Source of the DNA: Verrucomicrobiota bacterium
Lineage (GTDB): Bacteria; Verrucomicrobiota; Verrucomicrobiia; Chthoniobacterales; Terrimicrobiaceae
Assembly: GCA_026398255.1 (NCBI GenBank)
Contig: JAPLTG010000032.1
Location: 62,001 to 126,000, forward strand
Direction of reading: 5' to 3'
DNA: 64,000 nt
The translations under genes and the position numbers were made by a program. The number at the start of each line of letters is the position of its first letter. The first letter of the stretch is position 1. The notes below the pieces were generated by a model, which saw nothing but the letters and a program-made list of their open reading frames with translations, made no database searches and was not told the origin of the DNA. Shown one piece after another: positions 1 to 64,000 of this stretch.

Positions 1-1
1 A

Positions 2-778
2 AATTTTCAAATCACATTTCTCGGCACGGGCACATCGCACGGCATTCCAGTGATTGGCTGCGAGTGCGCCGTTTGCAAATCCAGTGACCCGCGCGATAAG
101 CGACTCCGCACCGCGATCCATATCCAAATGCCCTCGCTGTCCATCGCCGTGGATACGACCCCCGACTTTCGCACCCAATGCCTGCGCGAGGACATCACGC
201 GCCTCGATGCCGTCCTCTACACCCACTCGCATGTGGACCACATTTTGGGATTCGATGATCTGCGTCGTTTTTGCGAACTCGAAAACAAGGCGATTCCCGT
301 GCACGGATCGCACGAGACCCTCACCAGCCTCAAACGCGTTTTTCAATACGCTTTCGACGGTTCCGCTCGCTATCCGAACTATGTCCGCCCGGATCCCGTC
401 ACGATGAGCGGAAAGTTTGCGATGGACGGCTTCGACATCATCCCGGTCGATTTGCCGCACGGTCGGATGGTCACGAATGGATTGGTCTTCGAAAAAAATG
501 GCCGTCGCCTTTTTGCCTACTTCACCGATTGCCAGTCCGTGCCACCCGAGGCGGAAGAGGCCGCGCGGGGCGTCGAGGTTTTGGTCATCGATGCCTTGCG
601 CCACACCGCCCACTCGACTCATCTCACGGTTCAAGGTGCGCTGGAGGCGGCACGGCGCATCGGAGCGCGCCAGACCTGGTTTATCCACATGTGCCACGAA
701 CTCGGTCACGCTGCGACCGAGGCGGACCTGCCTCCGTATGTGCGGTTGGCCTACGATGGTCTGAGAATCCATGTTTAA
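2..778 (+). CDS. MBL-fold metallohydrolase, PhnP-like (5' end outside window)
   Basis: This is a metallo-beta-lactamase-fold hydrolase of the PhnP (cyclic phosphodiesterase) type. The frame is open to the left edge and begins with FLGTGTSHGIP, the usual first strand of the family, so the true start lies upstream; a GTG at 50 is internal to the domain. The motif GCECAVC (about residues 19-25 of the visible part) matches the structural zinc site CxCxxC of PhnP, and HSHVDH (about 75-80) is the HxHxDH metal motif. Further His ligands are plausible in LPHGR and WFIHMCH near the end. The next gene starts inside its last codons, so the two are probably co-transcribed. The fold and metal site are clear; the substrate is not. 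Confidence 0.85.
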   Translation, partial: NFQITFLGTGTSHGIPVIGCECAVCKSSDPRDKRLRTAIHIQMPSLSIAVDTTPDFRTQCLREDITRLDAVLYTHSHVDHILGFDDLRRFCELENKAIPVHGSHETLTSLKRVFQYAFDGSARYPNYVRPDPVTMSGKFAMDGFDIIPVDLPHGRMVTNGLVFEKNGRRLFAYFTDCQSVPPEAEEAARGVEVLVIDALRHTAHSTHLTVQGALEAARRIGARQTWFIHMCHELGHAATEADLPPYVRLAYDGLRIHV

Positions 779-2378
779 GCTCGCTGCTGGGTTTGTGGTG
801 TTTCTCGCGCTGTGGGTGCCCACTGCTTTGGCCAAAGACCGACTCGCCTCCGCGACATTGGTTGTATTCAACTCCAACGACCCCGAGTCGGCGGAACTAG
901 CACGCTACTATGCCTCGAAGCGATCGATCCCTGCCGCGCAGGTGATTGGCTTCGACCTCCCCGCTGGCGAGGAAATCACGCGGGAGGTTTTCAACCGCAA
1001 AATCGCCGATCCGCTCCGGAATCAACTCATCGAAAAGGGATGGTGGTTGGTCCGCCAACTTCCGGATGGCACCACGAGGGTTTTCGATACGCGCATCAGA
1101 TTCTTGGCTCTCATGCGGGGGGTTCCCCTGAAAATATCCTCGGATCCCTCCATTGAGCTCCCTCCGCCGATGGAGGGCATTCCGCCCGAGGTTTCAGGTC
1201 GCAACGATGCGAGTGTGGATAGCGAACTGGCTGCGATGGGATTGCCTGACTTTGTTCCCGGTGGGCTGATTCCCAATCCGTATTTTGGCCGTTTCACACC
1301 GATCCTTGAGGAGTCGGTTTCTCCGGGCCTTCTGCTTCCCTCGAGGCTCGATGCGCCAACGGCCGCGATGGTTCGGAAGATGATCGATGACTCGATCGCC
1401 ACCGAAAAAGAGGGCCTCTGGGGGTGGGCTTATGTGGATGGGCGCGATATCTCTAGCGGGGCGTATATAGAGGGGGATAACTGGATGCGCAAACTCGTCG
1501 AGATCCTCCGTCAGTCGGGAATCCCCACCATTTTTGATAATCTCCCCGAGACATTTCAGGAAAATTTCCCCATCACCGACGCAGCGGTTTATTTCGGTTG
1601 GTATGCCGGCGACATCAATGGCCCCTTTCTCCAAGAGGATTTTCGATTTCGACCCGGCGCTGTGGCGGTGCATCTCCACTCGTTCAGTGCGTCCTCGCTG
1701 AGAAGCTCTGCGAACCACTGGTGTGGTCCGCTCATCGCCCGAGGAGCCGCAGCCACACTCGGAAATGTGTATGAACCCTATCTCCCATTCACGGCGAATC
1801 TGGATGTCTTCCAAGATCGCTTGCTGGCTGGCGTGACCCTTGCCGAGGCCGGCTGGATGTCTCAGCGCGCGATCTCATGGATGGGAGTCGTCATCGGCGA
1901 TCCGCTCTATAAGCCTTATCAAGCATGGAATCAGTTTTCCGATCCGCGCAGTCGGCAAGAGAATCCCTTCCGTCGCTTTCGCAGCATCACACGCTCCTCA
2001 CGTTCCAATATTCTTCTCGCCATGTTGCCGATCCATGAAGCCACCATGGAAACGGGGAACAGCATGTTTCTCGAGGCATTGGGCAACGCGCAGATGGATG
2101 CGGATCACCTCCCTCCCGCATTGGATTCATTTCGAGAGGCTCTGAAAATTGCAAAAGATCCTGAGGTCCAAGCTCGGCTCGAACTCGAAATCGCCTTCGT
2201 CTCACGGAGAATTTCTCCAGAGGAATTCCAGGAAGTTTCGCCCGAGGAAATTCCGCCCCATGAAACATTCGCCGAGGAATCGGACACTCAGAAAAATGAA
2301 GTCGACCCATCCCTTGAAAAGCCAAAAGAGGAGACACCTTTAGATTGGTTGCTAAATCTTCCCTATCCCGACTTGTGA
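771..2378 (+). CDS. TIGR03790 family secreted protein
   Basis: A 535-residue exported protein of unknown function. Residues 1-21 form a signal peptide ending PTALA. The region LVVFNSNDPESAELARYYA followed by KRSIP matches the opening of the TIGR03790 family, which I recall from Verrucomicrobia, Planctomycetes and some other environmental phyla. The last 120 residues include a helical TPR-like stretch (around PPALDSFREALKIAKDPEV) and an acidic tail. The start overlaps the end of the upstream hydrolase by 8 bases, and its own 3' end overlaps the following DUF2851 frame. No catalytic residues are known for the family, so I assign no reaction. Confidence 0.8.
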   Translation: MFKLAAGFVVFLALWVPTALAKDRLASATLVVFNSNDPESAELARYYASKRSIPAAQVIGFDLPAGEEITREVFNRKIADPLRNQLIEKGWWLVRQLPDGTTRVFDTRIRFLALMRGVPLKISSDPSIELPPPMEGIPPEVSGRNDASVDSELAAMGLPDFVPGGLIPNPYFGRFTPILEESVSPGLLLPSRLDAPTAAMVRKMIDDSIATEKEGLWGWAYVDGRDISSGAYIEGDNWMRKLVEILRQSGIPTIFDNLPETFQENFPITDAAVYFGWYAGDINGPFLQEDFRFRPGAVAVHLHSFSASSLRSSANHWCGPLIARGAAATLGNVYEPYLPFTANLDVFQDRLLAGVTLAEAGWMSQRAISWMGVVIGDPLYKPYQAWNQFSDPRSRQENPFRRFRSITRSSRSNILLAMLPIHEATMETGNSMFLEALGNAQMDADHLPPALDSFREALKIAKDPEVQARLELEIAFVSRRISPEEFQEVSPEEIPPHETFAEESDTQKNEVDPSLEKPKEETPLDWLLNLPYPDL

Positions 2379-3661
2379 GCGCCAGCGCCGCATATGCCAA
2401 TGCCCGAATGGGGTGTGTTTTTGCGGAAATGCCGCTCGCTCGACCCCGCGAACTCGAAATCCAGGCGCGACTTTTCCGGGGAGATTTTGGCTTCGAATGG
2501 ACGACCCACTGCGGCGAAAAACTCCGCATTCTTCATTTCGGGGAGTGGAATCGCGAGGCGGGCCCCGATTTCAAAAATGCGCGGATCGAATTTGAAAAAC
2601 GCGGGATCGAGGAGGGAGATATCGAAGTCGATTGGGATGCCCGGGATTGGGAGACGCATGGCCACGCCGTGAACCCCTCGTTCGCCAACACGAGGCTCCA
2701 CTTTTATGTCAATGCAGCGGGTGCGGCCTCCTTCGCGAGAAGCTCGGATCATCGCCACATTCCTCAAGCCCGCTTGCTCGTGGAATGTCCTCCTCCGTCT
2801 GTTTCGAAATGCTCGGCGCCGGCTGTTTCTCTGGAGGCGGCGCGAACCATGATCGACCGCGCCGCGAAGTTCCGGTTGGAAACCAAAGGCGCGGCATTTT
2901 CTTCAGCAACTCGGCTTCACGGTCCCAATGCCGCCTTGTTTTTTGGGATCGCCGCCGGGCTAGGCTACAAAAACAACTCCATCCCCTTTCTTCTCGCCGT
3001 CCAGCGAACGGGGTGGAAAGCCGCTCAAGGAAATGATGTCGAGGCCTTGCTTTTCGGAATCTCTGGTTTTTTGGAGCCTCGAAGTTTCGATGAGGCGGAC
3101 GACATCACAAAGACCTACCTCAAGCCGCTCTGGGATTCGTGGTGGAAGGTTCGAGACTCCTTTTCGCGGTGCGTCCTGCCGCGTTCCATCTGGAAGTTTT
3201 CCGGGCTTCGTCCGCCGAATCATCCGCACCGGCGAATCGGGGCGCTGGCATCGGTCGCCCGAAAATTTCAGAAACTCCAAAAGCAGATCGGCGAGTCCAA
3301 GGAAAAGGGATTCCTCCGTTTTTTTGAGGAATTGGATCATCCCTACTGGACCCACCATTGGAACCTCTCTGCGGATCCGCTGGCGAAATCCGTGGCACTG
3401 GTGGGCGCCGATCGCGCTACAGATTTGCTCCTGAATGCTTATCTGCCGATGCTTGATCCGGAGGACGCCGCCAAGATTCTCCTGGCCGCCCGTGGTCCCC
3501 AAGCGAGTGGAATTTTGGAACGAGCGACCGTTTGGTTGCTCGGTTGCGAATCGCGGGAGTTTCTCCGGACCGCGTGGGACCAACAGGGTCTTCTGCAACT
3601 TTACCGGGATTTTGGCGCGGCCTCTTCCTCCGAAGCGCTCGAAAACATCGGCGGCGTCTAG
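2345..3661 (+). CDS. DUF2851 family protein
   Basis: A cytoplasmic protein of unknown function. The N-terminal part (ELEIQARLFRGDF, then FGEWNREAGPDFKNARI and GDIEVDWDARDWETHGH) is the hallmark of DUF2851, a family known mainly from Bacteroidetes and Verrucomicrobia. The invariant acidic residues and GPDF motif look nuclease-like, but that is only an impression. The longest frame begins at a TTG inside the upstream gene; an ATG at 2408 gives MGCVFAEMPL and keeps the whole domain, so it may be the true start. The 3' end overlaps the convergent folB by 4 bases. Confidence 0.75.
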   Translation: MVAKSSLSRLVSASAAYANARMGCVFAEMPLARPRELEIQARLFRGDFGFEWTTHCGEKLRILHFGEWNREAGPDFKNARIEFEKRGIEEGDIEVDWDARDWETHGHAVNPSFANTRLHFYVNAAGAASFARSSDHRHIPQARLLVECPPPSVSKCSAPAVSLEAARTMIDRAAKFRLETKGAAFSSATRLHGPNAALFFGIAAGLGYKNNSIPFLLAVQRTGWKAAQGNDVEALLFGISGFLEPRSFDEADDITKTYLKPLWDSWWKVRDSFSRCVLPRSIWKFSGLRPPNHPHRRIGALASVARKFQKLQKQIGESKEKGFLRFFEELDHPYWTHHWNLSADPLAKSVALVGADRATDLLLNAYLPMLDPEDAAKILLAARGPQASGILERATVWLLGCESREFLRTAWDQQGLLQLYRDFGAASSSEALENIGGV

Positions 3662-4008
3662 CCTCTCACACGGGTGCAGCGCACGGCGACATTCCGAGTT
3701 TCTGGGAGGATGAATTTTCGCAATTCCACCTCGACGCTAACGGCATCGAATTCGGCTAGGATTTTACCGGCCACCTCGTCGGCGAGAGTTTCGATGAGGT
3801 TTCTGGATTTTTCGGCTGCGATTTCGGAAACGCGGTGGCACACCCGGGCGTAGTCGATCGTATTGGAAAGGGTGTCTTTCATTTGATCAAAAGACATGGC
3901 GGTGCGGATGCGGAGATCGAATTCCAATTCCTGCATTTCCGCGCGTTCCTCGTCTGGAACGCCAATGTTGGCGCGGACCCGCAGGCCGGAGATCAAAATC
4001 TCGCTCAT
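3658..4008 (-). CDS. folB: Dihydroneopterin aldolase
   Basis: A 116-residue single-domain protein of the FolB/FolX family, which converts 7,8-dihydroneopterin to 6-hydroxymethyl-dihydropterin and glycolaldehyde in folate synthesis. It shows the characteristic opening ILISGLRVRANIGVPDEER, the NTIDYARVCHRV segment and the ETLADEVA helix with the substrate-binding Glu. Length is normal. It is the last gene of a leftward run hisF-fur-HAD-folB and overlaps the HAD gene by 4 bases. No other folate gene is visible here. FolX-type epimerase activity cannot be excluded from sequence alone. Confidence 0.85.
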   Translation of the reverse strand: MSEILISGLRVRANIGVPDEERAEMQELEFDLRIRTAMSFDQMKDTLSNTIDYARVCHRVSEIAAEKSRNLIETLADEVAGKILAEFDAVSVEVELRKFILPETRNVAVRCTRVRG

Positions 4009-4619
4009 AGGAGTCTTTGCACGGCCGCGATATCTTTCGCGATGATGGTTGGGTGGGCGGAGAGGAGTTTTTCAATGCGGTCAAAACCCGAAAGCACGGC
4101 GACATCGAGCACGCCGCCATGTTTTGCTGTTTCGACATCGTGCACCATGTCCCCGACAAACATCGTTTCCCGGGGATCAAGCGATTGCGTGTGAAGGATC
4201 TCGCGGATTTTTTCCCGCTTATCCATAACCTCGGTGTAGGCGACTTCAAAATCTTCCAAGACCCCGAGCCGGCCGCCTTGAATTTCGAAATGCGAGGTTT
4301 TGATCGAGCTCAGCAAAAAAGCCCGGCGATTGGTGGTGCGGCAGAATTGCAGGAACTCCTGCGCGCCAGGGAGGAGTTCGATCTCATCGTTCAGACCGTG
4401 AAAAAATCGCTCATACAGCGCCTCCAAACCCTCCGCCGTGGCTTCTGGAAGGAGGTCTGCGTAGAAGCCGGAAAATGGCAGTCGAAAGTGGAACCGGAAT
4501 TCCTCGAGCGTCAGGGGATCGCGTCCGTATTCGGCAAAAATGAGATTCGTCGCTTTGAGAACAGCGGAGAGGTCGTCAGCCAGCGTGCCGGACCAATCAA
4601 GAAGGACATTTTTGATCAT
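4005..4619 (-). CDS. HAD-family hydrolase (phosphatase-like)
   Basis: A 204-residue haloacid dehalogenase-superfamily protein with a helical cap, similar in layout to phosphoglycolate phosphatases. Motif I is LLDWSGTLADD: the nucleophile Asp is present, but the usual second Asp (DxD) is Ser. Motif II is FLLSSIK and motif IV is FVGDMVHDVETA, with the two Mg-binding Asp. I chose the ATG at 4619 because it begins MIKNVLLDWSG and shares an ATGA overlap with the upstream Fur gene; the frame stays open upstream but loses family similarity. The substrate is unknown. Phosphonatases also lack the second Asp (DxA), so the reaction need not be a simple phosphatase. Confidence 0.8.
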   Translation of the reverse strand: MIKNVLLDWSGTLADDLSAVLKATNLIFAEYGRDPLTLEEFRFHFRLPFSGFYADLLPEATAEGLEALYERFFHGLNDEIELLPGAQEFLQFCRTTNRRAFLLSSIKTSHFEIQGGRLGVLEDFEVAYTEVMDKREKIREILHTQSLDPRETMFVGDMVHDVETAKHGGVLDVAVLSGFDRIEKLLSAHPTIIAKDIAAVQRLL

Positions 4620-5065
4620 TTCGAACAGGAGGAACAAACGCCGAAAAACTCGAGCGAGTGGCTCAGGTCGCGGAAGCCATATTGCCGAGCGATGAGTTTT
4701 TCCGAGTCGCCGATGGGGCAGGGGATGTCGATGAGAACCACATCGCCGCAATCGCGACACACGAGGTGGTCGTAATGCTTGTGCGGGTCGCTCAGCTCGT
4801 AGTGGCTCCGGGACCGCTGGAGATTCACTTTATGAACGAGACGGAGTTTTTCCATTAAAAGAACAGTGCGAAAAACCGTGGCGTAGTCGGGAGTCGCGGC
4901 ACTTTGTTGTCCAGCTGCTGACTGGATTTCTTGGAGTGTCATCGGACCCTTCGCCTCAAAAAGCGCACGCAGGATGCCTTCGCGTTTTTTCGTCATGCGC
5001 AGCCCCTCGCGGCGTAGCAACTCGCTGACTTTCTGGAGGGAGAAGGAGGCTTCGTGGTTCGGCAT
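4616..5065 (-). CDS. Fur-family metal-responsive regulator
   Basis: A 149-residue transcription regulator. An N-terminal winged helix (LRREGLRMTKKREGILRAL, then ATPDYATVFRTVLLMEKL) is followed by the dimer and metal domain: HKHYDHLVCRDCG carries the His/Asp cluster and first CxxC, and CSSC near the C-terminus is the second. The four Cys suggest a structural zinc site. It lies between hisF (30 bases upstream) and the HAD gene (ATGA overlap). Whether it is Fur, Zur or PerR cannot be decided from the sequence; a zinc importer lies 52 kb away in the window, but no shared operator was recognised. Confidence 0.85.
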   Translation of the reverse strand: MPNHEASFSLQKVSELLRREGLRMTKKREGILRALFEAKGPMTLQEIQSAAGQQSAATPDYATVFRTVLLMEKLRLVHKVNLQRSRSHYELSDPHKHYDHLVCRDCGDVVLIDIPCPIGDSEKLIARQYGFRDLSHSLEFFGVCSSCSK

Positions 5066-5095
5066 ACGTCAAAAATATCCCCTGTCAGCCCACGA

Positions 5096-5866
5096 TCAAT
5101 CGCCGAATCGCCGGCGCACCGGAAGCCCTCGAGAGGCGAGGTGGGCCTTGGCTTCCGAGACTGTGTGCTTTCCGAAATGAAAAATGCTGGCTGCCAGCAC
5201 GGCGTCCGCTTTTCCGCGCTCTAAAACTTCGGCAAGATGTTCGAGTTCCCCGGCACCTCCGCTGGCGATCACAGGAATTTGGACCGCCTCCGATACGGCC
5301 TTGGTCAATTCCAGATCGTAGCCGCCGCAAGTTCCATCGGCATCCATGCTGGTGAGTAGAATTTCCCCGGCACCCAGTCGCTCGGCCTCACGCACCCACT
5401 CGAGGGCGTCACGCTCGGTTCGTTTGCGTCCGCCGTGCGTATAGACTCTCCACTTCCCTGGGCCATCGCGTTTGGCGTCCACTGCCACCACCACACACTG
5501 AGAGCCAAAGGCCTCCGCACCCTCGGAAATCAGCTCCGGGCGTTGGAGGGCCGAAGTATTCACGCTGACTTTGTCGGCACCGGCACGGAGCATGATCCGA
5601 AAATCTTCCACACTACGGATTCCACCGCCAACGGTGAGGGGCATGAAACATTGCTCGGCCGTGCGCTCCACCACGGAGACCATCGTGGCGCGACCATCGC
5701 TCGAGGCAGTGATGTCTAGAAACACCAACTCATCGGCGCCTTGGGCGTCATAAATTTTGGCGCACTCGACGGGATCGCCTGCGTCGCGCAAGTTCAGGAA
5801 TTTTGTTCCCTTCACCACGCGACCATCCGTCACATCGAGGCAGGGAATGATTCGTTTGGCCAACAT
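5096..5866 (-). CDS. hisF: Imidazole glycerol phosphate synthase, cyclase subunit
   Basis: HisF is a (beta/alpha)8 barrel that uses ammonia from HisH to close the imidazole ring, giving IGP and AICAR. The start [12 protein letters not shown] is the family N-terminus, with the catalytic Asp in CLDV; the second catalytic Asp is in VVAVDAKR. Phosphate-binding loops are visible as [10 protein letters not shown] and VIASGGAGE. Length (256 residues) is standard. An in-frame start 12 bases upstream (5878) is possible but unnecessary. No hisH is adjacent. It opens the leftward run that continues into the Fur and HAD genes, and is divergent from the amidase at 5971. Confidence 0.93.
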
Positions 5867-5970
5867 ACCGACATCCACGCCGCACAGGGCCCGGAAATCG
5901 AGAGGAAAATTCCAACCCCGGCCGAAATGGGTTGCGCCGGATGTTGCCGGATTTTTAGTGTGTCCGTGTG

Positions 5971-6663
5971 ATGTTTCGAGGGAATGGGATTTCGGGCTTT
6001 CGCGATTGGCCGTTGGGCGGTTCGCGCCTATTTTCGTGGGCCTCTCCGATCCTCGGGCTCCTTGCTTGTCTTTTTTTGTCGGCGTGCGGGTCGCTCTCCT
6101 CGCACCGCACCGGCACCGGTTTTTTCGATACGGTGGTAATTGACGCCGGGCATGGCGGCCACGACCCCGGCGCCCGGGCTGTTAAAGGAAATCACGAAAA
6201 AGTCCTCGCTCTGGATATTTCCCTGCGCGTCTCCCGAATCCTCCGCGCCTCCGGGCTTCGGGTGGTTGAAACCCGCACCGGCGATTATTTTGTTCCACTC
6301 GACAAACGCGTTTCGATCTCGAATCGCACGAGGGACTCCGTGTTCGTGAGCATTCATCTCAATTGGGCCAGACGCTCCCGCGCCTCGGGCGTTGAGACCT
6401 TCTTTTACTCCTCTCGCTCTTCGCGACTCGCCGCCAATATCCAACGAGAAATCGTCCGTCCCTACGGAGCAAAAAATCGAGGGATCAAGCCGGGTCGCTA
6501 CTATGTTATTAGAAAAAATAAACGCCCTGCGGTCTTGGTCGAGTTGGGCTTTGTCTCGAATTCCAACGAAAACAATTCCCTCCAAAAATCCCACATTCGT
6601 CAAAAGCTCGCCGAAGCGGTGGCGCGAGGAATTCTTGCGGAAAAAAACGGTCGATTTCCTTGA
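5971..6663 (+). CDS. N-acetylmuramoyl-L-alanine amidase, probable lipoprotein
   Basis: An Amidase_3 zinc enzyme that cleaves the MurNAc-L-Ala bond in peptidoglycan. A long N-terminal segment ends with FLSACGSL, a good lipobox, so the mature protein is probably lipid-anchored. The catalytic domain follows directly: [12 protein letters not shown] (Zn His), [14 protein letters not shown] (Zn His) and [10 protein letters not shown] (catalytic Glu), all intact. No LysM or AMIN domain is present, so targeting would rely on the lipid anchor. A GTG one codon upstream (5968) is also possible. A second amidase, of different layout, lies at 23869-24987. Confidence 0.88.
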
Positions 6664-6676
6664 TCGGAAGCCCGGC

Positions 6677-7594
6677 CTACTTGCGGTTAAGCGCTTCGAT
6701 TTTTTCCCAGAGCGCTTTTTCTTCGGCTGAGGGATTTTCGGGAATTGAGATGCCCACCACGGCGTAGAGGTCGCCTCGCGTGCTGGCCCCTTCCGGCAAT
6801 CCCATGCCCGTCAGTCGGAATTTTTTTCCGGTCTGGGTGCCGGCAGGAATTTTGAGTTTCACCCGCCCTCCGAGCGTGGGGACAGTCACGCTGCAACCCA
6901 GCACGGCATCCCATGCAGGGATATCCAATTCGTAAACAAGGTTAGCCCCTTCAATTTCAAAATCGGGGTGGCGTTGGAATTTCACACGAAGAAAGAGATC
7001 ACCCGCCCCGGCACCGCCCGCTCCGGTTCCACCTTGGCCGGCGAGTCGGATGCGTTGTCCCTCGCGAATGCCCTTGGGGATTTTCACGGTGTAGGTTTCG
7101 AGTTTTTTCGAGGACCCGCGACGGAAGGAAACTTGGCGCGACGAGCCATGGAGAGCCTCTTCCAGGGTGACCATGATGTCGGCTTCCACATCCTGACCGC
7201 GCTGGGGAATCCCCCCAAATCCTCCCCGGCGGCCGCCGAACATTTGCTCGAAGAAATCGCTGAAGCCCGTTCCGCCAAATGAAAAATCCTCCTCCGAACC
7301 TTGTGGCCCCGGCGTGGGACGAAATCCTCCCCGGCGCGGAACGCCTCCTCCGGCTTGTGGGCCGTGCTGCCAATCCGCTCCATAATCATCGTAGCGCTTC
7401 CGTTTTTCGGGGTCGCCGAGGACTTCGTAGGCTTCGTTGATCTCCTTGAATTTCTCCTCCGCCTCCTTTTTATCCTTGGCGGTATCCGGGTGGTGCTGGC
7501 GAGCCAGTTTGCGGAATGCGGTCTTGATCTCGGCAGCGCTGGCCGATTTGGAAACACCGAGGGTCTGGTAGTAATCGCGGAACTTTGCGGACAT
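6677..7594 (-). CDS. DnaJ-like co-chaperone without zinc finger (CbpA type)
   Basis: A 305-residue J-domain protein that would stimulate the ATPase of DnaK. It has an N-terminal J domain (DYYQTLGVSKSASAAEIK ... QHHPD), a Gly/Phe-rich linker (GGTGFSDFFEQMFGG), and two C-terminal beta-sandwich substrate-binding domains (GQDVEADIMVTLEEALHG, GTQTGKKFRLTGMG). The four CxxCxGxG zinc repeats of true DnaJ are absent, so it belongs to the CbpA/type II group. The start at MSAKFRDYY was chosen from the J domain; the frame runs far upstream but only as antisense of serS. It is divergent from serS with 54 bases between the starts. Confidence 0.88.
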   Translation of the reverse strand: MSAKFRDYYQTLGVSKSASAAEIKTAFRKLARQHHPDTAKDKKEAEEKFKEINEAYEVLGDPEKRKRYDDYGADWQHGPQAGGGVPRRGGFRPTPGPQGSEEDFSFGGTGFSDFFEQMFGGRRGGFGGIPQRGQDVEADIMVTLEEALHGSSRQVSFRRGSSKKLETYTVKIPKGIREGQRIRLAGQGGTGAGGAGAGDLFLRVKFQRHPDFEIEGANLVYELDIPAWDAVLGCSVTVPTLGGRVKLKIPAGTQTGKKFRLTGMGLPEGASTRGDLYAVVGISIPENPSAEEKALWEKIEALNRK

Positions 7595-7648
7595 GTTGGA
7601 CGAAAATCGTTGGCCCATTTTGCCGAAATTCTCCATCCTGTCCAACCC

Positions 7649-8920
7649 ATGCTCGATATTCGTCTTATTCGGGAACAACCCGACCTCGTCAAAAGCCGTC
7701 TCGCCACGCGCTCGCCAGCCCATGTGGAAACGATCGATGCCATCCTCGCGATCGACATCGATCGTCGCGCCGCTGAAACGCGCTTGCAGACCCTCCAAAG
7801 TGATCGCAATCGACTCAGCAAGGAAATCGGTAAACTCCGGGCCCAAAAGCTCGACTCTGCCGATCTCGAAGCGCAGGTAAAAAAAATCGCAGAGGAGATG
7901 GATCAGGCCTCCACCGAAGCCGAGAGCCTTTCTGCCAAGCAGCGGGAGATTCTTTTGAACCTCCCGAACATGCCTCAAGCCGATATTCCCATGGGACGGG
8001 ACGCCGCTGACAATCCTGTGGTTCGCACCCACGGTGAAAAGCCGGTTATCGCCAATCCCAAGGATCATGTCGTTCTTGCCGAATCGCTCGGCCTCATCGA
8101 TCCCGACCGCGCGACGAAAATCAGCGGCAGTGGATTTGCTGTTTACATCGGCCAGGGAGCAAGGCTCGAGAGGGCTCTCTTGAATTTTCTGATCGATACC
8201 CACACCCGCGAGCATGGCTACACCGAGGTGAGCACGCCATTTGTCGTTCGCCGTGAGTGCATGGTCGGCACCGGACAACTCCCGAAGTTCGAGGAGGACA
8301 TGTATGGAGTCGATGGCGGCGGGCTTTTTCTGGTTCCCACCGCCGAGGTGCCCGTGACGAATCTCCACCGCGAGGAAATCGTCAGCGCCGCCAATTTTCC
8401 GATCCAGTATGCCGCCTACACTCCGTGCTTCCGCCGCGAGGCAGGATCGGCTGGACGCGAGACGCGGGGGCTCATTCGCATGCACCAGTTCGACAAAGTG
8501 GAACTCGTTAAAATCTGCTCGCCTGAGCAGTCCAATGCCGAACTCGAATCGCTCACGGCCAACGCCGAGCGCATCCTTCAAAAGCTCGGGCTCCACTACC
8601 GTGTGATCGTGCTTTGCACCGGCGATATGGGCTTTGGCTCCGCGAAAACTTACGACATCGAGGTCTGGGCCCCCGGCCAGAATTCCTACCTCGAGGTATC
8701 GAGCTGCTCGAATTTCGAGGACTACCAAGCGCGCCGAATGAACCTCCGATTCAAGGGGGAGGACGGCAAAAACCGCTATTGCCACACGCTGAACGGCTCT
8801 GGAACCGCTCTGGCCCGGCTTTATGTGGCGCTGTTGGAAAACTACCAGCAGCCCGATGGCACAGTCGGAATCCCTGAAGCGCTCCAACCTTACTTCGGTG
8901 CCGACAAAATCTCGAAATAA
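7649..8920 (+). CDS. serS: Seryl-tRNA synthetase
   Basis: A class II aminoacyl-tRNA synthetase charging tRNA-Ser and, in most bacteria, tRNA-Sec. The start MLDIRLIREQPDLVK is the family N-terminus, followed by the long coiled-coil arm (about residues 25-100) that grips the tRNA-Ser variable arm. The catalytic core shows PTAEVPVTNL, CFRREAGSAGRETRGLIRMH (motif 2), EVSSCSNFEDYQARR and the motif 3 region NGSGTALAR. The protein is 423 residues, a normal length. It overlaps the start of tilS. Confidence 0.96.
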   Translation: MLDIRLIREQPDLVKSRLATRSPAHVETIDAILAIDIDRRAAETRLQTLQSDRNRLSKEIGKLRAQKLDSADLEAQVKKIAEEMDQASTEAESLSAKQREILLNLPNMPQADIPMGRDAADNPVVRTHGEKPVIANPKDHVVLAESLGLIDPDRATKISGSGFAVYIGQGARLERALLNFLIDTHTREHGYTEVSTPFVVRRECMVGTGQLPKFEEDMYGVDGGGLFLVPTAEVPVTNLHREEIVSAANFPIQYAAYTPCFRREAGSAGRETRGLIRMHQFDKVELVKICSPEQSNAELESLTANAERILQKLGLHYRVIVLCTGDMGFGSAKTYDIEVWAPGQNSYLEVSSCSNFEDYQARRMNLRFKGEDGKNRYCHTLNGSGTALARLYVALLENYQQPDGTVGIPEALQPYFGADKISK

Positions 8921-9878
8921 GCCGGCTGCTTCCGATTTTCTTCCATCCGCCTTCGCCAGCGCGTTGGCGGGCTTTTCGCATAAAAAAAAATTGCTCGTCG
9001 GTGTTTCTGGAGGCCGCGACTCGATGGTCCTCCTAGACGCACTGGTCCGTCTCGGATTCCAGCGCCTCGTCGTTTGCCATCTCGATCACACCCTACGCGG
9101 TCGAGCCTCGCGGGAGGATTTGGTTTTCGTTCGTCGGCAAGCCAAGGCGTTGGGATGTGATTTGGAATCAGCTCGGGCCCGAACGGCCGAGTTCGCATCG
9201 GAGCAAAAAATATCCCTCGAACTCGCCGCCAGAGAGCTTCGCCAGGCCTTCTTCGCGAAGTGCGCCAAGATTCACAAATGCCGGGACCTCGTTCTGGCCC
9301 ACCACGCCGATGACCAGATCGAGACCTGCCTTTTCAATTTCCTACGCGGCACTGGCGCCTCGGGATTGGCGGGAATGAAGCCTGTCTCGAAACTCGGCAC
9401 CCTCACTATTCATCGTCCGATGCTGGGCGTTGAGCGGCGAGAAATTGATCTCTACCAAAAGCTCCACCGCATCCGATTTCGCGAGGATGCGTCCAATGCC
9501 GAGTTGCTTCATGCGAGGAACAAGCTCCGCCTTTCCGTCATCCCGGCGATCGAGCGGGCTCTCGGTCCAGGCTTTCGCAAAGCCATTCCCCGGGCCGCCG
9601 AAATCCTCCGTGCTGAGGAGGAATGGATGTCATCGTTCGTCCCTGAACCTTCTGAAAACCTCTCCTGCCCCGATCTCCAGGGAATGACATTGGCCCTCCA
9701 GCGCCGAACGGTTCACCGCTGGTTGAAGTCCAGTGGAGTTCCGGAATGCGGATGGGAGGAGACTCGCCGCGTGCTCTCGCTTCTGGATACGACGGGTCCC
9801 GCAAAAACCAACCTCCCCGGCGGCCTGCACGCCAGACGCCGGGCGGGGGTCCTATTTCTCGAGAAAGGCACGGAATGA
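8898..9878 (+). CDS. tilS: tRNA(Ile)-lysidine synthetase, short form
   Basis: TilS attaches lysine to C34 of tRNA-Ile(CAU), changing it from Met to Ile identity. The PP-loop LLVGVSGGRDSMVLLDAL binds ATP; CHLDHTLRG, LAHHADDQIETCLFNFLRG and the RPML segment are typical. Length is about 326 residues: the N-terminal catalytic domain plus a short substrate-binding part, without the full C-terminal domain of E. coli TilS. The start is uncertain. The GTG at 8898 gives a normal lead-in to the PP-loop and overlaps serS by 23 bases; an ATG at 8856 also fits. Confidence 0.88.
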   Translation: MPTKSRNKPAASDFLPSAFASALAGFSHKKKLLVGVSGGRDSMVLLDALVRLGFQRLVVCHLDHTLRGRASREDLVFVRRQAKALGCDLESARARTAEFASEQKISLELAARELRQAFFAKCAKIHKCRDLVLAHHADDQIETCLFNFLRGTGASGLAGMKPVSKLGTLTIHRPMLGVERREIDLYQKLHRIRFREDASNAELLHARNKLRLSVIPAIERALGPGFRKAIPRAAEILRAEEEWMSSFVPEPSENLSCPDLQGMTLALQRRTVHRWLKSSGVPECGWEETRRVLSLLDTTGPAKTNLPGGLHARRRAGVLFLEKGTE

Positions 9879-10567
9879 AATTTCAGGAAGCCGTTCGAAC
9901 AGGGCTTCGTGCCGCTCGGATGAATCTCTGGCCGGGCCTGTTTCTGCAGTCGATCATGCTTTGCTTCATCGCCGCGTATCTGCTGCACGATGGCACTCAG
10001 GCTTTTCTCGCCAAGGTCGGTGGGATCAAGCAGGAGGTCGGCTACACTTTCGCTTTTGTGAGCTACATGCTTTCTGGGGCGCTCCTGCCGGAGTTGATGC
10101 GAATTGTTTTTTTTCAGGGTTGGAAGCCGCGTTGGGAAAATCTCCGGAACTTCGCTCTGACTGGCCCGTTCATCGGTCTGATGGGTGTGACGGTCGATTT
10201 TTTCTACCGTTGCCAGAATGCGTGGTTCGGGGTTGGAAACGATTGGCCCATTGTCGTCACCAAGGTTCTCGTTGATCAGTTGCTCTACAGCCCATTCCTC
10301 GCAAATCTGCTTTGCACCGGATTTTTCACGCTCCGGGATGGCCGGTTTTCGCGCGAGGTTTTCGCTTCGATTTTCACACTTGGGTTTATCACCGAGAAAG
10401 TCCTGCCGGTGCAAATCGCCGGCTGGGCTTTTTGGTTTCCCGCAGTGGCCTGCATCTACTTCATGCCCCCGCAGCTTCAGATTCCATTCGCCGTTTTGGT
10501 GCAGGCATTCTGGGTTCTGATGGTCACAACGATCACCGAAAGACAAGTTCGCACGGCCTGCAGGTAA
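9875..10567 (+). CDS. Mpv17/PMP22-like integral membrane protein
   Basis: A 230-residue membrane protein with about five hydrophobic segments. I read the second half as Mpv17/PMP22-like: [18 protein letters not shown] aligns with the family's GP-x-W-Y-x2-LD segment, [12 protein letters not shown] with its K-x2-LDQ-x3-AP motif, and [20 protein letters not shown] with its nW-x-WP-x2-Q-x2-NF-x2-VP signature, followed by the terminal W. Mpv17 proteins are mostly known from eukaryotic mitochondria and peroxisomes, where they are thought to form channels. The start ATG shares an ATGA overlap with tilS, so the two are probably co-translated. Function in bacteria is unknown. Confidence 0.6.
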
Positions 10568-10655
10568 GGGGAGACCCCAAGTCCGAAATTGGCTTTCCAA
10601 GGCTTGCCGAAGTCAGGATATTTCCCCCTCATTTCTCGATTTCCGCTACCAATCT

Positions 10656-12353
10656 ATGCCTTCAAAAAATAACACTTTCATGCGTCCCTTTTCTTCTGTC
10701 GTGTTTGATGGTCTCAGCCGGGCGCCGAGCCGCGCGATGCTCTATCCGGTCGGATACAAGGAGAGCGATTTTGCAAAACCCCAGATCGGCATTGCCTCGA
10801 CCTGGAGCATGGTCACGCCGTGCAATATGCACATCGACCAACTCGCCCGCGAAGCCTCGCTGGGCGTCGATGCAGCCGGCGGCAAGGCCACGATCTTCAA
10901 TACCATCACGATCTCTGACGGCATCTCGATGGGCACTCCTGGAATGAAATACTCGCTCGTCTCGCGCGAGGTTATTGCCGACTCGATCGAGACGGTTGTC
11001 GGATGTCAGGGCTTCGATGGATTTGTGGCAATCGGCGGATGCGATAAAAACATGCCGGCTTGCATCATGGCGATGGTCCGGATGAATCGCGCCTCGGTCT
11101 TTGTGTATGGCGGCACGATCCAGCCTGGATGCCTGGCGAAGCGGCAGTTGGATGTCGTCTCGGTCTTCGAGGCGGTCGGTCAGTGCGCCATGAATAAAAT
11201 CTCCCGCAAAGAACTCCATGATGTGGAGTCCAAGGCCATTCCCGGGCCAGGATCCTGCGGGGGCATGTATACGGCGAACACCATGGCATCGGCGATCGAG
11301 GCCTTGGGTTTCAGCCTGCCAAACAGCTCCGCGCAGAACGCCGTGTCTCCCCAGAAAAACGCCGACTGCCGAAATGCCGGCGCCGCTGTTTACAACCTAC
11401 TGAAACGCGGCATCCGCCCCTCGGACATCATTTCTAAAGAGGCCTTGGAAAATGCGATCACTGTCACCATCGCGCTCGGAGGTTCCACCAATGCGGTTCT
11501 CCACCTTCTCGCCATCGCCCACACGGCGAATATCAAGCTCGCTCTGGAGGACTTCACGCGCATCGGTGCCCGAGTGCCAGTCCTGGCGGATCTCAAGCCC
11601 AGTGGTCGTTTTTTGATGAGCGAACTCGTCGATATCGGCGGCATCGTTCCGATGATGAAGACCCTCCTTGCCGAAGGCCTGCTTCACGGGGATTGCCTTA
11701 CGGTCACGGGCAAAACGCTCAAACAAAACCTCGCGCCATTCAAAGCCTACCCGAAGGGCCAGACGATCGTGCGTCCGATCAAGGATCCGATCAAAAAAGA
11801 CAGCCACCTTGTCATTCTCAAAGGCAACCTCGCACCAGCCGGAGCCGTGGCGAAAATCAGCGGCAAGGAAGGCGAGAAATTCAGTGGCAGTGCCCGGGTT
11901 TTCGAATCCGAGGAAACGGCGCTTGAGGCGATTCTTTCGAACAATGTGAAAAAGGGTGATGTCATCGTGATCCGCTATGAAGGGCCGCGTGGTGGCCCCG
12001 GAATGCGGGAAATGCTCTCACCTACCAGCGCCGTGATGGGAGCCGGTCTGGGCAAGGATGTGGCATTGATCACCGACGGGAGATTTTCCGGTGGCACGCA
12101 TGGTTTTGTAGTGGGGCACATCACCCCCGAGGCGTTTGATGGGGGACCCTTGGCCATCGTGAAAAATGGGGACCCCATCACGATCGATGGCATTTCGCAC
12201 AAGCTCACCTTGGATCTTCCGAAAAAGGAAATCGAGGCGCGTCTGGCCAAGTGGAAAAAGCCGAAACCTCGCATGACGCGTGGCGTTTTGGCGAAATACG
12301 CGAAACTCGTTTCCACCGCCTCCGAAGGGGCTGTGACCGACGCAAATCTGTAA
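10656..12353 (+). CDS. ilvD: Dihydroxy-acid dehydratase
   Basis: IlvD dehydrates 2,3-dihydroxy-3-methylbutanoate (or -pentanoate) to the 2-keto acid in Val, Ile and Leu synthesis. Three iron-sulfur ligand motifs are present: [15 protein letters not shown] and [14 protein letters not shown]. That pattern fits the [2Fe-2S] type. [15 protein letters not shown] and [20 protein letters not shown], with active-site residues, are intact. Length is 565 residues, normal. It has an 88-base leader in which I recognise no attenuator or riboswitch. The next gene starts 12 bases downstream. Confidence 0.95.
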
Positions 12354-12365
12354 TTCTTCCTAACC

Positions 12366-15300
12366 ATGCGGCAATATCCGGCGAATCCCATGCAGTCTGC
12401 GGCTTACCATCGCTACAGCGATGCGCCGAAGGCTCCGGGTGCTCAGGTTCAGGTTTCGATCAGCTTCGGGGAGAGTGTGAACTCGGAGTTTCTCCGTCGG
12501 GCTTGGCAAGTAGTTGTCGAGCGCCATCCGATGCTTCGCTCCGCCTTTTCGAAGTCCATGGACGGCGTTGTCATCCGTGAGGCTGATAAGGGCGATCCTC
12601 AGTGGGTCTCTCTCGATTGGCAGAGCGTGCCACCCGCTGAGATTCCGGAAAAATGGAACGCCTTGGTTGCAGCCGACGCCAAGGCCGATTTCGAGCCGCT
12701 TTCGCTCCCACTGGTTCGCCTCCACGAAATCCGGTTGCCGGGAGGATCCGGCCATTACCTCCTGACGACTCCGGCTTTTTTGCTCGATGAATTTTCGATC
12801 GCCCGCGTCCTGCTGGATTTGCTCCAGACCTTGGGACAATGCCCGCTGGCGCCCGCCGTGGAGTTCCCCGAACCGGTTCAAGCAAAGAGTTGGCGGGAAT
12901 TCATGGAGGGCGCATCCGCTCCGATGCGGATCGAGCCCCGGTTTGGCGATGGCGCGTTTGTCCGGGCCTCGGTGTTGTTGGATCGCGCAGGAACTTCGGC
13001 ATTTTCGAAATTCTGCCACGACAATGATCTGGAAGAGAGCCTTGTGGTCCGTTGCCTGTGGTCGCTTTTGCTTCGCCGATTCGGGGCCACCGGAAACCTG
13101 ATGCTTTGCCGATTCGATGCCCGCGCGGAATCAACCGAAGCGGGTTTTTTCCAGAATTGGCTGCCGATCGTTCAATCTTGGAGCGGGAATATCGGCGACT
13201 GGCTCGACGCGGCGCAGTTGCTCGAGGACACCGTGGCCGAAAATATCTGGATCGATGCCGACGAGGTTCTGCGAACGGGGGGCCTCGAGTTTACCTCCAC
13301 CGAGGTCGCAACCTCCTTCGAGTGGCGCGGGGCTTCGATGAACGACATGATCCACTCCGCATTGCCGCGCTGGATCAATTTCGATGCTCAAATCCAGGCC
13401 GTTCAAATCTCTGGATTCCATCTCGAAGCTCGTCCTGGCGCCCGGCTCGAACTCTCGATTTCCGGTCCGTTTTCGACCGAAGCCGCCGCCAAGGAAATCC
13501 TCTCGCGGTTGGCATTTCTGATCAACGGCCTCCCGGACTCCCGTTCAAAACCGGTTCATCGCCTTCCTATTCTCCTACCCGAAGAAATCCGGGCTATTCG
13601 CCAGTCGTCCCACGGTCCAGCTCAGCCCGCCCATAGCGGCACGGTGGTCGAGGCCCTCCGCCGGCATGCTTCCGAATCCCCGGAGGTCATCGCGGTTCGC
13701 TGCGGTGACTACACGATGACCTATGCGGAACTCGATGCGATGTCCGACAAGTTGGCCTCGCATTTGAAAAAAACCGGTGTCTCCGGTGGCTGGCATGCTG
13801 CGGTGGTTCTTTCCCCCTCGGCTTGGGTGGCCGTGGCCCTTTTTGGAATTTGGAAGGCTGGCAACTCCTGCCTCGCCCTGGATCCCAATGCCTCGGCTGA
13901 CTGGATCGAGCAAACGCTATCCTCCCATGATGTCGCGATTGTCATTGGCGATTCCTCCAGCGCGCCACGGATCGATATCACCCACCGCCGCCGAATCGTC
14001 CTGGATTCCGAATGGGAATTAATGGAGGTCGATTCCGAAACACCCGAGCCGCCCTCGATCGACACGCTGGCCGTGACGATTGGTGGCTGCGAGAGCACTC
14101 CTCCGCCGATAATTCGAGGCCTCAATCACTCAATGATCCTCTCCGCCTCGCTCGAAGGAGCGCGGTTGATGGATTTCCACGCCGGGGATGTGTTTTTGGT
14201 CAAATCCCTCGCGGGTGGCGGATCGTTTTTCGACGAATGGCTCATCCCGATTGTTTGTGGCGGCACAGCCTTTGTTTTCACTGGAGATTCCCGCGAAGCC
14301 GTCTCGGCTCCAGTGACGCACCTCCGATTAACTGAACCCGAGTGGGCGAACCACGCGGCCGCCTGGCTTTTCGGCGAGACTTCCTATTCCGAGTCGATTC
14401 GTTCCGTAGCGATCGAGGCGGGAGGGCCACTTCTCAATAGCGCGTTGGTTTGGAATCGCCGGTTCCTGAATCGCATCAAGAAAACCATTTTCTTCAGCCC
14501 CGCCGGGCTTTGCGGTTTGGGGTTTGCCGGTGGCATTCGAAAAGATTCCGCACGCCAGCCCGTTGGGAAGCCGACTGCGGAAGTCGAGATTTCCCTCGTG
14601 GATGAAGATGGTTTGGAAATTCCCGCCGGTTCCCTGGGCAAAATTCATTTCAAGTTTCCCGGCTGGAGGTCCATTCCCGGGGCTGAAGGGCGCTTGGGAA
14701 TCGACCTCGGAATCCATGGCTGGCGTGACGCCCAAGGCGATTTTCATTTGGAGAACCCAGAGCCAGGAGCCAGCGGCCTTTTGGATTTCAAGTCGATCCA
14801 TCAGTCCCGATCCTTTGAAAAAAACGTCCTTTCCGCGTATGCAGGATCTTCCTCGACGGAACCCGACGCAGGCCCAACTCCTCTCGAGCCTGTCGCTCCA
14901 CGGACTTTGCCGGTGCGGCGCAACGCTTCCAGTGAGGCGTGGACTCCCTTGGTGAAATTGCAAAATGGCGATGGGGGCCGTCCATTATTTTTGGTTCACT
15001 CCGCGAGTGGGACTCCTGAAATTTATCGCGAATTGGTGGAATCCATCGGACCCGGTCGCCGCATTTTTGGGATTTCCGCACGGGGTTTTTTCAATCCCGA
15101 GGCCTGCCATCCAAATATCGAAACTGCCGCCGCCCAATACCTCGCGGCCATTTTCGAGGAGGAGCCGACCTCGAACTTTCAACTCGCGGGCTTCGGCTTC
15201 GGTGCCACCGTGGTCCTCGAAATGGCCCGCCAGCTTCAATCCGTCGGGCGCGAATTGCCGGAGCTGGTTTTGATCGGTTGCACACCGCCTCAAGCGATCC

Positions 15301-15632
15301 AGACGGAAAATTGGCTGGGGCGTCTCAAAAAATCTTTCAAGCGCTCGAAGGGCACGGAACGCATGGAATCAAGCGATCCCGACAGCCAAACCGCCGTGCG
15401 CCACGAGGCGATCTGGCGAAGCTACCGGTTTCCGGTTTCTGAATTTCCGGCTAAAATCATCCTGCCCTCCAATCTCGGCGAGGGCGTGCCGGAAGCCTGG
15501 CTGGAAATCCTCCCCTATGCCGAAATCGAATTCACCCGATCCTACTGGGCCGACATGCTGGCCCGCCCCGCCGTGAAGCGCGTGGCATCGATCTTGAGCG
15601 CCGTTGCCTCGCCCCAATCGTCAGAGGACTAG
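12366..15632 (+). CDS. NRPS-like protein (C-A-TE layout) with degenerate active sites
   Basis: A 1088-residue protein laid out like one nonribosomal peptide synthetase module. A condensation-like domain (about 1-400) has PAFLLDEFS where HHxxxDGxS is expected (the two His are missing). An adenylation-like domain (about 425-810) keeps early motifs MTYAELDAMSDKLASHL and GIWKAGNSCLALD but has no TSGTTGxPKG ATP loop, no YGPTE motif and no C-terminal lysine motif. A Pro/Ser-rich linker stands where a carrier domain should be; no phosphopantetheine Ser motif is seen. A thioesterase-like domain (about 868-1080) has PLFLVHSASG but GFGFG instead of GxSxG, and YWADML where the catalytic His is expected. 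The frame is intact over 3.2 kb, so this is a maintained gene, not a pseudogene. It follows ilvD by 12 bases. Function unknown. Confidence 0.75.
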   Translation: MRQYPANPMQSAAYHRYSDAPKAPGAQVQVSISFGESVNSEFLRRAWQVVVERHPMLRSAFSKSMDGVVIREADKGDPQWVSLDWQSVPPAEIPEKWNALVAADAKADFEPLSLPLVRLHEIRLPGGSGHYLLTTPAFLLDEFSIARVLLDLLQTLGQCPLAPAVEFPEPVQAKSWREFMEGASAPMRIEPRFGDGAFVRASVLLDRAGTSAFSKFCHDNDLEESLVVRCLWSLLLRRFGATGNLMLCRFDARAESTEAGFFQNWLPIVQSWSGNIGDWLDAAQLLEDTVAENIWIDADEVLRTGGLEFTSTEVATSFEWRGASMNDMIHSALPRWINFDAQIQAVQISGFHLEARPGARLELSISGPFSTEAAAKEILSRLAFLINGLPDSRSKPVHRLPILLPEEIRAIRQSSHGPAQPAHSGTVVEALRRHASESPEVIAVRCGDYTMTYAELDAMSDKLASHLKKTGVSGGWHAAVVLSPSAWVAVALFGIWKAGNSCLALDPNASADWIEQTLSSHDVAIVIGDSSSAPRIDITHRRRIVLDSEWELMEVDSETPEPPSIDTLAVTIGGCESTPPPIIRGLNHSMILSASLEGARLMDFHAGDVFLVKSLAGGGSFFDEWLIPIVCGGTAFVFTGDSREAVSAPVTHLRLTEPEWANHAAAWLFGETSYSESIRSVAIEAGGPLLNSALVWNRRFLNRIKKTIFFSPAGLCGLGFAGGIRKDSARQPVGKPTAEVEISLVDEDGLEIPAGSLGKIHFKFPGWRSIPGAEGRLGIDLGIHGWRDAQGDFHLENPEPGASGLLDFKSIHQSRSFEKNVLSAYAGSSSTEPDAGPTPLEPVAPRTLPVRRNASSEAWTPLVKLQNGDGGRPLFLVHSASGTPEIYRELVESIGPGRRIFGISARGFFNPEACHPNIETAAAQYLAAIFEEEPTSNFQLAGFGFGATVVLEMARQLQSVGRELPELVLIGCTPPQAIQTENWLGRLKKSFKRSKGTERMESSDPDSQTAVRHEAIWRSYRFPVSEFPAKIILPSNLGEGVPEAWLEILPYAEIEFTRSYWADMLARPAVKRVASILSAVASPQSSED

Positions 15633-16441
15633 TCTCCGAACCGTCGGGCTTGCTCGATGATTACTTCGGCGAATTCCGGCGCGGAGCCAATCGCTCCGCT
15701 GTAATACAATTCCCGACCTCGCAGGTGGCGGGGATTTTCCAGAAAGGCCTCGGCTTGGCTCGCGGCGGGTCCGGTTTCTTCGCGAATCCCCAAAAGCACC
15801 GGGATGTCCTGATAGCTGTGCAATCCATCGGAGATGAAAAACGGAACGACGACGACATTCGGCATGCTGGCCGTCGTGTGCCAGTCCGCGATGAACGGGG
15901 CCTCCTCCATGTAAGCCGGGAAAACCTCGGCGAATTCGCCCAGTTCGGCAATGCGCTCCGCCTGCCATCGCGCAGCGGCAGCCGAGTTTTGATCCAAGCC
16001 GGTGCCATGCCCCACAATGAACAAACTGGTCTCGCGGGGAGGCACTCCTCCAGCAGTCGCCTTGGCATGACGGATCAGGAGGGAAGTCATCAAGGGATGG
16101 TTTCCAGTCGGCTCGCAGTAGTGGATCAGCCGTCCATCGCGGTGCGTCGTTGGGCCATCGAGCCCCATCTCGCGCGGAATGACGGTGCGGGTGAAATACC
16201 CCTCGCTGATGAAATTCGGAACGATATAGACCGTATGGCTGTCGATGGTGCGAAGGACCTCGGCAAAGGATGGCTCCTCTTTCCAAAAACACACGGCGAC
16301 CTCTTGGAAAATCCCGGCGTCCCGGATGCGGCGGGCGTGCTGGTGGGTCGGGGCGCTTGAGTCCGGGTTGAGCGTCGATCCATGCCCGGCGATCACCAGC
16401 GCGGAATTCCGAAAATCTTCGTGGGCATTCGTAGCGGTCAT
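15629..16441 (-). CDS. CbiX-type sirohydrochlorin chelatase family protein, two-domain
   Basis: A 270-residue protein with two tandem CbiX-like halves: ALVIAGHGST near the start and SLFIVGHGTG in the middle, each with the family's HG motif, followed by VYIVPNFISEGYFT and VVVVPFFISDGLHS respectively. Family members insert Co2+ or Fe2+ (or Ni2+) into sirohydrochlorin in cobalamin, siroheme or F430 synthesis. No other tetrapyrrole gene is nearby, so the metal and pathway are open. The start MTATNAHED shares an ATGA overlap with the upstream glycosyltransferase. The 3' end overlaps the convergent NRPS-like gene. Confidence 0.75.
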   Translation of the reverse strand: MTATNAHEDFRNSALVIAGHGSTLNPDSSAPTHQHARRIRDAGIFQEVAVCFWKEEPSFAEVLRTIDSHTVYIVPNFISEGYFTRTVIPREMGLDGPTTHRDGRLIHYCEPTGNHPLMTSLLIRHAKATAGGVPPRETSLFIVGHGTGLDQNSAAAARWQAERIAELGEFAEVFPAYMEEAPFIADWHTTASMPNVVVVPFFISDGLHSYQDIPVLLGIREETGPAASQAEAFLENPRHLRGRELYYSGAIGSAPEFAEVIIEQARRFGD

Positions 16442-17577
16442 TCGAGAAGTTCGCCGCACACCTTGCCAGCTTCGAAATGCGTTTCAGCAAACTTCCGTGC
16501 CGCTTGGCAATGGTGCTCGTAGTTTTTAGAAGCCTCGTCGAGCGCCGCAGCCGCTTCGGCAGGTGTGTTGAAGGCGAAGACACCTTTGCCTGATGGCAAA
16601 TGCTCGCTCCATCCCGTGTCTTGCACCACGACCGGCTTACCGGCCGCGAGGTAGCAGGCGCTCCGGCAACTAAACCACCCGCTGTGCGAGTTGACATATC
16701 CATGCTTGGCGATGCTCCACTCGCCTTTAGATTCCGAGATGAACTGGCGGTAAGTGAGGTAGTCGGGAAGGTGGGTGTCCGGCTCGATGATGTGCCAGCC
16801 TTTGGATTCCAGCATCGCCGTGGGGCGCTTGTTTCCAACGCCCTGGCCCATGGCGAGCTCGAATCGTTCGCGGGTGAGGGATGGCAGGTCGAGGAAGCGC
16901 TCGAACTCGAGATCCTTCTGGCCGAATTTCTCGCCTTGGAAATCCTTCGGCGCGTAGCTCGCCCAATTCATCACCGTCGTCCAGTTTCCCTCCGAGGTGG
17001 GCGGTTGAGTGGGCTTCCAATAATCCAAGGCGATCGGTTGAACGGTTGGTCGCCATGTGAAACCCGACTCGGGAACCTTGCAGCCACGCTTGCCAATGTG
17101 GAGGCCAAACGAAAATTGGCTTTCGTGGGCGGCGACATGCTTCGCGTAGTTGGAGTCGGGATCTGCCGCGAGACCGATCTGGGTGAACATCGGATCGCCA
17201 TCGAGGAAAAGTTTCCGGGGAATTCGGGAGGTTTCGGGAGTCAGCCAGCAGGCCCCCGAGACATTCGCCAGCACATCAGCGGAGGCGAGGATTTGGGAGG
17301 CTCCGGAGGCTCCGTGCCAAGTGCCATCGGCGGCGTTGCGGTAAATCCAGCGGTCGCCCATATCGAAGTCCTCCATGACCCGTGCGAGGTAGGTTGTGTT
17401 GCGCGAGCAATCCGCGCTGGGCTCCATTTTGACCGGATCGTAGGCCCAAGTGCCGGTGTCTTCGAGATACCAGACATCGTGCCCGAGGGAGCGGAATCCG
17501 AGCGCGTATTGGATGTAGTCCCAGGTCACCCCGCCGAAGGCGTATTGGCCGATCAAGCCCGTAACGACGATTCTCAT
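16438..17577 (-). CDS. Glycosyltransferase (GT-B, group 1-like)
   Basis: A 379-residue cytoplasmic protein whose N-terminal half begins RIVVTGLIGQYAFGGVTWDY, a typical Rossmann opening of GT-B enzymes with a Gly loop. The C-terminal half carries the donor-binding region: EWSIAKHGYVNSHSGWFS, then CYLAAGKPVVVQDTGWSE and GVFAFNTPAEAAAALDE. This resembles the group 1 family, in which an Arg/Lys plus an E(x7)E-like element binds the sugar nucleotide; here the second Glu motif is only weakly visible. It is translationally coupled to cbiX (ATGA overlap) and divergent from the L,D-transpeptidase. Donor and acceptor are unknown. Confidence 0.65.
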   Translation of the reverse strand: MRIVVTGLIGQYAFGGVTWDYIQYALGFRSLGHDVWYLEDTGTWAYDPVKMEPSADCSRNTTYLARVMEDFDMGDRWIYRNAADGTWHGASGASQILASADVLANVSGACWLTPETSRIPRKLFLDGDPMFTQIGLAADPDSNYAKHVAAHESQFSFGLHIGKRGCKVPESGFTWRPTVQPIALDYWKPTQPPTSEGNWTTVMNWASYAPKDFQGEKFGQKDLEFERFLDLPSLTRERFELAMGQGVGNKRPTAMLESKGWHIIEPDTHLPDYLTYRQFISESKGEWSIAKHGYVNSHSGWFSCRSACYLAAGKPVVVQDTGWSEHLPSGKGVFAFNTPAEAAAALDEASKNYEHHCQAARKFAETHFEAGKVCGELLE

Positions 17578-17673
17578 GGGAGGAAAGGGTAGTCCTTGGT
17601 TTCGGATGGCCGCAAGGTCGCTCTCGATTTTTGGCTATCAACACGGGGAACGATTTGGTTTTTTCGGTCGCTG

Positions 17674-18801
17674 ATGTTTTCGACTCTCCCATGCCGTTCG
17701 TTTGTTTGCCTAGCGGTTCTGTCGGCCGTTCCCATGGTTTTTGCGGAGCCCGTGGTGGCTCCCGCTGCAAAAGTCGCCAAACCTTCTCCCGATGCGCCGG
17801 AGAGGATTCAGATGACGCGAGTGCAGATTTTTTTGGATCGCTCGGGATTTCGGCCCGGCAAAATTGATGGTCTTGGCGGGGAGTTCACCCAGAAAGCCGC
17901 TGACCGGTGGTGCGATGCGCAGGGGGTCGTTCGTGGATCCTTCCTGGATGTCACCTCGATCGCAGAACCTTATCGCACACACACGATCGGCGAGGAGGAT
18001 GCGAAATGGGTCGGACCCACTTCGTCGAAACCCTCGGAGCAATCGAAGCTGAAGGCATTGCTTTACGGAAGTCTCTGGGAGGCTTTGGCCGAGCGGTTCC
18101 ATTGCGATCTGATTTTTCTGAAGGAGCTCAACCCCGGGGTTTCGGAGCCTACTGTCGGGATGGTTTTGCGCGTTCCGGATGTGGAGGAGTTCCGGATGGA
18201 TGATGTCAAAGCCCTGCAAAAAGCCCGCGCGAATGGCACTGCTCAGGCGTTGCCTGTCTCTACTCCGGCGCCGGAGGCCGCTCCGATCCCTCCTTCTCCC
18301 TCTCCGCAAATCGTCAACGAGGCGGATTTCTTTACGAATGGAAGCCCGGCAACTCCCGAGCCTGCGAAGCCAACTCCGACGGCCACGCCGGTGCCGTCGC
18401 GTCGTTTGGTTTTGTTACGGGACGAGCGCTTGATCGAGTTCTACGAAAACGACCGGATCGCCGGGTGTTTCCCGTGCACTCCGGGGTCCGCGAAGTTCCC
18501 TGTGCCGCTGGGAACTTGGCGCGTGACGAGCAACATCCTCATGCCGAATTTTCGTTGGGACAAATCGGTTCTCGAGACCGGCGTGCGCAGCAACAATGCC
18601 TTCCTTCTTCCTCCAGGTCCCAATAGCCCTGTGGGCATCGTGTGGATGGGAATCAACCGGCCCAGCTTGGGAATGCACGGCACGAATTCCCCCGACCGCA
18701 TCGGGCGCAATGAAAGCAGTGGCTGCATCCGCCTTGCGAATTGGGACGCCTTCCGGCTTTGCCAATTGGTGAAAAGCGGAACCGCGCTGGAGGTGCGCTG
18801 A
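17674..18801 (+). CDS. L,D-transpeptidase (YkuD domain), secreted
   Basis: An exported enzyme that can make 3-3 cross-links in peptidoglycan or attach proteins to it. Residues 1-24 form a signal peptide ending MVFA. A short region resembling a peptidoglycan-binding repeat follows (RVQIFLDRSGFRPGKIDGL), then a Pro-rich linker (about residues 205-255) and the C-terminal YkuD domain. The catalytic motif is intact: HGTNSPDRIGRNESSGCIRL contains the His, the Ser-x-Gly-Cys and the Arg. The start at 17674 is chosen for the signal peptide; the frame is open 78 bases further upstream. The gene is convergent with the DUF3352-like gene, one base apart. Confidence 0.85.
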   Translation: MFSTLPCRSFVCLAVLSAVPMVFAEPVVAPAAKVAKPSPDAPERIQMTRVQIFLDRSGFRPGKIDGLGGEFTQKAADRWCDAQGVVRGSFLDVTSIAEPYRTHTIGEEDAKWVGPTSSKPSEQSKLKALLYGSLWEALAERFHCDLIFLKELNPGVSEPTVGMVLRVPDVEEFRMDDVKALQKARANGTAQALPVSTPAPEAAPIPPSPSPQIVNEADFFTNGSPATPEPAKPTPTATPVPSRRLVLLRDERLIEFYENDRIAGCFPCTPGSAKFPVPLGTWRVTSNILMPNFRWDKSVLETGVRSNNAFLLPPGPNSPVGIVWMGINRPSLGMHGTNSPDRIGRNESSGCIRLANWDAFRLCQLVKSGTALEVR

Positions 18802-18802
18802 T

Positions 18803-20428
18803 CTAGGGACCGAAGAGGGTTTGGTTCAAAGCGGCGGAGGCGGAGCCAGCCAAGATCAGGAATTGGCTCATGCTCACGGGTCCACTGGATTCCATACGGG
18901 TGCCATCAGGGATGCGTTTTTGGGAAAAAACGATGGGCGGCAAGTGTTGGCTAATCGTTGGAGGGCTCGGAAGTTTTGCGACATCCCATTTCTGGCTCAT
19001 GTCTGGCATGAGGGCCGCGCTCATTTTGATGATAGGCAAGATCGCGCCGTAGGACCTTTCGAAAACCACCCGCGTGTCCAAGAAACAAAACGCCTCGTTG
19101 GAGTTCCGGTAGGTGCTCCGCGCATTTTGAAAGTCTGGCGAGTCTTGCAAGGTTTTCGAATGAGCTTCCAGTGCTTCGGAAACCGATTTCGGATCGGTCC
19201 CAAGAATGAGGAATTTTTCATTCTGAGCCGCGGCGATCGGCATCAAAGGGTGGGGGATCAGGTGCACGGCCGTCCCCCCCTGGGAGCCGGGAATCACGGT
19301 GGCGTTGGCGAGGAGGTTTTGGTTGGGGTTTCGCACCTTCATGGCCACGAGGAGCGAGGGATTCTGGTCGCCGCTTGGCATCGTGCCAATAAGCGCGCAC
19401 TCGGGTCCGTAGCCCTCCGCCACCGATTGCACCAAGGACGCGAGCCCCTGGGTGGCGTTGGGATAGCTTTCAGCAAGCCTATCCAGCCATGTCGGGAGGG
19501 AGGAAAAATTCAGCACGAAGTTACCAAAGAGCGTCGTCTCTGGAGTTGTCAGGGCGATGGTATCGTGGGAGATCGTCTCGGCGAGATCTCCGGAACCTTC
19601 GCGCAGCAGGAAAAACGCGTCGCGAATCATCTCTCCATCCATTTTCCATGCTCCGCCTGCGGCCTCGGTCAATTTCAGCTCATCGACATGATCCGGAATC
19701 GCCTTGGCGCCCATCGAGCGGCCAACGGCGAGCATAGCGTCCAACGCTTTTTCTGGTTGGAGAAATACCAAAAAGTCGGGATCGGAGAGGAGTTCTGTGA
19801 TGACTTTCAGGAACCTGGGATTGGCGGCCAGCGGCGGCGACTGGGCATTGCCCGTGGCACGGTCAAGCGCCTCCTTGATCAGGGCGGCATCGTTCGAGAA
19901 AAAGCCCCAGCGCCCCGCCACCGCGGTGTGGAGGAGGAGATCGCCATGTTGCGTGACGGTGATTTCGAGTCCCCGATATTCTTCCATGGTCGGTTCGCCG
20001 GTCGCCGGAGGCAGGGCGGCCCGCGCCTTGGCAACCGCTGTCAGGAAATCCTCGCGTTTCCCCCAAAATTGAACCCCCAGAATTCCGCGAAAATCGTGCT
20101 CCGACGCGCTGGTTGCGGCGAGGTAGATATTCCCGGGCTTCAGCTTGGTAAGAATGTCCAGAGTCTCCTTGTTGGTGGGCGACTCATTGAAACGGGCGAG
20201 AGGCTTTTCGAGGAACGCCCGCACTTCGGGTTCTGCGGCGATTTGGGCCAGGGCGGTTCGTGACCAGCGGAAACCCGTGAGCGGAATATCCGGAATATTG
20301 GCAAAAAACACCGAATCCGCCGGGGCCAAGGAGGAGGCTTGCGAGGGGCCTGCCGGGCGATTGAAAATCATCACGCCTGCGAGGATCAAAACGCCGACGA
20401 TCACGAGTCCGATTGCGACTTTTTTCAT
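18803..20428 (-). CDS. DUF3352-like membrane-anchored protein
   Basis: A 541-residue protein with one N-terminal membrane anchor (VAIGLVIVGVLILAGVMIF) and a large extracytoplasmic part. The pattern APADSVFFANIPDIPLTGF, a repeat of beta-rich halves and segments such as FLVFLQPEKALDAM resemble the DUF3352 group, proteins that often occur as long uncharacterised exported proteins in Planctomycetes, Verrucomicrobia and cyanobacteria. No catalytic motif is visible. The start MKKVAIG is preferred because longer forms lack a signal. It is divergent from the Deg protease gene across 117 bases. Confidence 0.6.
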   Translation of the reverse strand: MKKVAIGLVIVGVLILAGVMIFNRPAGPSQASSLAPADSVFFANIPDIPLTGFRWSRTALAQIAAEPEVRAFLEKPLARFNESPTNKETLDILTKLKPGNIYLAATSASEHDFRGILGVQFWGKREDFLTAVAKARAALPPATGEPTMEEYRGLEITVTQHGDLLLHTAVAGRWGFFSNDAALIKEALDRATGNAQSPPLAANPRFLKVITELLSDPDFLVFLQPEKALDAMLAVGRSMGAKAIPDHVDELKLTEAAGGAWKMDGEMIRDAFFLLREGSGDLAETISHDTIALTTPETTLFGNFVLNFSSLPTWLDRLAESYPNATQGLASLVQSVAEGYGPECALIGTMPSGDQNPSLLVAMKVRNPNQNLLANATVIPGSQGGTAVHLIPHPLMPIAAAQNEKFLILGTDPKSVSEALEAHSKTLQDSPDFQNARSTYRNSNEAFCFLDTRVVFERSYGAILPIIKMSAALMPDMSQKWDVAKLPSPPTISQHLPPIVFSQKRIPDGTRMESSGPVSMSQFLILAGSASAALNQTLFGP

Positions 20429-20545
20429 GAGTCGTCCAGCTAAAGGCAAATCCTCCCCTCCCGCAAGGAGTCGGGCCGGATTTTTCGTGAGAAACCAAGT
20501 TCTCCCCCTTGAAAACCTCCAAGTCGTGCTTAAATTTCGAGGCCT

Positions 20546-21946
20546 ATGAAACAGCTCCTGCTTGTTCCGTTGTTTTGTCTTTCCTTGAATCACATCGCTT
20601 CGGCCCAATCGGCCCCTTCCGGCCTCCGGCAATTGAGCGATTCGTTTGCGGCCGTTTTTGAAAAAGCTGCCCCGTCCGTGGTGGTGATCGAGTCCCGAGG
20701 AGTCCCAGGCCTTCCGCAGGGGCTGCAATTTCTACTTCCCGATGGCCGCCCTTACCGAATGCCGCAGGATGCCGGGGAATCCCAGAAAAACACGCCGCCC
20801 AATGTCGGCTCGGGGTTCATTTTTTCCGCCGACGGCCACATCCTCACCAACCACCATGTCATCGATGGAGCGAGTGGGATTCAGGTGAAATTGCGCGATG
20901 GGCGGCGATTCCAAGCCGAGGTCGTGGGTTCGGATGAGCGGAGCGACCTGGCCGTTCTAAAGATCGATGGCACCGATTTTCCTGTGGCGGAGTTGGGTGA
21001 CAGCGACCGGCTTAAGGTCGGGGAACTCGCCTTCGCGATCGGAACACCGTTGGAGCTATCCTACACCTTCACTTTCGGAGTGGTGAGCGCGAAAGGACGC
21101 AATCTCGGTCTCGGCGGAAATTACGATGAGTTCATTCAGACCGACACCTCGATCAACCCCGGCAACAGCGGAGGCCCGCTTTGTGACATCGACGGGCGGG
21201 TGATTGGCATCAACACGCTCATCAGCGGCAACAACCGGGGCGTTGGCTTTGCCATTCCGATCAACCTGGCGCGGGGAGTCGCGGAGCAACTTCTCACTCG
21301 CGGATATGTGAGCCGCCCATGGCTGGGAATTTCGATCGCGAGCCTCGAAGACCTCGCGGAGAGGGCGAGCTTTTTGCAAGGCTTGGAATCAGGAGTTGTC
21401 GTTCGAGGCATCGAGCCCGGTGCTCCGGTTCAACAAAGCGACCTCTCGCCTGGCGATGTAATCACCAAGGTTGACGGCAAGCAGGTCGCCCTCGCCTCCG
21501 ACCTCCAGCGCGAAATCCTTGGAAAAAAAATCGGCCAGCCTGTGGAACTCGAGGTCTGGCGCAACGGCCGCACCCTGCGCCTCGTTGTCCAAACCGGCGA
21601 GCATCCCGACAAATTTATTCGCGCCTCGGTGCGAGCGAAGGAACCTCGGCATTCCGATCCCTCCATGCCGGGATTGAGCGTCGAGGAGGTCACTCCGGAA
21701 TCCCTGCAAACCATGAAAATCCAGCGCAAGGACTCCGGCGGCGTGTTGGTGATGGCAGTCGAGCCCTTCAGTGCCGCCGCAGCCGCCGGGTTGGAAGTGG
21801 GGGACATCATCACGGAAGCGGGAGGCAAGCCGATCCTTGGGAAAAAAGATTTCGACCAAGCGATGTCCGAGATGAGTCGTCAGCGCGGAGTGCTGCTGCT
21901 CCTCGAGCGCTCGGGTCAAAAGACCTTCGCCATCCTCAAGCCCTGA
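20546..21946 (+). CDS. Deg/HtrA-type periplasmic serine protease with two PDZ domains
   Basis: A 466-residue envelope quality-control protease. Residues 1-20 are a signal peptide (cleavage after SA in HIASA). The trypsin-like domain shows the full triad: TNHHV (His), RSDLAVLKID (Asp) and GNSGGPL (Ser). PDZ 1 follows at about 270-350 (WLGISIASLEDLAER ... GAPVQQSDLSPGDVI) and PDZ 2 at about 370-460 (SGGVLVMAVEPFSAAAAAG). This is the DegP/DegQ/DegS layout with two PDZ domains, so DegP/DegQ-like; I give no symbol because the subtype is unclear. It is probably monocistronic, divergent from the DUF3352-like gene. Confidence 0.9.
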   Translation: MKQLLLVPLFCLSLNHIASAQSAPSGLRQLSDSFAAVFEKAAPSVVVIESRGVPGLPQGLQFLLPDGRPYRMPQDAGESQKNTPPNVGSGFIFSADGHILTNHHVIDGASGIQVKLRDGRRFQAEVVGSDERSDLAVLKIDGTDFPVAELGDSDRLKVGELAFAIGTPLELSYTFTFGVVSAKGRNLGLGGNYDEFIQTDTSINPGNSGGPLCDIDGRVIGINTLISGNNRGVGFAIPINLARGVAEQLLTRGYVSRPWLGISIASLEDLAERASFLQGLESGVVVRGIEPGAPVQQSDLSPGDVITKVDGKQVALASDLQREILGKKIGQPVELEVWRNGRTLRLVVQTGEHPDKFIRASVRAKEPRHSDPSMPGLSVEEVTPESLQTMKIQRKDSGGVLVMAVEPFSAAAAAGLEVGDIITEAGGKPILGKKDFDQAMSEMSRQRGVLLLLERSGQKTFAILKP

Positions 21947-22008
21947 GTTCCTGTTTAGTTGTTTTGTAGGGCTTGAGCTTCGCGGCAGGATCGCCCAGCA
22001 TCCCGCGC

Positions 22009-23034
22009 ATGACGAAAAATCCACTCCAGCTCGGCATGATCGGCCTCGGCCGCATGGGCGCCAACATGGTCCTCCGCCTCCTTCGCGACGGTCACAAAGC
22101 CACCGTCTTCGACCGCTCCCAATCCGCCATTGATTCCCTCGTGAAGGAAGGCGCCGTCGGCGCCACATCGCTCTCGGATTTTGTTTCCAAACTCGAAGCC
22201 CCCCGAGCGATCTGGCTCATGGTTCCTGCGGCGGCCGTGGATTCCACGATCGATGAACTCCTCCCGCTTCTTGAAAAAGGCGACACCATTATCGACGGCG
22301 GCAATTCCTATTACATCGACGACATTCGTCGCGCGAAGCACATCGCCCCGCGTGGCATCCACTATGTCGATGTCGGCACGAGCGGCGGCGTTTGGGGACT
22401 CGACCGCGGCTACTGCATGATGATCGGCGGCGAAAAAGCCATCGTCGACCACCTCGACCCGATTTTCCACACCCTCGCGCCAGGCATTGGCGACATTCCT
22501 CGCACCGTCGGGCGGCCAGAAAACCAAGGCACCGCCGAGTTGGGCTACCTCCATTGCGGAGGCAACGGCGCCGGGCATTTCGTCAAAATGGTCCACAACG
22601 GCATCGAATACGGAATCATGGCCGCCTACGCGGAAGGCATGAATGTTTTGAAAAATGCGAACATCGGCAAATCCACCCAAACCGTGGATGCCGAGACGAC
22701 ACCGCTGCGCGATCCCGAGCTTTATCAATTTGATTTCAACCTCACCGACATCTCCGAGGTTTGGCGCCGAGGTAGCGTGGTTGCTAGCTGGCTGCTCGAC
22801 CTCACAGCGAACTCGTTGGTGAAAGATCCCGAACTTAAAGATTTCGCCGGCCGAGTGAGCGACTCCGGCGAAGGGCGCTGGACGATCAAAGCCGCCATCG
22901 ACGAAGGCGTTCCTGTCCCCGTTCTCACAACCGCCCTCTACGAGCGCTTTAGCTCACGCGGCGACGCGGAATTCCAAGACAAGCTCCTTTCCGCGATGCG
23001 CTTCCAGTTTGGTGGCCACCTTGAGAAAAAGTAG
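22009..23034 (+). CDS. gnd: 6-Phosphogluconate dehydrogenase, decarboxylating (short YqeC/GndA type)
   Basis: This enzyme oxidatively decarboxylates 6-phosphogluconate to ribulose 5-phosphate. The Rossmann opening is LGMIGLGRMGANMVLRLL with the GxGxxG dinucleotide site; GGNSYYIDD, VDVGTSGGVWGL (substrate signature) and the catalytic region GNGAGHFVKMVHNGIEYG with Lys and Asn are intact. At 341 residues it is the short form, which lacks the large C-terminal helical domain of E. coli Gnd and in characterised relatives often prefers NAD+. The start at 22009 matches the family N-terminus; upstream codons add nothing recognisable. The gene is convergent with murI. Confidence 0.9.
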   Translation: MTKNPLQLGMIGLGRMGANMVLRLLRDGHKATVFDRSQSAIDSLVKEGAVGATSLSDFVSKLEAPRAIWLMVPAAAVDSTIDELLPLLEKGDTIIDGGNSYYIDDIRRAKHIAPRGIHYVDVGTSGGVWGLDRGYCMMIGGEKAIVDHLDPIFHTLAPGIGDIPRTVGRPENQGTAELGYLHCGGNGAGHFVKMVHNGIEYGIMAAYAEGMNVLKNANIGKSTQTVDAETTPLRDPELYQFDFNLTDISEVWRRGSVVASWLLDLTANSLVKDPELKDFAGRVSDSGEGRWTIKAAIDEGVPVPVLTTALYERFSSRGDAEFQDKLLSAMRFQFGGHLEKK

Positions 23035-23048
23035 CCTTGGACTGAACC

Positions 23049-23879
23049 CTAGTTTTTAGGTCTCTCGGGAGAGTTTTGCAGGGAGACTTTGGTGATGGGG
23101 AGTTTGAGGGCTCGGGCGGCGGTGCGGAGGAAGCCTTCGGCTGAATCGGTGAGGGTGACTTCCAACTGGCCGTTGTCCTTTTTCGGAGTGGCGAGATGGG
23201 ATTCGCGGAGAAGATGGCCGACGGAGAGTGCGCAATTTTCTGCGGAGTCCACCAGAGAGACGGTGGGACCTGCGATCCGGGCGATGGCGTTTTTCAGGAG
23301 AGGGTAGTGGGTGCAGCCGAGGACGAGGGTGTCGATGCCTTGGGAGAGGAGCGGGTCGAGGTAGCGGCGGAGCATTTGGTCGGTGACGGAATCCTCGATC
23401 AGGCCTTCCTCGATGAGGGGAACGAGGAGCGGGCAGGGAGCGCTGTGGATTGTCGCGCCGGGTTCCAGGGCTAAGATGGCTTTCTCGTAAGCGCCGCTGG
23501 CGATGGTCGCGCGGGTGCCGATGACGCCGATGGTTTTGTTTTTGGTCGAATCGACGGCGGCTTTGGCTCCGGGAACGACGACGCCGACGACGGGGACTTC
23601 GAAGACCTCTTTCATGCGGGGGACGCCGAGGGCCGAGGCGGTGTTGCAGGCGACGACGATCATTTTGGCGCCTCCGGCGAGAAGAAGATTTCCGATCTCG
23701 ATGCTGTAGCGCTCGACGGTTTCGCGGCTTTTTCCACCGTAGGGAACGCGCGCGGTGTCGCCGATGTAGAGGATGTTTTCGTGAGGGAGGAGGCGGCGCA
23801 GGCTGGCGGCGACGGTGAGGCCTCCGATGCCGGAGTCGAAAACGCCGATGGCTTGGTCGTTGGAGGGGCTAGTTGGCAT
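23049..23879 (-). CDS. murI: Glutamate racemase
   Basis: MurI makes D-glutamate for the peptidoglycan peptide stem. It is a two-cysteine, cofactor-free racemase: both catalytic Cys are visible in IVVACNTASA and LVLGCTHYPLL. The opening GVFDSGIGGLTVAASLR carries the Asp-Ser pair, and GDTARVPYGGKS the substrate loop. Length is 276 residues, standard. It is the last gene of the leftward run beginning at thiH and overlaps the upstream amidase by 11 bases, so its expression is probably linked to wall remodelling. Confidence 0.95.
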   Translation of the reverse strand: MPTSPSNDQAIGVFDSGIGGLTVAASLRRLLPHENILYIGDTARVPYGGKSRETVERYSIEIGNLLLAGGAKMIVVACNTASALGVPRMKEVFEVPVVGVVVPGAKAAVDSTKNKTIGVIGTRATIASGAYEKAILALEPGATIHSAPCPLLVPLIEEGLIEDSVTDQMLRRYLDPLLSQGIDTLVLGCTHYPLLKNAIARIAGPTVSLVDSAENCALSVGHLLRESHLATPKKDNGQLEVTLTDSAEGFLRTAARALKLPITKVSLQNSPERPKN

Positions 23880-24987
23880 TCGGGGTCGGGGAAGGTTTTT
23901 CGGCGGCTTTCTTTTTGATTTCTTCGGCGGCGCGCTGGACGGCTTCGTTCAACGAGGAGGGAACGCCCGTGGCAGAGACGGCGGGGGTGAGGTCGGGAAC
24001 GGAGGACTTGTCGGTGGCGCTGGCGACGGCGGAGGGTTCTTGGTAGTCGCGGCGGCCGGAGAGGGCGCTGCGGTAGCGGCTGACGCCTTCGAGAATGGCT
24101 CTGGCGAAGGCGTCCCGGAATTGGCTCGAGGCGATGAGGCGTCCATCCACCGGGTGGTTCATGAATCCGCCTTCGAGAAGGACGCCGGGGATTTTGATAT
24201 CGCGAATAACGACGAAGCGGGCGCGCTTGATGCCGCGGTCATAGAGGCGCATTTGGCGAAGCATGGAGGAGTGGAGGGCCGTGGCGAGGGCGATGTTTTC
24301 GGGGTCGCGGGCGTGGCCTGGGTGCTGCTTGAGGTCGCTGTAACTGAAATTTTCCTCATCCATTGACGGCACACCGCGCGGGGCAAGGGCGAAGGTCTCG
24401 ATCCCCGAGGCGCCGCCGCCCAGGCTTTTGTTGAAGTGGACGCTCACAAAAATGGCGTTGGGAAATTGGATGAAAACATCGCGCGATCGGGTGGTGTGGA
24501 CGGTGTAGCCATTTTGTTCGAGCAGGCGCTTGGCGCGGAGGACGACATCGAGGGCGGCTTCCTTCTCGATGCCGCGGCTGCCTTTTGCTCCGCTGTCATG
24601 GCCGCCATGTCCCGCGTCGAGGATGACGGTCCGGATCGGTGCGGCGTTTTTGATGAGGCTGGGGCGCATGACGGGCTCGATGATTTTCGTGACATCCATC
24701 GCGGAGATCAGAATCGAGCCGTTCCTTTCCCGGATGGGAAAGCAGAGGACATACTTCACATTGTTGATGAAAATCTCGCGCTTTCCGATCTCGCCTCTCA
24801 TTTTGCGACCCTTGCCGAGGATTTCAAAAAAACGGCCATTTTTTGTCGGCTTGGGGAGTTGGTAGAAACGGGAGACATCCTCGACGGGAACATGGCGGCG
24901 TCCCTCCACCATGATCACCTGCCAAGCGGCGGGCGAGTTGGTGATGGCGAGGAGGAAAACGAGGAGCGGGATAGCCAAGCGAAACAT
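23869..24987 (-). CDS. N-acetylmuramoyl-L-alanine amidase, secreted
   Basis: A 372-residue exported Amidase_3 enzyme. Residues 1-20 are a signal peptide (FRLAIPLLVFLLAITNSPAA). An N-terminal region of about 85 residues (HVPVEDVSRFYQLPK ... SILISAMDVTKII) looks like a copper-amine-oxidase-N-like or stalk domain. The catalytic core has [15 protein letters not shown] (Zn His), FVSVHFNKS (Zn His) and VLLEGGFMNH (catalytic Glu, with EGG replacing the more usual ELG). A Pro/Ala/Ser-rich tail ends in a charged helix. The start at 24987 gives the signal peptide. It overlaps murI and lies 59 bases downstream of lysS. Confidence 0.88.
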   Translation of the reverse strand: MFRLAIPLLVFLLAITNSPAAWQVIMVEGRRHVPVEDVSRFYQLPKPTKNGRFFEILGKGRKMRGEIGKREIFINNVKYVLCFPIRERNGSILISAMDVTKIIEPVMRPSLIKNAAPIRTVILDAGHGGHDSGAKGSRGIEKEAALDVVLRAKRLLEQNGYTVHTTRSRDVFIQFPNAIFVSVHFNKSLGGGASGIETFALAPRGVPSMDEENFSYSDLKQHPGHARDPENIALATALHSSMLRQMRLYDRGIKRARFVVIRDIKIPGVLLEGGFMNHPVDGRLIASSQFRDAFARAILEGVSRYRSALSGRRDYQEPSAVASATDKSSVPDLTPAVSATGVPSSLNEAVQRAAEEIKKKAAEKPSPTPNAN

Positions 24988-25045
24988 GTTCCATGTTCCG
25001 CTACGGAATTTTGATTCGGGCCTGTCCCCTATTGCCGGCATAGCG

Positions 25046-26500
25046 TCAGTGGCGCGGGCGCATGTGGGGGAAGAGGATGACATCGCGGATGCTCTCGACG
25101 CCGGTGAGCATCATGACAAGGCGGTCGATGCCGATTCCAATGCCTCCGGCGGGTGGCATTCCATACTCGAGGGCGGCGAGGAAGTCGTCGTCGAGCTTTT
25201 GGGTTTCGCCACCGCTCTGGTGCTCGAGGCGTTCGCGCTGAATGTCGGGGTCGTTCAACTCTGAGTATCCCGGTGAGATTTCCTGGCCGTTGATGACAAG
25301 TTCGTAGACATCCACGAGACGGGGGTCGGCGGCGTTTTGCTTGGCGAGGGGGACGAGTTCCTTCGGGCAATGCGTGACGAAAAGGGGATCCATCGTTTTT
25401 TCCTCGATGAGCTTTTCGAACACATGCTGGGTGACCTCGAAATCGGCTTGGCAGTGGGTGACCTCGATGCCGTGTTCCTGGCACCAGGCGCGGCGCTCTT
25501 CGGGAGAGAAGTCATACCACTTCGGCTCGACGCCGCGGAGGAGGTCTTCGTAGCGGGTGCGGCGCCAGGGGCGGGAGAGATTGATGGTGCGGGTGACATT
25601 TCCCTCGGCATTCTTGTGTTCGATGCGCAAGCCGCCGCAGATTTTTTCTGCGAGATGGCAGACCATTTCCTCAACGAGGTCGGCCATTTTCTCGAAGTCC
25701 GCGTAAGCCCAGTAGGTCTCGAGCATGGTGAACTCGGGATTGTGGCGGCGGGAGATGCCTTCGTTCCGGAAGTTGCGGTTGAGTTCGAAAATCTTCGTGA
25801 AGCCGCCGACGAGGAGGCGCTTGAGATAAAGCTCCGGCGCGATGCGCAGGTAGAGGTCCATTCCGAGCGCGTTGTGGTGCGTCTCGAACGGTTGGGCGGC
25901 GGCTCCGCCGGGGATCGATTGCATCATCGGCGTCTCGACCTCGATGAATCCCCGGTCCTCGAGGAACCGCCGGATTTCGCGGACGATCGCGATGCGTTTC
26001 TGGAAAACCTCGAGCGACTCACGGTTCGAGACGAGATCGAGGTAGCGCTGGCGGTATTTGATCTCGGTGTCCTGGACGCCGTGCCATTTGTCGGGAAGGG
26101 GGCGGAGGGACTTTGAGAGGACGCGGATCGAGGCGGCTTTGATGCTGGGCTCGCCGGTTTTGGTAACGAAGGTCTCGCCCTCGACTCCGAGGAAGTCACC
26201 GATGTCGAGGAGGTCGAACGCCACCATCGCCTCGGGGGCGAGTTCTTTGGCGTTGAGATAAACTTGGATTCGGCCGGAGTGGTCCGAGAGGTCGATGAAA
26301 TGGCTTTTGCCCATGTTGCGATGGGCGGTGATGCGGCCGGCGGTGCGGACTTTTTGTCCCTCGGCAAACGCAGCGCGGATTTCGCCAGGGGCGCCGGTGG
26401 TTTCGAATCCGCTGCCGAACGGATCAATGCCGGCGGCGCGGAGGGCTTCGAGTTTCTGCCGGCGAATGGCCAGCAATTCATTGTGGGATTTTTCTTCCAT
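25046..26500 (-). CDS. lysS: Lysyl-tRNA synthetase, class II
   Basis: A class II enzyme that charges tRNA-Lys. The N-terminal OB-fold anticodon-binding domain (GKSHFIDLSDHSGRIQVY) is followed by the catalytic core: motif 2 appears in NRNFRNEGISRRHNPEFTML and motif 3 in GGIGIGIDRLVMML. Length is 484 residues from the ATG at 26500, which begins MEEKSHNELL; an upstream TTG at 26521 is less likely. It lies in the leftward run between the FHA gene and the amidase. Confidence 0.95.
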   Translation of the reverse strand: MEEKSHNELLAIRRQKLEALRAAGIDPFGSGFETTGAPGEIRAAFAEGQKVRTAGRITAHRNMGKSHFIDLSDHSGRIQVYLNAKELAPEAMVAFDLLDIGDFLGVEGETFVTKTGEPSIKAASIRVLSKSLRPLPDKWHGVQDTEIKYRQRYLDLVSNRESLEVFQKRIAIVREIRRFLEDRGFIEVETPMMQSIPGGAAAQPFETHHNALGMDLYLRIAPELYLKRLLVGGFTKIFELNRNFRNEGISRRHNPEFTMLETYWAYADFEKMADLVEEMVCHLAEKICGGLRIEHKNAEGNVTRTINLSRPWRRTRYEDLLRGVEPKWYDFSPEERRAWCQEHGIEVTHCQADFEVTQHVFEKLIEEKTMDPLFVTHCPKELVPLAKQNAADPRLVDVYELVINGQEISPGYSELNDPDIQRERLEHQSGGETQKLDDDFLAALEYGMPPAGGIGIGIDRLVMMLTGVESIRDVILFPHMRPRH

Positions 26501-26536
26501 GCGATCTGTGGCGGCGTCCAATTTCTCCCTGAGGGA

Positions 26537-27046
26537 TCAGAGGGCTGGAGGCTGAATTTGGCTGATCATGTAAACAGCGCCGCCGATGGCGAGAAGGCCG
26601 ATGGCGGCGGCGGCGAGGAGATAGGTCATGGCGCGTGGGTCTGCGGCGTCGCTCGCGATGGGGAGGGGGGAGGAACAGGTAAAGTTCTCGGGACGGCGGC
26701 TGGTCACGGTTTCCAGCGATTCGGCTTCCCCGTCATCCACCACCAACTCGCCGGAATCGTTCAGGGATTTGAACTGGGTGACGATGGAGCCCAAGCGAAG
26801 TTCGTCATCGTGGTTGAGCGGGGCTTTTTTGATTTGGCCGCCGTTGAGGTAGGTGCCGTTGGTGGAGTCGAGGTCTTGGATAAAAAACGCGTTGTTTTCA
26901 AAAAAAATCTCGGCGTGGTGGCTGCTGACGGAGGCGTCCTCGATTTGGAGGGAGTTATCCGGACGACGGCCGATGGTGGTTTTGTCCTCGGGGAGATCGT
27001 GGGTGATCTCTTGGCCGTCGGGCATTTGGATCAGGAGTTTCGCCAT
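26537..27046 (-). CDS. FHA-domain protein with C-terminal membrane anchor
   Basis: A 169-residue protein with an N-terminal forkhead-associated domain, which binds phosphothreonine peptides. The key residues are present: TIGRRPDNSLQI (conserved Gly-Arg), VSSHHAEI (Ser and His) and DLDSTNGTYLNG (Asn-Gly). A linker with acidic and Ser/Thr residues leads to one C-terminal hydrophobic helix (TYLLAAAAIGLLAIGGAVY), so the FHA domain probably faces the cytoplasm from a tail anchor. It sits between carA and lysS with short gaps. A Hanks-type kinase is encoded at 51587-55255, but a link between the two is only a possibility. Confidence 0.85.
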   Translation of the reverse strand: MAKLLIQMPDGQEITHDLPEDKTTIGRRPDNSLQIEDASVSSHHAEIFFENNAFFIQDLDSTNGTYLNGGQIKKAPLNHDDELRLGSIVTQFKSLNDSGELVVDDGEAESLETVTSRRPENFTCSSPLPIASDAADPRAMTYLLAAAAIGLLAIGGAVYMISQIQPPAL

Positions 27047-27061
27047 GGTGTGGAGGGGTGG

Positions 27062-28237
27062 TTAATTTTGGGACTTGGAGGCGGCCACTTCTTTGGCGAA
27101 CTCCGCGAAGAAGTAGTCGGCATCGTGAGGGCCTGGGCTGGCCTCGGGGTGGTATTGAACGCTGAAGGCTTGGTATTTGCTGTGGCGCAGGCCGGCGACC
27201 GTGCCGTCGTTGAGATTGATGTGTGTGACCTCGACATCGGACGGGAGAGAGGCGGGATCGACCGCGTAGCCGTGGTTCTGCGAGGTGATGGCAATTTTTC
27301 CAGTGCGGAGGTCTTTGACGGGCTGGTTCGCGCCGCGATGGCCAAATTTGAGTTTGAAGGTTTTTCCACCAAGGGCGCGGGCGAGGATTTGGTGGCCAAG
27401 GCAGATGCCGAAGAGAGGTTTTTTGCCGATGAGTTGGCGGGCGGTTTCACTGGCGTAATCGAGGGCCTCTGGATCCCCGGGGCCGTTCGAGAGGAAAACG
27501 CCGTCGGTGCCAAGAGCGAGGATTTCGTCGGCCGAGGTGGTGGCGGGGAGGACGGTGACATCGAACCCCTGACGCCGGAGCGAGCGGAGGATATTTTTTT
27601 TCATCCCGAAATCGAGCGCGGCGAGAGTGTGGGTGATGGGCGGGAGTTTTTCGAAGACATTGCCCTTTTCATCGGACTCGCGGGGGTCTTCAGCTCCCCG
27701 GCGCAAAACCCATTCGCGGCTGAGTTGGTTGTTGGAATCCCAGGCGTGGGTTTCTTTCGAGGTGACTTCTTTAACGAAATCCACTCCGGCGTAAGCGGCG
27801 GCCTTGGCGGTTTCCACGGCCTTGGCGGGGTCGGTGATCTCAGTGGTGAGGCAGGCCCGCATGGAGCCTCTGGTGCGGAGGTGGCGGGTGAGGGCGCGGG
27901 TGTCGATGCCCTGGATGCCGGGGATGCCGTGTTTTTTCAAATAGGCATCGAGCGAGGAATCGGAGCGCCAATTGCTCACGACGGGGCTGAGTTCTTCGAT
28001 GACGAAGCCGCGAACTTGGGGAAGGTCGTTTTCGACATCGAGGCCGTTGACGCCGTAATTGCCGATCTCGGGGTAGGTCATCGCGATAATTTGGCCGCGG
28101 TAGGATGGGTCGGTGAGGATTTCCTGATAGCCGGTCATGGAGGTGTTGAAGCACACCTCGCCGGTTGTCGTGCCGGTCGCGCCGAAACTTTCGCCATGAA
28201 AAACCCGTCCATCCTCGAGAGCCAGAATCGCTGTCAT
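27062..28237 (-). CDS. carA: Carbamoyl-phosphate synthase small subunit
   Basis: CarA is the glutamine amidotransferase subunit that hands ammonia to CarB for carbamoyl phosphate, the precursor of arginine and pyrimidines. The N-terminal CPSase domain shows GEVCFNTSMTGYQEILTDPS; the C-terminal class I GATase has SNGPGDP, FGICLGHQ (catalytic Cys) and QYHPEASPGP (catalytic His and Glu). Length is 391 residues, normal. The start MTAILALEDG is the usual N-terminus. No carB is in the window. It lies 46 bases downstream of thiS in the same run. Confidence 0.95.
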   Translation of the reverse strand: MTAILALEDGRVFHGESFGATGTTTGEVCFNTSMTGYQEILTDPSYRGQIIAMTYPEIGNYGVNGLDVENDLPQVRGFVIEELSPVVSNWRSDSSLDAYLKKHGIPGIQGIDTRALTRHLRTRGSMRACLTTEITDPAKAVETAKAAAYAGVDFVKEVTSKETHAWDSNNQLSREWVLRRGAEDPRESDEKGNVFEKLPPITHTLAALDFGMKKNILRSLRRQGFDVTVLPATTSADEILALGTDGVFLSNGPGDPEALDYASETARQLIGKKPLFGICLGHQILARALGGKTFKLKFGHRGANQPVKDLRTGKIAITSQNHGYAVDPASLPSDVEVTHINLNDGTVAGLRHSKYQAFSVQYHPEASPGPHDADYFFAEFAKEVAASKSQN

Positions 28238-28283
28238 GCGCGGTTATCTAGCATGGCGGCGGCGAGGTTGAAATGGATTTTGT

Positions 28284-28484
28284 TTATCCTCCGGCGGCGA
28301 CTTGGAGGATTTCGACGCGGTCGTTTTCGGCGACGGGAATTTTGGCCCAATCGGCGCGGCGGGTGGCTTGACCGTTGTGCTCGAGGAGGACCATGCGCGG
28401 CTCGAGGCCCAGCGCTGTCACGAGGTCGGCGAGGGTTTTCAAATCCACGAAGTCGCGGGGGTCGCCATTGATGTGAATTTTCAT
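28284..28484 (-). CDS. thiS: Sulfur carrier protein ThiS
   Basis: A 66-residue ubiquitin-like carrier that brings sulfur to thiazole synthesis after C-terminal thiocarboxylation. It starts MKIHINGDPRDF and ends VEILQVAAGG; the Gly-Gly tail is required for adenylation and thiocarboxylate formation. The start is fixed by an ATGA overlap with thiH. Its adenylating enzyme (ThiF) and the synthase ThiG are not in the window, which is unusual given the adjacency to thiH. Confidence 0.88.
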   Translation of the reverse strand: MKIHINGDPRDFVDLKTLADLVTALGLEPRMVLLEHNGQATRRADWAKIPVAENDRVEILQVAAGG

Positions 28485-29629
28485 CGAGAAGCGGAGAGGA
28501 TTTCGGCGTCCCAGTCTTTCCACACGGGATCAAGGCCGAGCTTTTGGAGAACGCCTTCGACGGTGCGCGCATCGCGGTCGTCGGAGATGCTGAATTGCTC
28601 GGTGGCCGACTCGCCGCCGGTGCCGGGTTGGATTTTTCCGCGCACGGTGAGGTGGAGGGCTTCCTTGCCTTGGCCAGTGTAGCCGCCGGGTTCGGTGTGG
28701 CTGCCGGCGCTCATCATGGTGATGCCCAGCGGGGCGATGAGGTCGCGCAGGGCGGCGGGTTCGCGCGTGCTGAGGACGATTCCGACGGCGGGGAAGGTCA
28801 CTCGCAGGGCGCAGAGGAGCTGGATGAACTCGCGGTCGGGCAGGGGATTTTCCGGCTCAAACTCTCCGGCGCAGGGACGCAGACGCGGGAGGCTGACGGT
28901 GAGCTGGGATTTCCAGCAGACGCGCTGGAGATATTCGAGGTGGGCTGCGAGGGCGAGGGCTTCGAATTTCCAGTCGGTGAGGCCGAACAGCGCGCCGATG
29001 CCGATGCGGCGGAAGCCTGCCTCGTGGCCTCGATCGGGGCAATCGAGCCGCCAGTCGAAATCCTTCTTTGGCCCGGCGAGGTGCATGCGCGCGTAGGTAT
29101 CGCGGTGGTAGGTCTCTTGATAAACGACGAGTCCCTCGGAGCCGGCTTGGACGAGCGGTTTGTATTCGGGGGCCTCCATCGGGGCGACCTCGATGGAAAG
29201 TGAGGGAACGATGGGGCGCAGGCGCTCGAGGCACATTTCAAGGTAGGGGCCGGAGACGAATTTCGGGTGCTCGCCCGCGACGAGAAGGATGTTTCGGAAA
29301 CCCTCGGCAACCAAGTGCCGGGCCTCTTTTTCGACTTGATCGATCTCGAGGGTGACGCGCTGGATGGCGTTCTCACGCGAAAAGCCGCAGTAGGTGCAGG
29401 AGTTGATGCACTCGTTCGAGAGGTAAAGCGGGGCGAAGAGTCGCATCGTTCGGCCGAAATGGCGACGGGTGGTGGCGGTGGAGCGGGCGGCGAGACTTTG
29501 GAGCGAGGCGTCGTCCATTGGCTCCAGCAAAGCCTCGAAAGCCCGCAGGAGCGGGGATTTTTGGCGGAGCGAATTGTCGAATTTTTTGGAAAAACCCATC
29601 AGATGATCCGCGCGGAGCGGTTGAGGCAT
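28481..29629 (-). CDS. thiH: 2-Iminoacetate synthase (tyrosine lyase) ThiH
   Basis: A radical SAM enzyme that splits tyrosine into dehydroglycine and p-cresol for the thiazole ring of thiamine. The cluster motif is NECINSCTYCGF (CxxxCxxC), followed by ILLVAGEHPKFV and the EVAPMEAPEY segment; the C-terminal region MMSAGSHTEPGGY is typical of ThiH. Length is 382 residues. The first ten residues are poorly conserved, so the internal Met MGFSKKFD (29599) could be the start. It heads the leftward run and is divergent from flgF over 143 bases. Confidence 0.88.
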   Translation of the reverse strand: MPQPLRADHLMGFSKKFDNSLRQKSPLLRAFEALLEPMDDASLQSLAARSTATTRRHFGRTMRLFAPLYLSNECINSCTYCGFSRENAIQRVTLEIDQVEKEARHLVAEGFRNILLVAGEHPKFVSGPYLEMCLERLRPIVPSLSIEVAPMEAPEYKPLVQAGSEGLVVYQETYHRDTYARMHLAGPKKDFDWRLDCPDRGHEAGFRRIGIGALFGLTDWKFEALALAAHLEYLQRVCWKSQLTVSLPRLRPCAGEFEPENPLPDREFIQLLCALRVTFPAVGIVLSTREPAALRDLIAPLGITMMSAGSHTEPGGYTGQGKEALHLTVRGKIQPGTGGESATEQFSISDDRDARTVEGVLQKLGLDPVWKDWDAEILSASR

Positions 29630-29772
29630 TTATTCGTGGAACCGGGCGACTCGGCAAGAGGCGAATTCGATTGGAGGAAAAAAGCGGCAAAATCTGCCTA
29701 ATCGTGGGAGTTGGTCTGCTGGGTTTTGCTACGAGAGAAAGATGGCATGTCTGATGCTATGCAAAGAGCACC

Positions 29773-30522
29773 ATGATCGAAGGAATTTACAACAACGCGG
29801 CCTCGCTGACGACGCTTGAAAAATGGCAAGCATCTATTACGCAAAATCTTGTTGCGTCAAAAGTCGCTGGTTTTAAGAAGTCCAACTTTGCGATCGAGTC
29901 GGACGATAGGGTCAAAACCAGCTACAACCCCGAGCAAAGCGCGGCTCAGCATACGGGGGGATTGCCTGTGCGGACGACCAGTATCAATTTCACGCCTGGC
30001 GAGATCGAGCAAACTCAGAAACCGACCGATATCGCGATCGACGGCCCGGGTTTCTTTCAGATCCAAGGTGCTGATGGAAATAACCTTTACACACGGAATG
30101 GTGAATTCCAATTCAACAACGAAAACACGCTCGTCACCCGGCATGGTTTGCAGGTCATGGGTGATGGCGGTCCGATCACCATCGATCCGGAGCAGGGTGC
30201 GGTGACGGTGGCCAAAGATGGCACGATCAGCCAAGGAAATAACCTCCTCGGTCGGTTGCAACTTTTTAATTTCGAGGATCCACAAGGCCTGACGCGCGTG
30301 GAGGGCGGGTATTTTGAAGCTCCGGATGGTGCTAATCCAGAGGCTGTTGAGGATGGGCAAGTGGTGCAGGGAGCCATCGAGTCGAGCAATGTGCTCCCGA
30401 TGGAGGAATTGGTGAGCCTGATCCAAGTCGCCCGCGCCTATGAGGCCTCCCAGCGCTCGATGCTTTCCCATGATGATTTGATTTCCAAGGCCATTAATTC
30501 CCTTGGCTCGACAACTGCTTAA
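29773..30522 (+). CDS. flgF: Flagellar basal-body rod protein FlgF
   Basis: A 249-residue proximal rod protein of the FlgF/FlgG family. The N-terminus MIEGIYNNAASLTTLEKWQ is a variant of the rod motif that forms the helical core; DIAIDGPGFFQIQ and NLYTRNGEFQFNNE are the conserved family blocks, and the C-terminal motif SLIQVARAYEASQRSM packs with the N-terminal helix. The paired gene downstream is flgG, so this one is flgF by position. It opens the flagellar operon. Confidence 0.88.
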   Translation: MIEGIYNNAASLTTLEKWQASITQNLVASKVAGFKKSNFAIESDDRVKTSYNPEQSAAQHTGGLPVRTTSINFTPGEIEQTQKPTDIAIDGPGFFQIQGADGNNLYTRNGEFQFNNENTLVTRHGLQVMGDGGPITIDPEQGAVTVAKDGTISQGNNLLGRLQLFNFEDPQGLTRVEGGYFEAPDGANPEAVEDGQVVQGAIESSNVLPMEELVSLIQVARAYEASQRSMLSHDDLISKAINSLGSTTA

Positions 30523-30534
30523 CAACCCACTGCT

Positions 30535-31320
30535 ATGATCCATCGAATTCTCCAAGCTGCCTCGAGTGGCATGTATGCCCAGCAGATGAACCTGAACACG
30601 ATCGCGAACAACCTCGCGAATGTGAACACGACGGGCTTCAAAAAGAACAAAATCGAGTTTCAGGACATGCTCTACCAAAAGAAGCGCATGGCTGGTGCCG
30701 AGCAGGGAGCGGGCAATCAAGTCCCTGCGGGAGTCGAGGTCGGTAACGGAACTCAAGTCGCCTCGACGGCAAAAATTTTCACCCAAGGTCAACTCACTCA
30801 GACCGGCGAGAAGATGGATATCGCGATTCAGGGCGACGGATTTTTGGAAGTGCAAATGCCCGATGGAACGAATGCCTACACTCGCGATGGCGGGCTCAAA
30901 GTTTCGGCCAATGGCAATGTGGTGACCAATGATGGCAACCAGATTCTGAGCGGCTTCGGAACCATTCCGCCCGACGCTCAGGGAGTTTCGATTTCGCCGG
31001 AAGGCCAGGTGACGGTGCAGACTCCCGGCGGGTCTCAGAATTTCCAGATTCAGCTCGTGCGTTTTAACAACCCAGCCGGACTCACCGCGATTGGGCAGAA
31101 TCTTTATCAGGAGACCGAGGCTAGTGGCGCGCCCACTTTGGGAACTCCCGGCCAGGCCGGATTCGGCAGCATCCTGCAAAATTACTTGGAGACCTCGAAT
31201 GTGAATGTCGCCGAGGAAATGGTGAACATGATTCTCGCGCAGCGCGCCTACGAAGTGAGCGCCAAAGCGATCCAGACTTCAGACCAGCTCCTGGAGATGA
31301 CTAATAACCTCAAGCGTTAA
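30535..31320 (+). CDS. flgG: Flagellar distal rod protein FlgG
   Basis: A 261-residue distal rod subunit. It has the canonical N-terminus (AASSGMYAQQMNLNTIANNL, then ANVNTTGFKKNK), the middle block DIAIQGDGFLEVQMPDG and the C-terminal block NVAEEMVNMILAQRAYEVS with a terminal helix. Length is standard. It lies 12 bases after flgF and shares its stop with the ATG of flgA, so these are translationally coupled. Confidence 0.95.
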   Translation: MIHRILQAASSGMYAQQMNLNTIANNLANVNTTGFKKNKIEFQDMLYQKKRMAGAEQGAGNQVPAGVEVGNGTQVASTAKIFTQGQLTQTGEKMDIAIQGDGFLEVQMPDGTNAYTRDGGLKVSANGNVVTNDGNQILSGFGTIPPDAQGVSISPEGQVTVQTPGGSQNFQIQLVRFNNPAGLTAIGQNLYQETEASGAPTLGTPGQAGFGSILQNYLETSNVNVAEEMVNMILAQRAYEVSAKAIQTSDQLLEMTNNLKR

Positions 31321-32135
31321 TGAACCGACTCACTGCGATTTTTCTTCCGATAGCGGCGGCGACCTCGTTACAGGCCGCCGAATTGGGGAATATTCTCACG
31401 CCTCTGGCATCGTTGCCTGCGAATACAGGCGCGGCCAGTCTGCCAGTCGCCGCCCCGGAGCAAGCACCGCCGCCGGTGGTGACTTCGATGGGCGATTTTA
31501 CGCTGGGCGACACGCAGATTTTGGATGCTTTGCAGCGCGAGTTGACCGCGAGCTTGGCGCTTCGCGGCGAGCTGAAATTGAGCTTCGTCGAACCTTGGAA
31601 TCCGATCGAAATCAAGAACGGCAAAGATTGGAGCCTCGTCGTCGATGGGATTCCCAAAAGTGGAATCTCCCAGAATTTCCCTATCCGCTTCAGCGTGATG
31701 GCGGGCGGAAAGAAAGTCGGAGTTTGGCAATTCCAGGTGAAGGCGAAACTCATCGAGCCCGTCTGGGTTTCCACGCGCCGTCTCGAACGCGGTGAGTCGA
31801 TCAACTCCGCTGTCGCCGCGCTTCAGGATTTGGATGTTTTAAATACCAACAAGGAACTCCTGAAGGCCGATGAGAAGTTGGACTATTTTGAAGTCGCGCA
31901 GGCTGTCCCTGCCAACCAAGTCCTCTCCCGTTCCGACATCACTCCGCGCCACATCGTGCGTCGTGGCAAGGTCGTCGATGTCGTCGTCAATGAAGGTGGA
32001 ATCAATATCTCGATGAAAGCCATGGCCCTCGCCGACGGCGGGGTGGGGGAGACCATCATAGTTCGCAACATCGATAGCAAAAAAGACTTCCAAGCCCAAG
32101 TGGTGGGCTCGAACACCGTCCAAGTAAAATTTTGA
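31320..32135 (+). CDS. flgA: Flagella basal body P-ring formation protein FlgA
   Basis: A 271-residue periplasmic chaperone for P-ring (FlgI) assembly. A signal peptide (LTAIFLPIAAATSLQA) precedes an N-terminal domain and the C-terminal SAF domain, visible as VWVSTRRLERGESI, AVPANQVLSRSDITPR and GETIIVRNIDSKKDFQAQV. The last block is the FlgA signature. It overlaps flgG by one base and flgH follows immediately, in keeping with its role in ring assembly. Confidence 0.9.
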   Translation: MNRLTAIFLPIAAATSLQAAELGNILTPLASLPANTGAASLPVAAPEQAPPPVVTSMGDFTLGDTQILDALQRELTASLALRGELKLSFVEPWNPIEIKNGKDWSLVVDGIPKSGISQNFPIRFSVMAGGKKVGVWQFQVKAKLIEPVWVSTRRLERGESINSAVAALQDLDVLNTNKELLKADEKLDYFEVAQAVPANQVLSRSDITPRHIVRRGKVVDVVVNEGGINISMKAMALADGGVGETIIVRNIDSKKDFQAQVVGSNTVQVKF

Positions 32136-32143
32136 AAACGAAA

Positions 32144-32857
32144 ATGAAATTCACACCCATGATTTTCTCCGTGGCTTGCGTGGCCGCGATCGCCACCGGA
32201 GCTTCCCAAGCCCAAGCCAACTCGCTGTGGGTTAAAGCCGGCAATACCGAGCAGAGCATGTTCGCCGACAAAGTCGCCCGCGGGATTGGAGATATCCTGA
32301 CGATCGTGGTGGATGAAAATACGACCACCGCGCAAGACGCCGACCTGCTCACTCGCGACGAGTATCAAGGTGGTAGCGGCATCGGCATCGCATTCAATCA
32401 GTTTTTCAACCAGTTCCTGCAGGCGGCTCCTCGCTTGTTGGGCTTGGCAACGGGTCCCACCAATACGGATGAAGATGGCAATGCAGTCGTCCCTGTCGGA
32501 GGCAGTAACAATATCACGATACCTACGCTCGATTTTGCCTCTTCCGGGGAATGGAATGCCGGTGGCCGGACGGCGAACAAGTTGACGGTGTCGAACCGCA
32601 CGGCAGTGACGGTTGTTGATGTTTTGCCGAATGGAAACTTGGTGGTCGAAGGATCCAAAATCATCCGCACCGGCGTTGAGGACCAATACGCCTACTTGCG
32701 CGGAGTGGTTCGCCCGGTCGATATCGAGGCCGATAACACAGTTTCCTCCACTAAAATCGCAGACGCCCAAGTGGAGTTCGTCCCAGCCGGCGAGTTGACC
32801 GAAGCCCAAAAGAAAGGCTGGCTCCTGCGCGCTTGGGATAAAGTTAAGCCATTCTAA
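32144..32857 (+). CDS. flgH: Flagellar L-ring protein FlgH
   Basis: A 237-residue outer-membrane L-ring subunit. Blocks SLWVKAGNTEQSMFADKVAR, GDILTIVVDEN, LVVEGSKIIR and LRGVVRPVDIEADNTVSS with DAQVEF identify it. The N-terminus has a signal peptide with an apparent SPase I site (QAQA before NSLW) and no convincing lipobox, although most FlgH proteins are lipoproteins. The ATG at 32144 is chosen over a TTG at 32132 that overlaps flgA. Together with flgI it implies a diderm cell. Confidence 0.9.
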   Translation: MKFTPMIFSVACVAAIATGASQAQANSLWVKAGNTEQSMFADKVARGIGDILTIVVDENTTTAQDADLLTRDEYQGGSGIGIAFNQFFNQFLQAAPRLLGLATGPTNTDEDGNAVVPVGGSNNITIPTLDFASSGEWNAGGRTANKLTVSNRTAVTVVDVLPNGNLVVEGSKIIRTGVEDQYAYLRGVVRPVDIEADNTVSSTKIADAQVEFVPAGELTEAQKKGWLLRAWDKVKPF

Positions 32858-32863
32858 TTACTT

Positions 32864-34015
32864 GTGAAAAACCTCGTTCTCATTCCCTTAATGGCCCTGG
32901 CCGTAGTCGCCCCGTCCTCTGCGCAGGTCAGCGACTCATCGCCGATTACTCTCAATTACAGCGGCGGTTCCCGCATCAAAGACCTCATCGATGTCGAAGG
33001 CGCCCGTGACAACCAATTGAACGGCTATGGACTCGTTGTGGGCCTAGCCGGAACTGGTGATAGTAAAATCGACTCAACTTTGCAGACCATCGCGAACGCA
33101 TTGAAAAATTTCGGCGTCAATGTGCCGATGGATGACATTAAGTCCGGCAATGTCGCGGCCGTCATGGTCACGGCGGAGATTCCCCCCTTTGTTAAACCCG
33201 GCACTCGCATCGATGTGACGATTTCCTCGATCGGCGACTCGAAGACCCTCCAAGGCGGCGTCCTGCTCCAAGTCCCCCTGCAAGGTGCTGACAAGACAGT
33301 TTATGCCGTAGCTCAAGGGGCGATTGCGGTCGGTGGTTTCCTCGGAGGTCAAGGCGGGCCTGGTGGCGCGACCGTTCAGAAAAACCACCCAACTGTCGCC
33401 ACCATTCCGAACGGAGCCATTGTGGAACGCGAAATCCCCACTCAAATCGTGAGCAACGGATCCATGAATCTCATGCTCCGTGATGCGGATTTCACCTCCG
33501 CCGCCCGCATGGCAGAGGCCATCAACCGTGTTTTCCCAAACACCGCCGTCGCTAGGGATTCGAAGACCATCAATGTCCTGCTTCCGCCAGAATACAGCAA
33601 CTACGAGGTTAACTTCCTCGCCACGATCGGAAGCATCGAAGTCGAGCCCGATACCGCCGCCCGAGTGGTCATCAACGAGCGCACCGGCGTGATTGTTGCC
33701 ACCTCGAATGTCCGCGTGTCCAAAGTCGCCGTCAGCCACGGTTCGCTTACCATTTCCGTCGCCTCAAATCTGACGGCCAGTCAGCCCAACGGTTCGTTTT
33801 TTGGCAATTCCGCCGGCACGACAGAGGTGCTGAACAGCACGACGACGGATGTGAACGAGCAAAAGGGATCATTCAAACTCGTCGAGGAGGCCCCAACGAT
33901 CGAGAAGGTCGCCACGGCACTGAATGCTCTAGGTGTGAGCACCCGCGACATGATGTCCATTTTCCAAACCATGAAGCGCGCTGGAGCCCTGCAAGCGGAA
34001 CTTGTTCTGAACTGA
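32864..34015 (+). CDS. flgI: Flagellar P-ring protein FlgI
   Basis: A 383-residue periplasmic P-ring subunit. Residues 1-20 form a signal peptide (cleavage after SSA), followed by the family blocks SRIKDLIDVEGARDNQLNGY, GLVVGLAGTGDS, KSGNVAAVMVTAEIPPF and GTRIDVTISSIGD. The C-terminal VEEAPTIEKVATALNALGVS is also typical. The start is a GTG at 32864, six bases after flgH. Length is normal. Confidence 0.95.
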   Translation: MKNLVLIPLMALAVVAPSSAQVSDSSPITLNYSGGSRIKDLIDVEGARDNQLNGYGLVVGLAGTGDSKIDSTLQTIANALKNFGVNVPMDDIKSGNVAAVMVTAEIPPFVKPGTRIDVTISSIGDSKTLQGGVLLQVPLQGADKTVYAVAQGAIAVGGFLGGQGGPGGATVQKNHPTVATIPNGAIVEREIPTQIVSNGSMNLMLRDADFTSAARMAEAINRVFPNTAVARDSKTINVLLPPEYSNYEVNFLATIGSIEVEPDTAARVVINERTGVIVATSNVRVSKVAVSHGSLTISVASNLTASQPNGSFFGNSAGTTEVLNSTTTDVNEQKGSFKLVEEAPTIEKVATALNALGVSTRDMMSIFQTMKRAGALQAELVLN

Positions 34016-34017
34016 TT

Positions 34018-34353
34018 ATGGAAATTTCATCCATCACCCCACAAGCCGGCCTGCTGATGAACCCCGACCTCGGGGCCATTGCTGCCGCCGGAAAAAATTC
34101 CCGCCCCGATGGGAAGGATGCAAAAATTGCCGACTCATGCAAAGAGTTCGAGGCCGTGCTCTGGCGCCAAATGCTTGAGAAAGCACTCTCACCCATGCTC
34201 CATTCCACGGAGGGTGGCGGAGATAAGACCGGAACCTACAATTATTTCCTGACGAACACGATTGCCGACGAAGTCAGTCAAGGCTCCAACGGAATCTCGT
34301 CTGTCCTTTACGCCCAACTCGTTAGCAAAAATCCAAAAACCTCAAATCTATGA
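34018..34353 (+). CDS. flgJ: Rod-binding protein, FlgJ N-terminal domain only
   Basis: A 111-residue protein with the rod-binding domain of FlgJ: IADSCKEFEAVLWRQMLEKA, a Gly-rich loop, then NTIADEVSQGSNGISSVLYAQL. The C-terminal muramidase domain of enterobacterial FlgJ is absent, as in many other phyla, so a separate lytic enzyme must open the wall for the rod. The two amidases in this window are candidates only by proximity. It starts two bases after flgI and overlaps flgN by four. Confidence 0.85.
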   Translation: MEISSITPQAGLLMNPDLGAIAAAGKNSRPDGKDAKIADSCKEFEAVLWRQMLEKALSPMLHSTEGGGDKTGTYNYFLTNTIADEVSQGSNGISSVLYAQLVSKNPKTSNL

Positions 34354-34850
34354 ACATACAAACCCAATTCCAAGAGATCGTGGCGATGCTTCAGAACGAA
34401 CTCCAAGAATACGGAGGGCTTTTGCATCTTTTCGATCGCCAGCAAAAGTGCATCGTTCACCAAGACCCAACAGGTTTTCTCGATATCAATGTCGATGTCG
34501 ACGAGCAGATTGCAAAACTTTCCCACTGCCGCCTTGGCCGCGAGGAACTCGTCCGCCAGACAGCCTTGGCCCTCGGCAAATCGAAGGACATCACTCTCTC
34601 CGCGCTGAGTCATAGCTTCGCTCCTGAGCATCAACCGCTTCTGCGCGCATTGATCGATGAAATCAACGACCTGATCACCCGCACCCAGCGCCGGACCCGC
34701 CAAAATCGCATGCTTCTTTCCCAGTGCGTGGAGTCGGCACGGCAATTGCTTGCTGTAAGCAACCCCGGAGCGATCCCAGGAACCTACGGGGCCCACGGAC
34801 AGATCAGAACCCAATACAACACCGACCGATACACCGCCGCTGTCGCCTGA
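34350..34850 (+). CDS. flgN: FlgN-like flagellar chaperone
   Basis: A 166-residue predicted helical protein. The pattern QFQEIVAMLQNELQEYGGLL, then a DEQIAKLSHCRLGREEL segment and a long C-terminal helix, resembles FlgN, the export chaperone that protects FlgK and FlgL before secretion. Position supports it: it overlaps the rod-binding gene and directly precedes flgK and flgL. The sequence family is poorly conserved, so the call relies on both pattern and context. Confidence 0.75.
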   Translation: MNIQTQFQEIVAMLQNELQEYGGLLHLFDRQQKCIVHQDPTGFLDINVDVDEQIAKLSHCRLGREELVRQTALALGKSKDITLSALSHSFAPEHQPLLRALIDEINDLITRTQRRTRQNRMLLSQCVESARQLLAVSNPGAIPGTYGAHGQIRTQYNTDRYTAAVA

Positions 34851-34897
34851 ACCGACCAAGGCGGGATTAAGGTCCCGAACAAGGAAGTTTCCATTTT

Positions 34898-36280
34898 ATG
34901 GCAGGTCTCATCTCTTCACTGCACAACAGCAGCGCCGCCCTTCGAGTCCACTCGAAAGGCCTAGAAGTCACGGGCAAAAACCTCGCGAATGTCAATAATC
35001 GTGGTTACTCCAAGGAGCGCGTCGAAATCGGCGACCGAGGCCAAATCAATACCGGCGTCGCCACCGAAAGCATGGGCGTGGAAGCCATGGGCCTCCGCCA
35101 AAACCGCGACGCTCTTCTCGACAAAAGCGTCATGCGGGAGTTGACGACAACAGCGGACTTGGAAGCCGCTAAAAAAGTTCTGACTAGCGCTGAGACGGCT
35201 TTGGGTCAATTTCTTGATCGCACGAAAGATTCTACTTCAATCCAAAACGCAATGGGAGCCAGTGGCGGTGCGATTGGGGATGCTCTGACTGATTTCTTTA
35301 ACGCATGGGAAAGCGTTTCCGTTAAACCCCAAGATGTCGGGGAAAAGCAGTTGCTGATCGAAAAAGCAAAAATCTTGGCAGAAAAACTTAACCAGACAGA
35401 TAAGCGACTGTCTCAAGTTCAAACCGACGTTGATGCCCAACTTAAAACCGATGTTGTAACAGTTAACCAACTCCTTGACGAGATCGCCAAGACCAACGAT
35501 TACATCGCGAAGGCAGAATTGTTAAAGCCCTATTCGGCAGTCGATTTGCGCGATCAACGCCAAGCGAAACTGGAGGAGCTCTCCAAATACCTTGATGTTC
35601 AGTTTGAAAATATCACCGATGGGTTGGGCCAGATCAAAGTGACTTCCGGCAATGTGACGCTCGTCGATGGGAATGAGGTCGCTGGTCAGTTGGCTTACCA
35701 AGACGATTCCACAGTCGCAGGTTTTAGGACCTTCATACTTGGCGGTAATCCTTTTGTTCCTGCCAATGGAAAGCTTGCGGCTCAACTCGAGTCTTCCACA
35801 GGGACCGTGCAAAATGCCCGTAACGAAATCGCCACCCTGAAAACGAATCTCAAAAATGAGGTGAATTCGGCATACACTCCGGCCGCATTTTTCGCAGTAG
35901 ATTCAACAACTGGTTCTATTTCTGTTTCTGCAACATCAATTTCCGCCGGGGCGAATGGAAGTAATCAAATTGCCTTGAATCTAGCGGAACTCGGCACGAA
36001 AACGTTCACAGCCTTGGGTTCTTCCACTTTCAACTCCTACTTCAACAAAACAGTCACCACAGTCGCCCAGCAGTTGAACTCCACGAACACTCGCCTAGAG
36101 GATCAAAAGCTCAGCGAGGAAATGGCGGTCAATAGCCGGGATCAATACAGCGGGGTTTCCCAAGACGAAGAAATCACCGATATGATGAAATTTCAGCGTA
36201 GCTTCCAAGCCTCAGCCCGTCACATCAATGTGATCGATACCCTTTTGGAACAAGTCGTGAACCGCCTCGGAGTAGGCTAA
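34898..36280 (+). CDS. flgK: Flagellar hook-associated protein 1 (FlgK)
   Basis: A 460-residue hook-filament junction protein. The N-terminus (SSLHNSSAALRVHSKGLEVT, then NLANVNNRGYSKERVEI) and the C-terminal block (GVSQDEEITDMMKFQRSFQA) are the paired helices that build the junction. The middle is variable and shorter than in enterobacteria. It follows its chaperone gene by 47 bases. Confidence 0.93.
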   Translation: MAGLISSLHNSSAALRVHSKGLEVTGKNLANVNNRGYSKERVEIGDRGQINTGVATESMGVEAMGLRQNRDALLDKSVMRELTTTADLEAAKKVLTSAETALGQFLDRTKDSTSIQNAMGASGGAIGDALTDFFNAWESVSVKPQDVGEKQLLIEKAKILAEKLNQTDKRLSQVQTDVDAQLKTDVVTVNQLLDEIAKTNDYIAKAELLKPYSAVDLRDQRQAKLEELSKYLDVQFENITDGLGQIKVTSGNVTLVDGNEVAGQLAYQDDSTVAGFRTFILGGNPFVPANGKLAAQLESSTGTVQNARNEIATLKTNLKNEVNSAYTPAAFFAVDSTTGSISVSATSISAGANGSNQIALNLAELGTKTFTALGSSTFNSYFNKTVTTVAQQLNSTNTRLEDQKLSEEMAVNSRDQYSGVSQDEEITDMMKFQRSFQASARHINVIDTLLEQVVNRLGVG

Positions 36281-36292
36281 TCTAATTAAGCC

Positions 36293-37213
36293 ATGAGAGT
36301 TACATTTAACGCATTTCCTGACACGCTCCTCGGCCGTCTTCAGTCCTTGGGCTCGGAGCAAAACAAAGCCTTGACGCAACTCAGCACCGGGCAGCGCATT
36401 TCTGCCCCCAGCGATGATGCTCCGGCCATGCAGCGGATTCTCAATCTGCGCACCGAGAAAAAGCAGAATCAGCAGTTCCATCGAAATGCCACCGATGGTC
36501 TTGAGAAGAGCAAGGTGTCCTTCTCGTCCCTCGAGCAGATCAAAGATTTGCTGGTGCGCGCCTCGGAACTGGCTGCAGGTGTCAACGGAGCTTCCTCTCC
36601 CAACGAATACTTTGCCAAGTCTTCAGAGATCAATCAACTGATTGAGCAGGGTTTGAATGTAGGCAATACCAAGTTACGCGGTTCGTATCTTTTTGCCGCT
36701 GATTCTCCAGAAAACCCCGCTTTTACGGCGACAAGGGATTCTCAAAACAAAATCACGGCGATTAATTACGCGGGAAGCCAAAACGACTCGGCGATTCGGA
36801 TTGGCGAAGACACCGAAATCAAGGTTGGCTCCTCCGTTCCTGAAAACGAAAAAATTGAGACTGTGTTGAATAAACTCATCGCCCTTCGAAATGCGATGGA
36901 TGCCCCAGCTTCTGCAACAAAGTCTGAAACAGTGATTGGCATGCGAGGACAGGGGACTGACAACCTTGATCAACTAGAAAACGATATTCTCTCGTCAATC
37001 TCTCGCGCAGGCACGATCCAATACCGCCTCGAAACCGCAATGCGTGATCTCGAGGTTCGCTATGAGGCCACGGAGCAATTGATTTCCAAAGATGCCGATG
37101 TGGATTTTGCCGAGGCTACGGTTCGGCTGAATCGTTCTCAGATGGCATACCAGGCGGCAATTCAGAGTGGAGCGATGATTCAGCGAAATTCTCTGCTCGA
37201 CTATGTTCGCTGA
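36293..37213 (+). CDS. flgL: Flagellar hook-associated protein 3 (FlgL)
   Basis: A 306-residue flagellin-like junction protein. The N-terminal domain (QSLGSEQNKALTQLSTGQRI, SAPSDDAPAMQRIL) and the C-terminal helix (FAEATVRLNRSQMAYQAAIQ) match FlgL. It could be mistaken for a short flagellin, but its position after flgK and the N-terminus MRVTFNAFPDTLLGRLQ argue for FlgL. It lies 12 bases after flgK. Confidence 0.9.
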   Translation: MRVTFNAFPDTLLGRLQSLGSEQNKALTQLSTGQRISAPSDDAPAMQRILNLRTEKKQNQQFHRNATDGLEKSKVSFSSLEQIKDLLVRASELAAGVNGASSPNEYFAKSSEINQLIEQGLNVGNTKLRGSYLFAADSPENPAFTATRDSQNKITAINYAGSQNDSAIRIGEDTEIKVGSSVPENEKIETVLNKLIALRNAMDAPASATKSETVIGMRGQGTDNLDQLENDILSSISRAGTIQYRLETAMRDLEVRYEATEQLISKDADVDFAEATVRLNRSQMAYQAAIQSGAMIQRNSLLDYVR

Positions 37214-37232
37214 TTTCATCTAAACACGCCCG

Positions 37233-37688
37233 ATGCTCGTTGAAGCCGCCATTTCGGGTCAGCAGGAATTTATTCCGAATGACACGAACAACAAATTTTT
37301 CATGCCCGAGGGTCTTATCGGACTTTCGGAGTTTAAAAATTTCGAGTTGATCGTTGATCCAGATACGCTGCCGTTCGTTGTCTTGCGTTCCTACAATGGC
37401 GATGAAATCCAGATTCCGGCGCTTGAACCGGTTAATTTTGTCCAGAATTACAAACTCAATATCGGCGATGAGGATGCCGCGACTTTGGAGTTGCGGGGTG
37501 AGGATTCGAATCCATTGATCCTGAATGTCGCGACCATCAAGTCGTTCGAGCCCCAAAAGGTGACGCTCAACCTGGCCGCTCCGATCTTGATCAACCGTCG
37601 CACACGCATCGGCAAGCAGGTGGTCTTGGTGAATTACCAAGACTACTCGACGCAGCATGTGCTGATCGACGAAACCGTGAGCCACTGA
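37233..37688 (+). CDS. fliW: Flagellar assembly factor FliW
   Basis: A 151-residue protein that binds flagellin and also CsrA. When flagellin is secreted, free FliW sequesters CsrA and relieves repression of flagellin translation. Blocks [35 protein letters not shown] and [20 protein letters not shown] identify it. It lies next to csrA, as in many bacteria that use this switch. Confidence 0.9.
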
Positions 37689-37695
37689 CCGAACC

Positions 37696-38007
37696 ATGCT
37701 TACGCTTTCACGAAAAATTGGCGAAACCATCCAGATCGGGGACAACATTGTTCTGCTGATCAAGCGGGTGGATGGCGAAGTGGTCCGTATCGGCATTGAT
37801 GCTCCAAAAAGCATCCCGATCTACCGAGGGGAAATCTACGAGGAAATCAAGGCCCAGAACCTCGAGGCGATCAAGAATCCGCAGACCTCGCTCACCAAGC
37901 AAAATCTTGGGAAACTCCGCTTGGCCGCCTCCTTTGCCCGCAATCTTGCCAATCCGCAACCGGCCAGTCCTCCGGAGCCTCCGGCTCAAAATCCCCCGAC
38001 GGAATAA
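37696..38007 (+). CDS. csrA: Carbon storage regulator CsrA (extended C-terminus)
   Basis: An RNA-binding translational regulator. The core [39 protein letters not shown] is complete, including the RNA-contacting Arg in VRIGI. At 103 residues it is longer than the usual 60-75; the extra Pro-rich tail ([17 protein letters not shown]) is not part of the fold. Its partner FliW is encoded 7 bases upstream. It is the last gene of the flagellar operon. Confidence 0.92.
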
Positions 38008-38043
38008 CTCGCCGTCGATGGAGAACTCTCAGGTGATTTGCCA

Positions 38044-38071
38044 AAATCCCCAGTCTTGATCTTGGGGATTT
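38044..38071 (+). repeat. Perfect inverted repeat (9-bp arms) after csrA
   Basis: Arms AAATCCCCA and TGGGGATTT enclose a 10-base loop. The hairpin lies 37 bases after the csrA stop and could end the flagellar operon, but no run of T follows, so it is not a textbook intrinsic terminator. It overlaps the TTG that begins the longest frame of the downstream PBP. Confidence 0.6.
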
Positions 38072-40646
38072 GAAGTGGAAAAGTCCTGCCATCAGTAAAG
38101 ACCTCTACAGTTGGGAAAAAGCGAAGCCTGAGCGCAGCGTGCCGCTCTACACCCGCAAAATCGTATGGATGCCAGTCGCCGTGCTGGCAATCGGAGCTTT
38201 CGCCGCCTGGGTGGTTTTTGGAATCTTAACGAGCCAATACAAAGACCGCGCCGAGGAGTTCGATCTCAAGCAGGTCACAGAAATGGAAGCCGCCTCCGTG
38301 CTCTACGACCGCGAGGGCCGGGAATTCGGAAAAATTTTTATCCAAAATCGGCAACCGGTGAACTACGAGCGTCTCCCACAAGCCCTCGTGGACGCTGTCA
38401 TTTCGGCCGAAGACAATCGGTTTTACTCCCACACGGGCGTCGACTACATGGGCATCTTTCGAGCGGCGATCACGAACTACCTTCAAGGCCGCATTGCCCA
38501 GGGAGCGAGCACCGTCACCCAGCAACTGGCGCGAAATTCCTTCGAACTCCGCGAGCGCACCTACGAGCGCAAACTCATCGAATTGTATCTCGCCTGGCGC
38601 ATCGAGAGGAATTTCTCGAAGCGGGAAATCATGGGGGCCTACCTCAATCGCGTTTACTTCGGCAGCGGTTTTTACGGCGCCGAGGCTGCCGCGCAGGGGT
38701 ATTTTGGAAAAAATGCCATCGACCTCACAATCGGACAGTGCGCCACCCTGGCGGGACTTTTAAAAAGCCCGAACGCCCTCTCACCATTTAACAACCCCGA
38801 GGGATCGAAAGCCTCGCGCGATATCGTCCTTCAAAAAATGCGCGAACTCGGATTCATCAGCCGAAAGGAATTCGCCGAGGAGACCGAGTCATCGCTAGGC
38901 GTCGTGAAGCGCACAAACCCTTTCAAGACTGGCTATGCTCAAGAACTCATCCGCCAGCAGGTCATCAAAGCTCTCGGTTTCGAGCGGGCGATGAACGGGG
39001 GCTACCGCATCGACACCACGCTCGACATCGACCTCCAGCGTGCCGCCGAAAAGGCCACGCAGGACATTCTTTTAGAGGTGGAATCCCGCCCTGGCTACAA
39101 CCACCCCACCTTTGCCGAATACCGCGCTACCACGGCGAAACTGGAGGAAGACATCAACCGCGGAAAAATGTCGGTGAAAATGCCCGAGCCGAAATACCTC
39201 CAAAGCGCGACGATCGCGGCTGACAACGCCACCGGCGGCATCCTCGCCCTCGTCGGGGGTCGCGATTTTCGCCACAGCGAATACAATCGCGCTGTGCAAG
39301 GAACCCGCGCCGCCGGCACGGCATTCACCCCCTTTGTTTACACCGCCGCTTACGCCGCTGGCGTATTCCCCGGCGAACTCGTCCAAGACGCCTGCATCGA
39401 TAACCGATATGTCATGGTCGGTGGCGAGACGGGCATTCTCGGCGAGTGGGGAGTGGAAACCGCCGAGAACGAATATGAGGGATCCATCCCCACGCGCGAG
39501 GCTCTCCTCAAAGGGAAAAATGCCGCGACCGTCCGACTCGGAATGAAAATCGGCTTGGACAAAGTGATCGAGACCGCCACCGCCGCAGGATTCACCTCGC
39601 CGCTCCGCGACTATTCGAACTCCTTTCTCGGCAGTAGCGAGTTCTCCCTCGACGAACTCGTCCTCAGCTACACGATTTTTCCAAACACCGGCCAGCGCCC
39701 CGCGAGTCTCCATATCATACAAAACATCAAAGATTCCGACGGCCAATCGATCTTCAGCGCGCCTCGCAAGCGCTACAGTGCCCTCTCCCCGACAGCCACC
39801 TACCAAGTCCACTCGATCCTTTCCGAATACATGGAGAAAGGCCAAGGCGCCGCCGCCTTCTCGCAATTCGGCCTACCATCGATTCCGGTCGCTGGAAAAT
39901 CCGGCACCGCCTACGGCTTCACCGACACCTATTTTGTCGGCTACACGAACCGCGTCACCTGCGGCGTGTGGGTTGGTTTCGACAAGCCCATGAAAATTTT
40001 TCGCGGCGCCTTCGGCAAGGATTTGGCCCTGCCGATCTGGTCAAAAATCATGGCTGCCACTTTGAAATCCTTCCCGCCTTCTGCGATCGAGCAACCTCGA
40101 GGTCTGAAAACGGTCGAAGTCTGCCGCGCCTCCGGTCTCCTCGCGACCCCGCGCTGCCAGCCCAAATCCTCCTCAAATCCAGCCCCAGCCTCGACGAGCG
40201 AATCGGATTCCACCCAACCCCTCAGTGTTTATCAGGAACTCGCCTCCGAAGAACAAATCCCAAAAATTTCCTGCGACATTCATGGAGGCGGCATTCGTTC
40301 CTACACCAGAGAATTTGAGCAGGAAGACTGGCCACGCGCCGCTTCCGCCATTGATCTCAGCAAGATTCGTCCCGTCGCCGTCATCTCGCCGGCTTTGACG
40401 GGCTACAATGACATCTACCGCTCCGTGAGGCCCGGAGAGGGAAGCGACAATGACGACAGCATTCCCGTCGCCAAGGCAATCCCGGTAAATGTTCCTCCAC
40501 CCGCCTCCGAAGCCGTGGATGGCTCGCAGTCTTTTCCCGCCGATGTCGAAGTTCGCCGCGCCGAGCCCGTGGACTCCACCGCCGCACCATTCGAAGCCCC
40601 CGCCCTGGAAGCCGCCCCGCCCGATCCGATTCAATTTTTCAATTAA
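38070..40646 (+). CDS. Class A penicillin-binding protein with degenerate transpeptidase site
   Basis: An 858-residue bifunctional-type PBP. A membrane helix near residue 32-52 precedes a GT51 glycosyltransferase domain that polymerises glycan strands. Its motifs are intact: SAEDNRFYSHTGVD (catalytic Glu), QGASTVTQQLARNSF and MGAYLNRVYFGSGFYGAEAA. The transpeptidase domain is recognisable (KSGTAYGFTDTYFVGYTN keeps the KTGT motif), but the SxxK motif reads TAFT (expected in the PGSSFKPF position) and the SxN motif reads GKN. Transpeptidation is therefore doubtful. The tail from about residue 690 is Pro/Ala-rich and acidic. The first codon is TTG and lies inside an inverted repeat; a GTG at 38139 may be the real start. 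Confidence 0.85.
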   Translation: MKWKSPAISKDLYSWEKAKPERSVPLYTRKIVWMPVAVLAIGAFAAWVVFGILTSQYKDRAEEFDLKQVTEMEAASVLYDREGREFGKIFIQNRQPVNYERLPQALVDAVISAEDNRFYSHTGVDYMGIFRAAITNYLQGRIAQGASTVTQQLARNSFELRERTYERKLIELYLAWRIERNFSKREIMGAYLNRVYFGSGFYGAEAAAQGYFGKNAIDLTIGQCATLAGLLKSPNALSPFNNPEGSKASRDIVLQKMRELGFISRKEFAEETESSLGVVKRTNPFKTGYAQELIRQQVIKALGFERAMNGGYRIDTTLDIDLQRAAEKATQDILLEVESRPGYNHPTFAEYRATTAKLEEDINRGKMSVKMPEPKYLQSATIAADNATGGILALVGGRDFRHSEYNRAVQGTRAAGTAFTPFVYTAAYAAGVFPGELVQDACIDNRYVMVGGETGILGEWGVETAENEYEGSIPTREALLKGKNAATVRLGMKIGLDKVIETATAAGFTSPLRDYSNSFLGSSEFSLDELVLSYTIFPNTGQRPASLHIIQNIKDSDGQSIFSAPRKRYSALSPTATYQVHSILSEYMEKGQGAAAFSQFGLPSIPVAGKSGTAYGFTDTYFVGYTNRVTCGVWVGFDKPMKIFRGAFGKDLALPIWSKIMAATLKSFPPSAIEQPRGLKTVEVCRASGLLATPRCQPKSSSNPAPASTSESDSTQPLSVYQELASEEQIPKISCDIHGGGIRSYTREFEQEDWPRAASAIDLSKIRPVAVISPALTGYNDIYRSVRPGEGSDNDDSIPVAKAIPVNVPPPASEAVDGSQSFPADVEVRRAEPVDSTAAPFEAPALEAAPPDPIQFFN

Positions 40647-40659
40647 ACAAAATTACCCC

Positions 40660-40687
40660 TTGCCAATCACTCCGCGCCGTCTAGTTT
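40660..40687 (+). promoter_or_regulatory. Possible sigma-70 promoter for the tRNA
   Basis: TTGCCA, a 16-base spacer and TAGTTT precede the tRNA by 12 bases. The -35 matches well and the -10 weakly; spacing to the tRNA is reasonable. Confidence 0.35.
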
Positions 40688-40699
40688 GATTTCCTAGAT

Positions 40700-40773
<74 letters not shown>

Positions 40774-40784
40774 CCCCCTCCCAC

Positions 40785-40811
40785 TCGGCTCACAAAGAGC
40801 CGATTTTTTTT
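40785..40811 (+). terminator. Rho-independent terminator after tRNA-fMet
   Basis: A 7-bp stem TCGGCTC/GAGCCGA with loop ACAAA is followed by eight T. It lies 11 bases after the tRNA and clearly ends that transcript. Confidence 0.9.
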
Positions 40812-40884
40812 GGAGTTTTCTCAAGGGTTTTATCTGACAAGGAATCGCATTGAGGTTTCTCATCTACGGGGCGAAAATTTCCTT

Positions 40885-42291
40885 ATGAACGCCGAGCCAT
40901 CCATCTGGCAAAACGCCTCGCCGGGCGATCTCTCCTTTGGTTTTCCTGAGACCCGCTCGGGCGATGTGGAAAAATCCGTAAGAAAATCCGTCGCCGCATT
41001 TCCCGCTTGGGCGGGGCTGACACTGGAGAAACGCCGCGAGGCTTTGGAAAAATGTCGCGAGGCCCTTCAGGATCGCTCCGAGCAACTCGCCGTGTTGATT
41101 TCTCGCGAAACCGGAAAGCCGCTCCGCGAGGCGCGACTCGAAATGGTCGCGGTGATTGCGAAGTTCGACCTGACCTTTTCGGATGGTGATCGGTATTTAC
41201 GCGACACGATGATCGATGATGGACCTCATCCCGCCTTGGTCCGCCGCCATCCGCTTGGCCCGGCGGCGGTGATCGCTCCCTACAATTTCCCCATCCACCT
41301 CGGCCATGGGGCGACCGTGGCCTATTTGCTCGCGGGGAACACCGTGCTTTTCAAGCCCTCACCGATGGCGGTGAACACAGGCCTCGCCTATGCGCAAGCC
41401 ATGCAGACCGGATTGCCAGCCGGGGTTTTTGAGGTGGTGCCAGGCTGGGGCGAGACTGGGAAATCACTCTGCGCCCATCCTGCCGTGCGGGCGGTGTGCT
41501 TCACAGGTTCCGTGCCGGTGGGGCGGGCCTTGTCCGAAATGCTCGCCCAAGATTATTCCAAATGCCTCGCCCTCGAACTGGGTGGAAAAAACTCAGCCAT
41601 CATTTGTGGCGATGCCGACATCGCGCTCGCCGCCGAGGCCGTTGCCGACGGGATGTGTCTCACTGCCGGCCAGCGGTGCAATGCGACATCGCGCGTTTTG
41701 GTGGATAAAAAAATCGCCGGGCCTTTTCTTGAAAAATTGCTGACCTCGGTGGCCCGATACAGCCCGGGTGATGTTTTGGAGGACACCACGATGCTCGGGC
41801 CGTTGATTAGCCTCGCGGCGCACGAGCGCTACGAAAAACTCACCTCACTCGACATCGGAGATTGGATTCTTCCCGGGGGAATTCTTGAGAAAAACTTCCG
41901 CGATCAACACGGCTACTGGGTTCTTCCCGCCATCGTCGTTGCCTTGCAATCCTCGGTGCTCGACCGCTCCCCGCTGGCGCAGCAAGAAATCTTCGCTCCC
42001 ATTCTTGTGGTGGAAATTTATTCGTCGGAGGACGAAGCCATCTCGCGCCATGAAGCGTGGAAGTTCGGTCTCACGGCGAGTGTCTTCACTGCCGACCCAG
42101 ACCGCTTTCAACGACTCGGCGCTTCCCTGTCCGTGGGCAATCTCTACCAAAACCTCCCCACCACTTTTTCGCCGTCCACACTTCCCTTTGGAGGGTGGGG
42201 GAGTTCTGGCAATGGGCGACCCGGCGCCCGCGGCTTTGCACGATTCGGCATCCGCGAGCAGGCGGTGCAGTGGAGGAAAGGTTCCCAATGA
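40885..42291 (+). CDS. Aldehyde dehydrogenase family protein (AstD-like)
   Basis: A 468-residue NAD(P)-dependent aldehyde dehydrogenase. Catalytic Glu in LALELGGKNSAII and catalytic Cys in TAGQRCNATSRVLV are intact; the cofactor loop CFTGSVPVGRALSE and the C-terminal LPFGGWGSSGNG are typical. Blocks PLGPAAVIAPYNFPIHLGH and the overall length recall succinylglutamate-semialdehyde dehydrogenase (AstD), the fourth step of arginine succinylation, but no other ast gene is nearby, so the substrate is open. The start MNAEPSIWQN was chosen from the domain; the stop overlaps the histidine kinase start (ATGA). Confidence 0.85.
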   Translation: MNAEPSIWQNASPGDLSFGFPETRSGDVEKSVRKSVAAFPAWAGLTLEKRREALEKCREALQDRSEQLAVLISRETGKPLREARLEMVAVIAKFDLTFSDGDRYLRDTMIDDGPHPALVRRHPLGPAAVIAPYNFPIHLGHGATVAYLLAGNTVLFKPSPMAVNTGLAYAQAMQTGLPAGVFEVVPGWGETGKSLCAHPAVRAVCFTGSVPVGRALSEMLAQDYSKCLALELGGKNSAIICGDADIALAAEAVADGMCLTAGQRCNATSRVLVDKKIAGPFLEKLLTSVARYSPGDVLEDTTMLGPLISLAAHERYEKLTSLDIGDWILPGGILEKNFRDQHGYWVLPAIVVALQSSVLDRSPLAQQEIFAPILVVEIYSSEDEAISRHEAWKFGLTASVFTADPDRFQRLGASLSVGNLYQNLPTTFSPSTLPFGGWGSSGNGRPGARGFARFGIREQAVQWRKGSQ

Positions 42292-43472
42292 AGCGGGGAT
42301 TTCTGGACAAACTGATCGAGCGGCTTCCGCTGGTGCAGCCCGGGGAGGTTCAAAACTACCTCGTCGAAATCGCGAGAGAGAAGGGGTTCTTGGAAACCAT
42401 CTTCAATGCCATCCTCGAAGGCGTCATCGTCACCAATCCCGAGGGACGCATCCTTTATCTGAATCGCGCAGCGTGTGGTTTTTTCGGGATCGAGTCCGAT
42501 GCCAGCGTTGGCAAGCCGCTGGCTGAGGTCGTGCGAGGGATCGATTGGGGCGCCTTGGGCGGCGCTGGCGGCGGTTCGGTGAGCCGCGACTTGGAGGTTT
42601 TTTATCCTGAAAATCGGATTTTGAATTTCTATGTCGTTCCTTTGATGTCCGACGAAAAAAATGCGGAGAACCGCGAGGCGGTGGCTCGGGCCATCATTCT
42701 GCGCGATATCACCGAGTCCCGGCGAGAGACCGAGGAGACGATTGAGGTGGAGCGTTTCTCCGCCCTCAACATGCTGGCCGCAGGGGTCGCTCACGAGATC
42801 GGGAATCCTCTCAATTCTCTAAATATTCACCTGCAACTCATGCAGCGGAATTTAAAGAAACTCCCCCCAAAGACCCGCGCTGCTCTGGATGAATCAGTGA
42901 ATGTCGCCCGCAGCGAGGTCGCTCGACTCGACAACATCATCACCCAATTCCTCCGCGCAATCCGTCCGCAGGCTCTCGAACTTCAAGCTTCGGACATCAA
43001 TGCCGTGGTGGATGAGGCTCTGCAATTTCTCGGAGCCGAAATTCAGGAGCGAGACATCCTTTTGGAAAAGCGCCTGAGCCATTCCCTGCCTTTGCTGCAG
43101 CTCGACCGCGATCAGTTCAAACAGGCGTTCTACAACATTTGCCGGAATGCCTTTCAGGCTATGAAATCCGGAGGCATCCTTCACATCGAAACCTCGCAGG
43201 ACGCCGAAAATGTGAAGATCGTTTTTGCCGATACCGGTGGAGGCATCGCGCCCGAGAATATCACGCGAATCTTCGAGCCCTACTTCACCACAAAATCCGA
43301 CGGCAACGGTCTCGGTCTTCTCATCGTCCGCCGCATCGTGCGTGCCCATGGCGGCGAGGTGATCCTCGAGAGCGCTCCGGGCCGGGGACTTACCGTCACC
43401 ATCCTTTTGCCCCGGGCCGACCGCCGTGTGCGGTTTCTTCAGCAGGGCGATTTTTCACCAACCGATTTATGA
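42288..43472 (+). CDS. PAS-domain sensor histidine kinase (NtrB/AtoS-like)
   Basis: A 394-residue soluble histidine kinase. An N-terminal PAS domain (FNAILEGVIVTNPEGRILYL, then AACGFFGIESD) is followed by the H-box MLAAGVAHEIGNPLNSLNIH (phospho-acceptor His) and a complete ATPase domain: N-box FYNICRNAFQAMKSGG, G1 FADTGGGIAPENI, F-box EPYFTTKSDG and G2 GNGLGLLIVRRI. There is no membrane segment, so the signal is probably cytoplasmic. No response regulator is adjacent. The NtrB-like H-box suggests a sigma-54 activator as partner (inference). It is coupled by ATGA overlaps to genes on both sides. Confidence 0.9.
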   Translation: MKRGFLDKLIERLPLVQPGEVQNYLVEIAREKGFLETIFNAILEGVIVTNPEGRILYLNRAACGFFGIESDASVGKPLAEVVRGIDWGALGGAGGGSVSRDLEVFYPENRILNFYVVPLMSDEKNAENREAVARAIILRDITESRRETEETIEVERFSALNMLAAGVAHEIGNPLNSLNIHLQLMQRNLKKLPPKTRAALDESVNVARSEVARLDNIITQFLRAIRPQALELQASDINAVVDEALQFLGAEIQERDILLEKRLSHSLPLLQLDRDQFKQAFYNICRNAFQAMKSGGILHIETSQDAENVKIVFADTGGGIAPENITRIFEPYFTTKSDGNGLGLLIVRRIVRAHGGEVILESAPGRGLTVTILLPRADRRVRFLQQGDFSPTDL

Positions 43473-43984
43473 CAACAGACGAAACCCAAAACCTCACCCG
43501 TATCCATCACGAAGCCCGCTCCGCCTACGAAGCTGGTCGTCAAACATCGGATGGAATCGCCAATCCCGGTGACGCGGAAATTTTGAAAACGATCGGCGTC
43601 AGCACCCAATTCCTTTTCGACTGTGTGGATGACTTCTCGCGCTATGGCGAACCCGATTTGAAAACCTTCCTCGCACTTTGCGATATCCGCGCCGGTTATT
43701 TCCGAGAGGTGCAGCATGGCGCGCCTCCTTCTCGCACGGTCGGCGAATGCGAATTGCCTCCGAAAACCGAGGAGTTCGATGGGATCGCTTGGCTCCCTCG
43801 GATGATTCGGAAAGCTGAGTGCTTCCTGCATGGCTGCCTCTGCCCCGACATCATGTATGGCTGCGCCGGCGACCGGGCTTTTGTGGCTAAGCACCAAGTC
43901 TCGCTGCCGGATTTTTTAACCAAGGTGCGAGACACCTACGGCAATCCGACGCGCATGGCGGAATTTCTCCGCTCGGCGAGATAA
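43469..43984 (+). CDS. DUF5069-like protein
   Basis: A 171-residue cytoplasmic protein. The C-terminal part, GIAWLPRMIRKAECFLHGCL followed by a 50-residue helical tail ending PTRMAEFLRSAR, resembles DUF5069 proteins (their LPRMIDKARA block), a family seen in Verrucomicrobia and cyanobacteria. Two Cys-containing stretches (HGCLCPDIMYGC) are notable. It overlaps the histidine kinase stop by an ATGA, so they are probably translated together. Function is unknown; it might modulate the kinase, but nothing in the sequence proves it. Confidence 0.55.
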   Translation: MTTDETQNLTRIHHEARSAYEAGRQTSDGIANPGDAEILKTIGVSTQFLFDCVDDFSRYGEPDLKTFLALCDIRAGYFREVQHGAPPSRTVGECELPPKTEEFDGIAWLPRMIRKAECFLHGCLCPDIMYGCAGDRAFVAKHQVSLPDFLTKVRDTYGNPTRMAEFLRSAR

Positions 43985-44059
43985 CCACCCATTTTTGCGC
44001 ATGAACTTTTCCCCGCAACTCGCCTTGCGCCCTCCGGGATTCGATTTATCTTGGCCCGC

Positions 44060-44194
44060 ATGTTCGACCTGACTCGTCGCGAACAGGCTGTGGTGGCGGG
44101 TTTCCTTTTCCTTCTGGTCCTCGGACTGGGAGTGAAACATTTGAGGGAAACCCGCGGCTTGCAGCCCCCGGCGACCGAGATCGGTCAAAAATAG
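44060..44194 (+). CDS. Small membrane protein (44 aa)
   Basis: A short open frame encoding a 44-residue protein: a charged start (MFDLTRREQ), one hydrophobic helix (AVVAGFLFLLVLGLGV) and a polar tail ending TEIGQK. It stops two bases before the start of the Minf_1886-type gene, an arrangement typical of a real coupled gene, and fills the space between two other genes. The opening LTRREQ followed by a hydrophobic helix recurs in small proteins I have seen in Verrucomicrobia. Function unknown. Confidence 0.55.
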   Translation: MFDLTRREQAVVAGFLFLLVLGLGVKHLRETRGLQPPATEIGQK

Positions 44195-44196
44195 CA

Positions 44197-44628
44197 ATGC
44201 AAGAAACTGGATTCCAACAAGCCGTCGAAAAAATCTGCCTTCAGGACAAGCGCTACAACCAAGAGGCCTACGCGTTTTTGCGCGATTCTCTCGAGGGGAC
44301 AATGAAGCGCCGCAAGAAAACCCGCAAAGACACCAGCTCCCATGTCGGCGCCGAGGAATTGCTCGATGGGTTTCGACTCCATGCCCTCGATGAATTCGGC
44401 CCGATGTCCCTCATGGTTCTGAATTACTGGGGACTTCGCGCCAGCGAGGATGTCGGAAATATGGTTTTCAACCTCGTGAACGCCGAGGTTTTCGGCAAGA
44501 CGGACGAAGACACGATCGAGTGTTTCCGCGATGTCTTTGATTTCGCCGAGGTTTTCGTTTCTCCGTTCCGCCCGGAGGGGGAAACATTGAACGCCGATTC
44601 CGAGTCGGCGGTCTTTACCGGACTATGA
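44197..44628 (+). CDS. Minf_1886 family protein (TIGR04138-like)
   Basis: A 143-residue cytoplasmic protein matching the family named for Minf_1886 of Methylacidiphilum, largely restricted to Verrucomicrobia and Planctomycetes. The family blocks are visible: DKRYNQEAYAFLRDSLEGT, HVGAEELLDGFRLHALDEFG, VLNYWGLRASEDVGNMVFNL. It is the strongest taxonomic marker in the window. It follows the 44-aa gene by two bases and overlaps the M16 gene by four. Function unknown. Confidence 0.85.
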   Translation: MQETGFQQAVEKICLQDKRYNQEAYAFLRDSLEGTMKRRKKTRKDTSSHVGAEELLDGFRLHALDEFGPMSLMVLNYWGLRASEDVGNMVFNLVNAEVFGKTDEDTIECFRDVFDFAEVFVSPFRPEGETLNADSESAVFTGL

Positions 44629-47258
44629 TTTTTCGAACCACACTACTTGCTGCCGCGATAACTAGTCTCATGACATCCCAATCCTCTGCCGAACCCGCAA
44701 AGGTTCCTGTATTACCCGAATCCCGAGCCGAAGTTTTCACCTACGAAAACGGCCTGACTCTTATCGTCGAGGAGGATCGCAGCGCGCCGGTGGCCAGCGT
44801 TCAAGCCTGGTGCGGCACGGGGAGTATCCACGAAGCCGATTGGATGGGAGCGGGGATGTCGCACATTCTCGAGCACATGCTTTTCAAGGGCACCGAAAAG
44901 CGGCCGCCCGGCGCGATTGCCAACCAAGTCCAAAAACTCGGCGGCTACATCAATGCCTACACCTCCTTCGACCGCACCGTTTATTGGATCGATATTCCCT
45001 CGAACGGCGCTCCGGAGGCCGTCGAAATCCTCGCCGATGTGATGCAAAACGCCACGCTCCCCGAGGAGGAATATACGAAGGAGCAGGAAGTCATCCGTCG
45101 CGAGTTCGCCATGGGATTTGACGATCCCGGTCGCCAGTCCTCCGAGCTCATGCTCCGCACCGTTTTTTCCGAAAGCCCATTCCGCCATCCCGTGATCGGT
45201 TATCTGGATGTCTACAACAAGCTCACCCGCGACGATGTGCTGCGCTACTACAAGACCCGCTATGTCCCGAATAACCTGACCTTCGTCGTCGTGGGAGATG
45301 TGGATGCGAAAAAAATCCGGAACGACCTAGGTGAGATGTTCAAAACCTCGCCGCGCAAAGCCCTCGAGCCCGTTTATGTGGCCTCCGAACCACCCCAACT
45401 CGGCCGCCGTGAAATCCACGAGGAATTTCCCACCGAGCTTTCGCGTCTCTCCCTCGCCTGGCGGATTCCCGGCGTGACGCATCCCGATACGCCAGCCTTG
45501 GAAATCCTTGGCGAAATCCTCGGCTCGGGAGCGAGTTCCCGACTAAACCGCGAACTCCGCGAACGGAAGGAAATCGTTCACCAAGCCGGCGGCGGGATGT
45601 TTTCTCTTCAAACCGAGGGGATTTTCGTGATGCAGGCGGTGAGCGATCCCGCCAAGCGCGAGGAAGCTGAGCGGGAATCCCTCGCCGTTCTCGAGGACTT
45701 GAAGAACAATGGCGTCACCGAAGCCGAGTTGGACCGCGCTCGTCGGTCGCTTCTCGCCGGTCAGCTGCAAGGTCTCACCACCATGCGAGGCAAAGCCTCC
45801 GACCTCGGATCGAATTGGATGCTCGCGAGAAACCTGAATTTCACGAAGCACTACCTTGACCAGATCGCGAAGGTCACCGCGGAGGATGTCCAGCGCGTCG
45901 CCAAAAAATATCTCGGCTCGGAATCGATCAATATTTCCTCGCTCAATCCCGTCGGCTCGATGGCATCCAAATCCTCGGAGTCCACGGCCTCCCAATCTGG
46001 CGAGATTCAGAAATTCACTCTGAAGAACGGTCTTCGCCTGCTTGTGCGGGAGGATTCGCGGCTCCCACTGGTGTCTATGAATGCCGTCTTTCGTGGTGGC
46101 TTGCTGGCGGAGAATCGATCCACAAATGGAATCACGCGGCTCTATTCTCGCGCCCTTTTGAAGGGAACGAAAAATCGAACGGCCGAGCAAATCGCTGACC
46201 AAATCGAAGGGGTGGGTGGTGGCATCGGCTCTGACAGTGCGAACAATTCTTTCAGCGTGGGGCTGGATGTCATGGCTCCCGACTTGGCGCTGGGTGTCGA
46301 AATCCTCTCCGATATCTTGCTTCACCCGACATTCCCCGAGAGGGAGGTGGAATTGGAAAGACGCTCTCAAATCGCCGGCATCAAGGCCGATGAGGAACAG
46401 GTCACCTCTGTCGCCAGAAATCTCTTGCGCGAAAACCTCTTTGGCTCCCACCCCTACGGCCTCCGCAATCTGGGATCCTCCGACTCTGTGGCTGGGATCA
46501 AATCCGAGCAATTGCGTGAATTCCACAAGACCTATGCGTGTGCCCGCAACGGCGTCATTTCCGTCTTCGGCGATGTGAAGGCCGAGGAAGTGAAGGCGCT
46601 TTTTGAAAAATATTTTTCCGAAATGCCCGAGGGGAAGCTGGCGTTTGAAAATGTCGATCGGCCGGCTGTGCCTGCAGGCATTCCTCCCGCCTCCGCCTAT
46701 CTCGACAAAAAACAAGCGGTCCTGATGATCGGTTATCAAGGCGCCTCGGTGGATGATCCCAACCGCATCGCGCTCGAAGTTATCAGCGAGGCCTCCAGCG
46801 ATTTGGGCTCCCGTTTTTTCAACCGAATCCGCGAGCAAATGGGTCTGGCTTACTTTGTCGGAGCGGCTCAGTTCAACGGTCTCGCGCCCGGGGCGTTTCT
46901 TTTCTACCTCGGCACTGATCCTAAAAAACTCGACGCCGTAACTTTGGAAATGCGTTCCGAGATCGCTGATCTCGCCAAGTCTGGACTCACCGCCGAGGAA
47001 CTCGAGCGCGCGCGTGCCAAGATGATTGGCGCGGAAGTCATCCGCAATCAAAGCAACAGTGCCCTTGCGGGAGTCGTGGCCGCCGATGAATTGATGGGGC
47101 TCGGCTACGAGGCTCACAAAAGCCGCAAGGAGCAGATTGAAAAAATCACCCTCGACGATACCCGCCGCGTCGCCGCAAAGTATTTTCATACCGATTCCAG
47201 CGTGGAGGCTGCCGTCATGCCGCCTCCAGACAAGGATCCCAAACCCGCAGCCAACTGA
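44625..47258 (+). CDS. Two-domain M16 zinc metalloprotease, secreted
   Basis: An 877-residue exported peptidase with a duplicated M16 unit. Residues 1-22 are a signal peptide ending SSA. The first unit has the active inverted zinc site HILEHMLFKGTEK (HxxEH, about residues 79-83) and the downstream Glu in QEVIRREFAMGFDD. The second unit starts at about 460 (KFTLKNGLRLLVREDSRLP) and has no HxxEH at the corresponding place (GITRLYSRALLKGT), so it is the usual inactive half that forms the clam shell. This fits the PqqL/pitrilysin-like subgroup. Substrate unknown. It is probably in one operon with the Minf_1886 and DUF1844 genes. Confidence 0.92.
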   Translation: MIFRTTLLAAAITSLMTSQSSAEPAKVPVLPESRAEVFTYENGLTLIVEEDRSAPVASVQAWCGTGSIHEADWMGAGMSHILEHMLFKGTEKRPPGAIANQVQKLGGYINAYTSFDRTVYWIDIPSNGAPEAVEILADVMQNATLPEEEYTKEQEVIRREFAMGFDDPGRQSSELMLRTVFSESPFRHPVIGYLDVYNKLTRDDVLRYYKTRYVPNNLTFVVVGDVDAKKIRNDLGEMFKTSPRKALEPVYVASEPPQLGRREIHEEFPTELSRLSLAWRIPGVTHPDTPALEILGEILGSGASSRLNRELRERKEIVHQAGGGMFSLQTEGIFVMQAVSDPAKREEAERESLAVLEDLKNNGVTEAELDRARRSLLAGQLQGLTTMRGKASDLGSNWMLARNLNFTKHYLDQIAKVTAEDVQRVAKKYLGSESINISSLNPVGSMASKSSESTASQSGEIQKFTLKNGLRLLVREDSRLPLVSMNAVFRGGLLAENRSTNGITRLYSRALLKGTKNRTAEQIADQIEGVGGGIGSDSANNSFSVGLDVMAPDLALGVEILSDILLHPTFPEREVELERRSQIAGIKADEEQVTSVARNLLRENLFGSHPYGLRNLGSSDSVAGIKSEQLREFHKTYACARNGVISVFGDVKAEEVKALFEKYFSEMPEGKLAFENVDRPAVPAGIPPASAYLDKKQAVLMIGYQGASVDDPNRIALEVISEASSDLGSRFFNRIREQMGLAYFVGAAQFNGLAPGAFLFYLGTDPKKLDAVTLEMRSEIADLAKSGLTAEELERARAKMIGAEVIRNQSNSALAGVVAADELMGLGYEAHKSRKEQIEKITLDDTRRVAAKYFHTDSSVEAAVMPPPDKDPKPAAN

Positions 47259-47269
47259 GACAAAACACC

Positions 47270-47674
47270 ATGCCAGAAGTCCAACAATCCACCCACTCCG
47301 GCGAGATGGCCCAGAGGTTCATCGAACTGGTCATGATGCAGGCCCAGCAAACCGCCATGTTCCTCGGTCAACTTCCCGGGCCCGATGGTCAAAAGCTCGA
47401 GCCGAATTTGCCTTACGCAAGAATGTTCATCGATCAAATCGAAATGCTGCAGGAGAAAACGCGCGGGAATTTGAGCCAGGAGGAAACGCAGGTTCTCAAT
47501 AGTGTGCTTTCCGATCTCCGGCTCGCCTTTGTGCAAATCTCCAAATCCGTGCCCGACGCCCACGAAGCCCCACAGCCCGTCTCCCAGCCGGAAGCCGAGC
47601 CCAAGGTCGAGTCCGCCTCCCTCGATTCAGAGCCCGAGTCCCGCAAGCGTTTCACCAAAAGCTACGGCTCCTGA
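47270..47674 (+). CDS. DUF1844 family protein
   Basis: A 134-residue cytoplasmic protein. The block FIELVMMQAQQTAMFLGQLP, then ARMFIDQIEMLQEKTRGNLS and ETQVLNSVLSDLRLAFVQIS, is DUF1844, a helical family of unknown function known in several phyla. A Pro/Glu/Ser-rich tail of about 40 residues follows. It lies 11 bases after the M16 gene and abuts the TSUP gene. Confidence 0.8.
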   Translation: MPEVQQSTHSGEMAQRFIELVMMQAQQTAMFLGQLPGPDGQKLEPNLPYARMFIDQIEMLQEKTRGNLSQEETQVLNSVLSDLRLAFVQISKSVPDAHEAPQPVSQPEAEPKVESASLDSEPESRKRFTKSYGS

Positions 47675-48457
47675 GTGGGGGAATCCCTCCCGCTGCTTGA
47701 AATCGCGACCCTAGCCGTCGGGGCCTGTCTGGCTGGGGCGATGAACGCGATTGCTGGTGGTGGCACGATTATTACTTTCCCCCTCTTGATCGCCTTCGGG
47801 ATGCCGGCGATCCAAGCCAATGCCACGAGCACGGTGGCTCTCACGGTGGGAATTTTTGGTTCGGTTTATGGCTACCGCCAAAACCTCCCCGCTGCCAAAC
47901 CGTGGATGAAACTCTTTGGGCCAGTGAGCCTCGTCGGTGGGTTGTTTGGCGCCTGGCTTCTAACCGTTACGAGCGAGAAGTTTTTTAACGACCTGGTTCC
48001 CTTTCTCATCCTCTTTGCGACCGTGTTGTTTCTCCTTGGAAATGTTCTGAATCGCCTCGCGGGTTTCGATGCCTTGGAGATGACGACCCATTCCGCGAAA
48101 AGGTTCACAGCGGCGGCGGCCCAGTTTGCCGTGGCGGTTTACGGGGGCTATTTTGGCGCGGGAATTGGAATCCTGATGCTGGCGAGCTTTGCGCTCATTG
48201 GACTCAAAAACATTCATGAGATGAATGCCATCAAGACCGTTCTGGGCGGCCTGATCAATGTGGTGGCGGCTGTCTATCTTGTCTGGGCCGGCCTAGTCCA
48301 GTGGCCCGAAGCGATCGTGATGATGATTGGATCGACGATTGGCTACTACGGAGGGGCGGCACTTACCCAAAAAATTTCCCAAGCCCAAGTGCGTCTTCTG
48401 ATCGCCGGAATCGGCTTGGCTCTATCGGCCGTGTTTTTCTGGCGTCAATTCTGCTGA
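47675..48457 (+). CDS. TSUP family transporter (TauE/SafE/YfcA-type)
   Basis: A 260-residue inner-membrane protein with about eight hydrophobic segments. Two copies of the TSUP repeat are clear: GAMNAIAGGGTIITFPLLIA with ANATSTVAL, and GGYFGAGIGILMLASFALIG. The family exports or imports sulfur-containing or organic anions such as sulfite, sulfoacetate or taurine; the substrate is not predictable. The start is a GTG directly after the DUF1844 stop, giving strict coupling. It is convergent with the FliT-like gene. Confidence 0.88.
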   Translation: MGESLPLLEIATLAVGACLAGAMNAIAGGGTIITFPLLIAFGMPAIQANATSTVALTVGIFGSVYGYRQNLPAAKPWMKLFGPVSLVGGLFGAWLLTVTSEKFFNDLVPFLILFATVLFLLGNVLNRLAGFDALEMTTHSAKRFTAAAAQFAVAVYGGYFGAGIGILMLASFALIGLKNIHEMNAIKTVLGGLINVVAAVYLVWAGLVQWPEAIVMMIGSTIGYYGGAALTQKISQAQVRLLIAGIGLALSAVFFWRQFC

Positions 48458-48472
48458 GCGCCGTTTCGGTGC

Positions 48473-48886
48473 CTACGCGAAGCCATTCAACCGCGAGGCG
48501 GGCGGTTCGCTGTAGATTGATTTTGAAATGTGCCGAGCCTGACGGATTCGCTGCCGTGCAAGATTCATCTCTTCCAACTCAGAGCGCATTTCTTCGGTGA
48601 CTCGGTCGGCTTCCGCTCGATTCGCTTCGCGGAGGGCATCGGCTGCAGCGAGGCGCTTGCGAAGGGCTGTTGCGCGAGGCTCGGGTAGCTCAATGCGTTC
48701 CACAATTTCCGAGATGGCGACAATCAAGTCTCCTTGGGCGGGGAGGAGTTCCAAGAGGTTGTCTGCCTCTTTTCTTCTGATGAAAAAAATCTCCCGGCGA
48801 AGGTTCTCCTCGAATGCGGTGAGGAGGGTGTTCAACCGCTGCTCGTCCGGAGGGAGAGCTGGTGGAGCCGGCTTGCGAATCAGCAT
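48473..48886 (-). CDS. FliT-like flagellar export chaperone (by position)
   Basis: A 137-residue, almost wholly helical, highly charged protein (for example DRVTEEMRSELEEMNLARQR). No family signature is certain. It overlaps fliS by seven bases in a fliD-unknown-fliS-this order, where many bacteria carry fliT or a related chaperone, and its size and helical content fit. The N-terminus RKPAPPALPPDEQRL is Pro-rich. A FlgN-like protein is equally possible. Confidence 0.5.
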   Translation of the reverse strand: MLIRKPAPPALPPDEQRLNTLLTAFEENLRREIFFIRRKEADNLLELLPAQGDLIVAISEIVERIELPEPRATALRKRLAAADALREANRAEADRVTEEMRSELEEMNLARQRIRQARHISKSIYSEPPASRLNGFA

Positions 48887-49320
48887 TGGGCACCGAGGCC
48901 TTGGGAGATCCCGGCTTCGGTTGCCTGAGCGGCAGATTGCTGGAGCAGCATTTGCGACCAGGCATCACGGATGTCTTGCATGAACACAGCTACAACCTTG
49001 ATTTTTTCCGGGCTCTTTTCCCTGTTCGCCTCGGTCAGGTGTGTCTGCATGAAATCATAGAGGCGGTAGAGATTTTCAGAAAACGCCCCTCCCTTTTCCA
49101 TGTTCAAGGTTGCTTGGAGCTCCGTAATGATAGCTTGGGCACGAAGGATGTTATTATGAATTTGCTCATTCCTGCGCGCAAAGTGTTCCTCTTGAAAACC
49201 GAGTTCAGCAGCCGCCATAAAGCGCAGCGCTCCATCATATAACATCAATACCAATTCGCCAGGGGACGCGGTTGTGGTTGCGGTCTTGCGATAGATGTTG
49301 AGTTTGCTGTTCGGTTTCAA
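48880..49320 (-). CDS. fliS: Flagellin export chaperone FliS
   Basis: A 146-residue chaperone that keeps flagellin unfolded for export. The opening NIYRKTATTTASPGELVLML with YDGALRFMAAAELGFQE is the FliS signature; ENLYRLYDFMQTHLTEANRE is the conserved C-terminal block. The start codon is TTG. Its client flagellin is not in the window. It lies six bases after the upstream small gene. Confidence 0.92.
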   Translation of the reverse strand: MKPNSKLNIYRKTATTTASPGELVLMLYDGALRFMAAAELGFQEEHFARRNEQIHNNILRAQAIITELQATLNMEKGGAFSENLYRLYDFMQTHLTEANREKSPEKIKVVAVFMQDIRDAWSQMLLQQSAAQATEAGISQGLGAQC

Positions 49321-49326
49321 AACAGA

Positions 49327-49689
49327 TTAGGAAATGGTGCCGTCTGTGAGCGCTGAATTGACAAACAGCGTTGCGATTCCATTAAGCACATTGAGCTGTG
49401 GATAGTCTGGATCGGAATTCCATTCAAGTCCTTTTTGGACTTCTTGGGGACGAGCATCTTGTTGGGTAGATGTCCACTCGCGGACCATTTCCCGATGGGG
49501 CGCTTCCAAGGTATCGGAGAGCGTCTTCTTGGGCGGGAGGTCCGTTTTACCGGTGGAGATCACCGACTCACGGATTGGAACCTCACTGGCTCCGACCTGA
49601 GGTGCGGACATCGTGCTTTTGGCAGTGACCGCATTCACCTCCGGCCAAACAGGTGAGGTTGGTGGCGCGATAGGTTGTATGTTGTTCAT
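49327..49689 (-). CDS. Unknown protein in the flaG position
   Basis: A 120-residue protein, Ser/Thr/Pro-rich for about 80 residues with a short C-terminal block (DPDYPQLNVLNGIATLFVNS). It lies between fliD and fliS, where flaG is common, but I do not see the FlaG core (a VVDxxTxEVIRQIP-type strand). It may be a diverged FlaG or an unrelated export substrate. A sigma-28-like promoter is found 66-92 bases upstream of its ATG. Confidence 0.45.
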   Translation of the reverse strand: MNNIQPIAPPTSPVWPEVNAVTAKSTMSAPQVGASEVPIRESVISTGKTDLPPKKTLSDTLEAPHREMVREWTSTQQDARPQEVQKGLEWNSDPDYPQLNVLNGIATLFVNSALTDGTIS

Positions 49690-49754
49690 GGTATTTTACT
49701 AGTTGGTTAGTGGTTTCTGATGTCTGGGAAACTTATTCACATTCTATAGTTCTT

Positions 49755-49781
49755 TAATCGTAAAAAAATCGCGTGGCTTTA
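49755..49781 (-). promoter_or_regulatory. Candidate sigma-28 (FliA) promoter for the fliS group
   Basis: On the minus strand TAAAGCCA, an 11-base spacer, then TACGATTA. The consensus is TAAAGTTT-N11-GCCGATAA: the spacing is exact, TAAAG is perfect and CGAT is conserved. The predicted transcript would start about 59 bases before the unknown gene at 49689. It lies between the fliD and flaG-position genes. Confidence 0.5.
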
Positions 49782-49789
49782 GGGAAAAA

Positions 49790-51523
49790 TTATTTGGAAT
49801 TTCCGCTGAAGGTTTTGGCAAGGTAGGACGACTGTTGCTGGAAGGAGGACTGGGCTCTTTCCATGGCGATGAAGGAGGATTCCAAGAGGGAGCGTTGGGA
49901 ATCCAGGCGGCGCTCGAACTCGGCGATCTGCTTGTCGAGGCTTTTGTTTTGGCTGGAGATGCTGTCGGCTTGGACCTTGAAGGTGCCGGGGGTCGTGCTG
50001 GAGTCGTTGACGAGGCGGTCCATCATCGCATCCAAGCGGTCGACAAGTCCCTCGGTGTCCGTCGTGAAGTAATCAACCAAATCGTCTGTATTGGAGGCCA
50101 ATCGGGTGTCGAGCAGAGCGGAATTGGTGATCGAGATCGTGTTTTCGATTCCCGCGAAGTTGACACCGAGATCTGAGAGACGCTTGACCGTGCCAGTCAA
50201 TTCCGCACCGCTCTGGTCTTTTCCGGTTGAGTAAAGCATCCGACGAAGTTCACGGGAGATCGACGCTAATTCGCGGCTACCTGACAGAACCGCAGATGTA
50301 ACCTTGGTTCCGTCCACTGTGACTTTGGTGTATTTATCGATCGCGTTTTGAACGGCGTTGTATTTCTCGATGAAGGTATTCAGCGCGGCTTTCGTGGAGG
50401 CGGCGTCGCCGGATACAGTGACAGTTTCTGTTCCAAGGCTATTTGCGGTGACGCTCAATCCGGTGATGCCATGAGCTGATTCATCCAGGGTGTTGCTTCG
50501 GCTAGTAATAGTGCCGCCACCGTTTATCTTAAATTCGGCATCTTTTCCTCGGTCATTGTCATCCATGGGAACTAACAGCCCCATGGCGGCAGCCAGTCCC
50601 CCGGCTCCCATTCCATCTGTAACAGTAATTCCGACATTGCCAGTGGACTTGTTCGTCAGAAGAAATTTTCCTGCAGAAAAGTCATAGGTGGCGGTGACTC
50701 CAGCCGTAGAACTGTTAATTTTGTTCAACAGCGACTGAAGGCTGTCTGTCGCGGAATCATAAGTAATTTCGGTGCCATTGATCGTCACGGAATCATCCAC
50801 GCCGGTTCCAGCCCAGCCTGAGAGATTGGCTGAGTCAATCGATCCGCTTAATCTTGGAGAGGAAAGGGTTGCTGAGCTCTCAACCGGACTGGTGCCGCTC
50901 GAGAGCCGCATGGCTTGCAGAAAATTGCTTGTGTCGTTGGAAGCCCCCAAAGAAATGGATCCGCCGGCCCCTTTTATTAGGTCGATTTGATCCGTGACGG
51001 CGTTATAGGAAGCGGTAATGCTTCCGCCAGTCTGGGCAGTGATTTCAGCCATGACATCGTCCAATGTATCCGATGTGGCAATAGTGACTTGAGCCCCATC
51101 GACCGTGAAAGTTCCGGCTGTAATTGTTCTTCCGACAGGAAGAGTGGACAAGGTGGTTCCTGCGGTGAGTTGGGTGGCAATGCCTCCAGCGCCCGTGAGT
51201 TTGGAGGCTGTTGCTTTGGAAACAAAATTAAACTCATAGGTTCCCGAGGGGGCATCGGTATCTGCGGTAGCCGACCAAGTGGTGGTGGAACTGGCAAAAG
51301 CGGCGGATTTTTTTTGAAAACCTTCTGCGGAATTGAGTGAGGTGAGGCTGGATTTGAAGGAAGAAACGAGCCCCTTGATGTCATTGAGAGCGGTATTTTT
51401 TGCCGAGAGTTGCGATTTCTCAGTGCGCATCCGGTTCTGCGGTGCGCGGCTGACTTCAATGAGTTGGTCGACGATGGATTTCCAATCGAAACCCGAGGCC
51501 AATCCTGATAGTGCTAATCCCAT
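49790..51523 (-). CDS. fliD: Flagellar filament cap protein FliD
   Basis: A 577-residue cap protein (HAP2). The N-terminus GLALSGLASGFDWKSIVDQL is typical, followed by coiled-coil and head domains; the C-terminal part shows ASNTDDLVDYFTTDTEGLVD and the terminal helix ERAQSSFQQQSSYLAK. A clear ribosome-binding site (AAGGAGAG, minus strand reading from the complement) lies just upstream of the ATG... the adjacent purine-rich stretch at about 51524-51531 on the plus strand is on the opposite strand, so I count the start mainly on the family N-terminus. It opens the leftward flagellar group. Confidence 0.9.
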   Translation of the reverse strand: MGLALSGLASGFDWKSIVDQLIEVSRAPQNRMRTEKSQLSAKNTALNDIKGLVSSFKSSLTSLNSAEGFQKKSAAFASSTTTWSATADTDAPSGTYEFNFVSKATASKLTGAGGIATQLTAGTTLSTLPVGRTITAGTFTVDGAQVTIATSDTLDDVMAEITAQTGGSITASYNAVTDQIDLIKGAGGSISLGASNDTSNFLQAMRLSSGTSPVESSATLSSPRLSGSIDSANLSGWAGTGVDDSVTINGTEITYDSATDSLQSLLNKINSSTAGVTATYDFSAGKFLLTNKSTGNVGITVTDGMGAGGLAAAMGLLVPMDDNDRGKDAEFKINGGGTITSRSNTLDESAHGITGLSVTANSLGTETVTVSGDAASTKAALNTFIEKYNAVQNAIDKYTKVTVDGTKVTSAVLSGSRELASISRELRRMLYSTGKDQSGAELTGTVKRLSDLGVNFAGIENTISITNSALLDTRLASNTDDLVDYFTTDTEGLVDRLDAMMDRLVNDSSTTPGTFKVQADSISSQNKSLDKQIAEFERRLDSQRSLLESSFIAMERAQSSFQQQSSYLAKTFSGNSK

Positions 51524-51586
51524 AAGGAGAGAGTCGGCAGGATTTTTGGGGACTTGAGAAGTTTTTTCGAAAATTTTTCTCTCATT

Positions 51587-54500
51587 TCAATCTTGGTTTA
51601 ACGGCAGATATTTGCGGAAAAAGTCGGCACGGGTTTGCTTTTTGGGGTCGCTCGGGGTGCGTATGAAGGGTATGGCTGTTGATTTTAGAAGCTCTAAATC
51701 TTTGGGATTCTTAAGAAGTTCAGGCGAAATCGTGAGTTCGCGCAGGTTGCGGAATAATGGCAATGATCGAATATCTTCAAGTTGGCAACCTCCAACATCC
51801 AGCGAAACAAGCGTCGGGGTGGTGCTGGCAAAATTCAACGACTGAGTTTTCGTATTTGCCAATCCTAAATGAGTAAGTCGCAATGCGGGCCTCGGTAGTG
51901 GGGGTTGAGCTGAAAGGGTTGATCCGCTCAGGTCGAGACGGGTGAGTTTTGTGAAGTTAAGGAGGCTTTGATAATCAACTTGCTGGGCGTTGCGGATAGT
52001 GAGTGATGCGGTTTGCGAAGCGATGGAGGAGAGGTTTTTCGCGTTCCCCTCCAACGTGATCTCAAGATCCTTTGTTTGGCCTGCGGATTTTACGATGGGG
52101 GGAGTGTTGAGGTCGTTATCCACGAGGAGTTCAAGAGCTATCTCGTTATTGGAGGCGTCTCGTTTCATTGGGGAGGTGGAGGGGGCGATGGAGACGGACA
52201 TCTGGGGTTTTGATGTGAAGAACGAGATGGCATCCGCTGTCGCGAGGGAAAGACCAAACTGGTCGCGAATCTGCCTCAGCGGATCGGCAAGCGCTGGGCC
52301 GTCTTTTCCAAAAACCGGTCTCGTTTGTGAATTTTGCATGGCAAAATCTCTCAATCGCGTAGCCGGTTCGACAAGTGGCCTGACTTCGAGTGCTTTCTTG
52401 AAACACTCTGCGGCGGATTTGAATTCCAGCGCGGCCAGTCTCAAGTAGCCCAGCAGCATCCACCCCCGGGCGGATTGGCGAGGTGCCTTCATCATAACGC
52501 TGACGGTGTCGTCGATTCGTTTCTCCAAAAGGTCCAAAGCTTTTCGGGGCATGCTCAGAGCCATGAGGTTGGCTTGGGAGAAATCCTGTTTGAAGCCCGC
52601 TTCGATGCTTTCGAGTTCCTTTTGAATGTCCAAAATGTTCACGGGTTGCGTAGAGGTCGGGGCTTGTTGCAATCCGGTCGCGAGGAGCGGGGGAGGTGGT
52701 GCGGTATTTCGGGCTGCCTCGAGTTGTTTCTCCAAATTCCGAGCTCGGGCTTCGGCGGCTGCGCGCTCCGCTTTTTCAACGACGATACTGGCATTTGCGA
52801 CTTCCAGTGCGATTCGATTTTCTTCGTGCTGGAGCGCCGCTAATTTCTCTTTTTCCTCTTTTTCACGAATGAGCGTTTTGAGTTCCTGCTCGCTCATCTC
52901 AGCCAGCTTTCGCCCCTCCAGCGTCTGGGCGTAAAGCGAGTCCTTCTTCTCGATTTCGTTAAGTCTTTCCTGGGCGAGATTTTTATTATGTTCAGAAATC
53001 TTCAACTGACTCGCGAGGCCCCAGACGGCTCCCATCACAATCATCAGGATCAAAGCCAAAGCGCTCGCGGCAACGATGCTGGCGGCCCGGTTGCGCTGAA
53101 TCAATTTTCGGAAAACCTCGAGGGCGGTGACCGGTCGTGCGGAAATCGTTTCGCCTTTGAGATAGCGATCCATGTCCGCAAGCAGGGCCGCGACGCCGCG
53201 ATAGCGATCGGCGGGATTTTGCCGCAGGCATTTGAGAATGATGAGCTCGAGGTCGGGATCGACCTGCGGATTGATCGACCGGGGGCGGGGAGCCTCGTGG
53301 GTCTGGAGGGTTTGGATGTCCACCAAAAGCGTCCCGGTCGCGGCGAAATGGCGTTTTCCGGTGACCATCTGAAAGAGAATCGTTCCGAGGGAATAGACAT
53401 CCGCACGGGCGTCAACCGACTTGCTCGAGGCCGCCTGCTCGGGGGCCATATTTTCGACCGTTCCCAAAACATTTCCGCTCAGGGAAAGGGAGGATTCCGC
53501 CTCGGCGGAGCTAAGCTTCGCAAGGCCGAAATCAGCCACGAGGGGCTCACCATCGGAACGAAGGAGGATATTTCCGGGCTTCAAATCCCGGTGGAGCACG
53601 CCGTGGGTATGGGCGAATTCCACAGCGGAGCAGACCTTCAAGAAAATCGCCACCGCCTGCTCTACGGGCAGTTGCATGGTTTCGTGTCGGTGGGCCCCCG
53701 GTTTTTCCTCTTTCGGAGCTGCTTGGGGCTTGTCGCTGGTGGATTCCCTCGCGGCTCGGGCGGCTTTGATGATCGAGGAGAGGTCTTCTTTTCCATCTGT
53801 GGACTTCACGCCAGAGTAGAGGATGTCCGCGAGCGAGAGGCCATCGACAAACTCCATCACGATGTAATGGCTGCCCTCGTGCTCGTTCATCTCGTAGATG
53901 CGGCAAATATTCCGGTGCTGCAGGCGGCCCATCACCTCCGCTTCTCGGCGAAAGCGCTTCACGGATTCCGGGGAGGTGGCTTGGGGCGCGTTCAGCGTTT
54001 TGATGGCCACAATATTTCCGTAAATGTCGTGGGCTCTCCACACGCGGCCCATGCCGCCATGGCCGATCACCGAGAGGAGGCGGTATTTTCCAAGACGGTG
54101 AACGAATCCCTGGTCTGGCACGCGATCCAGACTGAGTTGCACATGCTGGGTGACACCTCCGAGGCGGATCGCCCGGAGGACCGTCACGGGCTCTTTCATA
54201 GAGCCAGACTGGAACCTCCAGAGATAGTCGAAAACAAAAACGGCCTTCTGCCAGTCTTCGGAGACTCCAGGCCCAAAAAGCCAGACGCCCCGTTGATTCG
54301 AGCCGTCGATGGCTTGGATGCTCCCGGCATGCGAGGCATAAGGGCCCAGATCGGGATCGACCTCGCGCGTGGTTCGGACGGAAGACCAGCCTTCGGGGAG
54401 GTTTTGCAGAAGGCTCACCATGCTGTCTTCGGTCACCAAAACCTCGCCCGGCAAGGCCAGTGCGGAGAGGCGCTCGGCGAGATCCACGCAGCGGCCTTCT

Positions 54501-55255
54501 GCCGAGTAATTCATCGAGCGGTAGCCCCCAAAGGTCCCGATCACCGCGTCCCCGGTGGCAATCGCCCAGCCCAGAGGCGGCATTTCGCGGCCATCGGCAA
54601 AAAGAGAATTCTGCAGTCTTGCCGCGCAGGAGACTTGCTCAAAAGCCGCTTCCAGCGCGCGCAGGGCGTGATCTGCGTAGTGGCGAGGTGCTCCGGAAAG
54701 CCCGGCCACACCCCCGGGGCAGGGCGGCATGATCGTGCAACCCTTGGCGATGAGACCTTCGGAGAGTTCCTCGATGAAAGCATTCGTCAAAATCCGCTGG
54801 TCCCATGGAGTCAGCGCCCCTGTGGTTTTTGCATCGGTCTGCAAGCGGGCCCGGCAAATCGTGACATTCCGAAGGTCGGGATGCCGGAGTGTGCGCAACT
54901 CCTCTTCGTCGAGATCATCCACCGGCGTGCCGCTCGCGCTGCGAAGGATTTCTTCCAATTTCTCGCCGTGCGTCACCTCATCAAGAACGATATCGAGCAC
55001 GCCGAGTTCCCTTGCTGTTTTGACCTCGAAAACCCGACCCTCCGAATCTGTGACGAGCGCATTCGGCTGCAAATGCTCTCCGATTTGGGTGAAACATTCC
55101 GAGACTTCGCCCGAGGTGATTTTTGCCAAATCCCCCAAGGCGCACCCTTCGATCTCTTCGCGAGGCTTTCCGGCGTATCGGCAGAAGGCTTGGTTCGCAT
55201 AAAGCGCTACTCCGCTCTGCGAAATCCTAAGCACCATGGAGCGAAAGTGTGTCAT
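51587..55255 (-). CDS. Multidomain Ser/Thr protein kinase (PAS, cyclase-like, kinase, TM, TPR, LRR)
   Basis: A 1222-residue Hanks-type kinase. Order: PAS-like domain (1-100, GVALYANQAFCRYAG), a class III cyclase homology domain (about 130-305; DALIGTF-like GDAVIGTFGG and EGRCVDLAERLSAL are recognisable but the metal Asp positions are lost), the kinase (about 388-700: IGHGGMGRVWRAHD, AIKTL, LHRDLKPGNILL, DFGLAK, APEQAA, DVYSLG, all intact, with a charged insert of about 45 residues), a membrane helix (about 722-746), a long coiled coil, a short TPR-like part and a C-terminal leucine-rich region (about 1080-1200). The orientation puts the LRR outside the cytoplasm. Such long kinases are typical of the PVC group. 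Substrates unknown. Confidence 0.85.
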   Translation of the reverse strand: MTHFRSMVLRISQSGVALYANQAFCRYAGKPREEIEGCALGDLAKITSGEVSECFTQIGEHLQPNALVTDSEGRVFEVKTARELGVLDIVLDEVTHGEKLEEILRSASGTPVDDLDEEELRTLRHPDLRNVTICRARLQTDAKTTGALTPWDQRILTNAFIEELSEGLIAKGCTIMPPCPGGVAGLSGAPRHYADHALRALEAAFEQVSCAARLQNSLFADGREMPPLGWAIATGDAVIGTFGGYRSMNYSAEGRCVDLAERLSALALPGEVLVTEDSMVSLLQNLPEGWSSVRTTREVDPDLGPYASHAGSIQAIDGSNQRGVWLFGPGVSEDWQKAVFVFDYLWRFQSGSMKEPVTVLRAIRLGGVTQHVQLSLDRVPDQGFVHRLGKYRLLSVIGHGGMGRVWRAHDIYGNIVAIKTLNAPQATSPESVKRFRREAEVMGRLQHRNICRIYEMNEHEGSHYIVMEFVDGLSLADILYSGVKSTDGKEDLSSIIKAARAARESTSDKPQAAPKEEKPGAHRHETMQLPVEQAVAIFLKVCSAVEFAHTHGVLHRDLKPGNILLRSDGEPLVADFGLAKLSSAEAESSLSLSGNVLGTVENMAPEQAASSKSVDARADVYSLGTILFQMVTGKRHFAATGTLLVDIQTLQTHEAPRPRSINPQVDPDLELIILKCLRQNPADRYRGVAALLADMDRYLKGETISARPVTALEVFRKLIQRNRAASIVAASALALILMIVMGAVWGLASQLKISEHNKNLAQERLNEIEKKDSLYAQTLEGRKLAEMSEQELKTLIREKEEKEKLAALQHEENRIALEVANASIVVEKAERAAAEARARNLEKQLEAARNTAPPPPLLATGLQQAPTSTQPVNILDIQKELESIEAGFKQDFSQANLMALSMPRKALDLLEKRIDDTVSVMMKAPRQSARGWMLLGYLRLAALEFKSAAECFKKALEVRPLVEPATRLRDFAMQNSQTRPVFGKDGPALADPLRQIRDQFGLSLATADAISFFTSKPQMSVSIAPSTSPMKRDASNNEIALELLVDNDLNTPPIVKSAGQTKDLEITLEGNAKNLSSIASQTASLTIRNAQQVDYQSLLNFTKLTRLDLSGSTLSAQPPLPRPALRLTHLGLANTKTQSLNFASTTPTLVSLDVGGCQLEDIRSLPLFRNLRELTISPELLKNPKDLELLKSTAIPFIRTPSDPKKQTRADFFRKYLPLNQD

Positions 55256-55299
55256 TCTGTGAGGGAGAAGGGAGCGGGGGGAACGCGTGCCTGACGAGG

Positions 55300-55680
55300 C
55301 TACTTGCTATATTTTTTCAAAATCCGCGCGTCCACAAACGACTTCACGCACAAGGCGAGAAACACGAGGCAAACCACGCCCATCGCGATCGACATGATGG
55401 AGGCAATGTTATCTTTGGCGGGTCCGGACATGACTGCACCGAGTTTAGGCAGTCCCCTGACAAGCCCACCGCCGGTTCCAAGTAGACCAACCAGCGCGGC
55501 GATGTGCATCACATGCTTCCGGGCATTGTGGAATTTCGCCCCGATGATTCCGCATAGCAAAATCAGGGTTCCAAAACCTGCAGGGATGAGAGCGGTGACG
55601 CTTTTGGCACCAGTCAAAAAATAAGCTCCGATTCCCATGGCTTCCAGGATCAGACCAAAAACAATTGCAAGTGTAGGCAT
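55300..55680 (-). CDS. Small four-helix membrane protein
   Basis: A 126-residue protein with four hydrophobic segments: TLAIVFGLILEAMGIGAYFL, LIPAGFGTLILLCGIIGA, HIAALVGLLGTGGGLVRGLP and the C-terminal SIAMGVVCLVFLALCVKSFV. The pattern TGAKSVTALIPAGFGTLILL followed by RKHVMH is familiar from conserved hypothetical proteins of Planctomycetes and Verrucomicrobia. The start MPTLAIVF is preferred over an upstream Met because it begins the first helix. Function unknown. A strong hairpin lies 20 bases upstream. Confidence 0.65.
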   Translation of the reverse strand: MPTLAIVFGLILEAMGIGAYFLTGAKSVTALIPAGFGTLILLCGIIGAKFHNARKHVMHIAALVGLLGTGGGLVRGLPKLGAVMSGPAKDNIASIMSIAMGVVCLVFLALCVKSFVDARILKKYSK

Positions 55681-55699
55681 GGCTCGGAGGTTTGCTAGA

Positions 55700-55734
55700 G
55701 CGATGCCGGAACGCAAGTGCGAATCCGGCATCGC
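55700..55734. repeat. Strong 11-bp inverted repeat between lpdA and the membrane protein gene
   Basis: Arms GCGATGCCGGA and TCCGGCATCGC are perfectly complementary; the 13-base loop holds a smaller CGC/GCG pairing. On the minus strand it lies 39 bases after the lpdA stop and 20 bases before the next ATG. No T run follows on either side, so it is not a classic terminator; an mRNA-stabilising or attenuating hairpin is possible. Confidence 0.65.
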
Positions 55735-55773
55735 CATGTTTAGGTTTTTAAAGAATCACCTGAGGGATTCGAA

Positions 55774-57153
55774 TTAGAAATGGATCGCGTGGCCTTGGCT
55801 GGCGTGGGCGGCTTCATGGACGGCCTCGCTCAGCGTGGGGTGCGCGTGGATTGTCGCGATGATTTCCTCGTAGGTGGCCTCCATGGTGATCGCGAGGCCG
55901 AGCTCGGCGATCATCTCGGTGGCGTCGGCTCCGATGATGTGGGCGCCGAGGATTTCGCCATGCTTCTCGCCGACGAGAAGTTTGACGAATCCCTCGCTCT
56001 CGCCGACGGCAAGGGCTTTGCCGCTGGCCATGAACGGGAATTTGCCGACCTTGAATTTGAGGCCTTTTTCCTTCGCGGCGCGTTCGGTGAGGCCGACGCT
56101 GGCGACTTGCGGTTGGCAATAGGTGCAGCCGGGGAAGACGGAAACTTTCTTGGGCTTGGCTCCAGCGAACATCCCTTCGACGCACTGGACGGCTTCGTAG
56201 CTGGCGACATGCGCGAGCCACGGCGGCCCAATGATGTCTCCAGCGCCGTAGATGCCTTTGACGCTGGTTTCGTAGCGGTCGTCGGTTTTGAGGTAACCCT
56301 TGGCATCGGTCTCGAGCTTCACGCCTTTTGGCATGAGGGGCGAAACGCCGATGGCCACGAGCGCGATGTCGGCTTCGAGGACTTCGTTGGCCTTGCCGCT
56401 GACGGTGAGGCGAACGCCTTTATTGGTCGTCTCGGCTTTGTCCACCTTGGTTTCGGTAAGGATTTTGATGCCTTGCTTGGCGAGAGATTTTTCGAGCGCC
56501 TGGCTGACCTCGGTGTCCTCCACGGGGAGGATGTTTGGCATCATTTCGACGATGGTGACTTTCGTGCCAAAGGCGTTGAAGAAATAGGCGAACTCCACGC
56601 CGATGGCTCCCGCGCCGATGATGATGATTTCCTTCGGCTGCTTTTCCAAAACCATGGCCTGGCGGCTGCCGATGACGCTTTTTCCGTTGTAGGGGAAGCC
56701 CGGCATCTCACGGCTGACGACGCCGGTGGCGATGAGGATCTTCGCGGCTTTGTGCTCGGACTTTTTGCCGTCGTTGCCGGTGACTACGACAGTGCCCGCC
56801 TGCGGGATTTCGGCCTCGCCGCGGAGGTAGTCCACCTTGTTTTTCTTAAAGAGCATTTCGATGCCGCCTGCGAGGCGGTCGGCCACCTTGCGGCTGCGGC
56901 CGATGACTTTGTCCCACTCATAGGTGAGCCCCTCGACCTTCAGGCCGAAGTCGCCGGCGTGGTGCTTGATCGTCTGGTAGACCTCGGCGTTTTTGAGGAG
57001 CGACTTGGTGGGGATGCAACCCCAGTTCAAGCAAGTGCCGCCGGCGCGGTCCATTTCGACCACTGCCACTTTTTTGCCGAGTTGCCCTGCGCGAATTGCC
57101 GCGACATAGCCAGCCGGCCCGCCGCCCACCACAATCATATCGTATTCAGCCAT
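55774..57153 (-). CDS. lpdA: Dihydrolipoyl dehydrogenase
   Basis: A 459-residue flavoprotein disulfide reductase, the E3 subunit of 2-oxoacid dehydrogenase complexes or the glycine cleavage system L protein. The FAD site MIVVGGGPAGYVAAIRAGQL, the redox disulfide GGTCLNWGCIPTKSLL, the NAD site IIIIGAGAIGVEFAYFF, the FAD block GIYGAGDIIG and the C-terminal HAHPTLSEAVHEAAHA (catalytic His-Glu) are all intact. The start MAEYDMIVV was chosen from the FAD fold. No E1 or E2 gene is adjacent. It is divergent from znuA. Confidence 0.95.
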   Translation of the reverse strand: MAEYDMIVVGGGPAGYVAAIRAGQLGKKVAVVEMDRAGGTCLNWGCIPTKSLLKNAEVYQTIKHHAGDFGLKVEGLTYEWDKVIGRSRKVADRLAGGIEMLFKKNKVDYLRGEAEIPQAGTVVVTGNDGKKSEHKAAKILIATGVVSREMPGFPYNGKSVIGSRQAMVLEKQPKEIIIIGAGAIGVEFAYFFNAFGTKVTIVEMMPNILPVEDTEVSQALEKSLAKQGIKILTETKVDKAETTNKGVRLTVSGKANEVLEADIALVAIGVSPLMPKGVKLETDAKGYLKTDDRYETSVKGIYGAGDIIGPPWLAHVASYEAVQCVEGMFAGAKPKKVSVFPGCTYCQPQVASVGLTERAAKEKGLKFKVGKFPFMASGKALAVGESEGFVKLLVGEKHGEILGAHIIGADATEMIAELGLAITMEATYEEIIATIHAHPTLSEAVHEAAHASQGHAIHF

Positions 57154-57264
57154 AGTTTTTGAAAAATTGAGCGCGTAGTCTGTGTCGTTTCGCCGGTCGA
57201 TGCAAACCCAATGCGCGCTTTTTCGCAATTGACTTGCATGATGGAGGGCGGCGAGTTTGCCGCA

Positions 57265-58164
57265 GTGAAAATCTTGTTTTTCCTGATGGCGATGCTGGCT
57301 GGTGCCAGCGTGCGTGCTGGTGCAGAGCCGATCCGCGTGGCGTCGTTGAGCACGGTCATGGCTGATCTGGCGCGGGACATTGGCGGCGATCGGGTCGAGG
57401 TGGTCGAGATTGTGAAGCCGGGAATGGACCCGCATATTTTCGAGCCGTCGCCGGGTGATTACAAAACCATCGCCAACTCGCGACTCCTTCTGGCGAGCGG
57501 TCTCGGATTCGAGGGTTACCTCGACAAGCTCCGCCCTGTTCTCGAAAAAAGCGGTGTCCGGCTCGTGGTCGGGGGCGAAGTGGTGAAACCCATCGAGGGA
57601 GCGTGTGAGGGGCATGACCATTCGGAGGATCACCACCACCACGGCACAGCCGATCCGCACTGGTGGCAGAGCGTTTCGAATGTCCAACTCGTCGCGCGCC
57701 AGATTCGCGACGCCTTGATTGCGACTGATCCGGAAGGGCAGGGGACCTACGAAAAAAATGCCGCCAAGCTCGATGCGCGGCTCGAGGATTTGGGTAAATG
57801 GGTCCGACTGCAAATCGTCCAGCTCCCCAAGAAAAACCGTGTGCTCGTCACCTCGCACGATGCACTCGGATATTTCGCGAAGGATTACGGGTTCGAGATT
57901 TTGCCGGTGCAGGGAATCTCGACCTCCGACCAACCGTCATCGCAAAAAGTCCGCGACCTCATCGGTCGCATTCAAGAGCGGGGCGTGAAAGCGATCTTCG
58001 CCGAGAGCATCGAAAATCCCAAGGTCCTCGGCCAGATCACGGCCGAGACGGGCGCCAAGCCGGGAGGTATGATTTATGCCGACGGCCTGGGTTCGGGCGA
58101 GACCGGAACCTACGATGGCATGATGCGCCACAATGTGACGACGATCGTGGAGGCCTTGAAATAA
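57265..58164 (+). CDS. znuA: Zinc ABC transporter, substrate-binding protein
   Basis: A cluster-9 periplasmic metal-binding protein. From the GTG at 57265 the protein begins with a signal peptide (VKILFFLMAMLAGASVRAGA). Metal ligands appear in DPHIFEPSP, DPHWWQS, TSHDALGYFAKDYG and YADGLGSGE. The His-rich loop GHDHSEDHHHHGTADPHW between the ligands is typical of zinc (rather than manganese) binding proteins. Longer in-frame starts at 57238 or 57241 are possible but add a hydrophilic stretch before the signal. The gene heads an operon with znuC and znuB. Confidence 0.88.
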   Translation: MKILFFLMAMLAGASVRAGAEPIRVASLSTVMADLARDIGGDRVEVVEIVKPGMDPHIFEPSPGDYKTIANSRLLLASGLGFEGYLDKLRPVLEKSGVRLVVGGEVVKPIEGACEGHDHSEDHHHHGTADPHWWQSVSNVQLVARQIRDALIATDPEGQGTYEKNAAKLDARLEDLGKWVRLQIVQLPKKNRVLVTSHDALGYFAKDYGFEILPVQGISTSDQPSSQKVRDLIGRIQERGVKAIFAESIENPKVLGQITAETGAKPGGMIYADGLGSGETGTYDGMMRHNVTTIVEALK

Positions 58165-58167
58165 TCG

Positions 58168-58587
58168 ATGCGCGGGTCTCCCATTCTGCGTCTCGTTTTG
58201 GTGGCTGGTGCGCTGATTTTGCTCGCGCTGCCGGTGTGGCAATTGACCCTCCAAACCCCTTCGCCGATTCCCGCCAAGCCCGCTGCTGTGGCCGAGGATT
58301 TGGCGGACTACCGGGTGATTCTCAAATCCTCAGGCACGGCTCGGTTGCAAGCCATGGTGGCAAACCAACCCACGGTCTCCTCGGCAAGCGGGGTGGAAAA
58401 TTTCGAGGCGGTTTTTTCGATGAGTGCGAATGAGCCCGAGGACATCGCGGTTTTTGCGGATTTTGTGGACCGCACTCGATCTTCCGCACTCCGTGTGTCG
58501 GTGGAAAAAGGTGGCGAGGTTTTAGTCGAAAAAACCTTCTGGGGCACGGGAGTCGTCGAAGATGTGGTGGAGATTCCAACGAAATGA
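58168..58587 (+). CDS. Unknown membrane-anchored protein within the znu operon
   Basis: A 139-residue protein with one N-terminal hydrophobic helix (LRLVLVAGALILLALPVWQL) and a periplasmic beta-rich domain. No family is recognised and there are no His- or Cys-rich stretches, so it is not obviously metal-binding. It begins four bases after znuA and overlaps znuC by four (ATGA), so it is a fixed part of the operon. Confidence 0.6.
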   Translation: MRGSPILRLVLVAGALILLALPVWQLTLQTPSPIPAKPAAVAEDLADYRVILKSSGTARLQAMVANQPTVSSASGVENFEAVFSMSANEPEDIAVFADFVDRTRSSALRVSVEKGGEVLVEKTFWGTGVVEDVVEIPTK

Positions 58588-59336
58588 ACCACCAACTTGT
58601 CCTCAAAGATGTGACCGTGAGTTACAGCCGGATTCCGGCGGTGCATCACCTGAGCGCCTCGGTGCGTTGCGGCTCCTGCGTGGCGCTTCTCGGCCCAAAC
58701 GGAGCAGGCAAGACCACCCTTCTCAAAGCCATCGCCGGCCTGCTTCCGCTCGAGACCGGGGCTATCCGGTTCGAGGGGCATGAGCTTGGCACGAAGCCCT
58801 CGCGCACCATCGCCTATGTGCCGCAACGCGAGGCTGTGGACTGGGATTTTCCCATCACCGTGCGCGGGTTGGTGGAAATGGGTCGTTACCCCTCGCTGGG
58901 AAACTGGGGCCGCTTTGGTGCCAAAGACCATGAGGCGGTGGAGGAGGCGCTTCATGTTTGTGACCTCGAAGATCTCGCCGACCGCCAGATTTCCGCCCTC
59001 TCGGGAGGTCAACAGCAACGGGCCTTCCTCGCTCGCGCTTGGGCGCAGCATGCCGAAATTTATCTCCTCGACGAGCCATTCACCGGCCTCGATCGCAATG
59101 CCACTGAGGCGTTCGCCGCAGCTATGCGTCGGCTCCGGGACGCGGGCAAACTCGTCATCGCCTCGCACCACGACCTCAAAAGCGTCGAGGCGCTTTTCGA
59201 CCAAATCCTCCTCATCAACGGGGAACTCGTCGCGTGTGGTCCGACCGCCGAGGCCTTCACCACCCAAAACCTCGACCGCGCCTACGGCATGCACATTTTC
59301 AGCGGCCACGCTCATCACCACCACGAACACGCATGA
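58584..59336 (+). CDS. znuC: Zinc ABC transporter, ATP-binding protein
   Basis: A 250-residue ABC ATPase. Walker A is LLGPNGAGKTTLLKAI, the Q-loop is AYVPQREAVDWDFP, the signature is SALSGGQQQRAFLARA, Walker B is IYLLDEPFTGLD and the H-loop is IASHHD. The C-terminus ends HIFSGHAHHHHEH, a His-rich tail that suggests zinc sensing or binding. The WDFP after the Q-loop is characteristic of the cluster-9 metal ATPases. Coupled by ATGA to znuB. Confidence 0.92.
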   Translation: MNHQLVLKDVTVSYSRIPAVHHLSASVRCGSCVALLGPNGAGKTTLLKAIAGLLPLETGAIRFEGHELGTKPSRTIAYVPQREAVDWDFPITVRGLVEMGRYPSLGNWGRFGAKDHEAVEEALHVCDLEDLADRQISALSGGQQQRAFLARAWAQHAEIYLLDEPFTGLDRNATEAFAAAMRRLRDAGKLVIASHHDLKSVEALFDQILLINGELVACGPTAEAFTTQNLDRAYGMHIFSGHAHHHHEHA

Positions 59337-60217
59337 ACTGGCTGCTCGAACCTTTCCAATACGAATTCATGCAACGCGCCCTGCTGGCCTGCGTGCTGGT
59401 AGGATTTACCAACGGATTTCTCGGCGCGTTTGTGGTGGTGCGCCGCCTCGCCTTGATGGCCGACGCGCTCTCGCACTCACTTCTACCGGGGTTGGCTCTG
59501 GCGGCGATTGTGGTCGGCCTCTCGCCTGCCGGGTTGTTGCTCGGGGGTCTGCTCGCGGCGGCTTTTGTCGCGCTCGGTGGGCACCTCATTTCGCGGAGTT
59601 CGCGCATCAAGGAGGAAACGGCGATCGCCGCTCTCTACATCATCGCCTTTGCCTTCGGCATCGCGATTATCAAATACGCGGGCGTCAAAGTGAGCCTCGA
59701 CCATTTCCTCTTCGGCAACATTCTCGGAGTCGGCGACAGCGACCTCTGGACCTCGTATGGCATTACCTGCGCGGTGTTATTGCCCCTGGTCGCCCTGCAG
59801 CGTTCTCTTCTCCTCGCCATCTTCGAATCTTCGGTCGCCAAGGCGCTCGGCGTTCCTGTGGGGCTGCTTCTCGGGATGCTGATTCTTTTGATCGTGCTGG
59901 CGATGGTTTCCTCCCTGCAGGCGGTCGGGGTGTTGCTCTCGCTGGGGCTTTTGATTTTGCCTGCTGCCACGATTTATCTACTGAGTGATTCGTTCGACAG
60001 CATGCTCTGGGGCGGCGCGGCCCTGGGAACGCTCGGCTCGATCATCGGCTTGCTGGTTTCCTTTTGGGCAAATATCCCCTCCGGCCCGGCTATCGTGCTG
60101 GTGCTCGGATTAGTTTTTGTGGCCGCGTATCTATTCGGTCCTCGCTACGGGATTATCCCTCGCTCGCTCAAACGCCGCCACCTTCACGAGGAGTCCCTCG
60201 AGAGGTGGCAGAAATAA
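59333..60217 (+). CDS. znuB: Zinc ABC transporter, permease
   Basis: A 294-residue membrane permease of the ABC-3 family with about eight helices. Blocks ALLACVLVGFTNGFLGAFVV, RRLALMADALSHSLLPGLAL, GVKVSLDHFLFGNILGV and SLQAVGVLLSLGLLILPAAT are the family hallmarks. The start lies inside the znuC stop. The C-terminus is short and basic. The gene is convergent with the antiporter gene, six bases apart. Confidence 0.93.
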   Translation: MNWLLEPFQYEFMQRALLACVLVGFTNGFLGAFVVVRRLALMADALSHSLLPGLALAAIVVGLSPAGLLLGGLLAAAFVALGGHLISRSSRIKEETAIAALYIIAFAFGIAIIKYAGVKVSLDHFLFGNILGVGDSDLWTSYGITCAVLLPLVALQRSLLLAIFESSVAKALGVPVGLLLGMLILLIVLAMVSSLQAVGVLLSLGLLILPAATIYLLSDSFDSMLWGGAALGTLGSIIGLLVSFWANIPSGPAIVLVLGLVFVAAYLFGPRYGIIPRSLKRRHLHEESLERWQK

Positions 60218-60223
60218 AAAGCG

Positions 60224-61756
60224 TCAGGGCAAAAACAGGAACAGAATCACGCAGATGGCCGTCGGGATGGCCGCACCGAGGAAGAGCTTGAAGGCATCCA
60301 CGCCGTTCGTTCCGAAGTAGGATTGGAGGATGGACTGGCCTGCGGGGTTCGGGGCGTTGGCGATGACGGTAAGACCTCCGCCCGCCACCGCGCCTTGCAT
60401 GACGGCGTATTTTGCCGCGTCGCTAAAGTCCGGCACGAGGGAGGCCAGATAAGTGAGCGCGGCGTTGTCGTTGAAAGAAGTGAGAAAGGTCGAGCCGAGC
60501 ATGAGTTGGACCGGGTTCAGGCTTGTCAGCACGGGCTGAATCCACCAAGTCTGCAATCCTCCATGGACGACGAGGCCGGCGAGGAATAAGCCCACCATCA
60601 CGGGACCGCGCAAGTTGATGACATCCTGGTTGCGCTCGGTGGCCGCCACATAGGCGAGGAAGAGAAGGAAGCCAAAGACTACGATCACCGCGTAGTGGCC
60701 GGCATAAACCACAAAGGCGATGAACAGCAAGTGGGCGAGAATCACCGAAAACGGCATCGGGGCTTTGGGCTGGAGCTCGTCTTGGGCGCTTCGGCGCATA
60801 CGGAGCAATTCTTTCCGGAAAACAAAAAAGAACAGCGTGTTGGTGACGAGGATCGACAGGGCTGATTTCCAGCCAAAATGCATCAACATGAAGGGGGTGT
60901 CCCAGCCCCACTTGCCGGCAACCATCACCACTGGCGGAGCCGCGAAGTGCGTGAGCGTGCCGCCGATCGAGACATTCACAAAGAGAATTCCCAGCGTGGC
61001 GTAACGAAGTGCCATCGAGGGCTGGAGCGTGTAGAATTTCGCCGCGAGAAGCATCGCGCAAATCGTCATCGCTGCGGGTTCGGTGATGAACGAGCCCATG
61101 AGCGGGCCGACGGTGAGGATGGCGAACCACCAAGCGGCGGGCGAGCCCGAGCCAATATTGGCGACCTGCTTCAGACCGCTTTCCGCGAAATGCATGATTG
61201 GGCGAGAACTGGCGATCGCCATGATCACCACCACGAAAATCGGTTCGGTAAAGTTGACGCCGTTGATGTAGTGCTTAGCCACCTCGGGGCCTTTCATGGT
61301 CACGATCGCCACAGTGAGGGGGATTAGCCAAATCCCGAAGACCGCCTCGACCTCGCCGAGGAAATGGAAAAGAACAGAGAAAAACTTTTTCCGGTCCACT
61401 TTGGAGAAATAAGAAGCCGACTCGGGACCGTTCGGTGCCTTTTGCTGCAGTAGTGCCTCGTGCTCGTGGGCGAACTTGTGGCCGATCGCGAGGAATTTCG
61501 AAGCCGCGAAAGTGTGGATGATCGCCAGGAAGAAAATAACCGTCGCCACGAGATTGAAAGGATCCGCCTGAATGCGGCCCAGAAGCTTTTGGCCAAGTGA
61601 GGTTACTCCATGGTCCGCGTAGTCCCCGAGTGGAATGGGGAACGCGGTTTGGGGTTCGTGCGCGGAATTCGCCGCAAAAGCCCCGGAAGTGCAGGCGACG
61701 AGCACAAAAAGTGGAAGGAACCAACGCAAGCTTGGGAAGAAGATAGATTTCATCAA
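60224..61756 (-). CDS. Putative Na+/H+ antiporter (PF07399-like)
   Basis: A 510-residue membrane protein with about ten to twelve helices and an N-terminal signal-like helix (SLRWFLPLFVLVACTSGAFA). Blocks HFLGEVEAVFGIWLIPLTVA, GPLMGSFITEPAAMTICAML, GGTLTHFAAPPVVMVAGKWG and LTSFNDNAALTYLASLVPDF are those of the putative Na+/H+ antiporter family PF07399 (DUF1504), seen in Chlamydiae, Verrucomicrobia and others. The repeated GS/GP with TEPAAM and FNDNAAL motifs suggest two inverted repeats of the IT superfamily. Ion specificity is not established. Divergent from ribE. Confidence 0.8.
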   Translation of the reverse strand: MMKSIFFPSLRWFLPLFVLVACTSGAFAANSAHEPQTAFPIPLGDYADHGVTSLGQKLLGRIQADPFNLVATVIFFLAIIHTFAASKFLAIGHKFAHEHEALLQQKAPNGPESASYFSKVDRKKFFSVLFHFLGEVEAVFGIWLIPLTVAIVTMKGPEVAKHYINGVNFTEPIFVVVIMAIASSRPIMHFAESGLKQVANIGSGSPAAWWFAILTVGPLMGSFITEPAAMTICAMLLAAKFYTLQPSMALRYATLGILFVNVSIGGTLTHFAAPPVVMVAGKWGWDTPFMLMHFGWKSALSILVTNTLFFFVFRKELLRMRRSAQDELQPKAPMPFSVILAHLLFIAFVVYAGHYAVIVVFGFLLFLAYVAATERNQDVINLRGPVMVGLFLAGLVVHGGLQTWWIQPVLTSLNPVQLMLGSTFLTSFNDNAALTYLASLVPDFSDAAKYAVMQGAVAGGGLTVIANAPNPAGQSILQSYFGTNGVDAFKLFLGAAIPTAICVILFLFLP

Positions 61757-61829
61757 GCGGCGGGTTTAGCGGAAAACCCAGCTTCGGCAAATCTTGATCG
61801 AAAATTCCTCCGGAGGGATATTCCGGCAA

Positions 61830-62432
61830 ATGTTTACCGGACTTGTCGAGGAATTGGGTTGTTTGGAATGGCTGCGCCGTGGCGAAGGCGAGGCCCGGCT
61901 TGCGGTCCAAGCGCCCGCGATTTCCCCTGGAGTGCGGATCGGCGACAGCATCGCGGTGAATGGTTGCTGCCTGACGGTTACCGTCGCGCAGGACGGGCTC
62001 TTGGTTTTTGACTTGCTGGAAGAGACCCTGAAAAAAACCAACCTCGGCGCGCTTAAGCCCGGCTCCGGCGTGAACCTCGAGCGATCCTTGGCGGTCGGCG
62101 GCCGATTGGGGGGGCATTTCGTGCAGGGTCATGTGGACACGACGATCGCCCTCTGTCGCACCGAAAAACACGGAGGCGATCTTCGCTTGGATTTCGAATT
62201 GCCCGCCGCGTTCGCCGGATACCTGGCCTACAAAGGCTCCGTGGCGATCAACGGCGTCAGCCTCACCGTCGCCGAAGTCGGCGAGGATTCTTTCACCGTG
62301 TGGATCATCCCCCACACCGCCACGGCCACGAATCTCGGCGCTCTCCACGACGGCGAGCAAGCAAACCTCGAATGCGACATGCTCGCCAAATACACCGCGC
62401 GCTTACTGCAAGTCGCCGGCCGCACAGGCTGA
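61830..62432 (+). CDS. ribE: Riboflavin synthase, alpha subunit
   Basis: RibE dismutates two 6,7-dimethyl-8-ribityllumazine molecules to riboflavin. The 200-residue protein has two barrel halves with the family blocks: MFTGLVEELG, IAVNGCCLTV and GHFVQGHVDTT in the first half, then AINGVSLTVAEVGEDSFTVW and the TNLGALHDGEQANLE block. The start MFTGLVEELG at 61830 is the canonical N-terminus. No FMN riboswitch is visible in the 73-base gap upstream. The gene stands alone here. Confidence 0.95.
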   Translation: MFTGLVEELGCLEWLRRGEGEARLAVQAPAISPGVRIGDSIAVNGCCLTVTVAQDGLLVFDLLEETLKKTNLGALKPGSGVNLERSLAVGGRLGGHFVQGHVDTTIALCRTEKHGGDLRLDFELPAAFAGYLAYKGSVAINGVSLTVAEVGEDSFTVWIIPHTATATNLGALHDGEQANLECDMLAKYTARLLQVAGRTG

Positions 62433-62689
62433 GTTCTTCCAAGATCTTTTCCTTTTTTGCGAGAGGCCCAAGTTGTAACCGCGAATCTGCTCGTTGACTG
62501 CGATCCGGAAAAAGCTTCACGATAGCGCGCGAGAGGTTGACTTCTTCCTGATAGGGTGGACTTCGAGGTGGCAACCTCCTGCTTGACCCAAGACTGGAGC
62601 GCCTCACACACCGCATCGTCCCGTTCCCATTACGCCGAACGCCGCCGTATCAGTAGAAATGCTGCGGCACCCCGTCCACTGGCGACTCT

Positions 62690-63060
62690 TAGTCACTATC
62701 GCGCTGTCGCGATAGAACGCATCCTATCAAAAACAATACGAGATCGCTCTCGGGAGACGGGATCAGCACGAAAACATCCTTCGACCGCCTCGATGCTCAT
62801 ATAAGGGTCCTCGGCTCTACGATCAGGGGCGCGTGATGAAAGGCGCCTGCACGCCCGCTCCCAAGTCCCTTTTCGTGGCGGTCGTTACGGCTTCGTGAAA
62901 CCACTCGCTGGCCATCCCGAATATCGCAGCCTCCGTCGGCATGACATCCACGGTGACTCCTTCCACAAGCCATCGGCATATCGGCGCACCTGCTCTCGTA
63001 TCGTGGCGTCGGATAGATACAGGGACTTCAAACTGGAGAATCATCCAGCAAATCCCGAGG
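62690..63060 (-). pseudogene. Remnant of an AbiEii-like nucleotidyltransferase gene
   Basis: On the minus strand a 73-codon open frame (62823-63044) includes APICRWLVEGVTVDVMPTEA and then SEWFHEAVTTATKRDLGAG, which resembles the conserved middle of small nucleotidyltransferase-type proteins of the AbiEii/toxin class. The likely next codons (PLIVEP) continue only in a different frame, and further matches (for example FDRMRSIA) lie in yet another, so stops and frameshifts break it. The N-terminal catalytic part is missing. Family assignment is from memory of the pattern and is tentative; that this is a broken gene is better supported. Confidence 0.45.
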
Positions 63061-63163
63061 CATAGGGCCAGATGGTTCCTTAAGGAGTTTTGGTTTTTCT
63101 TTGAACGGGGGAGTTTTTGCCGAGTCTAAATGATTAGTAGTTTCCTCCTCAATCGCCCAGGCG

Positions 63164-63191
63164 TTGGAGGGGTGACCGCTCCAAGTTTTTT
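63164..63191 (+). terminator. Probable intrinsic terminator
   Basis: A 6-bp stem TTGGAG/CTCCAA with a 9-base loop is followed by G and six T. It would end any rightward transcript crossing the gene-poor stretch, about 80 bases before the GH35 gene. Confidence 0.6.
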
Positions 63192-63269
63192 ACCCCAACC
63201 CGAACTCATTTTCTTGATGAAATAGATCAGCTCAAAATCTCAACCAAAAATCCACTGGAGGACATGGCT

Positions 63270-64000
63270 ATGATCACAAGCGCACTAAAAACCGTTTCTG
63301 CTACGGGATTGGGTCTGACGATGGCGCTTATTCCGCAGGTGGAGGTTGAGCCAAGGGTTTTGATTGTTGGAAAGCCGGGGCCGGTTGCTTCGGGATACTT
63401 TAAGCTCGGTGCCAATAAAGATCCTGCGGGTCGTGAAATTTCGGTTAATAGCCGGCATCTCATTCTTGATGGGAAACCTTGGTTTCCGGTGATCGGGGAG
63501 TTTCATTTTTCCAGGCACCCGCAATCGGAATGGCGCGAGTCTTTGATCAAAATGCGGGATGGGGGAATCCGGGTCGTTTCCACTTATGTCTTCTGGAATC
63601 ATCATGAGGAAATCGAGGGCGTTTGGGATTGGGATGGGCGTAAAAATCTCCGCAGTTTTCTCGAGACCTGCAGGGAGTTGGGCTTGATGGCCTTGGTGCG
63701 AATCGGGCCTTGGTGCAATGGCGAGGCGCGATTTGGAGGATTTCCGGACTGGATCGAGAAAAGCCAAAAGTGGTCACCGCCGGAGCGTTGGGGGTTGAGG
63801 CCGGAGCATCCGGAATACCTCGCCTCGGTGCAGCGACTCTATCATCAGATCGGCCTGCAAATGCAGGGTCACCTTTGGAAGGATGGCGGGCCGGTGGTCG
63901 GGATCCAACTCGACAACGAGTATTCGGGCCCTTCGAAATATCTGATGTTTCTCAAAAAACTCGCGATCGAGTCTGGCATGGATGTGCCGCTTTTTACGAA
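63270..64000 (+). CDS. Glycoside hydrolase family 35 beta-galactosidase (3' end outside window)
   Basis: The first 243 residues of a GH35 enzyme that releases terminal beta-galactose. The barrel starts with LILDGKPWFPVIGEFHFSR and continues with STYVFWNHHE, VRIGPWCNGEARFGGFPDW and GIQLDNEYSGPSKYL; the Glu in DNEY is the acid/base of the family. The start at 63270 is chosen because a GGAGG lies 8 bases upstream; an ATG at 63264 is also in frame but too close. The N-terminus is moderately hydrophobic (ITSALKTVSATGLGLTMALI) and may be a signal peptide. The frame is open to the right edge. Confidence 0.85.
   Translation, partial: MITSALKTVSATGLGLTMALIPQVEVEPRVLIVGKPGPVASGYFKLGANKDPAGREISVNSRHLILDGKPWFPVIGEFHFSRHPQSEWRESLIKMRDGGIRVVSTYVFWNHHEEIEGVWDWDGRKNLRSFLETCRELGLMALVRIGPWCNGEARFGGFPDWIEKSQKWSPPERWGLRPEHPEYLASVQRLYHQIGLQMQGHLWKDGGPVVGIQLDNEYSGPSKYLMFLKKLAIESGMDVPLFT

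Follow-up and report, generated by a model that had tools for sequence, protein, structure and literature searches.

A conserved class A PBP lineage of the Verrucomicrobiia with an intact glycosyltransferase and a probably non-catalytic transpeptidase domain

The 64,000-nucleotide stretch analysed here (the window) is part of contig JAPLTG010000032.1 of a Terrimicrobiaceae genome and carries, on the forward strand, a gene for a class A PBP homologue with a pseudo-transpeptidase domain (38091..40646; the ORF as called spans 38070-40646). The order of parts is that of a class A PBP: an N-terminal membrane segment, predicted by eye from the sequence at about residues 30-52 (38157..38225), a GT51 glycosyltransferase (GT) domain of residues 88-257 (38331..38840; Pfam PF00912, E=5.4e-62), a domain homologous to PF00905 transpeptidase (TP) domains comprising residues 381-627 (39210..39950; E=1.1e-15) and a C-terminal tail of ~190 residues (40068..40643), in which C685, C696, C735 and H738 are conserved in 112-113 of 114 clade sequences. 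The GT51 domain has the catalytic Glu and the conserved motifs found in bifunctional class A PBPs; E114, D115 and E171, among other catalytic residues, are invariant in all 75 sequences checked. The TP domain has the third, KTG/KSG motif of a bifunctional enzyme and lacks both the SxxK and the SxN motif. Along the gene, the sequence GTAFTPFVY (39315..39341), with T417xxT420 in place of SxxK, is followed by a clade-specific insert, D444-N-x2-V-x2-GG-x2-G-x-LGEW-x2-E463 (39399..39458), by GKN where SxN is expected (39513..39521) and by the retained KSGT (39897..39908). An AlphaFold2 model of residues 61-700, built from the single sequence, reached a mean pLDDT of 34 and was set aside.

The only canonical start codon of the ORF in the window is TTG at 38070, and the orthologues point to ATC at 38091. 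An N-terminus of the form I-[SAR]-x3-Y-S-W-E is conserved in families f1, f9 and f13, with ATC, ATA or ATT as the Ile codon, and several orthologues have no in-frame ATG, GTG or TTG after the preceding stop; in the relatives L037, L069 and L071, an ATG stands at the matching place. A Shine-Dalgarno-like GGAAAAG (38077..38083, forward strand) recurs in the orthologues as TGGAARA or GTGAAARA (GGAARA-like), 8-9 bases upstream of the ATC, ATA or ATT. In the genus alignment, the GGAARA-like element and the Ile codon are separated by a one-base indel, which a start further upstream could not tolerate. On all these grounds, we place the likely start at ATC 38091. A conserved non-canonical AUC/AUA/AUU codon thus appears to open the gene and its orthologues; examples of such orthologues are L008, L016, L026, L027, L038, L041 and L043, and the corresponding segment of the window is 38077-38093. 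Comparable non-AUG starts are known for infC and pcnB. If true, such a start would predict low, IF3-sensitive expression.

A first-pass annotation of this DNA had reported that both the nucleophilic Ser and the general-base Lys of the SxxK motif are replaced by Thr and that the second motif reads GKN, and both observations are borne out by the codons and by alignment. T417 is encoded by ACG (39318-39320), T420 by ACC (39327-39329), G482 by GGG (39513-39515), N484 by AAT (39519-39521) and K610-S-G-T by 39897-39908. In phmmer alignments with solved PBP1A/1B chains, QGTRAAGTAFTPFVY falls on the SxxK motif, where these chains have GSSFKPF, GSTIKPF, GSSIKPF, GSTMKPL or GSLAKPA, while LLKGKNAAT (KGKN) aligns with SxN and GKSGT with KTG. 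The annotation had named another Ser-x-x-Lys placed in the active site as one observation that would overturn its reading. No alternative SxxK is found in the TP domain; the only such strings of the protein, at residues 14-17 and 55-58, lie near the N-terminus or the transmembrane segment and so leave the reading in place. The view that the GT domain and KSGT are intact likewise agrees with the Pfam match, the invariant GT residues and K610-S-G-T. The expected insensitivity to beta-lactams is plausible, since the Ser and the Lys are both missing.

The host genome (2.6 Mb) encodes exactly two GT51 proteins, the window protein and a paralogue, termed here paralogue B (648 residues; G000:C42:189442-191331). 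The two share the GT51 and TP domains and ~40% identity, but paralogue B keeps GSVIK (SxxK), SRN and KTGT, has no GGxxGxLGEW and, in this family, is shorter and without the C-terminal tail. Three further TP proteins resemble class B PBPs and keep SxxK, SxN and KTG, so that the genome holds four intact TP proteins besides the one in the window, together with two FtsW/RodA (SEDS) proteins and eight YkuD proteins. The enzymes to which cross-linking had been assigned in the first reading are hence present; the YkuD protein cited there at 17674 corresponds to ORF 17596-18801. A contig search of the genomes with the locus gave a single match, a 98% identical genome. The window gene is preceded by flgK, flgL, fliW and csrA and followed by genes for an aldehyde dehydrogenase and a histidine kinase. 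At 27 further loci, some from the order and some from beyond it (for example L058, L063, L089 and L094), the upstream neighbour is a divergent gene whose product, judged from its sequence, resembles MidA/NDUFAF7-type SAM methyltransferases and which is absent beside the window gene. Since it is this methyltransferase-like gene that stands upstream in other families and orders, and the flagellar and csrA neighbours are not conserved, the flagellar linkage is local and a general coupling to flagella was rejected.

The comparison with orthologues proposed in the annotation showed that the replacements are no local accident: they recur throughout the family and its order, and in a second order as well. 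GT[AVI]F[TV]P and GKN are found in every family orthologue that covers the sites, in all five genera. Counted from the match table, 134 of the 147 sampled genomes of the order have an orthologue at E <1e-150; the protein lacked any match in two reduced 0.9-Mb genomes of the order (G031 and G040). With the exception of one genus, Thr occupies the nucleophile position in the orthologues retrieved from across the families of the order and from two families outside it, f33 and f15. For instance, the orthologue of A. muciniphila ATCC BAA-835 (L099; f15, G227) has GTAILP, SKI and KTGT, and the second class A PBP of this strain (L102) is intact. Because Akkermansia belongs to f15, we take f33 and f15 to represent a second order, the Verrucomicrobiales. 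Relatives of Akkermansia also encode a third GT51 protein of ~600 residues without TP motifs (L104 and L109 of f15, G227:C1:1490251-1491252 and L217), which has GAAFEP or GFLFVP at the SxxK site and in L104 and L109 adjoins the intact class A PBP. Two additional class A PBP-like proteins, L211 (G205:C1) and L212 (G285:C4), from f33 and f15, combine GTAFLP and GGxxGxLGEW with the loss of KTGT as well (GWGGTAYG and GFSGSSYG), and we regard them as cases in which the same lineage has decayed or specialised further.

In a tree of 144 sequences (114 from the clade and 30 intact paralogues) calculated without the motif columns, the 114 group together in a single clade that excludes the paralogues (SH-aLRT 100), and a careful tree of 56 rows, from which the insert columns were also removed, supports this clade at 100/99; many of the compared sequences derive from metagenome-assembled genomes. 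Position 417 is Thr in 105 and Ser in 9 of the 114 clade sequences versus Ser in all 30 paralogues, and position 420 is Lys in 34 of the 114 versus 30 of 30; at position 482 the clade has Ser 77 times, Gly 36 times and Ala once. The other class A PBP encoded by these genomes thus keeps SxxK throughout (30/30), along with SxN and KTGT. A minimum of two changes is needed at 417, Ser to Thr at the base of the clade and, on a reading that presupposes parsimony, Thr back to Ser in genus g30. All nine orthologues of this genus (L060, L084 and L141-L147) have the Ser codon AGC at 417, eight with complete SxxK, SxN and KTG motifs and one with SxxL, and the genus nests within a TxxK subclade; amid Thr sequences, the catalytic motif seems to have returned here naturally. 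Family f6 and genus g23 are subclades that retain TxxK, SxN and KTGT. Because the Lys persists in 34 of the 114 sequences and SxxK is back in one genus, some members of the clade may have retained or regained catalysis.

Within the clade there are 23 changes at position 420, versus a TP-domain mean of 18.9, one at position 417 and none at K610, G612, G451, G455 and E459; K610 and G612 are found in all 114 sequences. In most of the clade, selection therefore does not act on the general base. The TP domain as a whole has a dN/dS of ~0.03 between close orthologues, compared with 0.02-0.05 for the GT domain, and percentage identity drops with distance alike in the clade and in paralogue B; by these measures, the TP domain is under purifying selection as strong as that on the GT domain. 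The insert DNxxVxxGGxxGxLGEWxxE, between the first and second motif, is near-invariant: each position is conserved in 109-114 of the 114 clade sequences, a few members (L093 and L094) deviate by one or two residues, and it occurs in none of the 30 intact paralogues. As a DNA pattern, GGxxGxLGEW gave 52 matches in 387 genomes of the phylum, nearly all of them in genomes of the window's own order, f15 and f33, versus four for a reversed control pattern. A Tyr at position 615, directly after KTGTA, is also clade-specific (106/114; Asn or Asp in the paralogues).

The window protein resembles several known systems without matching any of them. With the PBP1A family (TIGR02074; PDB 4oon) it shares GT51, the linker, the PF00905 domain, KTG and a collinear alignment, but it lacks SxxK and SxN, carries the clade-specific insert and, at 483.3 bits, scores below the curated cut-off of 508.75 for this subfamily. 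Monofunctional peptidoglycan glycosyltransferases (TIGR02070) would have the same predicted output, glycan polymerisation only; they have no TP domain, whereas the window protein retains one under selection and scores 143.7 bits against a cut-off of 182.65. A precedent for a class A PBP polymerase that can function with an inactive transpeptidase comes from S. aureus, in which PBP2a makes up for a PBP2 whose TP domain is dead (S398G), so that there, too, the GT of a class A PBP supplies strands that another enzyme cross-links (PMC7617827). However, this is a laboratory mutant or a drug-inhibited state that needs the acquired PBP2a, as opposed to the natural, lineage-wide loss in the present clade. 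With PBP1 S487A, C. difficile can still septate while growth fails (PMC12539705), which suggests that such cross-supply depends on the organism.

Taken together, the sequence comparisons make it likely that the protein is a glycan polymerase whose transpeptidase has turned into a conserved non-catalytic domain, with cross-links made in trans. An ancient duplication in the Verrucomicrobiia would have given two class A PBPs, one of which kept SxxK, SxN and KTGT. In the other copy, the nucleophilic Ser would have changed to Thr once, after which the general-base Lys was presumably lost repeatedly and, in the lineage of the window, the Ser of SxN as well; the TP domain would meanwhile have been kept and remodelled, with the GGxxGxLGEW insert and KTGTAY, as a non-catalytic module. 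In the mechanism proposed here, lipid II would be polymerised by the GT51 domain of the membrane-anchored protein, and Ser-acyl transpeptidation, formation of an acyl-enzyme and penicillin binding would be absent. The pseudo-domain would most likely hold the stem peptides of the emerging strand or dock a partner transpeptidase or regulator, and cross-linking would be carried out in trans by paralogue B, class B PBPs or YkuD enzymes. The earlier description as a glycan polymerase only is consistent with the intact GT51 domain and with the dead transpeptidase motifs of the orthologues. It left out the conserved dead domain and the clade-specific insert and is therefore incomplete; TP conservation equal to that of the GT domain and the invariant insert argue for a retained non-catalytic role.

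That Thr417 itself serves as the nucleophile, so that the transpeptidase still cross-links, would fit the near-invariance of position 417, with its single change within the clade, the retention of K610-[ST]-G-T and the TxxK, SxN and KTGT motifs of f6 and g23. However, 80 of the 114 sequences have lost the general base and its site is unconstrained; both points argue against a Thr-based enzyme. Even in the TxxK/SxxK subclade of f6, K420 is not clearly above average TP conservation (2 changes versus a mean of 3.8, 46th percentile), and the window protein lacks both Lys420 and Ser482; Thr417 may persist as a helix N-cap, and we consider a Thr nucleophile very unlikely. The freely drifting position of the catalytic Lys could also be read as a sign that the TP domain is a decaying remnant and the protein in effect a monofunctional glycosyltransferase, and L211 and L212, paralogues in Verrucomicrobiales-like families, have lost KTGT in addition. 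This we think unlikely, though the least so of the alternatives, in view of a dN/dS in close pairs equal to that of the GT domain and of an insert, K610 and G612 that are invariant across two orders.

A mainly structural or regulatory scaffold, in which neither domain would be catalytically relevant in vivo, is suggested by the probably weak start codon, with the low expression that this implies, and by the presence of another class A PBP and two SEDS polymerases in the genome; but the invariance of E114, D115, E171 and other GT residues would be unexpected were GT activity dispensable, and the scaffold seems to us about as improbable as a Thr nucleophile. Nothing was found in favour of a sequencing error or a local pseudogene, which the identical replacements in all site-covering family orthologues and throughout the order, together with purifying selection, already refute and which has practically no chance of being correct. 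Our preferred reading of a polymerase with a non-catalytic TP domain gains from the same loss being conserved across two orders, as this suggests that the dead half has probably been kept for a non-catalytic task. More tentatively, and with slightly less than even confidence, we hypothesize that the transpeptidase was repurposed lineage-wide into a non-catalytic domain for sensing or docking, through which glycan polymerisation is controlled and cross-linking is directed in trans. The insert would be the part of this domain that does the work, and the catalytic Ser would have come back naturally in one genus.

In the open literature on class A PBPs with inactive transpeptidases and on PBPs of Verrucomicrobia and Akkermansia, we found no earlier description of the clade, which is weak evidence as most subscription papers lay outside this scope; Atwal et al. 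classed Akkermansia simply as retaining a class A PBP (PMC8406291). In Verrucomicrobium spinosum, the peptidoglycan is canonical and contains tri-tetra and tetra-tetra dimers, all three COG0768 PBPs are essential, and targeted mutagenesis and TraDIS are established; no passage on the class A PBPs of this species was found in the study (PMC12283558). Non-catalytic roles of TP domains in class A PBPs are usually studied with point mutants, and here a naturally dead domain occurs beside an intact paralogue. With a dead transpeptidase across two orders and one genus that is back to Ser, such a role would be directly testable in tractable species. To count every class A PBP of A. muciniphila and its relatives as a beta-lactam target or cross-linker is probably to overcount them.
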